Source: an uncultured Flavobacteriaceae bacterium (lineage in GTDB: Bacteria > Bacteroidota > Bacteroidia > Flavobacteriales > Flavobacteriaceae). From it: a stretch of DNA of 38,695 nt. The stretch lies in NCBI GenBank assembly GCA_905479625.1, contig CAJQNF010000073.1:1-38695 (forward strand). Direction: 5' to 3'. Positions 1-38,695 of the stretch are shown here, in pieces; the first letter of the stretch is position 1, and every line of letters starts with the position of its first letter. Position numbers and translations under genes: made by a program. The notes below the pieces were generated by a model. The model did not search any database. It was not told the origin of the DNA and saw only the letters and a program-made list of their open reading frames with translations.

Positions 1-1553
1 AAACTTGCCGAGAATTTTTCAGTAAACTGATAGGAGGCTGAGAATCGCGGGGATAACTGGTCAATAAGATTTGACATTTCATCAGCATAACTATTCGCAT
101 CAGTTCTTATGCCTAAGGAGAGAGATAAGCGCTCATTCAAAACGGATTTACTCACTTGCGTAAAAAGTGAATACTTTTGCATAGAGAATTCGGAGTCAAA
201 ATCAATGATGGTTACTTCATCATTAACAACCCTTTTATTAAAAGTTGAGTTTGTATATTCCACATGTTCAAAACCGGCTCCAATATTCCAGTTCCACCCA
301 TTCATTTTTTTCGTACTTTCAATACGTAATTTGTTTTCGATTTCTTCTGAATTGTAATCATACAATAATTCATTTGGGTCTTCGATGTTGTCTTTGTATT
401 TTAAAGCACTGTTATTCAAATGGTTTCGACTTATAACTACATTTTGATAACTATTTTTTGAGTAATGTTTCCAATTTGCACCAATCGTATAATTCCATTG
501 ATCGTTTACAGGAAGGTTCCCTAAAATATAGTTATTTCTGTCAATGGTTTCCTGGTCAGTCTCTCCATCATTGACATCTTCATTGAGCTCAAAATTATCA
601 ATGGCACCAAGACCTACGATGGTCAGTTGGTCCTTGTCACCAAACTCAAAAAAATGTTTGTATTGAAAATCATTATAGGTGGGTAGGAAGGGTAGTTTTA
701 AAGCCTGGAAAAGAAATTGAAGATAAGACCTTCTTGCAGAAAGAATAAAAGAGGAGTTTTTTCCTGTCGGTCCGTTTAAGGTTAAACCTATATCACTAGA
801 GCCAACCATAAAGCTACCTCCTAATTTTTCTCTATTGCCTGTAATTTGTTGAAAATCCATTACAGAACTCATTGTGTTACCACGATTTGCGGGGAATGCA
901 CCTGAGTAAAAATCTACGTCACGGATAAAATTAACATTGATCATTCCTACCGGTCCACCAGAGGAACCTTGTGTAGCAAAGTGATTGATGTTCGGTATTT
1001 CTATTCCATCCAAATAGAACCTGTTTTCGTTGGGTGCACCACCTCTAACGATGATGTCATTTCTAAAGGAAACGGTAGTTGCAACACCAGGGAGTATCTG
1101 TATGACTCTTGAGATATCTCGATTACCACCCGGGTTTCTGTAAATCTCAGTCGCTCCAATGGTTTGCTTACTCAAAGGGCTTTCTTCTGATTTTTCAATT
1201 CTGTTGGTTTGGATCACTACCTGATCGAGTAATGCACTTTCTTCTGACAAGGCAATATTGATATCGGTAGTAGCAGCTGAGCCCACTGTAATCTCATAGA
1301 TATAAGTGGTTTTAAACCCTATAAAACTGCAGGTAAGGTTGTATATACCAGGTGTAAGGTTGTCGATTTCATAACGGCCTTCTTCATCTGAAGTTGTACC
1401 AATCTGCGTACTATCCAGTACGATATTTGCGAAGGGTATACTTTCATTATTGATTTCATTGTATATACGTCCTTTGATGGAGCCCGTTTGAGCGAGTAGA
1501 TTGCTAGCTGTGATTAGGGCTATAATAAGTAGAAGTTTTATTTTGGAAAACAC
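1..1553 (-). CDS. TonB-dependent outer-membrane receptor, 5' part (runs off left edge)
   Basis: Reading the minus strand from 1553 gives one open frame to the window edge, about 517 codons without a stop. It starts at GTG (1553-1551) with a clear Sec signal peptide (VFSKIKLLLIIALITASNLLAQ, cleaved after LAQ). A carboxypeptidase-regulatory-like beta-sandwich follows at about residues 24-100 (GRIYNEINNESIPFANIVL, then TSDEEGRYEIDNLTPG), then a plug domain (VIQILPGV, IIVRGGAPNENRFYLDGIEI) and the start of a beta-barrel rich in aromatic/Asn strands. Such receptors take up large or scarce ligands across the outer membrane using TonB energy. The substrate cannot be told: no SusD partner is visible, and the gene follows fas1 on the same strand with a possible terminator between them. 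No in-frame ATG was found upstream, so GTG is the best start. The C-terminal barrel is missing only because the window ends. Confidence 0.9.
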   Translation of the reverse strand, partial: MFSKIKLLLIIALITASNLLAQTGSIKGRIYNEINNESIPFANIVLDSTQIGTTSDEEGRYEIDNLTPGIYNLTCSFIGFKTTYIYEITVGSAATTDINIALSEESALLDQVVIQTNRIEKSEESPLSKQTIGATEIYRNPGGNRDISRVIQILPGVATTVSFRNDIIVRGGAPNENRFYLDGIEIPNINHFATQGSSGGPVGMINVNFIRDVDFYSGAFPANRGNTMSSVMDFQQITGNREKLGGSFMVGSSDIGLTLNGPTGKNSSFILSARRSYLQFLFQALKLPFLPTYNDFQYKHFFEFGDKDQLTIVGLGAIDNFELNEDVNDGETDQETIDRNNYILGNLPVNDQWNYTIGANWKHYSKNSYQNVVISRNHLNNSALKYKDNIEDPNELLYDYNSEEIENKLRIESTKKMNGWNWNIGAGFEHVEYTNSTFNKRVVNDEVTIIDFDSEFSMQKYSLFTQVSKSVLNERLSLSLGIRTDANSYADEMSNLIDQLSPRFSASYQFTEKFSAS

Positions 1554-1615
1554 TGTGATAAGTTTTATTAAAGGTAAAAAAGAATTAATGATTAGTAGGT
1601 CTATTTTATGAAGAA

Positions 1616-1646
1616 TGGACCGATGGTTAAAATAACCACCGATCCA
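1616..1646 (-). terminator. hairpin, probable terminator of the fas1 transcript
   Basis: Inverted repeat: 1616-1629 pairs with 1633-1646 around a 3-base loop. Read on the minus strand the arms pair over 14 positions with two G-U wobbles; read on the plus strand the same two positions become mismatches, so the structure favours minus-strand RNA. It lies 40 bases past the fas1 stop and before the receptor start. The sequence after it is only moderately T-rich, so termination may be partial and read-through into the receptor gene is possible. Confidence 0.5.
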
Positions 1647-1685
1647 CGCATCCAAAATAAATCAAACTATCAAGAAATGATTTTT

Positions 1686-3500
1686 TTATAAATTTGGAAT
1701 TAATACTTTGTTAATTGCATGAATAACTCCGTTACTTCCGTGAACATTCTTTATGATTACAGTAGCATCGTCTGCGCCTGATTTGTCTTCAAGAACGATC
1801 AGATCATCTATAATACTTTTCACTCTAACATCTTGTAAATTGAGCATTGTAAGATTATCTCCTTCATTTAAATCTTCTGCGAAAACTCTTGCTCCGGCCG
1901 CGTGGTAGGTTAATACCGACTTTACTTGGTCTTCGGTCAAAGTTGGAAGGATGTCAGCTATGGCACCGAATGCTTCATCTGTTGGTGCAAAAACTGTAAT
2001 GTTATCCTCTGCTATTATTGCATCCGCGATATCTGAGTATGCTGGGTCGGTTAATAGAGTTACTAAAACTGTAAATTCTGAAGCTTCACCTGCATCGGAT
2101 AAAAGAGCGGCAATCTCAACTACGTTCGGAGCTGGTGGTCCTTGAATAACTCTATCGATTACGTGGATCACACCATTATCCTTTTCAATGTCAATTTTAT
2201 CGAGTTTAACGTTTGATAACCCATTGATCAATACTCCACCATTAAATAGGTATCCAAGGTAGATGTTACCATTTAAAGTCTCTGCTATTCCACTTGCAGG
2301 AAGGTCAGCAGCTTTAACTACGGAACCTATTACATGATATGTTAAAACATTTGTTAATTGCTCAGCAGTGTAATCATCTAAATTAGTAATACCAGCGGCA
2401 ACAAATCCTGCGTTATCAGGAGCAAAAACTGTCAAGGCAGGAGCCGTAGCAACGGTTTCTAAAAGGTCAGCTTTTCTCAATGCACCAGCCAAAATGGTGA
2501 AATCATTTTCAAATAGAACTACTTCAGCTACAGTTCCTACTGAGTAAGCAACATAGCTTGGCAACAAGACAGCATCTACAACATGTGCAACACCATTTAC
2601 AGCTTTCAAATCTGCTGCAGTTACATTTGCGTTGTTAATTTTTACACCATCAGTAATGTCAACAGTTACAGATTCACCAGGAAGTATAGTTTCAACATCT
2701 CCATTAGTTAACTGGTCAGAAGTCACTGCCGATCCTAATATATGGTAAGAAACAATTTCATTCAATAATTGTACAGGAATATCGTCAATGCTTTCTTTTC
2801 CTAAAACACCTAATACGGCCGTAAATGCATCATCAGTTGGCGCAAAAACTGTGAGGTCTTGTGTTGGATCATTGGCAGCAGCTAATAAACCAGCTAATTC
2901 AGGTTTTGCCAAAGCACTTAATAAAATTGTGTGATCTGGGCTTCCTGCTACGATCTGAGCAAGTGTCATCGCGTAAAAGTCTTCAGGAAACAATACTTCA
3001 TCTATAATGTGGATAACACCGTTTGAAGCATCAATATCTGCTGATGTCACGTTTGATGAACCATTTAAGGTTACTCCGTTTGAGATATCAACATCTATTG
3101 TTTGACCTGATAATAAAGTTTGCACAGGCCCATTAGTTAAGTCTGATGACATAACATCTCCACTCACTACATGATATTGCAATAAGGAAGTGAGTAATGC
3201 AGGATTCGCGATAATATTATTTAAAATATCATCATCTACTTTATCAAAAGCTGCATTAGTTGGAGCAAATACTGTATAAGGTCCAGGCCCAGATAATGCA
3301 TCGTCCAATCCAGTCGCGACCAAAGCGCCAACTAAGGTGCTTAAATCGGGAGTTTGTTGAGCGATTTCGACAATGTTCTTGTCGCTGGTTCCATTGTCAT
3401 CGTCATCATCACTACAACTTAATGTAAATAGTGGGATGGCCATAAACAATACGGCCATCGTAATTTTTTTAAGATAATTCATTTGGATAAAATTTTTCAT
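1686..3500 (-). CDS. surface lipoprotein with four FAS1 (fasciclin) domains
   Basis: 604 residues. The N-terminus is a lipoprotein signal peptide with Cys29 in the lipobox (FTLSC), followed by an acidic SDDDDD stretch resembling the lipoprotein export signal that sends lipoproteins to the cell surface in Flavobacteriia. Four FAS1 repeats follow (about 43-175, 176-315, 318-455, 458-604). Each carries the H1 motif (TVFAPTNAAFDKV, TVFAPTDDAFTAV, TVFAPDNAGFVAA, TVFAPTDEAFGAI), a central YH (LLQYHVVSG, VSYHILGS, LTYHVIGS, LTYHAAGA) and the H2-type ending NGVIHIID or a variant. FAS1 proteins act in adhesion and matrix or cell-cell contact. Start: Met1 at 3500 or Met7 at 3482; both keep the signal peptide. 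It is divergent from the CarH-like regulator and its promoter carries the motif shared with that regulator and crtI, so light-linked expression is a reasonable inference, not shown. Confidence 0.93.
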   Translation of the reverse strand: MKNFIQMNYLKKITMAVLFMAIPLFTLSCSDDDDDNGTSDKNIVEIAQQTPDLSTLVGALVATGLDDALSGPGPYTVFAPTNAAFDKVDDDILNNIIANPALLTSLLQYHVVSGDVMSSDLTNGPVQTLLSGQTIDVDISNGVTLNGSSNVTSADIDASNGVIHIIDEVLFPEDFYAMTLAQIVAGSPDHTILLSALAKPELAGLLAAANDPTQDLTVFAPTDDAFTAVLGVLGKESIDDIPVQLLNEIVSYHILGSAVTSDQLTNGDVETILPGESVTVDITDGVKINNANVTAADLKAVNGVAHVVDAVLLPSYVAYSVGTVAEVVLFENDFTILAGALRKADLLETVATAPALTVFAPDNAGFVAAGITNLDDYTAEQLTNVLTYHVIGSVVKAADLPASGIAETLNGNIYLGYLFNGGVLINGLSNVKLDKIDIEKDNGVIHVIDRVIQGPPAPNVVEIAALLSDAGEASEFTVLVTLLTDPAYSDIADAIIAEDNITVFAPTDEAFGAIADILPTLTEDQVKSVLTYHAAGARVFAEDLNEGDNLTMLNLQDVRVKSIIDDLIVLEDKSGADDATVIIKNVHGSNGVIHAINKVLIPNL

Positions 3501-3522
3501 TGTTTAACTTATTAATAATTTT

Positions 3523-3532
3523 GTTAGACAAA
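3523..3532 (+). promoter_or_regulatory. candidate operator GTTAGACAAA at the fas1 promoter
   Basis: GTTAGACAAA overlaps the -7 element of the fas1 promoter (read on the minus strand as TTTGTCTAAC directly after TATA). The identical 10-mer occurs upstream of crtI at 4784-4793, and a one-base variant lies in the regulator's own promoter. A second core, TGTCCAA on the plus strand (TTGGACA on minus), sits at 3554-3560 over the -33 element. Binding by the CarH-like protein is inference. Confidence 0.45.
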
Positions 3533-3560
3533 TATAAAATAAAAAATACATACTGTCCAA
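3529..3560 (-). promoter_or_regulatory. promoter of fas1
   Basis: Minus strand: TTG (3560-3558), 21-base spacer, then TATATTTG (3536-3529). This fits the Bacteroidetes sigma factor consensus TTG-N17/23-TANNTTTG. It lies 28 bases upstream of the fas1 ATG. Confidence 0.6.
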
Positions 3561-3631
3561 GTAAAAAGATAAAAAAGTGAACAAAAATTAATTTTTTAAC
3601 TTTTTGTTAGGAGTCTCAGAAAAAACTTTTA

Positions 3632-3645
3632 TATATTTGTCCAAC
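3632..3645 (+). promoter_or_regulatory. promoter -7 element of the CarH-like gene with overlapping candidate operator
   Basis: TATATTTG at 3632-3639 fits TANNTTTG, 28 bases before the regulator ATG. The nearest TTG (3604-3606) is 25 bases upstream, longer than usual, so the -33 is weak and the promoter may depend on an activator. TTTGTCCAAC (3636-3645) overlaps it; its complement GTTGGACAAA differs in one base from the sites at fas1 and crtI, which suggests autoregulation. Confidence 0.45.
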
Positions 3646-3667
3646 AAAATGATTTAAAAAATTAAAC

Positions 3668-4567
3668 ATGATTTCATATTCAGTAGCTCAGGTTGAGGCG
3701 TTAACAGGTATCAAAGCACATACTTTAAGGATATGGGAGCGTCGATATGATTTTCTTGAACCAGCTCGTACGCCTACCAATATTCGCTATTATTCGGATG
3801 AACAATTAAAGAAGCTTTTGAATTTTGGAATTTTGGTGAGGAATGGATATCGAGTTTCTAAGCTTAATAAGATGCCAAGTGAGCAGGTGTTCGAGGAGGT
3901 TGCAAAAGTTCTGGCAAATCCAGGTTCTCAGGCAAGTGACGAGATGAAGGGGTTGACCCTGAGTATGTTGGAGATGAGTGAGGAGGATTTTGATGATATT
4001 TTCGAGAGGCAGGTGATTAGGAAAGGTTTTTTCAAAACCATTACTGAAACCATTTATCCTTTTTTACAATATGTAGGAGTGTTATGGACAAGTAATAAGG
4101 CGATGATCGCGCAAGAGCATTTTATTTCAAATTTGATCAGACAAAAAATAATTGCTGCTATTGAGCGATTGTCAATTCCGCAAAAGGATGCACCTGCTAT
4201 CGTATTCTTTCTTTTAGAAGGGGAAGAGCATGAAATTGGTTTGCTCCTGGCTAGTTTTGTGGCCAAGGAAATGGGGTGGAATATTTACTACCTGGGGTTG
4301 GGTGTTCCCATACCGAATATAAAGAAGGTAATTGAAATGACAGAACCACAACTTTTGATGACGATGTTTGTAACGCCAAAAGTGAAAAAATTGAAGAGTC
4401 AAATAGATGAGATCCTTGAGGGTAATGACGTGTCTTTCATGCTTTCCGGTAGTACTGAGAATTTAGATGCGGTTGATGATTCTGAACGAATTCTTAAAGT
4501 GAAATCTCCTGCAGATTTTCAGACTCAATTAGCGGATATTCATAATGATTTTCAGACTTCGATTTGA
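3668..4567 (+). CDS. CarH-like MerR-family regulator with cobalamin-binding domain
   Basis: 299 residues. N-terminal MerR winged helix (residues 3-70: YSVAQVEALTGIKAHTLRIWERRY, then RYYSDEQLKKL), a helical cap at about 90-165 and a Rossmann-like B12-binding domain at about 175-290. The cap has W140 followed by nine residues and E150-H151, the W-x9-EH signature of CarH/CarA that covers the upper face of adenosylcobalamin. The B12 domain has E186-x-H188-x-x-G191, the DxHxxG motif with Glu for Asp, so the lower axial histidine is kept. Known CarH proteins repress carotenoid genes in the dark and release DNA when light breaks the Co-C bond. The gene sits directly upstream of a crt operon and shares a motif with its promoter, so control of crtI and fas1 is the natural inference. 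Repressor or activator role, and light response itself, are not shown by sequence. Confidence 0.88.
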   Translation: MISYSVAQVEALTGIKAHTLRIWERRYDFLEPARTPTNIRYYSDEQLKKLLNFGILVRNGYRVSKLNKMPSEQVFEEVAKVLANPGSQASDEMKGLTLSMLEMSEEDFDDIFERQVIRKGFFKTITETIYPFLQYVGVLWTSNKAMIAQEHFISNLIRQKIIAAIERLSIPQKDAPAIVFFLLEGEEHEIGLLLASFVAKEMGWNIYYLGLGVPIPNIKKVIEMTEPQLLMTMFVTPKVKKLKSQIDEILEGNDVSFMLSGSTENLDAVDDSERILKVKSPADFQTQLADIHNDFQTSI

Positions 4568-4733
4568 TTTGATGGTTGATTTTGTTATTGATTGATATTT
4601 TTTTTAATTTTTTAAGATTATTTTTATATTTTAGAAATCTCTTCTATAGAGCGTCCTCCTCTAATTGGATGACAAAATTTTAACATTTTTATTGATATTT
4701 TGTTAAAGAAAAACAACATAATTGTTGGTGTTC

Positions 4734-4793
4734 GTTAGACTAGCTTATACTTAGACATAAATGTTTAAATAAAAAGTAAAAAAGTTAGACAAA
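4734..4793 (+). promoter_or_regulatory. three direct TTAGAC repeats upstream of crtI (candidate operators)
   Basis: GTTAGACTAG (4734-4743), CTTAGACATA (4750-4759) and GTTAGACAAA (4784-4793), all in the same orientation. The last ends four bases before the crtI -33 TTG and is identical to the site in the fas1 promoter. Start-to-start spacings are 16 and 34 bases, unlike the contiguous 11-bp direct repeats described for Thermus CarH, so any binding mode would differ. Confidence 0.5.
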
Positions 4794-4797
4794 AATG

Positions 4798-4827
4798 TTG
4801 ATTTTTAGGTAAAATCATTTAGTTTTG
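4798..4827 (+). promoter_or_regulatory. promoter of the crt operon
   Basis: TTG (4798-4800), 19-base spacer, TAGTTTTG (4820-4827): full match to the Bacteroidetes consensus. The crtI ATG begins only 7 bases after the -7 element and has no ribosome-binding site, so the transcript is probably leaderless or has a leader of a few bases. Confidence 0.65.
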
Positions 4828-4834
4828 CGTTTAT

Positions 4835-6298
4835 ATGAATAAAAAAGTGAGTATTATTGGTTCTGGATTTGCCTCTATTTCGGCTGCATGTTATATGGCC
4901 AAGAGCGGATATGAGGTTAATGTTTATGAAAAGAATGAACAATTGGGTGGAAGAGCCAGGCAATATAAACAGGATGGTTTTAAATTCGATATGGGCCCTA
5001 CCTGGTATTGGATGCCGGATGTTTTTGAACGTTTTTTTGCTGATTTCGGTAAAAAACCGTCAGATTATTATCAACTAGAGCGATTAGGGCCGGCCTACAG
5101 GGTGTATTTTGGAGAGCAGGATTTTATGGATATTTCTGATGATTTAGACGAGATCAAAGAAACTTTTGAGAAAATAGAGTCAGGGGCAGCGAATGCGTTG
5201 ACCAGTTTTTTGGAAAAGGCGGCAAAAAATTATGAGGTAGCGATAAAAGATTTGGTATATAAACCGGGTTTGAGTCCGTTTGAGTTAGTATCAAAAGATA
5301 CCATACTAGAGGTGCCTCAATTTATAAGTACCATACATGATGTAGCTAAAAAGAAGTTTAAAAGCCCCAGGTTAAGGCAGATCATTGAATTTCCGGTTTT
5401 ATTTTTAGGTGCTAAGCCTTCAATGACTCCTGCGTTTTATAGTTTTATGAATTATGCAGATCTGGGATTGGGAACGTGGTACCCTTCAGGCGGAATGAAG
5501 TCGGTGGTTGATGGAATGATTCGGTTAGCTGAAGAAATGGGTGTTACCTTTCATACGAACGCTCCAGTTTCCAAAATAACAACAGGAAAAGATAAAAGAG
5601 TTACTAGTATGACAATTAATGAGGTAGATGAGCCTGTTGATCTGGTCATTTCAGGAGCTGATTATGCCCATACTGAAAGTTTGTTGATGGAACAAGACAG
5701 AGTGTATAGTAAAGCTTATTGGGATAAAAAGGTGATGGCTCCTTCTTCTTTACTCTTCTATGTGGGATTAGACAAGAAAGTGGAGCGATTATTGCATCAT
5801 ACTTTATTCTTTGATGTGTCATTTGACGATCATGCCAAAGCTATTTATGACGATCCAAGTTGGCCTGAAAAGCCCTTGTTTTACGTAAGTTTTCCAAGCA
5901 TGACTGACAGTTCTGTTGCTCCTGAGGGAAAAGAGGCTGCGATTTTTTTAATACCTTTAGCTCCGGATCTTGAAGATACGGCGGTATTACGGGAAAAATA
6001 CTTTGATATCATCATCAAGAGACTGGAGAAATTAACCAAGCAGGAAATAAGATCATCCATTTTGTTCAAAGAGTCCTATTGTGTTCAGGATTTTAAGGAT
6101 GATTACAATTCATTCAAAGGCAATGCCTATGGAATGGCAAATACATTGATGCAAACTGCTTTTTTAAGACCAAAACTAAAAAGTAAAAAAATAAAAAACT
6201 TATATTTCACAGGGCAATTAACTGTTCCTGGACCTGGTGTTCCTCCTGCTCTGATCTCAGGTAAACTAGTTTCAGATCTATTAACTAAAGACAACTAA
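4835..6298 (+). CDS. crtI: phytoene desaturase CrtI
   Basis: 487 residues, normal length for bacterial CrtI. The N-terminal dinucleotide-binding fold has GSGFAS (residues 10-15), an acidic end of beta2 (VYEKNEQLGGRA), then the family signature FDMGPTWYWMPDVFERFF. The C-terminal FAD signature YFTGQLTVPGPGVPPALISG is intact. It desaturates phytoene to lycopene using FAD and a quinone or oxygen acceptor and is membrane-associated. The third glycine of the usual GxGxxG is serine or alanine here (GSGFASIS), a mild deviation. First gene of the crt operon; crtB starts one base after its stop. CrtN- or CrtO-type activity is less likely given the lycopene cyclase and hydroxylase downstream. Confidence 0.95.
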   Translation: MNKKVSIIGSGFASISAACYMAKSGYEVNVYEKNEQLGGRARQYKQDGFKFDMGPTWYWMPDVFERFFADFGKKPSDYYQLERLGPAYRVYFGEQDFMDISDDLDEIKETFEKIESGAANALTSFLEKAAKNYEVAIKDLVYKPGLSPFELVSKDTILEVPQFISTIHDVAKKKFKSPRLRQIIEFPVLFLGAKPSMTPAFYSFMNYADLGLGTWYPSGGMKSVVDGMIRLAEEMGVTFHTNAPVSKITTGKDKRVTSMTINEVDEPVDLVISGADYAHTESLLMEQDRVYSKAYWDKKVMAPSSLLFYVGLDKKVERLLHHTLFFDVSFDDHAKAIYDDPSWPEKPLFYVSFPSMTDSSVAPEGKEAAIFLIPLAPDLEDTAVLREKYFDIIIKRLEKLTKQEIRSSILFKESYCVQDFKDDYNSFKGNAYGMANTLMQTAFLRPKLKSKKIKNLYFTGQLTVPGPGVPPALISGKLVSDLLTKDN

Positions 6299-6299
6299 C

Positions 6300-7139
6300 A
6301 TGAAAGAATTATTTGACAAGCTATCATATCAATGCTCGCACAAGGTGACAAGTATGTATAGCACTTCCTTTTCCCTTGCGGTTAAAATGTTATCCCCTAA
6401 AATTCAAAAAGACATCTATGCTATTTATGGTTTCGTAAGGTTTGCAGATGAGATTGTTGACACTTTTCACGATTATGAGAAGGAAGTCTTACTTGATGAG
6501 TTTGAAAGGGATTTGTATAAAGCTATTGATCGAGGAATTAGCTTAAATCCTATCCTTAACTCATTCCAGGAAGTTGTCAATAAGCATCAGATAGATGCCG
6601 CATTGATCGATCATTTTATGAAAAGTATGCGAGCTGACTTGTATAAAAGTGAATATCAAAGTATAGAGGAATATGAAGATTATATATATGGATCAGCCGA
6701 TGTAGTGGGGTTAATGTGTCTGAAAGTTTTCGTTCAAGGCGATCAAAAACGATTTGATGAACTCAAAGAACCGGCTATGAAATTAGGTAGCGCATTTCAA
6801 AAAGTGAATTTTCTGCGTGATTTGAAGGATGATACTGAACATCTTCATCGATCCTATTTTCCTCATATTCAAGGAGGAGTAATTGATGGTGTGGTAAAGG
6901 AGCAGATCATTGAAGAAATTGAGAAAGATTTTCAAGAAGCGTATGTAGGAATTCTTCAGTTGCCAATTGAGGCTAAATTTGGAGTGTACACTGCTTTTAT
7001 TTATTACAGAAAATTATTAAGAAAATTAACCGTAACAAAAGCTAGTGAAATAAAGGAGAAAAGAATTCGAATCAGTAATCCTATGAAAATGTTTTTGCTT
7101 ACCAAATCGTTTGTGAATTACAAGTTGAATTTACTTTGA
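6300..7139 (+). CDS. crtB: phytoene synthase CrtB
   Basis: 279 residues, squalene/phytoene synthase family. It condenses two GGPP into phytoene. Both Asp-rich Mg-diphosphate motifs are present: DEIVD at residues 50-54 and DLKDD at 174-178, the latter within FQKVNFLRDLKDD. The substrate-pocket motif YGSADVVGLMCL (about 130-141) is also typical. Start ATG at 6300 is one base after the crtI stop, and its TGA overlaps the TTG start of the next gene, so translation is probably coupled. The GGPP synthase gene crtE is absent from this operon and must lie elsewhere. Confidence 0.96.
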   Translation: MKELFDKLSYQCSHKVTSMYSTSFSLAVKMLSPKIQKDIYAIYGFVRFADEIVDTFHDYEKEVLLDEFERDLYKAIDRGISLNPILNSFQEVVNKHQIDAALIDHFMKSMRADLYKSEYQSIEEYEDYIYGSADVVGLMCLKVFVQGDQKRFDELKEPAMKLGSAFQKVNFLRDLKDDTEHLHRSYFPHIQGGVIDGVVKEQIIEEIEKDFQEAYVGILQLPIEAKFGVYTAFIYYRKLLRKLTVTKASEIKEKRIRISNPMKMFLLTKSFVNYKLNLL

Positions 7140-7663
7140 TAAAACAAAGGGCCATATTCGCTTTATTGTTTGTAACTTTGATGTCTCAGGCCCAGGAAAG
7201 CGACCTGTTAATAAAGATGAGATCAGAATTTCAGGAAATCAACAGCGAAGCTGATATAAAAAAAATATTAGACTTTAACCTTGAAAATATTGACATTAAT
7301 GAGCAACAATTGATCGAAGCTTATCAGGCGACAGCGACTTGTATGCTTGCCGAATATGATCTTTCTCCTATGTCGAAATTGAAATATTTCAATGAGGGAA
7401 AAAAAAAGCTTGAGGAACTGATCACGATAAAAAAAGGTGTTGAAAATGTGTATTTGAGGCTGTTGTTGCAGTTAAACGTGCCTCGGATTCTTAGTTATTA
7501 TAAAAATATTGAGGAGGATGTGGCCTATCTGGAATCATCATTAGCAACGGCACCAATTGATGTGTCTTATAAGTATGCCATGATCAAAAACCTGATCAGT
7601 GTGGCTAAGAAAAATGAATTAAAAGAAGTTTTATTGCAAATTAATGTAGTAGAAGAGGGTTGA
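7136..7663 (+). CDS. unknown secreted helical protein in the crt operon
   Basis: 175 residues; I do not recognise a family. The best start is TTG at 7136, overlapping the crtB stop by four bases, because it gives a clean Sec signal peptide (IKQRAIFALLFVTLMSQAQ, cleavage near AQA/Q-E). A later ATG (residue 16) would cut it off. The mature part, about 155 residues, is rich in Leu, Glu, Lys and Ile and looks all-helical, with segments such as DIKKILDFNLENIDINEQQLI and LKYFNEGKKKLEELI that could be TPR-like or other helical hairpins. One Cys (about residue 63). No catalytic motif is apparent. A periplasmic or exported protein between the phytoene synthase and hydroxylase genes suggests a role in pigment placement or envelope adaptation, but that is only inference from position. 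Confidence 0.8.
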   Translation: MIKQRAIFALLFVTLMSQAQESDLLIKMRSEFQEINSEADIKKILDFNLENIDINEQQLIEAYQATATCMLAEYDLSPMSKLKYFNEGKKKLEELITIKKGVENVYLRLLLQLNVPRILSYYKNIEEDVAYLESSLATAPIDVSYKYAMIKNLISVAKKNELKEVLLQINVVEEG

Positions 7664-7679
7664 TAAAAAATTAAGGAAA

Positions 7680-8129
7680 ATGATACTGTTTATTACAATT
7701 TTGATTACCACATTTTTAATGGAAGGAGTTGCCTGGGGAATGCATAAATACATAATGCATGGGCCATTTTGGAATCTTCATGAAGATCATCATGTAAGAG
7801 ATAACCACGATTCGTTTTTGGAACGTAACGATTCATTTTTCGTCTTTTTTGCAATCATTTCGATCACAGCTTTTTCATTGTGGTCGATCTTTGGCTGGCA
7901 AATTAGTTTGGGTATAGGAATTGGGGTTTTTATTTATGGCGTCATTTACTTTGTCATTCATGATCTATTTATTCACCAGCGTATCAAAATCTGGAGAAAA
8001 ACTAAAAACCCATATCTTTTGGCTTTGAGAAGGGCTCATAAAATTCATCATAAACATCTTGGGAAACATGAGGGAGAGTGTTTTGGTATGTTATGGGTGC
8101 CAATGAAGTATTACAAAGGGCAATACTAA
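7680..8129 (+). CDS. crtZ: beta-carotene hydroxylase CrtZ
   Basis: 149 residues, membrane-bound fatty-acid-hydroxylase superfamily. All histidine clusters for the di-iron site are present: H22-x4-H27 (HKYIMH), H34-x2-H37-H38 (HEDHH), H94-x4-H99 (HDLFIH) and H120-x2-H123-H124 (HKIHH). Hydrophobic helices flank them (residues 1-18, 52-90). CrtZ hydroxylates the 3 and 3' carbons of the beta-ionone rings, giving beta-cryptoxanthin and zeaxanthin. It lies 16 bases after the unknown secreted gene, and its TAA directly touches the ATG of the cyclase gene. No ketolase gene (crtW) is seen, so zeaxanthin is the expected end product of this operon. Confidence 0.95.
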   Translation: MILFITILITTFLMEGVAWGMHKYIMHGPFWNLHEDHHVRDNHDSFLERNDSFFVFFAIISITAFSLWSIFGWQISLGIGIGVFIYGVIYFVIHDLFIHQRIKIWRKTKNPYLLALRRAHKIHHKHLGKHEGECFGMLWVPMKYYKGQY

Positions 8130-8834
8130 ATGATGTCGCTTTACCTTTGGCTAGATCTTCTTTCGATTTCAGTTCCTTTTCTGGTTTCCTTTCACCCCAG
8201 AATCAAGTTATATAAGAGCTGGAGGGCATTGTTCCTTGCGCTATTGATTACATTGGTCCCTTTTATTATTTGGGATGTATATTTTACGGTACAAGGCTAC
8301 TGGGGTTTTAATGAGACGTATCTTTCAGGAATTTACCTACTGCATCTACCCATTGAAGAATGGTTGTTTTTTATCTGTATTCCTTATGCCTGTGTTTTTA
8401 CGCACCTGTCAATTTTAGAAATAAATCCTAATTTATCTTTGTCTGAAAAGGTCAGTAACCGAATTACAATACTGTTATTTACCATCTTCGTTTTGGTATT
8501 GCTTTTTAATACTGATAAGGCCTATACAGCTGTTGATATGATTTTTGCGATCATTACGCTGGCATTGGTCAAAAAATTTAATCCTAAATTGCTGCAAAGT
8601 TTTTATCTCACTTTCTTGTTTATGCTGATTCCGTTTTTTATCGTAAACGGTATACTTACAGGGACTGGCATAGAAGGTAATGTTGTATGGTATAATAACG
8701 AGGAGAATTTGGGGATAAGACTGGGTACGATTCCAATAGAAGATAGCGCCTATGCCTTTTCTTTGATTTTACTGAATTTATGGTTGTTTTTTAAGTTTGA
8801 TTCCGGCAACACATCAAAAGCTAGGTCAAAGTAA
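8130..8834 (+). CDS. crtYcd: lycopene cyclase, fused CrtYc-CrtYd type
   Basis: 234 residues, strongly hydrophobic with about seven membrane segments. Two internally related halves each carry the short PxE(E/D) motif of heterodimeric cyclases: LPIEEWLFF (P74-I-E76-E77) and IPIEDSAYAF (P202-I-E204-D205). This is the actinobacterial/fungal/archaeal CrtYc plus CrtYd fold in one chain, not the FAD-containing CrtY. It cyclises the ends of lycopene to beta-carotene, the substrate of the preceding CrtZ. The second of the two leading ATG codons (8133) could also be the start. Last gene of the crt operon; the next gene is convergent, 19 bases away. Confidence 0.92.
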   Translation: MMSLYLWLDLLSISVPFLVSFHPRIKLYKSWRALFLALLITLVPFIIWDVYFTVQGYWGFNETYLSGIYLLHLPIEEWLFFICIPYACVFTHLSILEINPNLSLSEKVSNRITILLFTIFVLVLLFNTDKAYTAVDMIFAIITLALVKKFNPKLLQSFYLTFLFMLIPFFIVNGILTGTGIEGNVVWYNNEENLGIRLGTIPIEDSAYAFSLILLNLWLFFKFDSGNTSKARSK

Positions 8835-8853
8835 ACAGATCTGTTTTAAAAGA

Positions 8854-9288
8854 TCAGAGCTTTAAGCAGAGAAGCCGGTGCTTTATGCCCACTTCTTCAA
8901 ATTCATCACCATATACCTTAAATCCTAATTGTTCATAAAAACTGGTCACTTCAGCTCTGGAATGGATCTCTATCTCTTTTAGTCCTTTAGATACTGCAAA
9001 TGCAATTAATGACTGAACAAGAAGCTTGCCAATTCCTTTTCCCTGCCAGTTGGTTTCAACGGCCATCTGTATCAATTGCCCTTTCGATATTTTCGTATCT
9101 ATTGGAACGAGAAGGACACAGCCAATAAGTACAGATTTATCCATTGCCACAAAATGCCATGACATTGGATCGTTCATTTCCCAACCAAAATCGGGAATAC
9201 CAATAGGTCTTAATAATACCTTATTTCTAAGCTCCCGCTCCTTTTGATAGAGCGGATTGTCCATATCAATTCTTATGATTTCCGGCAT
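8854..9288 (-). CDS. GNAT-family N-acetyltransferase
   Basis: 144 residues. The acetyl-CoA-binding motif A is clear: MAVETNWQGKGIGKLLVQSL (about 72-91, Q-G-K-G-I-G), followed by the beta-bulge strand EIEIHSRAEVTSFYEQLGFKVYG (motif B, Y-x-x-L-G-F). It transfers an acetyl group from acetyl-CoA to an amine; the substrate is unknown. The length and the N-terminal LRNKVLLRPIG resemble the ElaA/YjcF-like group. It starts nine bases after the acyl-CoA ligase stop, so the two are probably co-transcribed. Confidence 0.9.
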   Translation of the reverse strand: MPEIIRIDMDNPLYQKERELRNKVLLRPIGIPDFGWEMNDPMSWHFVAMDKSVLIGCVLLVPIDTKISKGQLIQMAVETNWQGKGIGKLLVQSLIAFAVSKGLKEIEIHSRAEVTSFYEQLGFKVYGDEFEEVGIKHRLLCLKL

Positions 9289-9297
9289 AGGATGTTT

Positions 9298-11247
9298 TTA
9301 AGATAATGAAACCATATCCTCAAGCACCTTTATGTTTTCCAAAAGTGCCTTATTCTGTGCCTTGGAACCATACATTAGGTCAAGTCTGTTTTGATAGGTT
9401 TGTGTTATTTTGTGACGCACCATTTTTAAAGTTGAATTGATCATTTGATTATCTTCAGAAAACGCTTCGGAAATAATTTGAAAATTTGAAGGGATCCATT
9501 TACCTGGAAATTTATCCTTAAATTCTATCTGCTTTGAAAACAAGAGTATTTCGTTCTTAAGATGCTTGTTCAACTCTTCATAGGTTAGAATACCTTCTTT
9601 ACGGATCACTTCCTCAATGGCATTTTTATTCAGGTTGATCAGGGCCGTAGTGTATTTCTGATGGTCATTGTAGATCATGATTTGATGGATGCAGTCAGAA
9701 GAGCTGACTATAGCCTCTTCTATTTCTTCAGGGGAGTATTTCTCACCGTCTTCAGAGATCAATAAGGCTTTTTCTCTTCCCACCACAACCAAAAAGTCAT
9801 CTTCATCGATATAGCCTAAATCACCTGTATATAACCAGCCATTCTTTATTGTTTCTGAGGTGGCAACTTCGTTTTTATAATAACCCTTCATTACATTGTC
9901 TCCCTGAATTACTATTTCACCCTTTTTTCCTTGAGCTACTTCCTTACCGCTTTCATCACAAATCTTACAATTGATCCCTTTAAGAACCTTTCCTGAAGTT
10001 CCCATTTTATGGTTAAATGGCGTGTTTGTAGAGATGATAGGAGTAGCTTCTGTCAAACCGTATCCCTGATATATTGGGATTCCGATTGCTTTATAAAATT
10101 GTTGTTGTTTGATGTCTAATAGAGCACCACCACCCACAAAAAATTCAATGTTTGGGCCAAAGATCAATCGAAGTTTACGAAAGATCAATTTTTCCGCCAA
10201 AAGCATATTGAAATAAGTTCCGATTTGTATGGCCCACCCCGGTTTAGAAAATCCGTTTCCATTTCTTTTTATGGCGGCTTCTATTCCTCTGTTAAAGATA
10301 CCTTCAACAAGACCTCCTTTTGCTTTTATGCCATCCTTAAACTTCTCAATAAAATTACTTGTCAAGGCAGGTACGGTCAAAAGAAAGTTAGATTCAGCTT
10401 CGACCAGGTTCTTGGGAATATTTTTTAAGGCATTTATACTTCCTCCGCGAGCATCGACAAAATGAAGGGATAGTCCTTTGACCAATGCAGTATAAATACC
10501 CACAGTATGCGCAAAGGAATGATCCGTTGGCAGTATCAGCAGGGTTGATATTTTTTCCTTGATCTGAAAAGTAGACACGGCAGCATGACTGTTGGAATAA
10601 TAATTTAAATGCGTCAGCATAATTCCTTTGGGATTACCCGTTGTTCCTGACGTATAACTGATGGTCACCACCTGGTCTTCCTCAGTACTAATTTCTATCT
10701 GCGCAAGTTTCTCCCTATGGTCCTGGGTTTTTTCCTGCCCAAGAGCATATAAGTCATCTACAAATAGCAGTTCCATTTCATTAAATCCATGTTGTTTACA
10801 TTGTTTACTGATCTTTTCAGAAGGTTTGTCAAGCATGATCAAACGCAGGGAACTATTTTGATATTTATCCCATTGACTGATCACTTTTTCCAAGGTGTTT
10901 TCAGAGATGACAAAAAAGCTGGCATCTGAATGATTCACCCTAAAAGGAATCTCTTCCGGTAGCAACTTGATCGAAAGTGGTACTGAAATCCCACCTGCAT
11001 ATAAGGTTGCGAATTCTGCTATGATCCAATCTGATTTTGCTTCGGATAGAATAGAAACTTTACTTTCTTTTTCAAGACCCAGTTCCAAAAAAGCAGCAGC
11101 AAGTTGAGTTGATCTTATCTTGGCCTCGCTAAATGAGGTTCTCACCCAGCCCTGGTCACCTTTTACACTTAAATAAGGATCCTTTGCATACTTGGTTACT
11201 GCCTTATTAAGCATTGAAAAAACGGTTCTTTTATTCATCGTTAGCAT
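9298..11247 (-). CDS. long-chain fatty acid--CoA ligase (AMP-forming)
   Basis: 649 residues, ANL superfamily. P-loop-like motif at about 196-212 (ISYTSGTTGNPKGIMLTH), adenine-binding motif GYGLTEATPIIS and the hinge/C-terminal motif YTGDLGYIDEDDFLVVVGREK. It activates fatty acids to acyl-adenylate and then acyl-CoA, for lipid synthesis or beta-oxidation, at the inner face of the membrane. The size and the long insert before the C-terminal lid fit the FAA1/FadD15 group. Two starts are possible, Met1 at 11247 and Met4 at 11238; neither has a clear ribosome-binding site. Divergent from the cupin gene, first gene of a two-gene unit with the GNAT gene. Confidence 0.93.
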   Translation of the reverse strand: MLTMNKRTVFSMLNKAVTKYAKDPYLSVKGDQGWVRTSFSEAKIRSTQLAAAFLELGLEKESKVSILSEAKSDWIIAEFATLYAGGISVPLSIKLLPEEIPFRVNHSDASFFVISENTLEKVISQWDKYQNSSLRLIMLDKPSEKISKQCKQHGFNEMELLFVDDLYALGQEKTQDHREKLAQIEISTEEDQVVTISYTSGTTGNPKGIMLTHLNYYSNSHAAVSTFQIKEKISTLLILPTDHSFAHTVGIYTALVKGLSLHFVDARGGSINALKNIPKNLVEAESNFLLTVPALTSNFIEKFKDGIKAKGGLVEGIFNRGIEAAIKRNGNGFSKPGWAIQIGTYFNMLLAEKLIFRKLRLIFGPNIEFFVGGGALLDIKQQQFYKAIGIPIYQGYGLTEATPIISTNTPFNHKMGTSGKVLKGINCKICDESGKEVAQGKKGEIVIQGDNVMKGYYKNEVATSETIKNGWLYTGDLGYIDEDDFLVVVGREKALLISEDGEKYSPEEIEEAIVSSSDCIHQIMIYNDHQKYTTALINLNKNAIEEVIRKEGILTYEELNKHLKNEILLFSKQIEFKDKFPGKWIPSNFQIISEAFSEDNQMINSTLKMVRHKITQTYQNRLDLMYGSKAQNKALLENIKVLEDMVSLS

Positions 11248-11281
11248 AGATTAAGTTGCTAAAATACCTTTTTTTGTCAAA

Positions 11282-11311
11282 TTGCATATCTTGACAAAAT
11301 GATTAACTTTG
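11282..11311 (+). promoter_or_regulatory. promoter of the cupin gene
   Basis: TTG (11282-11284), 19-base spacer, TAACTTTG (11304-11311). The upstream ATG at 11313 lies only one base after the -7 element, before the likely transcription start, which argues for the downstream ATG at 11337 as the real start. Confidence 0.6.
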
Positions 11312-11336
11312 AATGATCCGTTTATTTTGTAAAAAG

Positions 11337-11603
11337 ATGCATATTCAACCTTCAGATGCCCTGGCAAGTCTGAAAAATTCCCCAAAAGAGTATATAGAAT
11401 TATTCCAGCATGGCAGTTTGACCGTTGAGATCTATGTGGTGATTTCAGGTTCGGGCAGTTTTTTAAATGGAAACAATACCGTCGAGTATAAGGCCGGTGA
11501 TTTTTTATTCGTTCCTGCGGGAATTGAGCATCGTTTTATTAATTTTACCAGCGATTTCTCCACCTGGGTCTTTTTTTATGGACCCCTTGGAGGAGAGCAA
11601 TAG
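11337..11603 (+). CDS. small cupin-domain protein
   Basis: 88 residues from ATG 11337 (the frame extends up to an ATG at 11313, rejected because it precedes the expected transcription start; AAAAAGATG precedes the chosen one). A single cupin barrel: strand HGSLTVEIYVVISGSGSF (motif 1 with His and Glu) and YKAGDFLFVPAGIEHRFINF (motif 2, with PAGxEH). The first motif lacks the usual HxH pair, so metal binding may be incomplete. Small cupins bind or isomerise small molecules; no substrate can be named. The next gene follows after 12 bases, probably the same transcript. Confidence 0.8.
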   Translation: MHIQPSDALASLKNSPKEYIELFQHGSLTVEIYVVISGSGSFLNGNNTVEYKAGDFLFVPAGIEHRFINFTSDFSTWVFFYGPLGGEQ

Positions 11604-11615
11604 AAAAATAGCACA

Positions 11616-11843
11616 ATGACAGTACCAAAATTTTTATTAGGAGACAATACCGACCATCCGGAAGATATCTTTATTGTTCATACAGAGTATCCCCATTTTA
11701 TCATCAATTTGCTCAATGACGACATTGAATGGTTTGATGAATTGAGGGGAGATGAATCTGAAATAGCGCTTGAAATTGCAGGCCTGATTGAGGAAGCCAG
11801 TATTTTTTATGATCGCGAGATGGAAAGGTATACTGAAGATTAA
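11616..11843 (+). CDS. small acidic protein of unknown function
   Basis: 75 residues, not recognised. Strongly acidic, with aromatic-rich NLLNDDIEWFDELRGDE in the middle and a predicted amphipathic helix SEIALEIAGLIEEASIFYDREMERY at the C-terminus. No signal peptide or Cys. Coding status is supported by its position 12 bases after the cupin gene, its ATG start and its balanced amino-acid content. It converges on mutS2 with only two bases between the stops. Confidence 0.68.
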   Translation: MTVPKFLLGDNTDHPEDIFIVHTEYPHFIINLLNDDIEWFDELRGDESEIALEIAGLIEEASIFYDREMERYTED

Positions 11844-11845
11844 AT

Positions 11846-14113
11846 TTATTTATTTTTTTTTGCTTTTCTGACCAATTCCAATTGGGCCACATCGGTTTTA
11901 GCGGTGAACAGGCCGTAATTGATGATTGCTGTATTTTTTTCCAATTTTTCTATGGTACCCTTAGCATTCCCTTCTTTTAACCTCACGGTGTCGTTGATCT
12001 GAAATTGATAGTCCTTGATAAAGATGGCTTTTTCTCTTTCAACTTTTTCCTTTTTGACTCTTATTTTTTTTACTTCAGGTAGAATTTCCTGCTCTGTTTT
12101 TTTTAGTTCTGCCTCCTTGAGTTGTTGTCTTTGCTTGAGTTCCTTATTAATTTTTGTTCTGTCTCTTTTAGACAATGGTTTTTCCTTATGATCGTTCTTT
12201 TTCTTTAACTCCTCATTTATTTTCTCTTTTTTAGTGAGTTCAGTTTTGGTCTGTTCTATCAATGACCATTTCATAAAGTCATCTCTGAGTTCTTTCTTAT
12301 TTCTAGTTTGGAAGAATTTGTTTAATAACTCATTGGTTTTACGGCCGTACGAAAGCATTTTTTGATTGTTGTCATACAATTCCTGAAAACTTTCGATTTT
12401 ATCCTGAATTTTTTGTTGTTGTTTATGCAGTTTTTCAGCATTTACTTTTGCAGACTGCTGTTCTTTAATCAGTCCGTCAGCTCTTCTCTGAAGCTCATTT
12501 CTTTCTTTCTGTAATTTGGCGATAGTCTTGTCAAGTCTGATCTTTTCTCTTTCGACTTTTTTCTTGGCTCTGTTGATAATACTAAAAGGGATGCCGTTTT
12601 TTTGTGCCACTTCAAAAGTGAAAGAACTTCCTGCCTGACCGGTGTGTAATTTAAAAAGAGGCTCAAGAGATCTTTGATCAAATTGCATATTGGCATTGGT
12701 CACATTTTCCAATTCGCTTGCCAGTACTTTTAAGTTTGAGTAATGCGTGGTAATGATCCCAAAGGCTCCTTTTTCATAAAACTCTTCAAGAAAGACTTCA
12801 GCCAATGCACCACCAAGTTCAGGATCACTTCCAGTACCAAACTCATCGATTAAAAACAGGGTATTGTCGTTGCATCTTTTGAGAAAATTTCTCATATTTT
12901 TTAAACGATAACTATAGGTACTCAACTGATTTTCAATTGATTGATTGTCACCAATGTCGGTAAGGATTTTATCAAAAATGCTTACTTCACTTTTTTCATG
13001 TACAGGGATCAGCATACCACTTTGTAACATGACCTGAAGCAGTCCTATCGTTTTTAAGGTGATACTTTTCCCTCCTGCATTCGGCCCTGAGATAACTATA
13101 ATTTGCTGTGTTTTATGGAGCTCTAAAGTTTGAGGGATCGTGTTTAAACCCTTTTGAGCGTTTTCCAGCCAAAGAATAGGGTGGTAGGCATCTTTTAGAT
13201 ATATTTTTTTATCCCTGACAATTTTGGGTAAGCAGGCATTTATGTTTTGAGCGTATTTGGCTCTGGCACCTATGCTGTCTAAATGAGAAAGGTAGCGTTG
13301 GTATTTTTGGAGAAGCGGTGCGTAAGGCCTGATTATATTTGTCAGGTTCTTCAGGATTTTAACAATTTCCTCTTGCTCTTCGTATTTAATGTTCTGAAGC
13401 TCTCTTGAGAGTTGAAGTGTCGCTTCAGGTGCGATATAAACGATACTTCCAGTTTTGGAATTCCCCATAATGGCCCCGTTAACCCTTTTTCTGTACATGG
13501 CCTGAACTGCAAGAACTCTTTGGTTGTCAATGACGGATTCTCGGATATCATCCAGATAGCCCTGAGATGAATAATTGGCCATGGCTTTGTTAAAGCTACC
13601 TCCCAATTGCCCTCTTATTTTATTGATGTCTTTTCTGATATTTTGCAAAGTAACCGAGGCGTTGTCAACGACCTCTCCAAAAGGAGAAATAAGCTTTTTT
13701 ATCTGATCACTCAATAACTTGTTAAATTCAATATCTTCTGACTGAGCGAATAGGGTAGGGTAATACTCCTTGAACTTTTTAAAGAACAGCAATAAATCAT
13801 TGACATTTTCAGACATTGAAGCAATCTTGATAAAAGCAGTTCCTTCAAGAAAACTATCTTCAATCCCTAAAAGCGATATTTCTTTACTGATCTCTTCAAA
13901 ATAATGATTTGGAATGCGATTTTCATTTTCAAACGAAGACAGGTATTCATTAACCTGATGCAACTCTGATTTTAACTCCAGAGTTCTTCTGATCGGTCTT
14001 ATGCGCTGTACCATCTGTCTTCCAAGGTCAGAAATGCAATATTCCTCTATCGTTTCCAGTATGGTTGAAAACTCGAGATCAATTAAAGTTTTATCTGTTA
14101 TGTTTTGTGCCAA
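11846..14113 (-). CDS. mutS2: MutS2-like ATPase lacking the Smr domain
   Basis: 755 residues. N-terminal lever/clamp region typical of MutS2 (LEFSTILETIEEYC...LGRQMV), ATPase with Walker A GPNAGGKS (343-350), the block LSTYSYRLKNMRNFL, Walker B TLFLIDEFGTGSDP (about 424-437) and the H-loop TTHYSNLK. Then a long charged coiled coil (about 510-690) and a small KOW-like end domain (FQINDTVRLKEGNAKGTIEKL). No LDLRG or other Smr nuclease motif follows, unlike Bacillus or Thermus MutS2. MutS2 proteins act on recombination intermediates or on collided ribosomes (in Bacillus), not mismatch repair. The start is TTG at 14113; the nearby ATG is out of frame. Divergent from ung. Confidence 0.92.
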   Translation of the reverse strand: MAQNITDKTLIDLEFSTILETIEEYCISDLGRQMVQRIRPIRRTLELKSELHQVNEYLSSFENENRIPNHYFEEISKEISLLGIEDSFLEGTAFIKIASMSENVNDLLLFFKKFKEYYPTLFAQSEDIEFNKLLSDQIKKLISPFGEVVDNASVTLQNIRKDINKIRGQLGGSFNKAMANYSSQGYLDDIRESVIDNQRVLAVQAMYRKRVNGAIMGNSKTGSIVYIAPEATLQLSRELQNIKYEEQEEIVKILKNLTNIIRPYAPLLQKYQRYLSHLDSIGARAKYAQNINACLPKIVRDKKIYLKDAYHPILWLENAQKGLNTIPQTLELHKTQQIIVISGPNAGGKSITLKTIGLLQVMLQSGMLIPVHEKSEVSIFDKILTDIGDNQSIENQLSTYSYRLKNMRNFLKRCNDNTLFLIDEFGTGSDPELGGALAEVFLEEFYEKGAFGIITTHYSNLKVLASELENVTNANMQFDQRSLEPLFKLHTGQAGSSFTFEVAQKNGIPFSIINRAKKKVEREKIRLDKTIAKLQKERNELQRRADGLIKEQQSAKVNAEKLHKQQQKIQDKIESFQELYDNNQKMLSYGRKTNELLNKFFQTRNKKELRDDFMKWSLIEQTKTELTKKEKINEELKKKNDHKEKPLSKRDRTKINKELKQRQQLKEAELKKTEQEILPEVKKIRVKKEKVEREKAIFIKDYQFQINDTVRLKEGNAKGTIEKLEKNTAIINYGLFTAKTDVAQLELVRKAKKNK

Positions 14114-14118
14114 AGTCT

Positions 14119-14150
14119 TAAATTTGTCATGGCAAAAATAACCAAATTTA
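14119..14150. promoter_or_regulatory. possible divergent -7 elements for ung and mutS2
   Basis: The 41-base gap holds TAAATTTG on the plus strand (14119-14126, toward ung) and TAAATTTG on the minus strand (14150-14143, toward mutS2). Neither has a clean TTG at the right distance, so both are weak calls. Confidence 0.35.
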
Positions 14151-14154
14151 TACT

Positions 14155-14820
14155 ATGAATGCATCAATCTCTGAGAGTTGGAAATCTATATTGTCAAAGG
14201 AGTTTGAAAAAAGCTATTTTTCGCAACTAACGAGCTTTGTGAGGTCTGAATATAAGGATCATACCTGTTACCCTTCAGGGAATGAAATATTTGCGGCCTT
14301 TGATCACTGCAGTGTTGAGGATGTTAAAGTAGTTATCCTGGGGCAGGACCCTTATCATGGTGCAGGTCAGGCCAACGGTTTATGCTTTTCAGTACAGGAT
14401 TCCATGCCGCATCCACCATCTTTGATGAATATTTATAAAGAATTAGAACAGGATACAGGTAAACCTTATCCGACAAACGGAGATTTAAGCGCATGGGCGG
14501 ATCAGGGAGTTTTACTTTTGAATGCTACCCTCACGGTGCGCGCTTCGGAAGCAGGATCTCACCAACGTCAAGGGTGGGAGGTGTTTACGGATGCGGTAAT
14601 TCAGCACTTGTCGGATGAAAAGGAAAACCTTGTTTTTTTACTTTGGGGAGGATATGCTAAGAAAAAGGGGCGTAAAATTGATCACAAGAAACACCTGGTA
14701 TTGACAAGCGGTCATCCATCACCATTAAGCGCTAACAGAGGTTATTGGTTCGGAAACAAGCACTTTAGTAAAACCAATAGTTATTTGAAAGAAATAGGAA
14801 AACCACAAATTAAATGGTGA
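14155..14820 (+). CDS. ung: uracil-DNA glycosylase, family 1
   Basis: 221 residues, standard length. Water-activating motif GQDPYH (63-68, catalytic Asp65), the Phe that stacks on uracil in NGLCFSV, LLLNATLTV, and the DNA-intercalation loop GHPSPLSANRGYW with the catalytic His. It removes uracil from DNA and starts base-excision repair in the cytoplasm. Monocistronic: divergent from mutS2 and convergent with pepD (46 bases between the stops). Confidence 0.97.
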   Translation: MNASISESWKSILSKEFEKSYFSQLTSFVRSEYKDHTCYPSGNEIFAAFDHCSVEDVKVVILGQDPYHGAGQANGLCFSVQDSMPHPPSLMNIYKELEQDTGKPYPTNGDLSAWADQGVLLLNATLTVRASEAGSHQRQGWEVFTDAVIQHLSDEKENLVFLLWGGYAKKKGRKIDHKKHLVLTSGHPSPLSANRGYWFGNKHFSKTNSYLKEIGKPQIKW

Positions 14821-14866
14821 TCACCATCTGATTTGCGGTTGTCAAGTTATTCTTTATACCGAGATA

Positions 14867-16330
14867 TTAGTTATTCTTTACTGGGATGTTCTTTAAAATT
14901 TCCTTCAAAAATTTCCAAAACCGCACAGATGAGGAAATACTGGCTCTTTCGTCAGGAGAATGAGCGCCTTTTATCGTTGGTCCGAAGGAGATCATATCCA
15001 TATCAGGATAGTGCGTTCCTAAAATTCCACATTCTAATCCTGCATGACAGGCCACAACCGCAGGTTGACTTTTAAAAATGTCCTCATAAATTCCTGTAAG
15101 CACTTTTAAAATGGCAGAGTCTCTATTAGGACTCCAACCAGGATAGGCACCTGAAAATTTAACTTCAAATCCCTGATCTTCAAAGGAAGTTTTTAAGGAA
15201 TTTGCAACTTCTTCTTTACTTGCTTCTACAGAAGACCTCGTAAGACATAAAATTTTTATCTGTCCATTTTTGACCAGTACGCGGGCGATATTGTTCGAGG
15301 CTTCCACAAGATCAGCTATTTCCTCACTCATTTTATAAACTCCATTAATTGCATTTGCTAGGGCTTGTATTAATGCCGTTTGCTCCTTTTCATCCATAGA
15401 TGAAAATTCACCTTCAACTTTATCTAACGTGCATAAAAGATCAGGTTCAACTGCTGCATAATTCTCTTTTATTTCAGCAAAATAGGTCAGGTAAGCTGTT
15501 TCTAACTCCTTGATTTTATCTGATTTACATAGGAATAGAACTTCACTTTCCCTTGGAATCGCATTTCGAAGTCCGCCACCATCAATACTGATGATTTGTA
15601 CAATGTTTTGAACCCTTTCTAAAAATGAATTCACGAGCTTGTTTGCATTGCCCAGCCCCTTATGAATGTCCATTCCCGAATGACCGCCTTGTAATCCTTT
15701 GATGACAAATCTAAAAGCTGGATCTCCTTGATTATTCTTGATCTCTTTGTAGGTTTTAAGCGCGGTAATATCAACGCCTCCGGCGCAGCCTATATCAATT
15801 TCGTCATCTTCTTCAGTATCAAGGTTCAGTAGAATATCTCCGTTAAGATACCCGGCCTGTAAACCCTGAGCCCCTGTCATTCCTGTTTCCTCGTCAATGG
15901 TAAATAAAGCTTCTAGAGGAGGGTGTATGAGGTCGTCCGAAGACAATACACTCATTATTGCTGCTACACCTAAGCCATTGTCAGCTCCGAGGGTAGTGCC
16001 CTTGGCCCTTACCCAATCTCCATCGACGTGCATTTTAATCCCCTGGGTGTCAAAGTCAAAATCGGTATCAGAATTTTTCTGATGTACCATATCAAGGTGA
16101 GACTGCAGCACTACTGTTTTTCTGTTTTCCATGCCGGCCGAAGCTGACTTACGCATGATTACATTACCTACAGGATCAACAATGGTTTCAAGACCAAGTT
16201 TTTTACCGAAAGCAACCATGAATTCAACGATTCGATCTTCTTTTTTGGAAGCCCTGGGTATCGCATTGATGTCTGCGAAATGATTCCATAATATTTTTGG
16301 TTCCTGATTTCTAACAGCTGTATTTTGCAT
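14867..16330 (-). CDS. pepD: aminoacyl-histidine dipeptidase (PepD)
   Basis: 487 residues, M20 family, PepD subgroup. Metal-binding motifs in order: VVLQSHLDMVHQK (His and Asp of site 1), GTTLGADNGLGVAA (bridging Asp), FTIDEETGMTGAQGL (catalytic Glu and metal Glu), LNLDTEEDDEIDIGCAGG, and the C-terminal GPTIKGAHSPDERA (metal His). The lid domain is in the middle (about 205-380). It hydrolyses Xaa-His dipeptides in the cytoplasm using two zinc ions. Its ATG is 31 bases after the stop of the next upstream gene on the same strand. Confidence 0.95.
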   Translation of the reverse strand: MQNTAVRNQEPKILWNHFADINAIPRASKKEDRIVEFMVAFGKKLGLETIVDPVGNVIMRKSASAGMENRKTVVLQSHLDMVHQKNSDTDFDFDTQGIKMHVDGDWVRAKGTTLGADNGLGVAAIMSVLSSDDLIHPPLEALFTIDEETGMTGAQGLQAGYLNGDILLNLDTEEDDEIDIGCAGGVDITALKTYKEIKNNQGDPAFRFVIKGLQGGHSGMDIHKGLGNANKLVNSFLERVQNIVQIISIDGGGLRNAIPRESEVLFLCKSDKIKELETAYLTYFAEIKENYAAVEPDLLCTLDKVEGEFSSMDEKEQTALIQALANAINGVYKMSEEIADLVEASNNIARVLVKNGQIKILCLTRSSVEASKEEVANSLKTSFEDQGFEVKFSGAYPGWSPNRDSAILKVLTGIYEDIFKSQPAVVACHAGLECGILGTHYPDMDMISFGPTIKGAHSPDERASISSSVRFWKFLKEILKNIPVKNN

Positions 16331-16361
16331 GGTTTTTTATTTGTAATTAAAAATGAAAGTA

Positions 16362-17006
16362 CTAATCGACTTCTATGATTACTTTGTCTAAAGGTTTTCT
16401 TACTTTTTTCATAGAACTCATGATATCATCATCAGCTCTATATCCAACAGGAAGCAACAATACAGATCTCAGGTTCTTTTTTTGAAGCTCCAGCACATCG
16501 TCAAACTTTACCGGGTTGAATCCTTCCATTGGGCAAGAATCTATGCTTTGTTCTGCGCAAACGGTCATCAGGGTTCCAATTGAAATATAGGCCTGATAAA
16601 TGGCCGAAGTATCAATCTGCTGACGGTCTTTATTTTTATAGATTGTTTTGAGCTGGTTTCTGAATTTCCCTACAATCTCTTCTGACGTGCCTCGAATGTC
16701 TTTTTCCAGATCGAAATAATCATCGATGGAATTCTCATCAAAACCAGTATCAATGCATAGAATTAGTAAATGAGAACAGGTGGTGATTTGCGGTTGAAAA
16801 TAAGCATGAGGAAGTAATTCAGCCTTGACGGCATCACTTTTGACAATCAGCATTTTTAAAGGTTGAAGTCCAAAGGAGGTAGCTGTAAGATTAAATGCCT
16901 TACATAAAACATCTATTTGATCTTGATCTAATTTTTTATTTTGATCAAACTTCTTACAAGCATATCGCCAAGTGAGGCTTTGGATAATATTTTTTTCTGA
17001 GTACAT
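16362..17006 (-). CDS. NAD(P)H-dependent nitroreductase (NfsB-like)
   Basis: 214 residues, flavin nitroreductase family. FMN-contacting N-terminus (SLTWRYACKKFDQNKKL, with R and K at the usual phosphate-binding positions), NLTATSFGLQPLKMLIV, then the C-terminal MEGFNPVKFDDVLELQKKNLRSVLLLPVGYRADDD typical of NfsB/FRase-I-type enzymes. Homologues reduce quinones, nitroaromatics or dihydropteridine as FMN homodimers; the natural substrate cannot be told. Between the ABC exporter and pepD on the same strand. Confidence 0.92.
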   Translation of the reverse strand: MYSEKNIIQSLTWRYACKKFDQNKKLDQDQIDVLCKAFNLTATSFGLQPLKMLIVKSDAVKAELLPHAYFQPQITTCSHLLILCIDTGFDENSIDDYFDLEKDIRGTSEEIVGKFRNQLKTIYKNKDRQQIDTSAIYQAYISIGTLMTVCAEQSIDSCPMEGFNPVKFDDVLELQKKNLRSVLLLPVGYRADDDIMSSMKKVRKPLDKVIIEVD

Positions 17007-17048
17007 ATATGTTAGTTATGATAAGGTAAAGCAGGTGAAGTCTTAATT

Positions 17049-18878
17049 TCACGAACTCAATGATTGCATCTTGACCAGATTGTAATAGACGCCTTTCTTT
17101 TTTAACAAATCTTCATTTTTCCCCTGTTCTACGATCTTTCCTTTTTGCATGACAACGATCAGGTCTGCATTTTGAATGGTTGATAATCTATGGGCAATAA
17201 CAATAGAAGTTCTATTCTTCATCATTTTTTCAATGGCATCCTGTACTAAACGTTCAGACTCAGTATCAAGCGCAGAAGTAGCCTCATCCAATATCATAAT
17301 TGGAGGATTTTTAAGTACCGCGCGGGCAATACTCAACCGTTGTTTCTGGCCTCCTGATAATTTATTACCGCTATCGCCTATATTCATGTCATAACCTTTT
17401 GGCAGATCTTTTATAAACTCATGCGCATTGGCAATGGTAGCTGCCGATACTATTTCTTCATTTGATTTGTCAGTAACTCCGAGAAGTATATTGTTCTTAA
17501 TGCTGTCATTAAACAAAATAGAATCTTGAGAGACCAATCCCTGAAGACCTCTTAAAGATTTCTTGGTAATGTCTCTAATGTCTGTTCCGTCAATTTTAAT
17601 GCTCCCTTCATTGACATCATAAAACCGGGTAATTAAATTTGCTATCGTTGATTTTCCACTTCCAGACTGACCTACAAAGGCAACTGTTGTCCCAATAGGG
17701 ATCTCCAAAGAAAAATCCTTTAGTACGTAGTCATCATCATATTTAAAGGAGATGTTTTCAATAGAAATACTTGAATTGAATCCATCTTTAACGATGGCAT
17801 TTTCTTTATCTTTTAAAGGCGAAACTGTATTCAAAATTTCTAACACACGCTCCGCAGCGGCATCACCTTTTTTGACTCCATAAACTGCTTTAGAAATAGC
17901 TTTTGCCGGCGTCAGTATATTATAGGCTAATCCCATGAAAACGATAAATGCGTCAGGGGCCAAGGTCTTTTCAATCAGCACTAATGAACCTCCGTACCAA
18001 AGCAGAATGGCAATAACGCCAATCCCTAAAAACTCACTCATTGGAGACGCAAGATTTTGCCTGTTTAGAAGCGAGTTTGAAAAATGATAAAACCTTGAGG
18101 TGGAGTCACGAAATTTTGAGTTAAAATACCCTTCAGCATTGAACCCTTTGATCACTCTTAAGCCACCAAGTGTTTCCTCTAATACAGATAAAAAATATCC
18201 TTGCTCTTTTTGGACGCTGTCTGATTTTTTTTTCAAAGATTTCCCAACCAGTGAGATAAGATATCCCGATATAGGAATAAAAATAAATACAAACAAGGTG
18301 AGTTGCGGACTTAAAGCCAGCATGGCAATGATTGTAAAGATAATCGTCAACGGTTCTCTAACAATCAATTCTAAAATTGATAAAAACGAATGCTGAATTT
18401 CCAAGACATCAGTAGAAATTCGGGCAATCAGATCACCCTTTCTTTTTTCCGAAAAATAAGATAGAGGCAAGTCGACTGTCTTTTCATATAAATCATTTCT
18501 AAGGTCTTTCAGAACACCATTTCTTAAAAATGTAATAAAGAACATGGCTAAATATCCAAAGATATTTTTTAACAAAAATGTCGTAATGATAATGATGATC
18601 ATAAACAATAACGCTTGTGACTCTCCTTCGCTATTTACTTTTTGAGTTATAAAATAGTTGATGTAATTTTCTATATAATCGCCAAGTTGTGAGATTCCTG
18701 AATAAACCGGCACAGTATTTACAGGTGCAGAACTTTTAAATAATACCTTTAACATGGGCATCAACGAAACAAAGGCGAGTGTCCCAAATAAGGCATAAAA
18801 AACATTACTGATGATATTTAAAACACCATAACCCTTATAAGGTTTGGCATACAACAGAATTTGCTTGAAATATTTCAT
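17049..18878 (-). CDS. ABC exporter, fused permease-ATPase (MsbA-like)
   Basis: 609 residues from ATG at 18878 (the TTG just upstream adds one residue and is less likely). N-terminal transmembrane domain with about six helices (about 15-330), then an ATPase: Walker A GQSGSGKST (about 403-411), Q-loop LVSQDSILF, signature LSGGQKQR, Walker B IMILDEATSALD and H-loop IAHRLST. The type IV exporter half-transporter works as a homodimer. MsbA-type lipid A-core flipping is plausible in a Gram-negative, but peptide or drug export cannot be excluded. It lies downstream of the phosphohexomutase gene (25 bases). Confidence 0.93.
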   Translation of the reverse strand: MKYFKQILLYAKPYKGYGVLNIISNVFYALFGTLAFVSLMPMLKVLFKSSAPVNTVPVYSGISQLGDYIENYINYFITQKVNSEGESQALLFMIIIIITTFLLKNIFGYLAMFFITFLRNGVLKDLRNDLYEKTVDLPLSYFSEKRKGDLIARISTDVLEIQHSFLSILELIVREPLTIIFTIIAMLALSPQLTLFVFIFIPISGYLISLVGKSLKKKSDSVQKEQGYFLSVLEETLGGLRVIKGFNAEGYFNSKFRDSTSRFYHFSNSLLNRQNLASPMSEFLGIGVIAILLWYGGSLVLIEKTLAPDAFIVFMGLAYNILTPAKAISKAVYGVKKGDAAAERVLEILNTVSPLKDKENAIVKDGFNSSISIENISFKYDDDYVLKDFSLEIPIGTTVAFVGQSGSGKSTIANLITRFYDVNEGSIKIDGTDIRDITKKSLRGLQGLVSQDSILFNDSIKNNILLGVTDKSNEEIVSAATIANAHEFIKDLPKGYDMNIGDSGNKLSGGQKQRLSIARAVLKNPPIMILDEATSALDTESERLVQDAIEKMMKNRTSIVIAHRLSTIQNADLIVVMQKGKIVEQGKNEDLLKKKGVYYNLVKMQSLSS

Positions 18879-18903
18879 CAATTTTTTTTGGTAATTCAGC
18901 TTT

Positions 18904-20628
18904 CTAATTCAGCTTAAATTCTTTAATGATATGCTGAATCTTTTGATCCAGTCCAGCTTCTACCTCTTGAGCATCTTTTGTCTCTTTCAGCTCGGTGTGA
19001 ACGCTAAAATAGAATTTGATCTTAGGTTCGGTTCCACTGGGTCTTGCGGCCATTCGCGTCCCTTCAGTTGTTTGATATATCAGGACATTTGATTTTGGAA
19101 GATCAATCGTGGTTTCTTCACCCGTAATTAGATTTTTACAAACTGAGCTTTGATAATCAAAAAGAAAATTAACTTTTTCTCCATGGATCTCTGTCACTGG
19201 TGAGTTTCTCATATCTACCATCATCTGCTGAATTTCCTGAGCTCCTTTCACACCTTTTTTGACTACTGAAATCAAGTGTTCCTTATAAAAACCGTGTGCT
19301 GCATATAAGTCCAGTAATTCTGCGTAAACAGAAGTACCGTTGTTTTTTGCCTGAGCTGCAATTTCACAGGCAAGAAGTGTACTTGACACCGCATCTTTAT
19401 CTCTTACAAAATCTCCAACCATAAAGCCAAAACTTTCTTCACCTCCTCCAATAAATTCTTCTGTGCCTTCAGCTTCTCTGATCATTTTTGCGATCCATTT
19501 AAAACCGGTGAGACCGACTTTTGTTTTCACGCCATAACTGCTTGCCAGTTCATTGATCATAGGGGTAGAAACGATCGTAGAACCTACAAATTGTTTGCCA
19601 TTGATTCTTCCTTCGCCCTTCCATTTTTTCAACAATGCATTTACCAAAACAAGAAATGTTTGGTTCCCATTGAGCAATACAAGCTTATTGTCAAGATCTC
19701 TTACAGCAATACCTAAACGGTCACAGTCCGGATCGGTACCAATAACAATGTCTGCTCCAATTTGATCGCCTAGATCAGTTGCCATTTTAAGCGCGGCTGG
19801 TTCTTCTGGATTCGGAGAAGCTACGGTAGGAAAATCGCCGTCTGGCTCTCTTTGTTCCTCAACAATATGAACATCTGTAAAGCCGGCCAGTTCCAAAGTT
19901 CTTGGAACCATGGTAATTGAAGTACCATGTAAAGAGGTGAATACAATTTTTAATTGATCTCGATTTTTTGTATCGTTAAAGGTGGAATTGGCTACTGCTT
20001 CTTCAGCAAATTTTTTGTCGATCTCTTCTCCAATAATATGGATAAGGTCTGAATTTGCCTCGAATTTGATGTCTTCAAACTTCACTTTATTAATCTCACC
20101 TATAATTTCTCCATCCTGAGGCGGAATGATCTGTCCTCCATCATTAAAATAAACCTTATATCCGTTATATTCAGGAGGATTGTGTGAGGCGGTCAATACA
20201 ATACCCGCATCACAATCAAGGGCTCTTACGGCATAAGAGAGTTCAGGAGTGGCTCTCAGGTCCTCGAATAAATAGACAATGATATTGTTTGCAGAGAATA
20301 CATCAGCTACAGATTGCGCGAAAAGCTGACTATTATGCCGACAGTCAAATGCAATGGCCACTTTAGGTTGTTTACCTGAGAAGCTTTTTAAAAGGTAATT
20401 TGACAGGCCCTGGGTATTTTTGCCCAAGGTGTATTTATTAATCCTATTGGTTCCGGCTCCCATGACACCTCTCATACCACCTGTTCCAAATTCAAGGTCT
20501 TTATAGAACCTGTCGGTAAGGTCTATTGAGTCACTAGTAAGCAATTCCTGAATTTCTTTTTGAGTAGCTGCATCAAAAGGCGCTTTGATCCATTGCTGTG
20601 CTTTGCTGATTATTTCTTTTGTATTCAT
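18904..20628 (-). CDS. phosphoglucomutase/phosphomannomutase
   Basis: 574 residues, alpha-D-phosphohexomutase superfamily, long PgcA-type. Signatures in order: active-site Ser loop TASHNPPEYNGYKVY, metal loop GTDPDCDRLGIAV (DxDxDR type), sugar-binding GGGEESFGF and phosphate-binding RPSGTEPKIKFY. Interconverts hexose 1- and 6-phosphates for glycan and cell-envelope precursor synthesis. ATG start with the -7-like TATCTTTG (minus strand, 20658-20651) 22 bases upstream but no well-placed TTG. The same-strand neighbours (glycosyltransferase upstream, ABC exporter downstream) fit an envelope-related role. Confidence 0.95.
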   Translation of the reverse strand: MNTKEIISKAQQWIKAPFDAATQKEIQELLTSDSIDLTDRFYKDLEFGTGGMRGVMGAGTNRINKYTLGKNTQGLSNYLLKSFSGKQPKVAIAFDCRHNSQLFAQSVADVFSANNIIVYLFEDLRATPELSYAVRALDCDAGIVLTASHNPPEYNGYKVYFNDGGQIIPPQDGEIIGEINKVKFEDIKFEANSDLIHIIGEEIDKKFAEEAVANSTFNDTKNRDQLKIVFTSLHGTSITMVPRTLELAGFTDVHIVEEQREPDGDFPTVASPNPEEPAALKMATDLGDQIGADIVIGTDPDCDRLGIAVRDLDNKLVLLNGNQTFLVLVNALLKKWKGEGRINGKQFVGSTIVSTPMINELASSYGVKTKVGLTGFKWIAKMIREAEGTEEFIGGGEESFGFMVGDFVRDKDAVSSTLLACEIAAQAKNNGTSVYAELLDLYAAHGFYKEHLISVVKKGVKGAQEIQQMMVDMRNSPVTEIHGEKVNFLFDYQSSVCKNLITGEETTIDLPKSNVLIYQTTEGTRMAARPSGTEPKIKFYFSVHTELKETKDAQEVEAGLDQKIQHIIKEFKLN

Positions 20629-20767
20629 TGTGTATTGAAATTTAAAGGAACAAAGATAAACTTTTTAGGATGATTTTAAATCCGGCAAAAGCAGTCATTG
20701 TAAAGGTTTTTTTTGCTTTTTTAAAGTCAGTTGAATTAATATACTCTATGGGCTAACCTGGCAATTC

Positions 20768-21727
20768 CTATTGGAGATTAATTTTTTCGCTAATGGAATA
20801 TCGCTTTGATTTTCTTTTCGATCGGAGAATCAGTTCTCCCAAGAACCCAGCTAAAAATAGTTGTGACCCCAGGATCATAGATGTTAAGGCGATATAAAAC
20901 CAAGGGTTATTTGTGATTAAAATAGTGGGTTCATGCTGGTAAAGTTTTACAAGTTTTGAAACACCTATGATCAAAGCAGAAAGTAAACCTACTATAAAAA
21001 CAATAGTTCCTAACAGGCCAAAAAGATGCATGGGCCTTTTGCCAAATTTGGTTAGAAAATTAATGGTGATCAGATCTAGAAACCCATGGATAAATCGATC
21101 TATACCGAATTTAGTAGATCCGTATTTTCTCGCTTGATGGATGACCACTTTTTCTCCAATGTTGTTGAATCCGGCATTTTTTGCCAGTACGGGAATGTAT
21201 CTATGCATCTCTCCATAGACATCAACGTTTTTTACAACTTTATTTTTATAGGCCTTCAGTCCACAATTAAAGTCATGAAGCTCCAGGCCTGAAGTTTTTC
21301 GGGCTGCAGCATTAAATAATTTCGAGGGCAGATTTTTACGAATTTTTGAATCGTATCGCTTTTTTTTCCAGCCTGAGACAAGGTCAAATCCCTCATCCTG
21401 TATCATTTGAAATAATTCTGGTATCTCATCAGGACTGTCTTGCAAATCGGCATCCATGGTGATTACAACATCACCTGAAGCTTCTTTAAAAGCTGCATTT
21501 AAGGCCTGTGATTTTCCATAATTATGTTGAAACCGTATTCCCTTTACAGATGGATTCGCTTTAGAAAGCGCTTCAATTTTATTCCAGGATGCGTCATCGC
21601 TCCCGTCATCAATAAAAAGTAGTTCATATGAAAAACGATTGGACTGCATGACTTTTGCAATCCAATCGTGTAATTCTTGTAAAGATTCTTCCTCGTTTAA
21701 TAGAGGCACAACTATGGATATATCCAT
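20768..21727 (-). CDS. membrane-anchored family 2 glycosyltransferase (DPM1/ArnC/GtrB-like)
   Basis: 319 residues. GT-A domain: SIVVPLLNEEESL at the N-terminus, ELLFIDDGSDD, and the metal-binding TMDADLQDSPDE (about 89-100, DxD), then GWKKKRYDS and the acceptor-side block FNCGLKAYK. Two C-terminal membrane helices (about 230-255 and 273-298) as in GtrB/ArnC. Such enzymes load a sugar onto polyprenyl phosphate at the inner membrane for later transfer to envelope glycans or lipids. It starts 13 bases after the DUF4199-like gene's stop, so the two are co-transcribed. Confidence 0.93.
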   Translation of the reverse strand: MDISIVVPLLNEEESLQELHDWIAKVMQSNRFSYELLFIDDGSDDASWNKIEALSKANPSVKGIRFQHNYGKSQALNAAFKEASGDVVITMDADLQDSPDEIPELFQMIQDEGFDLVSGWKKKRYDSKIRKNLPSKLFNAAARKTSGLELHDFNCGLKAYKNKVVKNVDVYGEMHRYIPVLAKNAGFNNIGEKVVIHQARKYGSTKFGIDRFIHGFLDLITINFLTKFGKRPMHLFGLLGTIVFIVGLLSALIIGVSKLVKLYQHEPTILITNNPWFYIALTSMILGSQLFLAGFLGELILRSKRKSKRYSISEKINLQ

Positions 21728-21740
21728 TTAGTATCTTTTA

Positions 21741-22268
21741 TTAATCTTCTTCAGATTTTTTCATGATTAATCCAGTGATCAATGAAACAATTAGTCCAAA
21801 GATTAAGCTAAACATTATTGCCATGGTTACATTGGCACCCGTATTGTTAAACATGGCAGCATTTTTAATAGCACCTTCCAGTTGCTCATCGGTCAAATTG
21901 GGATAACTTTCAATTATAGTCTGTTCTTGTACTGCTGCAACATTTTCAAAGTAAGATGTCTCGATATAATTAAAAAACACAGCCAAATATGCCGCGTAAA
22001 TCAGCGCCGAGATCAGTGCGATTCCAAGGCCCGTTTTTATAGCTTGTCCAACCGATAGAAAGCCATCATTTGATTCTTTTAATTTTTTAACACCTAAAAC
22101 AATGACGACCGTTGTTAGAAGTAATGAGGTTGCAATCAAGATCCAGTGAGGCTTGTATAAATCGCCAAAAACATAATTGACTAAGGCGACAATAATTGAA
22201 ATAAAACCTAACATTAATCCATAGTTAAGCATGATTGATTTTGCAGATATTTTTGGTTGGTCTTCCAT
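21741..22268 (-). CDS. DUF4199-like four-helix membrane protein
   Basis: 175 residues, resembling the Bacteroidetes-specific DUF4199 family of unknown function: about four membrane segments (12-32, 40-60, 75-105, 145-168), the YVFGDLYKPHW loop between the first two, a long soluble loop (110-140) containing NLTDEQLEGAIKNAAMF, and a short charged tail KKSEED. Minus-strand TATATTTG (22298-22291) lies 22 bases upstream of the ATG as a likely -7 element without a clear TTG. It is the first gene of the glycosyltransferase unit. Confidence 0.85.
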   Translation of the reverse strand: MEDQPKISAKSIMLNYGLMLGFISIIVALVNYVFGDLYKPHWILIATSLLLTTVVIVLGVKKLKESNDGFLSVGQAIKTGLGIALISALIYAAYLAVFFNYIETSYFENVAAVQEQTIIESYPNLTDEQLEGAIKNAAMFNNTGANVTMAIMFSLIFGLIVSLITGLIMKKSEED

Positions 22269-22359
22269 GAAAATTTGATTTAAAGTTTAACAAATATAAT
22301 TAATAAAATGAATTCTTATCATTAGTCTAGGATCAAAATAAAAAGTTACAAAAAAAAGC

Positions 22360-22389
22360 TTGTTTAATTCCAAAAGGATAGTATTTTTG
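22360..22389 (+). promoter_or_regulatory. promoter of the SRP RNA gene
   Basis: TTG (22360-22362), 19-base spacer, TATTTTTG (22382-22389). The RNA's terminal helix begins five bases later, as expected for the start of a stable RNA. Confidence 0.7.
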
Positions 22390-22390
22390 C

Positions 22391-22489
22391 ATCGGCAAGT
22401 CCTGCACAACCAGCTCCCTTTGAATCCTCCAGGGCGGGAACGCAGCAAAGGTATTAGGTCGTAGCGGTGTGATGCAGGTAGCTTGCCAT
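22391..22489 (+). ncRNA. ffs: signal recognition particle RNA (4.5S type)
   Basis: About 99 bases. The ends pair: GGCAAG (22394-22399) with CTTGCC (22482-22487), continued by CCTGCA (22401-22406) with TGCAGG (22473-22478), forming a long hairpin. The apical part holds CCAGGGCGGGAACGCAGCAAAGG, recognisable as the SRP domain IV: a GGAA-type tetraloop and the asymmetric AGCA internal loop that binds Ffh. This is the short, Alu-less form that targets membrane proteins. It has a full promoter just upstream, and a run of T (about 22490-22510) follows as a terminator. End positions are approximate to a few bases. Confidence 0.88.
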
Positions 22490-22577
22490 TTTTCTTTCCT
22501 TTTTTTTTGAAAAGCACCTCTTTATAGAATCCTCTTTTTACTTCTTCAGTTTCAATTTTTTATAGCATCTTTGCACC

Positions 22578-23378
22578 ATGACTAAAGTTATATTAATCAC
22601 CGGGGCTTCATCGGGCATAGGAGCGATTACAGCTGATTTTCTGGCAGGTAAAGGCTTTAAGGTATATGGAACCAGTCGTCAACCTAAAAGTGATTCGAAA
22701 AGGTTTGACCTGATTCAACTTGATGTACTGGATAAATCCAGTATTGAAAAAGCAGTCAATAGCATCATCCAAAAAGAAGGAAGGCTAGATGTTTTGATCA
22801 ATAACGCCGGTATGGGTATAACAGGCCCTGTTGAGGAAACACCGATCGAAGAGGTTCGAAGGGCTTTTGAGACTAATTTTTTCGGCGCTTTAGAGGTCAT
22901 AAAAGCGGTTTTGCCACAAATGAGGAAGCAGGAGCAAGGTTTGATTATTAATGTGACATCCATAGCCGGCTATATGGGGTTACCATTTAGAGGTATTTAT
23001 TCTACAACCAAAGGCGCACTCGAGATTGTTTCCGAATCCTTGAGCATGGAGGTAAAGCAATTCAATATCAAGGTAACCAATATTGCACCTGGCGATTTTG
23101 CTACCAATATAGCATCAGGAAGATACCATACTCCTGTATATCAGGATTCTCCTTATGCCGAAATTTATAAAAAAAATCTTGACCTGATGGACGAGCATGT
23201 TGATTCAGGTAAGGACCCGATCCTAATTGCACAACAGGTCTATAAGATCATCAATGATCCCAATCCAAAACTACATTATAAGGTGGGAGAACTCATGCAA
23301 AAATTCTCTATTGTTTTAAAACGGATTTTACCAAATCGTTTATACGAGAAACTGATCATGAAGCATTACGGGATGTAA
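22578..23378 (+). CDS. short-chain dehydrogenase/reductase
   Basis: 266 residues, classical SDR. Cofactor motif TGASSGIG (about 8-15), LDVLDKSS, NNAGMG (about 75-80), catalytic Ser in NVTSIAGYMG and Y-x-x-x-K in IYSTTKGALE (about 137-146), then the PG motif IAPGDFAT. It interconverts an alcohol and a ketone with NAD(P)H; the R-like residue after beta2 (TSRQPKS) favours NADPH. The C-terminal extension VGELMQKFSIVLKRILP, seen in membrane-associated SDRs, suggests a lipophilic substrate. The substrate cannot be named. It follows the SRP RNA and converges on the deiodinase-like gene (6 bases). Confidence 0.93.
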   Translation: MTKVILITGASSGIGAITADFLAGKGFKVYGTSRQPKSDSKRFDLIQLDVLDKSSIEKAVNSIIQKEGRLDVLINNAGMGITGPVEETPIEEVRRAFETNFFGALEVIKAVLPQMRKQEQGLIINVTSIAGYMGLPFRGIYSTTKGALEIVSESLSMEVKQFNIKVTNIAPGDFATNIASGRYHTPVYQDSPYAEIYKKNLDLMDEHVDSGKDPILIAQQVYKIINDPNPKLHYKVGELMQKFSIVLKRILPNRLYEKLIMKHYGM

Positions 23379-23384
23379 GCGCGA

Positions 23385-24074
23385 CTATTCGTAAAATACG
23401 GCAATCTGATCCAATTCTTTTCTCTTTAAATCAGGAACATAAACAGGCTCTTTTGGATATCCAACAGGAAGCAATAAAAAAGCTCTTTCATTATCCGGTC
23501 TTTTTAAAAGCCTGGTAAGAAATTTCATTGGGCTAGGGGTGTGGGTTAAGGTAACAAGACCGGCATTGTGAATGGCGGTAATGAGCATGCCACAGGCCAG
23601 ACCTACAGATTCGTTTACATAATAATTGTTGTGTTTCGACCCGTCTTCTTCATATTCATAGGCCCGTTTGCACGCGACGATGATCCAGGGAGCGATTTCT
23701 AAAAAGGGTTTGTGCATATCAGTAGCCATAGCAGCCAGATCATTTTTCCAGCGTTCGCCCATTCGATTTTCATAGGTTTCTTTTTCTTCTGCCTCAGCAG
23801 CCATTCGGATTTGATGCTTGAGGTCATTGTTAGAGATGGCGCAAAATGTCCATGGCTGTTTATGGGCTCCTGAAGGCGCCGTTGATGCCGATTTAATGAT
23901 GTTCTCTATAACTACTTTTGGAACCTCTTTGTCACTGAATTCACGAATTGATCTGCGTTCATTTAACCATTTGTAAAAGGCGTCACTTTTTTCGATCATA
24001 TCCTCCTGAGAAACAGTTTGATGTTGATGCAAAATATGTCGGAAACCATCTATGTTGATCTCTTTTTTATTCAT
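23385..24074 (-). CDS. iodotyrosine deiodinase-like nitroreductase-fold flavoprotein
   Basis: 229 residues. FMN motifs RRSIREFSD (40-48) and STAPSGAHKQPWTF (64-77). The family mark is the active-site lid: E97-x3-Y101 and K122, at the same spacing (4 and 21 residues) as Glu157, Tyr161 and Lys182 of human iodotyrosine deiodinase, which bind the zwitterion of halotyrosine. The RMGxRW block (104-109) and the C-terminal LLPVGYP and VPDLKRKxLDQI also match the deiodinase pattern. It would reductively remove iodine or bromine from mono- or dihalotyrosine with NADPH-derived electrons. Bacterial homologues with this activity are known. Unlike the mammalian protein it lacks a membrane anchor. A broader nitroreductase role remains possible. 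Confidence 0.88.
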   Translation of the reverse strand: MNKKEINIDGFRHILHQHQTVSQEDMIEKSDAFYKWLNERRSIREFSDKEVPKVVIENIIKSASTAPSGAHKQPWTFCAISNNDLKHQIRMAAEAEEKETYENRMGERWKNDLAAMATDMHKPFLEIAPWIIVACKRAYEYEEDGSKHNNYYVNESVGLACGMLITAIHNAGLVTLTHTPSPMKFLTRLLKRPDNERAFLLLPVGYPKEPVYVPDLKRKELDQIAVFYE

Positions 24075-24207
24075 ATTGTTTAATTTAACTCATCACAAAG
24101 GTATTGATTGACCATCAAGGTCAAAACATGTGAGGTATGCAAAAGCAAGATATAAATTTTGAGCAGCATATATAAAAGAAGTTTGTTTAAACCTTTGGGG
24201 CATAAAA

Positions 24208-24229
24208 AAGGGCCTTTCCTAAGGCCCTT
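24208..24229 (-). terminator. terminator of the peroxiredoxin gene
   Basis: Perfect 9-bp hairpin AAGGGCCTT/AAGGCCCTT (24208-24216 with 24221-24229, 4-base loop). On the minus strand it begins seven bases after the peroxiredoxin stop and is followed by a run of T. Confidence 0.85.
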
Positions 24230-24236
24230 CTTATTT

Positions 24237-24878
24237 CTAGTTTAGATTGGGTTGCGGCGTCATTCGCAGGTAAGGCTTTATTTCGGTAAAACCTTTAGGA
24301 AATAATGCTGGAATTTCCTCGTTCGTCACAGACGGAACAATAACACAATCTTCTCCATTTTGCCAATTAGCAGGCGTTGCCACTTTTTCATAAGCGGTTA
24401 ATTGCAGTGAATCAATAACGCGAAGTAATTCATCAAAATTTCTACCCGTTGATGCGGGATAGGTAATCGTGAGTTTTATGGTTTTGTCAGATCCGATCAC
24501 AAAAACTGATCTTACGGTAAACTTGGCATCGGCATTAGGATGAATCATATCATATAATTCAGAAACCTTTCTGTCTTCATCCGCAATAATAGGGAAGTTT
24601 ACAGTGGTATGCTGTGTTTCATTGATGTCTTTGATCCAGTCATGGTGTGATTGAACTCCATCAACGCTTAGGGCTACTACCTTAACATTCCGCTTATCAA
24701 ATTCTGGTTTATATTTCGCTACAGTTCCCAATTCTGTAGTGCATACAGGTGTGTAATCAGCAGGGTGGGAGAATAAAATACCCCAACTGTCTCCAAGCCA
24801 TTCGTGAAAATTAATATCGCCTTCTGTGGACTTTGCTGTAAAATTAGGAGCCACATCTCCAAGTCTAATCGTTCCCAT
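24237..24878 (-). CDS. peroxiredoxin, 1-Cys (Prx6) type
   Basis: 213 residues. The active site HPADYTPVCTTE (38-49) holds the peroxidatic Cys46, with PxxxTxxC and the supporting Arg later (about 130, VRSVFVIG). Length and the C-terminal NGEDCVIVPS domain match the Prx6 group, which reduces H2O2, alkyl hydroperoxides and peroxynitrite. A second Cys (about 178) lies in that C-terminal part; whether it resolves the disulfide is unclear. Upstream on the same strand lies an AhpD-like CxxC protein, a possible electron donor, though 83 bases separate them. Confidence 0.94.
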   Translation of the reverse strand: MGTIRLGDVAPNFTAKSTEGDINFHEWLGDSWGILFSHPADYTPVCTTELGTVAKYKPEFDKRNVKVVALSVDGVQSHHDWIKDINETQHTTVNFPIIADEDRKVSELYDMIHPNADAKFTVRSVFVIGSDKTIKLTITYPASTGRNFDELLRVIDSLQLTAYEKVATPANWQNGEDCVIVPSVTNEEIPALFPKGFTEIKPYLRMTPQPNLN

Positions 24879-24961
24879 GTTTGGTGCTTTTAAAATTTAG
24901 ACCTAAGTTACGAATTTTTCAAAATTTCCTAAACTGAAAAGATGTTAAGTTTTGGCCAAAT

Positions 24962-25567
24962 TTATTGATGAGACCAGTTATCCGGATCATCACTATTATT
25001 TGGAGAAAGTCCGAGTATGTCACCTTCAGTGTGCACACCAAGTCCTAGAACCGTACGGTTGGCATAATTGAAATAGCTCACAACCTGATTGATTTCCAAG
25101 ATCTCTCCATCAGAGAAATTGGCTTCACGTAAATGGTCAACATCATGTTGGCTGAGCTTTTTAGGATTTAAAGTAAGCATATTTGCATATGACATTCCCT
25201 TGAACCAATTGTCTTCAAAAAAATCTTGAAGCTTATTTTTTTTCATCGCATCCAGGAATTCTTCAGATTTTTCTTGATCGTTCCACAGCCTTTTCAAACC
25301 GGCAAAATGATGATCTACACAATAATCACATTTGTTTAAAAAACTCACATAGATACCAATGGCCTCCAGATACCATTTGGGTAAGGTATTATTCGTATGA
25401 TGGATGACATTCTTATACAAGGCCATATGTCCGGTAAGGGTGTGAGGCCTTAGACTATGGGCCATTAAGATATTGTCAATTTGTTTATCAGGGCCGCTTA
25501 CACGATCGTATATTTTTTTTAATACAGGGCCTGCATTGTTATAATTGAGGTGTTTAATCCAGAACAT
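24962..25567 (-). CDS. AhpD-like / carboxymuconolactone decarboxylase-family protein
   Basis: 201 residues, all-helical AhpD fold, peroxidase-related subgroup. The proton-relay and redox residues align with AhpD of Mycobacterium: E68, then 12 residues on C80-x2-C83, and H87 (EAIGIYVSFLNKCDYCVDHH). AhpD-type proteins act as thiol reductants for peroxiredoxins or as weak hydroperoxidases. The QVVSYFNYANRTVLGLGV motif is also typical of the peroxidase-related subgroup. ATG start. A reducing role toward the downstream Prx6-type protein is inference from position. Confidence 0.9.
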   Translation of the reverse strand: MFWIKHLNYNNAGPVLKKIYDRVSGPDKQIDNILMAHSLRPHTLTGHMALYKNVIHHTNNTLPKWYLEAIGIYVSFLNKCDYCVDHHFAGLKRLWNDQEKSEEFLDAMKKNKLQDFFEDNWFKGMSYANMLTLNPKKLSQHDVDHLREANFSDGEILEINQVVSYFNYANRTVLGLGVHTEGDILGLSPNNSDDPDNWSHQ

Positions 25568-25716
25568 AATGGTGAAATGTTATAGGCTAAAGGTATAAAA
25601 AATTAAAGAGGTTAGAATAACTGAGATTAAAGCTAAGAATATCATAATAATCGATTTAAAAGCAATAGAATTTCATTCTTCATAAAATAATCTGGGCAGA
25701 ATACGGTTTAATAAAT

Positions 25717-25724
25717 TATATTTG
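25717..25724 (+). promoter_or_regulatory. -7 element of the transaldolase-like gene
   Basis: TATATTTG at 25717-25724, 20 bases before the ATG. The best upstream match is CTG at 25692-25694 with a 22-base spacer, so the -33 element is imperfect. Confidence 0.5.
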
Positions 25725-25744
25725 GAAAAATTTAAAAACACAAC

Positions 25745-26398
25745 ATGAAATTTTTTATTGATACAGCGAATTTAGATCAGATCAAAGAAGCGCAGGCACT
25801 TGGCATTCTTGATGGTGTAACAACGAATCCATCTCTTATGGCTAAGGAAGGTATTACCGGAGCCGATAATATTATCAATCATTACAAGTCTATCTGCCAT
25901 GCAGTAGAGGGAGATGTCAGCGCCGAGGTGATCGCTACTGACTTTAAAGGTATGGTAAGAGAAGGAGAAGCTCTTGCTGCTTTGAATCCGCAAATAGTAG
26001 TGAAACTGCCTATGATCGCCGATGGTGTCAAAGCTTGTAAATACTTTTCAGATAAAGGGGTCAAGACGAATGTAACTCTGGTATTTTCAGCGGGTCAAGC
26101 TTTATTGGCTGCAAAAGCAGGAGCTACATATGTCTCACCATTTATTGGAAGACTTGATGATATCTCCACTGATGGATTGGGCTTGATTTCTGAGATCAGA
26201 TTGATTTATGATAACTATGGTTATACTACTGAGATCCTTGCTGCATCTGTTCGCCATACCATGCATATTATAGATTGTGCAAAACTTGGTGCAGATGTAA
26301 TGACAGGTCCGCTTAGCGCGATAAAAGGTTTGTTGAAGCATCCATTAACTGATATTGGTCTGGCAAAATTTCTGGAAGATTTTAAGAAAGGAAATTAA
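25745..26398 (+). CDS. fsa: transaldolase / fructose-6-phosphate aldolase (short form)
   Basis: 217 residues, the short TalB-like/FSA group. Signatures: [11 protein letters not shown] at the N-terminus, GVTTNPSLM (24-32), the Schiff-base lysine K87 in [14 protein letters not shown] and [11 protein letters not shown]. It transfers dihydroxyacetone units in the pentose phosphate pathway, or cleaves fructose 6-phosphate; sequence alone does not separate the two, and many Bacteroidetes use this form as their transaldolase. Followed by a strong hairpin terminator. Confidence 0.93.
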
Positions 26399-26462
26399 TC
26401 AAGCGTCAAGGTTTTAAAATTTTAACCAAATATTAAACCCTTAATTGAAGATCGTAAATAAT

Positions 26463-26493
26463 AAAAAAGAGCTGTATATACGGCTCTTTTTTT
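26463..26493 (+). terminator. terminator after the transaldolase-like gene
   Basis: AAAAGAGC (26465-26472) pairs with GCTCTTTT (26483-26490); the GTA/TAC pairs inside extend the stem. A run of T follows on the plus strand and a run of A precedes, so it may also end minus-strand transcripts from uvrB. Confidence 0.8.
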
Positions 26494-26582
26494 GTTTAAC
26501 ACTCGAAGAGTATCTGAACTTTTTTAGGATAGCTTTTGATACATCGCGATTGCGAAACTAAAAGTTTATCCAATCTTTTCTT

Positions 26583-28574
26583 CTAATGTAAATGCTTCTG
26601 TAATTCCTTAATTTCATCCCTTAACTGGGCGGCGATCAAAAAATCAAGCGCCTTGGCTGCAGCTTCCATCCCTTTTCGTGTTTCTCGTATGCGCTTTTCA
26701 ATTTCGGACTTGCTGAGGTACTGCAGGTCGTGCTCGGTTGCTTTTGAATTGGCTCCGTCGTATTGGTAGGTCGCCAGTTGATTTTTGGTCAAGGAGTCAT
26801 CAATATTCTTTTTGATCTGTGTTGGCTGTAAATTATGTTTTGTATTATAGGCTGTCTGTTTTTCTCGTCTTCGTTTGGTTTCATCAATCGTGAGTTGCAT
26901 GCTTTTGGTAATTTTATCAGCATACATGATCGCTTTTCCGTTGACATTTCTTGCTGCCCGGCCTACGGTTTGTGTTAAGGAACGGTGACTTCTTAAAAAC
27001 CCTTCCTTATCTGCATCCAGAATGGTGACTAAAGAAACTTCTGGCAGGTCTAAGCCTTCCCGGAGTAAATTAACGCCTATAAGCACATCAAAGATTCCTT
27101 TTCTAAGATCGGTCATGATCTCAATTCTTTCTAAAGTATCTACATCAGAATGGATATACCTGCATCGAATTTGTATTCTTGACAGATATTTTGTGAGTTC
27201 TTCAGCCATTCTTTTGGTAAGGGTGGTAACAAGTATTCTCTCGTCAACTTCTATACGTTGTTGAATTTCTTCAATAAGATCATCTATCTGATTAGAGCTT
27301 GGCCTAACTTCAATTTCAGGATCTAATAATCCGGTTGGCCGGATAATCTGTTCTACAAATACGCCTTCACTATGCTGTAATTCGTAATCTGCAGGAGTCG
27401 CACTAAGGTAAATGACCTGATTCTGAATAGCCTCAAATTCTTCAAATTTTAAAGGCCGGTTATCCATGGCTGCAGGAAGCCGAAATCCATATTCAACCAA
27501 ATTTTCTTTTCTTGATCTGTCTCCCCCGTACATCGCATGTACCTGGGGTATGGTCACATGACTTTCGTCAACTAGCATCAAGTAATCATCCGGAAAATAA
27601 TCAAGCAGACAAAATGGTCTGGTTCCGGGAGATCTTCCATCCAGATATCTTGAATAATTTTCTATTCCGCTACAATAACCCAGCTCACGAATCATCTCCA
27701 AATCGAATTCTGTTCTTTCCTTCAATCTCTTGGCCTCAAGAGGTCTTCCTGATTCTTGAAAAAAATCTATTTGCTTCATCAGGTCATCCTGAATTTCGTG
27801 TATCGCATTCTGCAATACATCCGGAGAGGTTACAAACAGGTTTGCCGGATATATGGTCAAGTTTTCAAAAGATTCTATGATTTCATTACTGATCAAATTA
27901 AAACTTTCAATCTCTTCAATTTCATCACCAAAAAAATGTATTCTGAAGCCGTATTCCCCATAGGAAGGATAAATTGTAATAGTATCTCCCTTAACTCTGA
28001 AGCTTCCGCTTTTGGCTTCTTCTTCGGTCCTCGAATATAAGCTCGTCACAAGCTGGTGTAAAAACTTTGTTCTGGCGATACTTTGACCTACTTCAATGTC
28101 AATGACATTTTTTTTGAATTCCACTGGATTTCCGATTCCATACAAACAAGAGACAGAGGCCACAACCAACACATCCCTTCTTCCTGATAATAAAGAAGAA
28201 GTCGTACTGAGCCGCATTCTTTCTATCTCATCGTTGATCGACAGGTCTTTTTCTATATATAGACCTGTGGTCGGTATAAAAGCTTCGGGTTGGTAATAGT
28301 CATAATACGATACAAAATATTCTACGGCATTATTTGGAAAGAACTGCTTGAATTCAGAATATAATTGACCTGCCAAAGTCTTGTTATGACACAATACGAG
28401 GGTCGGTTTTTGTACTCTTTCAACTACATTGGCAGCAGTAAATGTCTTGCCAGAGCCTGTTACGCCCAAAAGCACCTGGTATTTTTCATGATCAACGATT
28501 CCTTTGACCAATTGATCTATGGCATTTGGTTGATCCCCGGTAGGTTTAAATTCAGATTCTAGTTGAAATTGCAT
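26583..28574 (-). CDS. uvrB: excinuclease ABC subunit B
   Basis: 663 residues, full length. Walker A GVTGSGKT (37-44), beta-hairpin YYDYYQPEAFIPTTGLYIEKD that clamps damaged DNA, helicase motif MLVDESHVTIPQ, SATPADYE, GVNLLREGLDLPEVSLV and QTVGRAARN, then the C-terminal UVR motif (SEIEKRIRETRKGMEAAAKAL, about 625-650) that contacts UvrC. It loads onto damage with UvrA and guides UvrC in nucleotide-excision repair. Monocistronic in appearance: 31 bases separate it from the ABC permease gene upstream on the same strand. Confidence 0.97.
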   Translation of the reverse strand: MQFQLESEFKPTGDQPNAIDQLVKGIVDHEKYQVLLGVTGSGKTFTAANVVERVQKPTLVLCHNKTLAGQLYSEFKQFFPNNAVEYFVSYYDYYQPEAFIPTTGLYIEKDLSINDEIERMRLSTTSSLLSGRRDVLVVASVSCLYGIGNPVEFKKNVIDIEVGQSIARTKFLHQLVTSLYSRTEEEAKSGSFRVKGDTITIYPSYGEYGFRIHFFGDEIEEIESFNLISNEIIESFENLTIYPANLFVTSPDVLQNAIHEIQDDLMKQIDFFQESGRPLEAKRLKERTEFDLEMIRELGYCSGIENYSRYLDGRSPGTRPFCLLDYFPDDYLMLVDESHVTIPQVHAMYGGDRSRKENLVEYGFRLPAAMDNRPLKFEEFEAIQNQVIYLSATPADYELQHSEGVFVEQIIRPTGLLDPEIEVRPSSNQIDDLIEEIQQRIEVDERILVTTLTKRMAEELTKYLSRIQIRCRYIHSDVDTLERIEIMTDLRKGIFDVLIGVNLLREGLDLPEVSLVTILDADKEGFLRSHRSLTQTVGRAARNVNGKAIMYADKITKSMQLTIDETKRRREKQTAYNTKHNLQPTQIKKNIDDSLTKNQLATYQYDGANSKATEHDLQYLSKSEIEKRIRETRKGMEAAAKALDFLIAAQLRDEIKELQKHLH

Positions 28575-28605
28575 ATGGCAAAAATAGCATATTCAGTCAA
28601 CTATT

Positions 28606-29442
28606 TTACAAGTCTCGTATCTTTAATAAATAGTAGGAACCATAAATAAAAATAAAGGTCCAACCCAGTACTATTAAAATTTCATAGAATTGAACCCCGT
28701 GCTCAGCGCTGATATCTTCTCCTATTTGACTGGCAAGGGTTCTCACTGCATTCAATCTAGAGAAAGGTTCATCTATAAGGTTCCACATGGCTTTAAGAGG
28801 TGCAAACTGAAAGATGTTATCGGCAATATCAGTCCCTTTGAACACATTCCATTTAAGAATATTATACCCGATAGTTTCCGCAAAAAACCAAATCAACATG
28901 GCTCCGACGGCAAAAGCGGATCGTTTGATCAGCATGCCAAGAAAAAGACCAAAGGAAAAGAATCCCATAAGTTTTACAAAAAAAGCAACAAGATATTCCA
29001 GATCGGAAAATATGATGGAGACCTCATTATAATCTGAATAGATCATTCCAAGAATGATTGAAACGATAAAGACAAAAATTGTCGAAATGAAAGCGAAAAG
29101 CACAACCGTGTAGAATTTACTCAGGATAAACTCTTTTTTACTCAATCCGTCAATCAAATTTTGCTTTAAGGTTTTATTGCTGTATTCATTGGCCATCATG
29201 GAAACGATTACAAGTAGTAAAAACAACTTGAAAAAGGCTGCTATAAAGGTGTTAAAATGCCAGATATAAGGGAAATTAAAGATCCCTTGTTCAGCGAGAT
29301 GAAACTGAATAGGTCCTATGTCAAATTTAATAGCCGCAATCAATGCAATTGAGGTTAGAAGTACAAAATAGGTAATGATCAGAATGATACTTGCCCTGCT
29401 GTTCTTCAGTTTATGAATTTCTATATTAAGTAATCTAAACAT
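28606..29442 (-). CDS. ABC-2 type transporter permease
   Basis: 278 residues. Six predicted membrane helices: about 18-38, 60-82, 108-132, 145-170, 177-197 and 255-273; N-terminal LLNIEIHKLKNSRASIILI is the usual ABC-2 amphipathic entry. SMMANEYSNKTLKQNLIDGLSKKEF after the second helix is a block typical of this permease group. It forms the membrane part of the pair with the ATPase gene directly upstream (23 bases). Substrate unknown; similar pairs export antibiotics or lipids. Confidence 0.9.
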   Translation of the reverse strand: MFRLLNIEIHKLKNSRASIILIITYFVLLTSIALIAAIKFDIGPIQFHLAEQGIFNFPYIWHFNTFIAAFFKLFLLLVIVSMMANEYSNKTLKQNLIDGLSKKEFILSKFYTVVLFAFISTIFVFIVSIILGMIYSDYNEVSIIFSDLEYLVAFFVKLMGFFSFGLFLGMLIKRSAFAVGAMLIWFFAETIGYNILKWNVFKGTDIADNIFQFAPLKAMWNLIDEPFSRLNAVRTLASQIGEDISAEHGVQFYEILIVLGWTFIFIYGSYYLLKIRDL

Positions 29443-29465
29443 GGTAAAAGATCTTATTTTAGTGA

Positions 29466-30365
29466 TCAGTTATTATTGGTTATGTTGAGGAATTGTTGTT
29501 CCAGGGTCGGTAATTTTTTGACCAAATGGGAGAGCACAATATTTTTTTGCATCAAATACTTGTTCATTTCTGAGCTGGAAATATCTTTATTGAGTTTTAA
29601 ATAGACCTTTCCGTCTCCCTCACTGGTACTTTCTATGCCTTCATAATCCTTCAATGCTTGAAAGAGCTCTGTGTTAGAGCTTTCAGTTTTAATTTCTATA
29701 ACTCCAAAAGAGGAGCTCATTTCATCTACCCTTCCTGAATACAATTTGATACCATTTCTGATGACAACAACATGGGAGCATACTTTTTCAACCTCATCAA
29801 GCAAATGCGAAGCCAATAGTATCGTTGTGCCATCGGCCGCTATGCTTTTGATGATGCTTCTGATCTCATGTATACCTTGAGGATCAAGACCATTGGTGGG
29901 CTCATCCAGAATCAAGATTTCAGGATCATTCAATAGGGCAGAGGCGATGGCAAGACGTTGTTTCATTCCTAAAGAAAAGGTCTTGAATTTACTATTTCTT
30001 CTTTCATAAAGATTGACCTGTTGTAATTTTTTATCGATCTTGTCAAAAGAAATCCCTTTAATCTTACAAACTAATTGAAGATTTTGAACCGCAGTCATAT
30101 AAGGGTAGAAATTCGGTCTTTCAATGATGGCGCCTACTTTTTTGAGCGCTTCATGGGTTGATAATTTTCCATCAAACCAGCTGAAATTCCCAGAAGTTTT
30201 ATTAACTACATTTAAAATAATACCAAGGGTAGTAGACTTTCCACTGCCATTTGGACCAAGTATTCCATAGACATTTCCTTTTTGAATGTCAAATGACAAG
30301 TCATTAACGGCATGAATTCTTCCAAACTTTTTATGAAGGTTGTTTAGTGATAATATCGTTTCCAA
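29466..30365 (-). CDS. ABC transporter ATP-binding protein
   Basis: 299 residues. Walker A GPNGSGKST (about 37-45), Q-loop AIIERPNFY, signature LGMKQRLAIA (LSGGQ variant LGMKQ), Walker B ILILDEPTNGLDP, H-loop LASHLLDE. The C-terminal 80 residues form the regulatory extension seen in CcmA/bacitracin-type ATPases. The start is TTG at 30365; no in-frame ATG lies upstream. First gene of a two-gene transporter with the ABC-2 permease. The upstream region holds a GTTAGACGAA at about 30390, one base from the crt/fas1 motif, probably chance. Confidence 0.93.
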   Translation of the reverse strand: METILSLNNLHKKFGRIHAVNDLSFDIQKGNVYGILGPNGSGKSTTLGIILNVVNKTSGNFSWFDGKLSTHEALKKVGAIIERPNFYPYMTAVQNLQLVCKIKGISFDKIDKKLQQVNLYERRNSKFKTFSLGMKQRLAIASALLNDPEILILDEPTNGLDPQGIHEIRSIIKSIAADGTTILLASHLLDEVEKVCSHVVVIRNGIKLYSGRVDEMSSSFGVIEIKTESSNTELFQALKDYEGIESTSEGDGKVYLKLNKDISSSEMNKYLMQKNIVLSHLVKKLPTLEQQFLNITNNN

Positions 30366-30508
30366 GTTGAATCTTTTGAGGTGATAATAGTTAGACGAAC
30401 ATAGTAAATAAATGTTACGATAAATTTAAAGCTTGAGCGCTAAAGTTAGGTTCTATACTTAAAGTTTATTAAATTCGTCTGAGATGTATCGATCCAAATT
30501 AAGGAACA

Positions 30509-31570
30509 ATGGATGAAAAATTAATTTCAAAAAAAAAACCGACCTTCCCCATTAATGAGGGGCTATATAACTATCTGAGCACTTATAACAGAAGTATTAA
30601 AATTCCAATTTTTTATGATGATCTATTGCGGTTTTCCGGTTCTATTAATGTCTATGATAAATATGACAAGGATACGCTCTGGATCAGGGTATATTATCCT
30701 GAATTCGAGCAAAAGGAGATCGATATGAGTTTAAAACGCATGTATAATATTTTACATGGAGATGGTAGCGACGGAGTTCTTGACAACCTGATTGTAGATG
30801 AAATTGATTATTGCACCTTCGGTAATTCAAAGCCCTTCCGAGTTAGGGTCAGGAATATCCTTAACGACAATTACACTTATATTTATGTGAAAAAGGCTGA
30901 TGCGTCAAGGGTATATGGTCTTGAGTTTGAACATTTATTGTCGCCCAATAGTATTAATTTTTTGATTTATAAGGATACCTTGATCGAAGAACATGTTTTA
31001 GGAATTCCCGGGGATATGTTCATGGAAGAAAACCTTGCTGATATTTCAAAAATTGAAAAGCAACGTTTGTCAAAGGAATTTGTCAAATTCAATGAGCGAT
31101 CTACCCTAAGATTATTAGGAGATATGCGTGCCTATAATTATGTTATTGTTCCAACGCACGATTTTGACCAGGTTCAGTACCGAATCAGAGCCATGGATTT
31201 TGACCAACAAAGCTTTGAAGGTAATTTAAAAGTCTACAGGCCTCAATTCTTTAAAGATAATTTTGAATTTGTAAAGATGGTGGAAGAAAACTTAGGGAAA
31301 GAGTCAGTAGACCAATATAAAAAAGAAGAGCGATCAGCTTTGGCTAAAAGACTTAAAGCCACAGGGAACAGAATCCGCAGGTTGATGGAATGCATGAAAA
31401 ACGATCAAATTTCCACTCCGGAAAATGTGGAGCGATTAAAAAAAGACCTCGTCGATTATACACATGACAAGGAATTTAAGAATTGTAAGAATATGGGAGA
31501 GATTATTCAGGTCGTGTTTGATTTTGTAGTTCGAAATTATGAAAGTGTGAACACGTATATCATCAGATAG
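30509..31570 (+). CDS. unknown protein with protein-kinase/APH-like hallmarks
   Basis: 353 residues, no family named with certainty. Visible hallmarks of the protein-kinase/aminoglycoside-phosphotransferase fold: a lysine on a strand (YIYVKK, K128/K129), a Glu in the following helix (E139 or E141), a hinge-like LIEEHVLGIPGD (158-169), a catalytic-loop-like GDMRAYN with D205 and N210 at the D-x4-N spacing, and AMDFDQQ with D230-F-D232 as the metal-binding Asp. N-terminal 100 residues form a separate mixed domain (WIRVYYPEFEQKEID); the C-terminal 80 are helical and charged. A ribosome-binding site AAGGA lies just before the ATG, strong for this window. No membrane segment or signal peptide. Phosphotransfer activity is an inference from spacing only; the substrate is unknown. 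Divergent from the ABC transporter, convergent with the pRiA4b-like gene. Confidence 0.78.
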   Translation: MDEKLISKKKPTFPINEGLYNYLSTYNRSIKIPIFYDDLLRFSGSINVYDKYDKDTLWIRVYYPEFEQKEIDMSLKRMYNILHGDGSDGVLDNLIVDEIDYCTFGNSKPFRVRVRNILNDNYTYIYVKKADASRVYGLEFEHLLSPNSINFLIYKDTLIEEHVLGIPGDMFMEENLADISKIEKQRLSKEFVKFNERSTLRLLGDMRAYNYVIVPTHDFDQVQYRIRAMDFDQQSFEGNLKVYRPQFFKDNFEFVKMVEENLGKESVDQYKKEERSALAKRLKATGNRIRRLMECMKNDQISTPENVERLKKDLVDYTHDKEFKNCKNMGEIIQVVFDFVVRNYESVNTYIIR

Positions 31571-31652
31571 TTAAGAAAAAACTCAAAAAAAAGTAAAAAC
31601 TAATCAAACAGAATCAGCGCTGGGACTATGGTTATGGGTAGAGAGGCCGTTC

Positions 31653-32171
31653 CTAATTATAGCTAAAATCACCAAAATCATCCTGGAACTCATCAAAATC
31701 ATCTTCTTCTAAATCATTTTCCTCTAAATCATCAGCTGAGAGATCTTCGCTTTCAAATTGTATCTCCGGCGCTACGGTCGGCACTACACCCAAGGAGAAT
31801 AGCAGGCCTGGAAGTTCTGTATTTCTTTGATCAAAATTAGTTTGGATCAACTCGACATAAAAGGACCACATATTAAAGAAATCGTATACATAAAGCATTT
31901 TATCATTGTCTTTTTGTAATATTTCATCCAGTAAAACTGCGCTCATTTGTACTTTTCTGTCGGCCCCTTCTCCCATGTCAAACAATGGGTGTTCTTCTCC
32001 CTGAACCCAGGTTTCATCTGATCTGTAGAAGGAAGCCATCTGGTCTCCCGTAAAACCAAATGCGTTTGTAATGGTATTGTGAAGGTCTTCAAGATTTGAA
32101 GCGGAATCAATCACAATGTCTCTAATCACATCTTCCTCTGAATTTAATATTACCCTGATTTTATATACCAT
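31653..32171 (-). CDS. pRiA4b ORF-3-like protein with acidic tail
   Basis: 172 residues. The fold marks of the plasmid pRiA4b ORF-3 family (PF07929) are present: an N-terminal YKIRVILNSEEDVIRDIVID strand, the helix LEDLHNTITNAFGF, and the YVYDFFNMWSFYVELI core (YDF-x2-W). The last 30 residues are almost all Asp/Glu with a few aromatics. Function unknown for the family; no nuclease motif is seen. The minus-strand TATTTTTG (32202-32195) lies 23 bases upstream of the ATG as a -7 candidate, and an AGGAGG stands unusually close to the start. Divergent from the menaquinone operon. Confidence 0.82.
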   Translation of the reverse strand: MVYKIRVILNSEEDVIRDIVIDSASNLEDLHNTITNAFGFTGDQMASFYRSDETWVQGEEHPLFDMGEGADRKVQMSAVLLDEILQKDNDKMLYVYDFFNMWSFYVELIQTNFDQRNTELPGLLFSLGVVPTVAPEIQFESEDLSADDLEENDLEEDDFDEFQDDFGDFSYN

Positions 32172-32263
32172 GACCTCCTGTTCTAATTTTTTTGCAAAAA
32201 TAATACTTTAATCCAAAAGTGTTACTTTTACCGTGTTAAAAATGTAATAATTATCCTTCTATA

Positions 32264-32680
32264 ATGAAGTCCACATCTGCCTTAGAAAAACTGAATGCCA
32301 TTAGCAAGAACACTTTAATGGAAACCCTTGATATCAAGTATACAGAAATTGGAGACGATTTTTTGGTTGCGACCATGCCAGTTAACTCAAAAGTACACCA
32401 ACCTTTGGGGCTTCTTCATGGTGGGGCAACGGTAGCTTTAGCAGAAAGTGTTGGCAGTGCGGCATCGTATTACTTTCGCCTTAATGAGAACCAGGAAGTT
32501 CGTGGAATAGAAATTAGCGCCAACCATGTTAGAAGTGTAAAAGAAGGTATCGTCACTGCAACTGCAAGAATTCTACATAAAGGCAGAACAACAATTTTAT
32601 GGGAGGTCAAAATTGAAGATGAAAAGCAGCGATTAATATCAATATGTAAACTCACCTGTATCATCCTGACAAAGAGTTAA
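32264..32680 (+). CDS. menI: hotdog-fold thioesterase, probable DHNA-CoA thioesterase
   Basis: 138 residues, PaaI/YdiI-type hotdog. The core reads HQPLGLLHGGATVALAESVGS, with HGG at 52-54 and the catalytic Glu61, very close to E. coli YdiI (MenI) in order and spacing, followed by GIEISANHVRSVKEG and GRTTILWEV. In menaquinone synthesis it would release 1,4-dihydroxy-2-naphthoate from its CoA ester, the step after MenB. The neighbouring isochorismate synthase, menD and menB support that role; aryl-CoA thioesterases of other pathways share the fold. First gene of the operon; 11 bases before the hydrolase gene. Confidence 0.88.
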   Translation: MKSTSALEKLNAISKNTLMETLDIKYTEIGDDFLVATMPVNSKVHQPLGLLHGGATVALAESVGSAASYYFRLNENQEVRGIEISANHVRSVKEGIVTATARILHKGRTTILWEVKIEDEKQRLISICKLTCIILTKS

Positions 32681-32691
32681 ACTTTTTCAGT

Positions 32692-33567
32692 ATGAACCGA
32701 AGACTTATTAAAAAAATATTTAAAATAATTGGATTAGTGCTGCTCATTGTGACGGGTGCAGTGGTTTATTTGATTTATGCTTTTACGAGTCCTTCATCCG
32801 AAGCTGAAATTATTGATAAATTTGAAGGTGATGTCATCCAGCCGGTCATCAGTTATGCAAATTTTCATGACCGTCGGGTGAGAATTGTTGGCATGCAAAA
32901 AGAGATTGATACCTTATTGCCAACACTTTTCTTTGTACATGGATCTCCTGGTTCGTCAATGGATTTTCAACGCTATTTAAGTGACTCTACCTTGAATTCC
33001 TTGGCCAATATAATAAGTTATGACAGGTTAGGATATGGACCTGAACGTACCGGGGAGGTCTTAAATACGCTTCAGGAGGAGGTAGATTTGCTCCATCAAT
33101 TATTGAAAGGAATGAATCCGACAAAGGTGGTGATGGTTGGCTATTCCTATGGAGGAACAGTGGTCATGGCATCGGAATTAAATTATAAAAAAAAGATTGC
33201 ATTGGCCGCTTCAGTAAGGGGAGATCTTGAACCCATGTTTTGGGCCATGAATTTGTACAGTTGGAAATTAACGCGATCGCTTATCCCAAAAGTGTTTAGG
33301 GGTGCAAGTATAGAAAAATTCAGGCATGTTACTGAATTGAGCCAATATGAAAAAAAATGGGATATAAGCCCGTCACCTGTGTTGTCCATTCATGGAAAAG
33401 AAGACTTTATCGTTCCCTATGAAAATTCAATTTTTCTGCAACAGGTATTAGGAAAAGATAAGTTTTCTTTAATTCCGATTGAAGAGGGAAATCATTCGCT
33501 TATTTGGACTAATTTTGATCTCATAAAAATAGAATTGATAAATAGCGTAAGTATACATGAGTTTTGA
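32692..33567 (+). CDS. alpha/beta hydrolase with N-terminal membrane anchor, in the men operon
   Basis: 291 residues. One membrane helix (about 10-32) with positive residues before it (MNRRLIKKIFK), so the catalytic part is probably periplasmic. The triad is complete: oxyanion HGSPGS (83-88), nucleophile GYSYGG (S152), D238 in GKEDFIVP and H268 in GNHSL. It sits between the thioesterase and isochorismate synthase genes and overlaps the latter by 11 bases. MenH (SHCHC synthase) is an alpha/beta hydrolase and is not otherwise seen here, but MenH is cytosolic and soluble, while this has an anchor, so identity with MenH is uncertain. A lipid or peptide hydrolase carried in the operon is equally possible. 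Confidence 0.86.
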   Translation: MNRRLIKKIFKIIGLVLLIVTGAVVYLIYAFTSPSSEAEIIDKFEGDVIQPVISYANFHDRRVRIVGMQKEIDTLLPTLFFVHGSPGSSMDFQRYLSDSTLNSLANIISYDRLGYGPERTGEVLNTLQEEVDLLHQLLKGMNPTKVVMVGYSYGGTVVMASELNYKKKIALAASVRGDLEPMFWAMNLYSWKLTRSLIPKVFRGASIEKFRHVTELSQYEKKWDISPSPVLSIHGKEDFIVPYENSIFLQQVLGKDKFSLIPIEEGNHSLIWTNFDLIKIELINSVSIHEF

Positions 33568-34672
33568 AGAGCTGCTAAACAAAGTGCATAAGGCAAAAGA
33601 TTTAAACTTACCTTTTGTTGTATATAGAATGCCGGAAGAGAAGACTGTTCAGGTCCTTATTCAAGAGGATGATCGCTTAGAATATTCGGATGATCTCAGC
33701 AGATCAGGTTTTATTATGGCACCTTTTGATGGAACTAAAAAAACAATACTATTTGCAGAGGAAAATATAAAAAGATTTTCTTCTGTGCTTAGTGATATTG
33801 CATATACTGATTTTAAAACCTCAGAAAATCAGCTCGAGACGGATTCTGCAATTGAATCAAAGGAGAAGCACATCAATCTTGTAAAAAAGGGGATTGAAGG
33901 AATTAAAAAAGGGAATTTTGTTAAAACCGTTCTTTCCAGATCAGAACTTGTAATGCTTCAACATCTTGACATCACCGATATTTTTCGAAGATTAATGTCA
34001 ACCTATCAAGCGGCCTTTGTTTATGTCTGGTTTCATCCTGAAATTGGCCTTTGGGCAGGAGCAAGTCCAGAAACACTTCTGAAAACAAAAGGGGCATATT
34101 TTAAAACGATGTCGCTGGCCGGAACCCAAAAGTATACTGACACAATTGATGTTTCATGGGGGGATAAAGAAATAAAGGAACAACAAATTGTTACAAAACA
34201 TATTGGTGAGTCACTTGATGGTCTCATGTTGGAAGTGAGTGAAACTTATACGAGAAAGGCAGGAAATTTACTTCATTTATGTAATGATATTAAAGGTCAT
34301 CTACCCCGAGGAAATAGCTTAAAGGATCTTATTGAAAAGCTGCATCCTACCGCTGCAGTTTGCGGATTGCCCAGAAAGGAAGTGCAAGAATTTATTTTGA
34401 AACAGGAGGATTATGACAGGTCCTTCTATACAGGTTATTTGGGAGAATTAAATGTCCGGGATGAGAATTTTGAGTCCTCTGAAGAAGGTATTTCTGCTGC
34501 CGCTCAATCAAATCTTTTTGTCAATCTAAGATGTATGCAATTGATCGAAGAGTCAAATCCAGCGGCTATTATTTATGTCGGAGGAGGTATTACCTCGGAA
34601 AGTGATCCGCTATCAGAATGGGAAGAGACAGTGCATAAGAGTTTAATTATGAAGTCAGTAATTCAAGACTAA
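33557..34672 (+). CDS. menF: isochorismate synthase
   Basis: 371 residues, chorismate-binding family. Core blocks: FVKTVLSRSELV, WAGASPETLLK, MSLAGTQKY, the metal-binding stretch VSETYTRKAGNLLHLCNDIKG, ETLHPTAAVCGLPR-like LHPTAAVCGLPRKE, and GYLGELN. It converts chorismate to isochorismate, the first committed menaquinone step. ATG lies inside the hydrolase gene's end (11-base overlap), implying coupled translation. MenF and EntC cannot be told apart by motif alone; the following menD makes the menaquinone role clear. Somewhat shorter than E. coli MenF (431), near EntC (391). Confidence 0.93.
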   Translation: MSFEELLNKVHKAKDLNLPFVVYRMPEEKTVQVLIQEDDRLEYSDDLSRSGFIMAPFDGTKKTILFAEENIKRFSSVLSDIAYTDFKTSENQLETDSAIESKEKHINLVKKGIEGIKKGNFVKTVLSRSELVMLQHLDITDIFRRLMSTYQAAFVYVWFHPEIGLWAGASPETLLKTKGAYFKTMSLAGTQKYTDTIDVSWGDKEIKEQQIVTKHIGESLDGLMLEVSETYTRKAGNLLHLCNDIKGHLPRGNSLKDLIEKLHPTAAVCGLPRKEVQEFILKQEDYDRSFYTGYLGELNVRDENFESSEEGISAAAQSNLFVNLRCMQLIEESNPAAIIYVGGGITSESDPLSEWEETVHKSLIMKSVIQD

Positions 34673-34715
34673 AATTACCTTCAGATATTCCCGTAATAGT
34701 CCCGAAAAAATCCCG

Positions 34716-34723
34716 TATTTTTG
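34716..34723 (+). promoter_or_regulatory. possible -7 element before menD
   Basis: TATTTTTG at 34716-34723, 22 bases before the menD ATG; no TTG stands at the right distance. It could give menD a secondary promoter inside the operon. Confidence 0.3.
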
Positions 34724-34745
34724 CGTGGTATTTTTAAGTCTTTAA

Positions 34746-36464
34746 ATGCCTAAGTATCCCAAAAAGAAACTCGCTCAATTGCTTTTGCAGGCATGTGTAG
34801 GTCATGGTATTGAGCAGGTAGTTATTTCGCCGGGTTCAAGAAATGCGCCGTTAACACTTGGTTTTGTGAATCACCCTGCTGTGGAGACATTCAGTATCGT
34901 GGATGAACGATGTGCTGCTTTTCTTGCTTTGGGCATGGCGCAGCAATCAAGAAGACCGGTTGCCTTGTTATGCACCTCCGGTTCAGCCCTGTTGAATTAT
35001 TATCCGGCAATAGCTGAGGCATATTACAGTAAAATCCCGTTGGTAGTCATATCTGCCGACAGGCCAAGTCACCTTATAGATATTGGAGATGGTCAAACCA
35101 TCAGGCAGGCAGGTGCATTCGCTAATCATATCATTTTTGAAACAAATTTGAAATCTGAAGATGGTTGCACCGATGAAGATCAAGTCGTACACATTTTGTC
35201 AAATAATGATAAGGAGATTGTCAAAGCGCTTGAAGCGACTACAGAAAAGATGGGCCCTGTACATATCAATATTCCTTTCGATGAACCTCTTTATGAAACA
35301 GTGGAGCATTTGTACGATTTCGGTTCAATCAATGTTCGAAAAGAATCAATTCCTGCAACTAGTTTATTAAATGAAATACCGATTCCGCTTGCTGAGTTGG
35401 AGAAGTTTGCCTCCGTTTGGAATCGTTCAGCAAAAAAAATGGTACTTATTGGTAGTAATTTTCCGGATGAATTACTTCAAACCCAAATGGAACATCTTGC
35501 CAAAGATCCTTCTGTGATCATACTGACCGAGACTACTTCGAATGTTACAAATAAAAATTTCATTCATAAAATTGATCAGCTCATATTTCCATTTGAAGGT
35601 GAAGATTTTGAGAAGCTTAAGCCTGAGATCTTGCTGAGTTTTGGAGGTATGATTGTTTCAAAAAAAATAAAACAGTTTTTAAGAAAGTTTCAGCCAACAG
35701 AGCATTGGCACGCGGATGCTTTTACAGCTATGGATACTTACCTTAGTTTGACACATCATTTTGAGATTTCAGCTCAACTGTTTTTTAGCCAGTTTTTCTT
35801 TTTAACGAAACATGTAAAAAGTAAGTATCAAAATCAATGGCTCCTGCTGAAGGAGCTTCGAAATCAGAAACATGAGGAGTTTCTTTCAAATGTTGTTTAT
35901 TCTGATTTAAAGGTGTTTGATTTGCTTTTGAGAAGTATACCCCTGCATAGTAACCTACAACTAGCCAATAGTTCAATTATTCGTTACGCGCAATTGTTTG
36001 ATGTGGATCCCAGTATAAAAGTTTTTTGTAATCGGGGAGCCAGTGGTATTGATGGAAGCACTTCAACAGCCTTGGGAGCCGCTATAATACAGAAGGAACA
36101 AACGGTTTTAGTCACAGGAGATATCAGTTTTTTATATGATAGTAATGCCCTTTGGAATAATTATATTCCAGCTGATTTTAGGATTATCGTGGTCAATAAT
36201 AGTGGTGGTGGTATATTCAGATTCATTCCGGGGCCAAAAGCTTCGGATGCCCTCGACTTTTTTGAAACGCCTCACAACCTAGATGCATCTGCCCTTTGTT
36301 CCATGTATGGTTTTGACTATCATATAGCTAAAAACGATGAGGAACTTGAGCATGAATTGGACAGGTTTTACGCGCAATCAGGCAAGCCGGCGCTCCTTGA
36401 AATCTTTACTCCAAGAGAATCTAACGATATGATTCTAGCTTCCTATTTTAAAGGATTAAAATAA
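34746..36464 (+). CDS. menD: 2-succinyl-5-enolpyruvyl-6-hydroxy-3-cyclohexene-1-carboxylate synthase
   Basis: 572 residues, full-length ThDP enzyme. N-terminal substrate domain: VVISPGSRNAPLTLGF and the ThDP-activating Glu in IVDERCAAFLALG; LLCTSGSALLNYYPAIAEA. C-terminal ThDP-binding part: FCNRGASGIDGSTSTALGAA, GDISFLYDSNALWN (GDxxF) and VVNNSGGGIFRFIP. It joins 2-oxoglutarate and isochorismate to SEPHCHC, the product consumed by MenH. Start ATG at 34746, 73 bases after the isochorismate synthase stop. Converges on the esterase-fold gene with six bases between stops. Confidence 0.96.
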   Translation: MPKYPKKKLAQLLLQACVGHGIEQVVISPGSRNAPLTLGFVNHPAVETFSIVDERCAAFLALGMAQQSRRPVALLCTSGSALLNYYPAIAEAYYSKIPLVVISADRPSHLIDIGDGQTIRQAGAFANHIIFETNLKSEDGCTDEDQVVHILSNNDKEIVKALEATTEKMGPVHINIPFDEPLYETVEHLYDFGSINVRKESIPATSLLNEIPIPLAELEKFASVWNRSAKKMVLIGSNFPDELLQTQMEHLAKDPSVIILTETTSNVTNKNFIHKIDQLIFPFEGEDFEKLKPEILLSFGGMIVSKKIKQFLRKFQPTEHWHADAFTAMDTYLSLTHHFEISAQLFFSQFFFLTKHVKSKYQNQWLLLKELRNQKHEEFLSNVVYSDLKVFDLLLRSIPLHSNLQLANSSIIRYAQLFDVDPSIKVFCNRGASGIDGSTSTALGAAIIQKEQTVLVTGDISFLYDSNALWNNYIPADFRIIVVNNSGGGIFRFIPGPKASDALDFFETPHNLDASALCSMYGFDYHIAKNDEELEHELDRFYAQSGKPALLEIFTPRESNDMILASYFKGLK

Positions 36465-36470
36465 GTTTTT

Positions 36471-37703
36471 CTATTGAGGTCCCTGGTCTTCATTTTCAGG
36501 TTCATCCTCTTCGGGAATTTCCTGACCTTCAGAATATCCGAGTCTTTCAGCTCTTTGTTTCTCCAGGACTCTTTCAATGTTGGCGTAGTAACCGTCTGAG
36601 TTGTCATTGTCAGAACCAATTTTAGCATAGCCATTCTTATAGTGTTTGAGGGCTTTTTTATACTCATAACCGGTTTCATAATACAGACCGATATAATAAT
36701 CTCCAAGAGGTGTATCTGGGTATAATCTCATGATCATTTTCCCAAATTCTTCCAGATAATCACCATTGGCTTTATCTATGATAATAGGCTCAATCTTGTA
36801 AATATCACTTTCCCTTATCTTGACATTAGAACCATATAAATATTCAATTTCTACATATTTTCTTTCCAGGTATTCGATTGCATCACCGGGCTCCATATCT
36901 GCGATTTCCAAGTCGAATTCCTCTTGCGAAATTGCGGCAAACTGCCTAAAGGTAAATCCAATACCACTCGCTATAGATTGTCCAATTGAAGCTGTTTTAC
37001 TTGAATTCGAAAAATCATCATAGTGGTATTTAAAATTTGGATTCTCAGAAAGTTTTAAAAGATTATGTGTACTATTGATACCCGCAGTTCTTGCCTCTGT
37101 ATTGAAATCACCTCCGCTAAGGTAATAGTAGTATGGGGTAATCAAACTCTGACTTTGTGATTCCAGTTTTTGGTGTATTTCAGGTGCAAAACTTGGGTTG
37201 ATATTGATATAAGCATTAAAAACCGGGGTTCCCTCGAGAAAGAAATAGTTGGCAAAATTAGCTGTTAATGTATTTCCCATAATCGTTTTGAATAGGGACG
37301 TAGGGTAATTATTATCCAAATAAGGTAATAGCTCATCTCTTACAAAACCATAAAATTTAGAGCTTTCCTCATTGGGAAGGCCTGTATCTACACTATAGTC
37401 GCAATCTGAATAGCGCTCATTATTTTGATTTTGAAAAACTCCAACCACGATTTGCTCAGGGGCCTTATCTCTTGATGCAAATAACTTTGTGTTTGCCAGA
37501 TAGACATCAAAAAGCAATTCACCGTCTAAAATATATGTTACCGGATAGGTGTTTTTGTCATTTTCTTCAAAGGAATCAGGAACGTAGATCTTTAAAATTC
37601 TCTCCTCATTCAGATTATATGAGTTGAATTTTTTATAGATAATATTGTCCTGGGCCTGTATGAGTGAAGAAAATAAGAACAGTAATACAACTAATTTTTT
37701 CAT
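36471..37703 (-). CDS. secreted esterase-D/IroE-fold protein, probably catalytically inactive
   Basis: 410 residues. Sec signal peptide (MKKLVVLLFLFSSLIQAQ). The first 255 residues follow the putative esterase (PF00756) fold: ERILKIYVPDSFEE, YPVTYILDGELLFD, EQIVVGVFQNQNNERYSD, FVRDELLPYLDNNYPT. The nucleophile elbow, normally GHSxGG, reads GNTLT (143-147) with Thr145 for Ser, and the region where the catalytic His is expected reads SNSSKTAS (about 232-239), with no His. The last 150 residues are TPR-like (about 320-360: DTPLGDYYIGLYYETG, KKALKHYKNGYAK) and end in an acidic tail. Active relatives hydrolyse ester bonds, including siderophore esters. A binding or scaffold role in the periplasm is likely. 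It sits between menD and menB on the opposite strand. Confidence 0.85.
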   Translation of the reverse strand: MKKLVVLLFLFSSLIQAQDNIIYKKFNSYNLNEERILKIYVPDSFEENDKNTYPVTYILDGELLFDVYLANTKLFASRDKAPEQIVVGVFQNQNNERYSDCDYSVDTGLPNEESSKFYGFVRDELLPYLDNNYPTSLFKTIMGNTLTANFANYFFLEGTPVFNAYININPSFAPEIHQKLESQSQSLITPYYYYLSGGDFNTEARTAGINSTHNLLKLSENPNFKYHYDDFSNSSKTASIGQSIASGIGFTFRQFAAISQEEFDLEIADMEPGDAIEYLERKYVEIEYLYGSNVKIRESDIYKIEPIIIDKANGDYLEEFGKMIMRLYPDTPLGDYYIGLYYETGYEYKKALKHYKNGYAKIGSDNDNSDGYYANIERVLEKQRAERLGYSEGQEIPEEDEPENEDQGPQ

Positions 37704-37853
37704 AAGAAAGGCTTTATATTGTTATTTGTTAGCATGACAAAAACGACCAACAAGAAGTTTTATCTCCAAACTTTTGTTAATTTCGCTCCGATTAATTACT
37801 TAATCAACGATGAATAAGGATAATTATTTTGTGCAATCCGTAAAACTTATCAA

Positions 37854-38693
37854 ATGAATTCACCTAATTGGAAAATAGTTAAAGAATTTGAAGATATTAC
37901 CTATAAAAAGTGTGAGGGCGTAGCGCGAATAGCCTTTAACAGACCCGATGTGAGAAATGCATTCAGGCCGCAGACTACCAAAGAATTATATGAAGCTTTT
38001 TATGATGCCCAAGAGGATGTTAATATTGGTGTCGTCTTGTTGTCTGCCGAAGGTCCATCGGGTAAAGATGGTATTTATTCCTTTTGCAGTGGAGGGGACC
38101 AAAAGGCCAGAGGACAGCAGGGTTATGTTGGAAAGGATGGTTACCATCGTCTCAATATTCTGGAAGTGCAAAGATTGATTCGTTTTATGCCTAAAGCGGT
38201 GATTGCCGTTGTTCCTGGTTGGGCCGTTGGCGGAGGTCATAGCTTACACGTAGTGTGCGATCTTACCCTTGCGAGCAAGGAGCACGCCATTTTTAAACAA
38301 ACGGACGCTGACGTGACCAGTTTCGACGGAGGATACGGTTCTGCCTATCTGGCAAAGATGGTGGGTCAGAAGAAAGCCAGAGAAATTTTTTTCCTCGGTA
38401 GAAATTATTCGGCTCAGGAGGCTTATGAAATGGGTATGGTGAATGCCGTAATTCCTCATGTGGAACTGGAATCTACAGCCTTTGAATGGGCTCAGGAGAT
38501 TCTTGCCAAGTCGCCTACATCTATAAAGATGCTAAAATTTGCCATGAATTTAACTGACGATGGTATGGTTGGGCAACAGGTTTTTGCGGGAGAGGCAACA
38601 AGATTAGCCTATATGACTGATGAAGCCAAGGAAGGGAGAGATGCTTTCTTAGAAAAAAGAAAACCGAATTTTGAAAAAAAATGGATTCCTTAG
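37854..38693 (+). CDS. menB: 1,4-dihydroxy-2-naphthoyl-CoA synthase (type II MenB)
   Basis: 279 residues, complete; TAG ends two bases before the window edge. Crotonase fold: substrate-loop FNRPDVRNAFRP, GGDQKARG (80-87), oxyanion loop VIAVVPGWAVGGGHSL, and QTDADVTSFDGGYGSAYLAK, the MenB signature. D151 stands where E. coli MenB has a glycine that holds bicarbonate; an Asp there marks the bicarbonate-independent (type II) enzymes, as in Mycobacterium. It cyclises O-succinylbenzoyl-CoA to DHNA-CoA, the substrate of the thioesterase at 32264. Separated from menD by the inverted esterase-like gene, so it probably has its own promoter in 37704-37853, where I see only weak -7 matches. menC, menE and menA may follow beyond the window. 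Confidence 0.96.
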   Translation: MNSPNWKIVKEFEDITYKKCEGVARIAFNRPDVRNAFRPQTTKELYEAFYDAQEDVNIGVVLLSAEGPSGKDGIYSFCSGGDQKARGQQGYVGKDGYHRLNILEVQRLIRFMPKAVIAVVPGWAVGGGHSLHVVCDLTLASKEHAIFKQTDADVTSFDGGYGSAYLAKMVGQKKAREIFFLGRNYSAQEAYEMGMVNAVIPHVELESTAFEWAQEILAKSPTSIKMLKFAMNLTDDGMVGQQVFAGEATRLAYMTDEAKEGRDAFLEKRKPNFEKKWIP

Positions 38694-38695
38694 GG

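Follow-up and report, generated by a model that had tools for sequence, protein, structure and literature searches.

Comparison with known light-responsive regulators

The closest described systems are the CarH regulators of Thermus thermophilus and Bacillus megaterium, whose operators are built from 11-bp direct repeats of the form nnnnTnnACAn, three or four in tandem (PMC9304148). The operators of the Myxococcales proteins CarH and CarA are also tandem direct repeats, in which degenerate repeats are tolerated and which reach -35 or -10; for CarA, an earlier proposal of an inverted repeat was later revised to direct repeats (PMC9304148). In Pseudomonas, the class II LitR proteins PplR1 and PmlR2 are MerR-type light regulators whose sites are each made of two spaced half-sites; one such site is at -35 and another lies between the transcription start and the start codon. 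These sites have the form TGTACA-N12-TGTACA, and light sensing by PmlR2 depends on a partner LOV protein (PMC9758184). Carotenoid genes of Chryseobacterium lacus are light-induced without a recognised regulator (PMC7064467).

We analyzed a 38.7-kb stretch of DNA from an uncultured Flavobacteriaceae bacterium (the window) that carries a CarH-like gene, carH. The locus resembles those of T. thermophilus and B. megaterium in the domain layout of the regulator, its B12 and light-response residues, the neighbouring carotenoid genes and the half-site TnnACA, and Thermus CarH is its closest solved structure. It shares the half-site and the promoter-reaching position with the Myxococcales operators, and the use of two spaced half-sites with the Pseudomonas ones. 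Unlike in the CarH and CarA systems, however, the half-sites are opposed, with 16 or 17 bases between them. This inverted repeat, or dyad, is very probably a real, conserved operator, judging from sequence comparisons. We consider it likely that it is the operator of the neighbouring B12-dependent, light-released CarH-like repressor, with crtI, carH, FAS1 and rhodopsin genes in the regulon. A wider proposal, which we hold less firmly but still judge somewhat more probable than its opposite, is that throughout the Flavobacteriaceae a B12 photoreceptor uses head-to-head N16 half-sites rather than direct repeats and, in the dark, acts on rhodopsin and retinal synthesis as a direct repressor.

Among the matches listed in the open-licence literature, a scope that leaves most subscription papers outside, neither an N16 dyad nor a rhodopsin under CarH is described, and those to the dyad sequence strings are unrelated papers only. 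The dyad supplies a named regulator together with a defined site and a list of targets. It suggests a second use of the CarH half-site, in another geometry, and this matters for understanding how the DNA-binding domains are placed by the oligomer. If the proposal is true, rhodopsin phototrophy would be coupled to light through B12.

The regulator and its neighbourhood

The relevant features of the window are as follows, with promoter elements to be compared with the flavobacterial consensus TTG / TAnnTTTG quoted in PMC3587595.

1686-3500, minus strand: fas1, encoding a FAS1 (fasciclin) repeat protein; divergent predicted target
3501-3530: dyad D1, TGTTTAA-N16-TTAGACA, an exact match to TGTYYAA-N16-TTRRACA, stretching from the -7 of fas1 to its start codon
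3523-3532, plus strand: core GTTAGACAAA
3529-3536, minus strand: fas1 -7, TATATTTG, with the -33 TTG at 3560-3558
3554-3583: dyad D2, TGTCCAA-N16-GTGAACA, with one mismatch, over the fas1 -33 and 53 bp from D1
3560-3554, minus strand: TTGGACA
3632-3639, plus strand: carH -7, TATATTTG
3638-3668: dyad D3, TGTCCAA-N17-TTAAACA, running from the -7 of carH to its ATG
3645-3636, minus strand: core GTTGGACAAA
3668-4567, plus strand: CarH-like regulator with MerR helix-turn-helix and B12-binding domains
4735-4740, plus strand: lone TTAGAC core, for which a search found no dyad partner
4751-4757, plus strand: extra half-site TTAGACA (TTAGAC core at 4751-4756), facing the left arm of D4 over 4 bases
4762-4791: dyad D4, TGTTTAA-N16-TTAGACA, immediately 5' of the crtI -33
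4784-4793, plus strand: second copy of core GTTAGACAAA
4798-4827, plus strand: crtI promoter, with -33 TTG (4798-4800), 19 bp, and -7 TAGTTTTG (4820-4827)
4835-8834, plus strand: predicted-target carotenoid genes (crtI, phytoene synthase, an ORF without Pfam match, a fatty-acid-hydroxylase family ORF and lycopene cyclase)

The regulator is a MerR protein of 299 residues that carries a B12-binding domain; its counterpart in Lutimonas halocynthiae is 79% identical. Its N-terminal MerR helix-turn-helix matches PF13411 (6e-14) and the helical part of the B12-binding domain matches PF02607 (4.4e-7), the Rossmann part having no Pfam match at 0.001. By sequence, the nearest solved structures are Thermus CarH/LitR 3whp and 5c8d (E about 5e-21), and the predicted model (mean pLDDT 85) best matches 5c8e, which is CarH on DNA (E 1.2e-15), and has a TM of 0.81 (by target) against the CarH B12 domain 8c35. 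The motif Wx9EH and the lower-ligand motif ExHxxG are both present, as is the complete set of GxxW, EH, GxxH and GxxxP, signature elements termed light-responsive in PMC11796333. Residues W140, E150, H151, E186, H188, G210 and P214 are invariant in 15 aligned sequences (set A1). The best NCBIfam match is the CarH equivalog NF052513, at 103.6 bits versus a cut-off of 400 that is not reached; we therefore call the protein CarH-like rather than a CarH equivalog, and count the result against our interpretation.

We define class A as genomes with a relative of the regulator at E 1e-76 or better (at least 44% identity), which applies to 22 of 299 family genomes, including the one studied here. Most other family genomes form class B, with a relative about 35% identical, and both B12 motifs are found in all eight of the class-B proteins checked. 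A motif scan did not find ExHxxG in three class-A regulators (L043, L049 and L054); the L043 match contains a stop, and L049 and L054 are without the tested dyad form upstream. A divergent fas1 adjoins the regulator gene at 29 of the 30 class-A loci. Based on their spacing, the carotenoid genes would form one operon; the ORF between the phytoene synthase and hydroxylase-family genes (7136-7663) has no Pfam match at 0.001.

The repeated unit is an inverted repeat

An earlier note on this DNA pointed to six TTRGAC cores around the regulator gene. Its coordinates all proved correct when the letters were checked again, and we confirm that cores overlap the fas1 -7 and the carH -7 and that the one at 4784-4793 ends four bases before the crtI -33. 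The cluster is also beyond chance: six TTRGAC occur in the 434 intergenic bases from fas1 to crtI (regulator gene excluded), versus a mean of 0.29 by shuffling, and 0 of 2000 shuffles of the two intergenic stretches reach six. Over the whole window there is no enrichment of TTRGACA (13 versus 12.2 expected) or of GTTRGACAAA with one mismatch (9 versus 7.3 expected). The note had proposed a genome-wide count of intergenic versus coding copies. Run with GTTRGACAAA on the 2.67-Mb genome, it gave 15 matches versus 14 + 14 (28) for the reversed control; three of the 15, all in the window, lie outside ORFs and the other 12 fall within mechanical ORFs of 80 codons or more. The motif is thus rare overall and concentrated at the window. 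Two of the 12 ORF-internal matches (L012 and L013) are probably one site at overlapping contig ends, as their identical flanks, at the end of contig C109 and the start of C125, suggest an assembly overlap.

What the note took as the unit, a single TTRGACA, is wrong. The element is a long inverted repeat, TGTYYAA-N16-TTRRACA, with N17 in some copies, and four of the six cores are each paired with an overlooked mirror-image arm at a distance of 16 or 17 bases. The four best dyads of the window all lie within the two intergenic stretches, at the fas1, carH and crtI promoters. The cores at 4735 and 4751 are not arms of a TGTYYAA-N16/17-TTRRACA dyad, so that two of the six are unexplained by it, which counts against our interpretation.

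A scan of gaps from 6 to 36 with TGTCTAA-Nk-TTRGACA in the 22 class-A genomes found 68 places, of which 23 have k=16 and 5 have k=17, while other gaps average 1.38 with a maximum of 4. At free spacing, the arm pair is not commoner than its reversed control (53 versus 49 forward matches); this counts against our interpretation, and the evidence is therefore the peak at 16-17, not the number. With TTTAAC arms in class B, gap 16 accounts for 10/13, 7/16, 5/14 and 5/13 places in four fully listed genomes, and for 0/10 and 0/2 places in two genomes without the regulator. In the sequence preceding 22 more distant class-A regulator genes, TGTYNAA...TTNRACA has gap 16 in 19 cases and gap 17 in 13, whereas shuffles of these regions never give more than two pairs at any gap; in a Dyadobacter-type set of eight loci, gap 16 occurs seven times. 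In 29 regions 5' of class-A carH genes, TGTnnA-TnnACA forms 33 + 35 pairs at the two expected spacings, versus about 0.5 when shuffled. Locus L035, apparently the same as L017, is omitted from the 22- and 29-region counts and kept among the 30 class-A loci.

Conservation at carH loci

The earlier note had suggested comparing related genomes, and the motif is indeed kept in them, in the form of the dyad. It occurs upstream of carH in 23 of 30 class-A loci and in 7/7 Dyadobacter loci, the latter being nearly identical and thus not independent. Among class-B loci it lies between carH and crtI in six of eight, and upstream of carH itself in only one of eight, a result that counts against our interpretation.

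Individual window dyads recur in near relatives. The position of D1 has an N17 form in L016 and L020, and that of D3 in L018, L019 and L036. D2 has a counterpart at the equal position in L016-L020, mismatched in some. D4 is N17 in L017; elsewhere it is N16 with the left arm AGTTTAA (L016, L018, L019 and L036) or AGTTTAT (L020). Same-strand arms 52-53 bp apart, as in D1 and D2, are common in class A. In eight loci (L037, L038, L041, L043, L047 and L050-L052), TTAGAC directly precedes the carH start codon, giving TTAGACATG, so the half-site overlaps the start codon.

The arm letters vary among clades: TTAGACA makes up 45 of the 62 arms matching the pattern in distant class A, TTAAACA makes up 36 of 38 in two class-B genomes, and the Lutimonas-like clade is mixed. 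Shared target families thus retain a dyad whose variable letters differ between regulator clades, which suggests that these letters are read by the regulator.

Genome-wide dyads and predicted targets

TGTYYAA-N16-TTRRACA occurs seven times in the genome containing the window (G000), always in intergenic sequence, and 7 and 10 times in two members of the genus; the reversed pattern is absent from all three. The 22 class-A genomes together have 74 dyads versus 14 reversed (summed by hand; mean counts agree). Two of them, G014 and G240, have no strict N16 dyad, which counts against our interpretation. In five fully read genomes (G000, G025, G253, G034 and G044), 40 of 43 dyads are intergenic, meaning that no mechanical ORF of 70 codons or more covers them. 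All 24 of the 74 class-A dyads that belong to this genus were read (two are in the window). The other 50 comprise 20 fetched as AT-rich between the arms, 11 upstream of known carH loci and 19 that were left out, which may hold more coding or chance matches. The seven dyads of the genome have these predicted targets:

Two dyads, in the window: fas1/carH and crtI
One dyad: a second FAS1 gene
One dyad (L085, G000:C51:63781-63810): between divergent genes for a rhodopsin (Bac_rhodopsin) and a beta-carotene dioxygenase (retinal synthesis)
One dyad: a glutathione peroxidase gene
One dyad: a DUF2452 gene, 248 bp off
One dyad: a gene for a 149-residue protein without Pfam match

We take the rhodopsin to be of the proteorhodopsin type. 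The idea of a small local regulon put forward in the earlier note therefore does not hold, as the dyad is genome-wide, recurs in relatives and includes rhodopsin among its predicted targets. In other genomes the same families reappear, together with a TetR_C_23 protein, ABC1 kinase, DUF2911, PTPS and a GLPGLI protein, as well as CrtW-like and mevalonate-kinase-like proteins that are both below NCBIfam cut-offs. A symmetrised profile of 75 dyads, TTTTGTTTAACTTTTTT..AAAAAAGTTAAACAAAA, and the tallies of targets (FAS1, TetR and others) are drawn partly from chosen dyads, AT-rich between the arms.

Some additional observations concern single families. In G034, a dyad likewise lies between divergent rhodopsin and beta-carotene dioxygenase genes, as identified by blastp clustering (L131). 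A TetR-type protein with a TetR_C_23 domain (L098 tested) is, together with FAS1, the commonest predicted target in the fetched set (L092, L098, L105, L108, L115, L117, L119, L120, L125 and L137). A family of about 140-150 residues is found behind the dyad in five genomes (L087:619-1065, L089, L099, L126 and L136); its L087 member has no Pfam or NCBIfam match, and the dyad there ends at the predicted start codon. At L118 the dyad is upstream of an ABC1 kinase gene.

Co-occurrence of dyad and regulator

We compared dyad counts with regulator matches in 299 family genomes from 236 genera. At least one dyad is present in 238 of the 241 regulator-bearing genomes: 20 of the 22 in class A (mean 3.36, control 0.64) and 218 of the 219 with another regulator match at 1e-6 or better (mean 4.58, control 0.67). 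The 17 genomes that have no or a weak match and are at least 95% complete are at background (5 with a dyad; mean 0.53, control 0.59), and one of them has three dyads, which counts against our interpretation. In the 41 less complete genomes of this kind, 16 have a dyad (mean 0.85, control 0.54), and five have at least three, again counting against it.

The association also holds at particular genes. Of 26 regulator-bearing genomes, 20 have a strict dyad at most about 110 bp upstream of the rhodopsin gene (23 if the pattern is loosened), versus 2 of 14 genomes without a clear regulator (4 looser), those two being 81% and 73% complete. For crtI, the figures are 13 of 30 with the regulator (16 loose) versus 0 of 24 without it (0 loose). 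The strict dyad is thus absent from 6/26 rhodopsin and 17/30 crtI genes in regulator-bearing genomes, which counts against our interpretation. Both contrasts have Fisher p of about 2e-4, uncorrected for kinship; because the genomes are related, these values overstate independence. The sets with the regulator are the 30 best-scoring loci each, not random draws. The sets without a clear regulator are 14 of the 15 genomes with a rhodopsin match (G292, a fragment, omitted) and 24 of the 25 with a crtI match better than 1e-90 (G149 omitted). Of the 30 best-scoring rhodopsin loci (L140-L169) as a whole, including four in genomes that lack a clear regulator, 22 are preceded by a strict dyad, versus 0/30 for the reversed sequence.

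Proposed mechanism and alternative explanations

We propose that TTTTGTYYAAC-N14-GTTRRACAAAA (TGTYYAA-N16/17-TTRRACA) is an operator whose TTRGACA cores would be half-sites for the CarH-like MerR protein; the arms TTRRACA fit the CarH half-site TnnACA. In the dark, the adenosylcobalamin form would occupy two opposed half-sites whose starts are 23-24 bp apart, and bound dyads, overlapping or abutting the -33 or -7, would block transcription. Light would then break the cobalt-carbon bond and release the regulator. Binding in the dark and release by light are what we infer from the behaviour of the family (PMC9304148, PMC11796333), and repression from the position of the dyads. Members of the regulon in this genome and its relatives would be crtI, the carH gene, genes for FAS1 proteins, and the divergent pair encoding rhodopsin and beta-carotene dioxygenase; light would thus turn on pigment and rhodopsin jointly. 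The note's own attribution of the motif to the CarH-like protein stands to the extent that the motif probably belongs to the regulator's circuit, is concentrated at promoters and is conserved, and fails in its choice of unit.

Among 57 gene starts at most 90 bp from a dyad, TAnnTTTR occurs mainly at offsets -6 (13), 15 (15) and 35-36 (14) from the dyad start, where the first is favoured by two letters that the element shares with the arm. These offsets are about two helical turns apart. The usual position of a dyad is therefore over or next to the -33, the -7 or the start region, where a repressor would be expected to sit, and CarH operators likewise cover or abut promoter elements (PMC9304148).

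The alternative that survives best is that the regulator binds the dyad but senses a signal other than light, e.g., B12 supply or redox state. We consider this unlikely, since GxxW, EH, GxxH and GxxxP, light-responsive according to PMC11796333, are all present, and since rhodopsin and carotenoid genes are among the predicted targets. However, glutathione peroxidase and other predicted targets would also fit oxidative stress, and the flavobacterium Dokdonia PRO95 is reported to express its proteorhodopsin constitutively (PMC3587595), which counts against control by light.

Another transcription factor that is co-inherited with the CarH-like protein might bind the dyad instead. The candidate would be the recurrent TetR-type target, whose gene has the dyad in front in 10 fetched loci, as in self-regulated genes. 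Such a reader seems to us decidedly improbable: the class-A dyad is found at carH and the class-B one between carH and crtI, the arms fit the CarH half-site, and their letters vary with the CarH clade. In addition, G059 has the TetR protein with no CarH match and no dyad, while G000 has seven dyads and no TetR match, although with G000 84% complete this comparison amounts to one genome each way.

Direct TnnACA pairs 11 bp apart number 0 in the 29 upstream regions, versus 1.1 expected, and the inverted pair peaks at one spacing across 22 whole genomes. We thus give very little credence to the explanation that the CarH-like protein uses tandem 11-bp direct repeats in the Thermus style and that the inverted partner is incidental, even though the arm is TnnACA and the distal and proximal crtI half-sites are 34 bp apart, near three repeats. 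The earlier note, which suggested a possibly new binding mode, is supported in that the layout is unlike that of Thermus; what is not new is the core, which is the known CarH half-site.

That the motif is merely an extended -7 element is scarcely credible: two window cores do share TTTG with the -7, and offsets -6 and 15 set an arm against it in 13 and 15 cases, but D4, like many other dyads, is not at the -7, near-complete genomes that lack the regulator have the dyad at background frequency, and the second arm and the spacing are left unexplained.

Returning to the proposed CarH-like repressor, it is plausible that its oligomer offers two opposed DNA-binding domains by means of flexible linkers. 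Two other literature leads were considered. MliR is a MerR-like protein without an effector domain and has no bearing on the dyad (PMC9478572), and the excerpt of PMC9723704 makes no mention of MerR or TTTAAC.

Additional elements upstream of crtI

The crtI region was also considered as a degenerate four-repeat CarH operator, and this candidate was dropped because the middle element is the reversed arm of D4, at N16. A TnnACA half-site at about the distance of the 4751 half-site from D4 recurs, by eye, in L016-L020. Near relatives, L017 among them, have a short palindrome 5' of crtI that is made up of the distal half-site plus D4's left arm, e.g., TTAAACAAATTTGTTTAA in L017.
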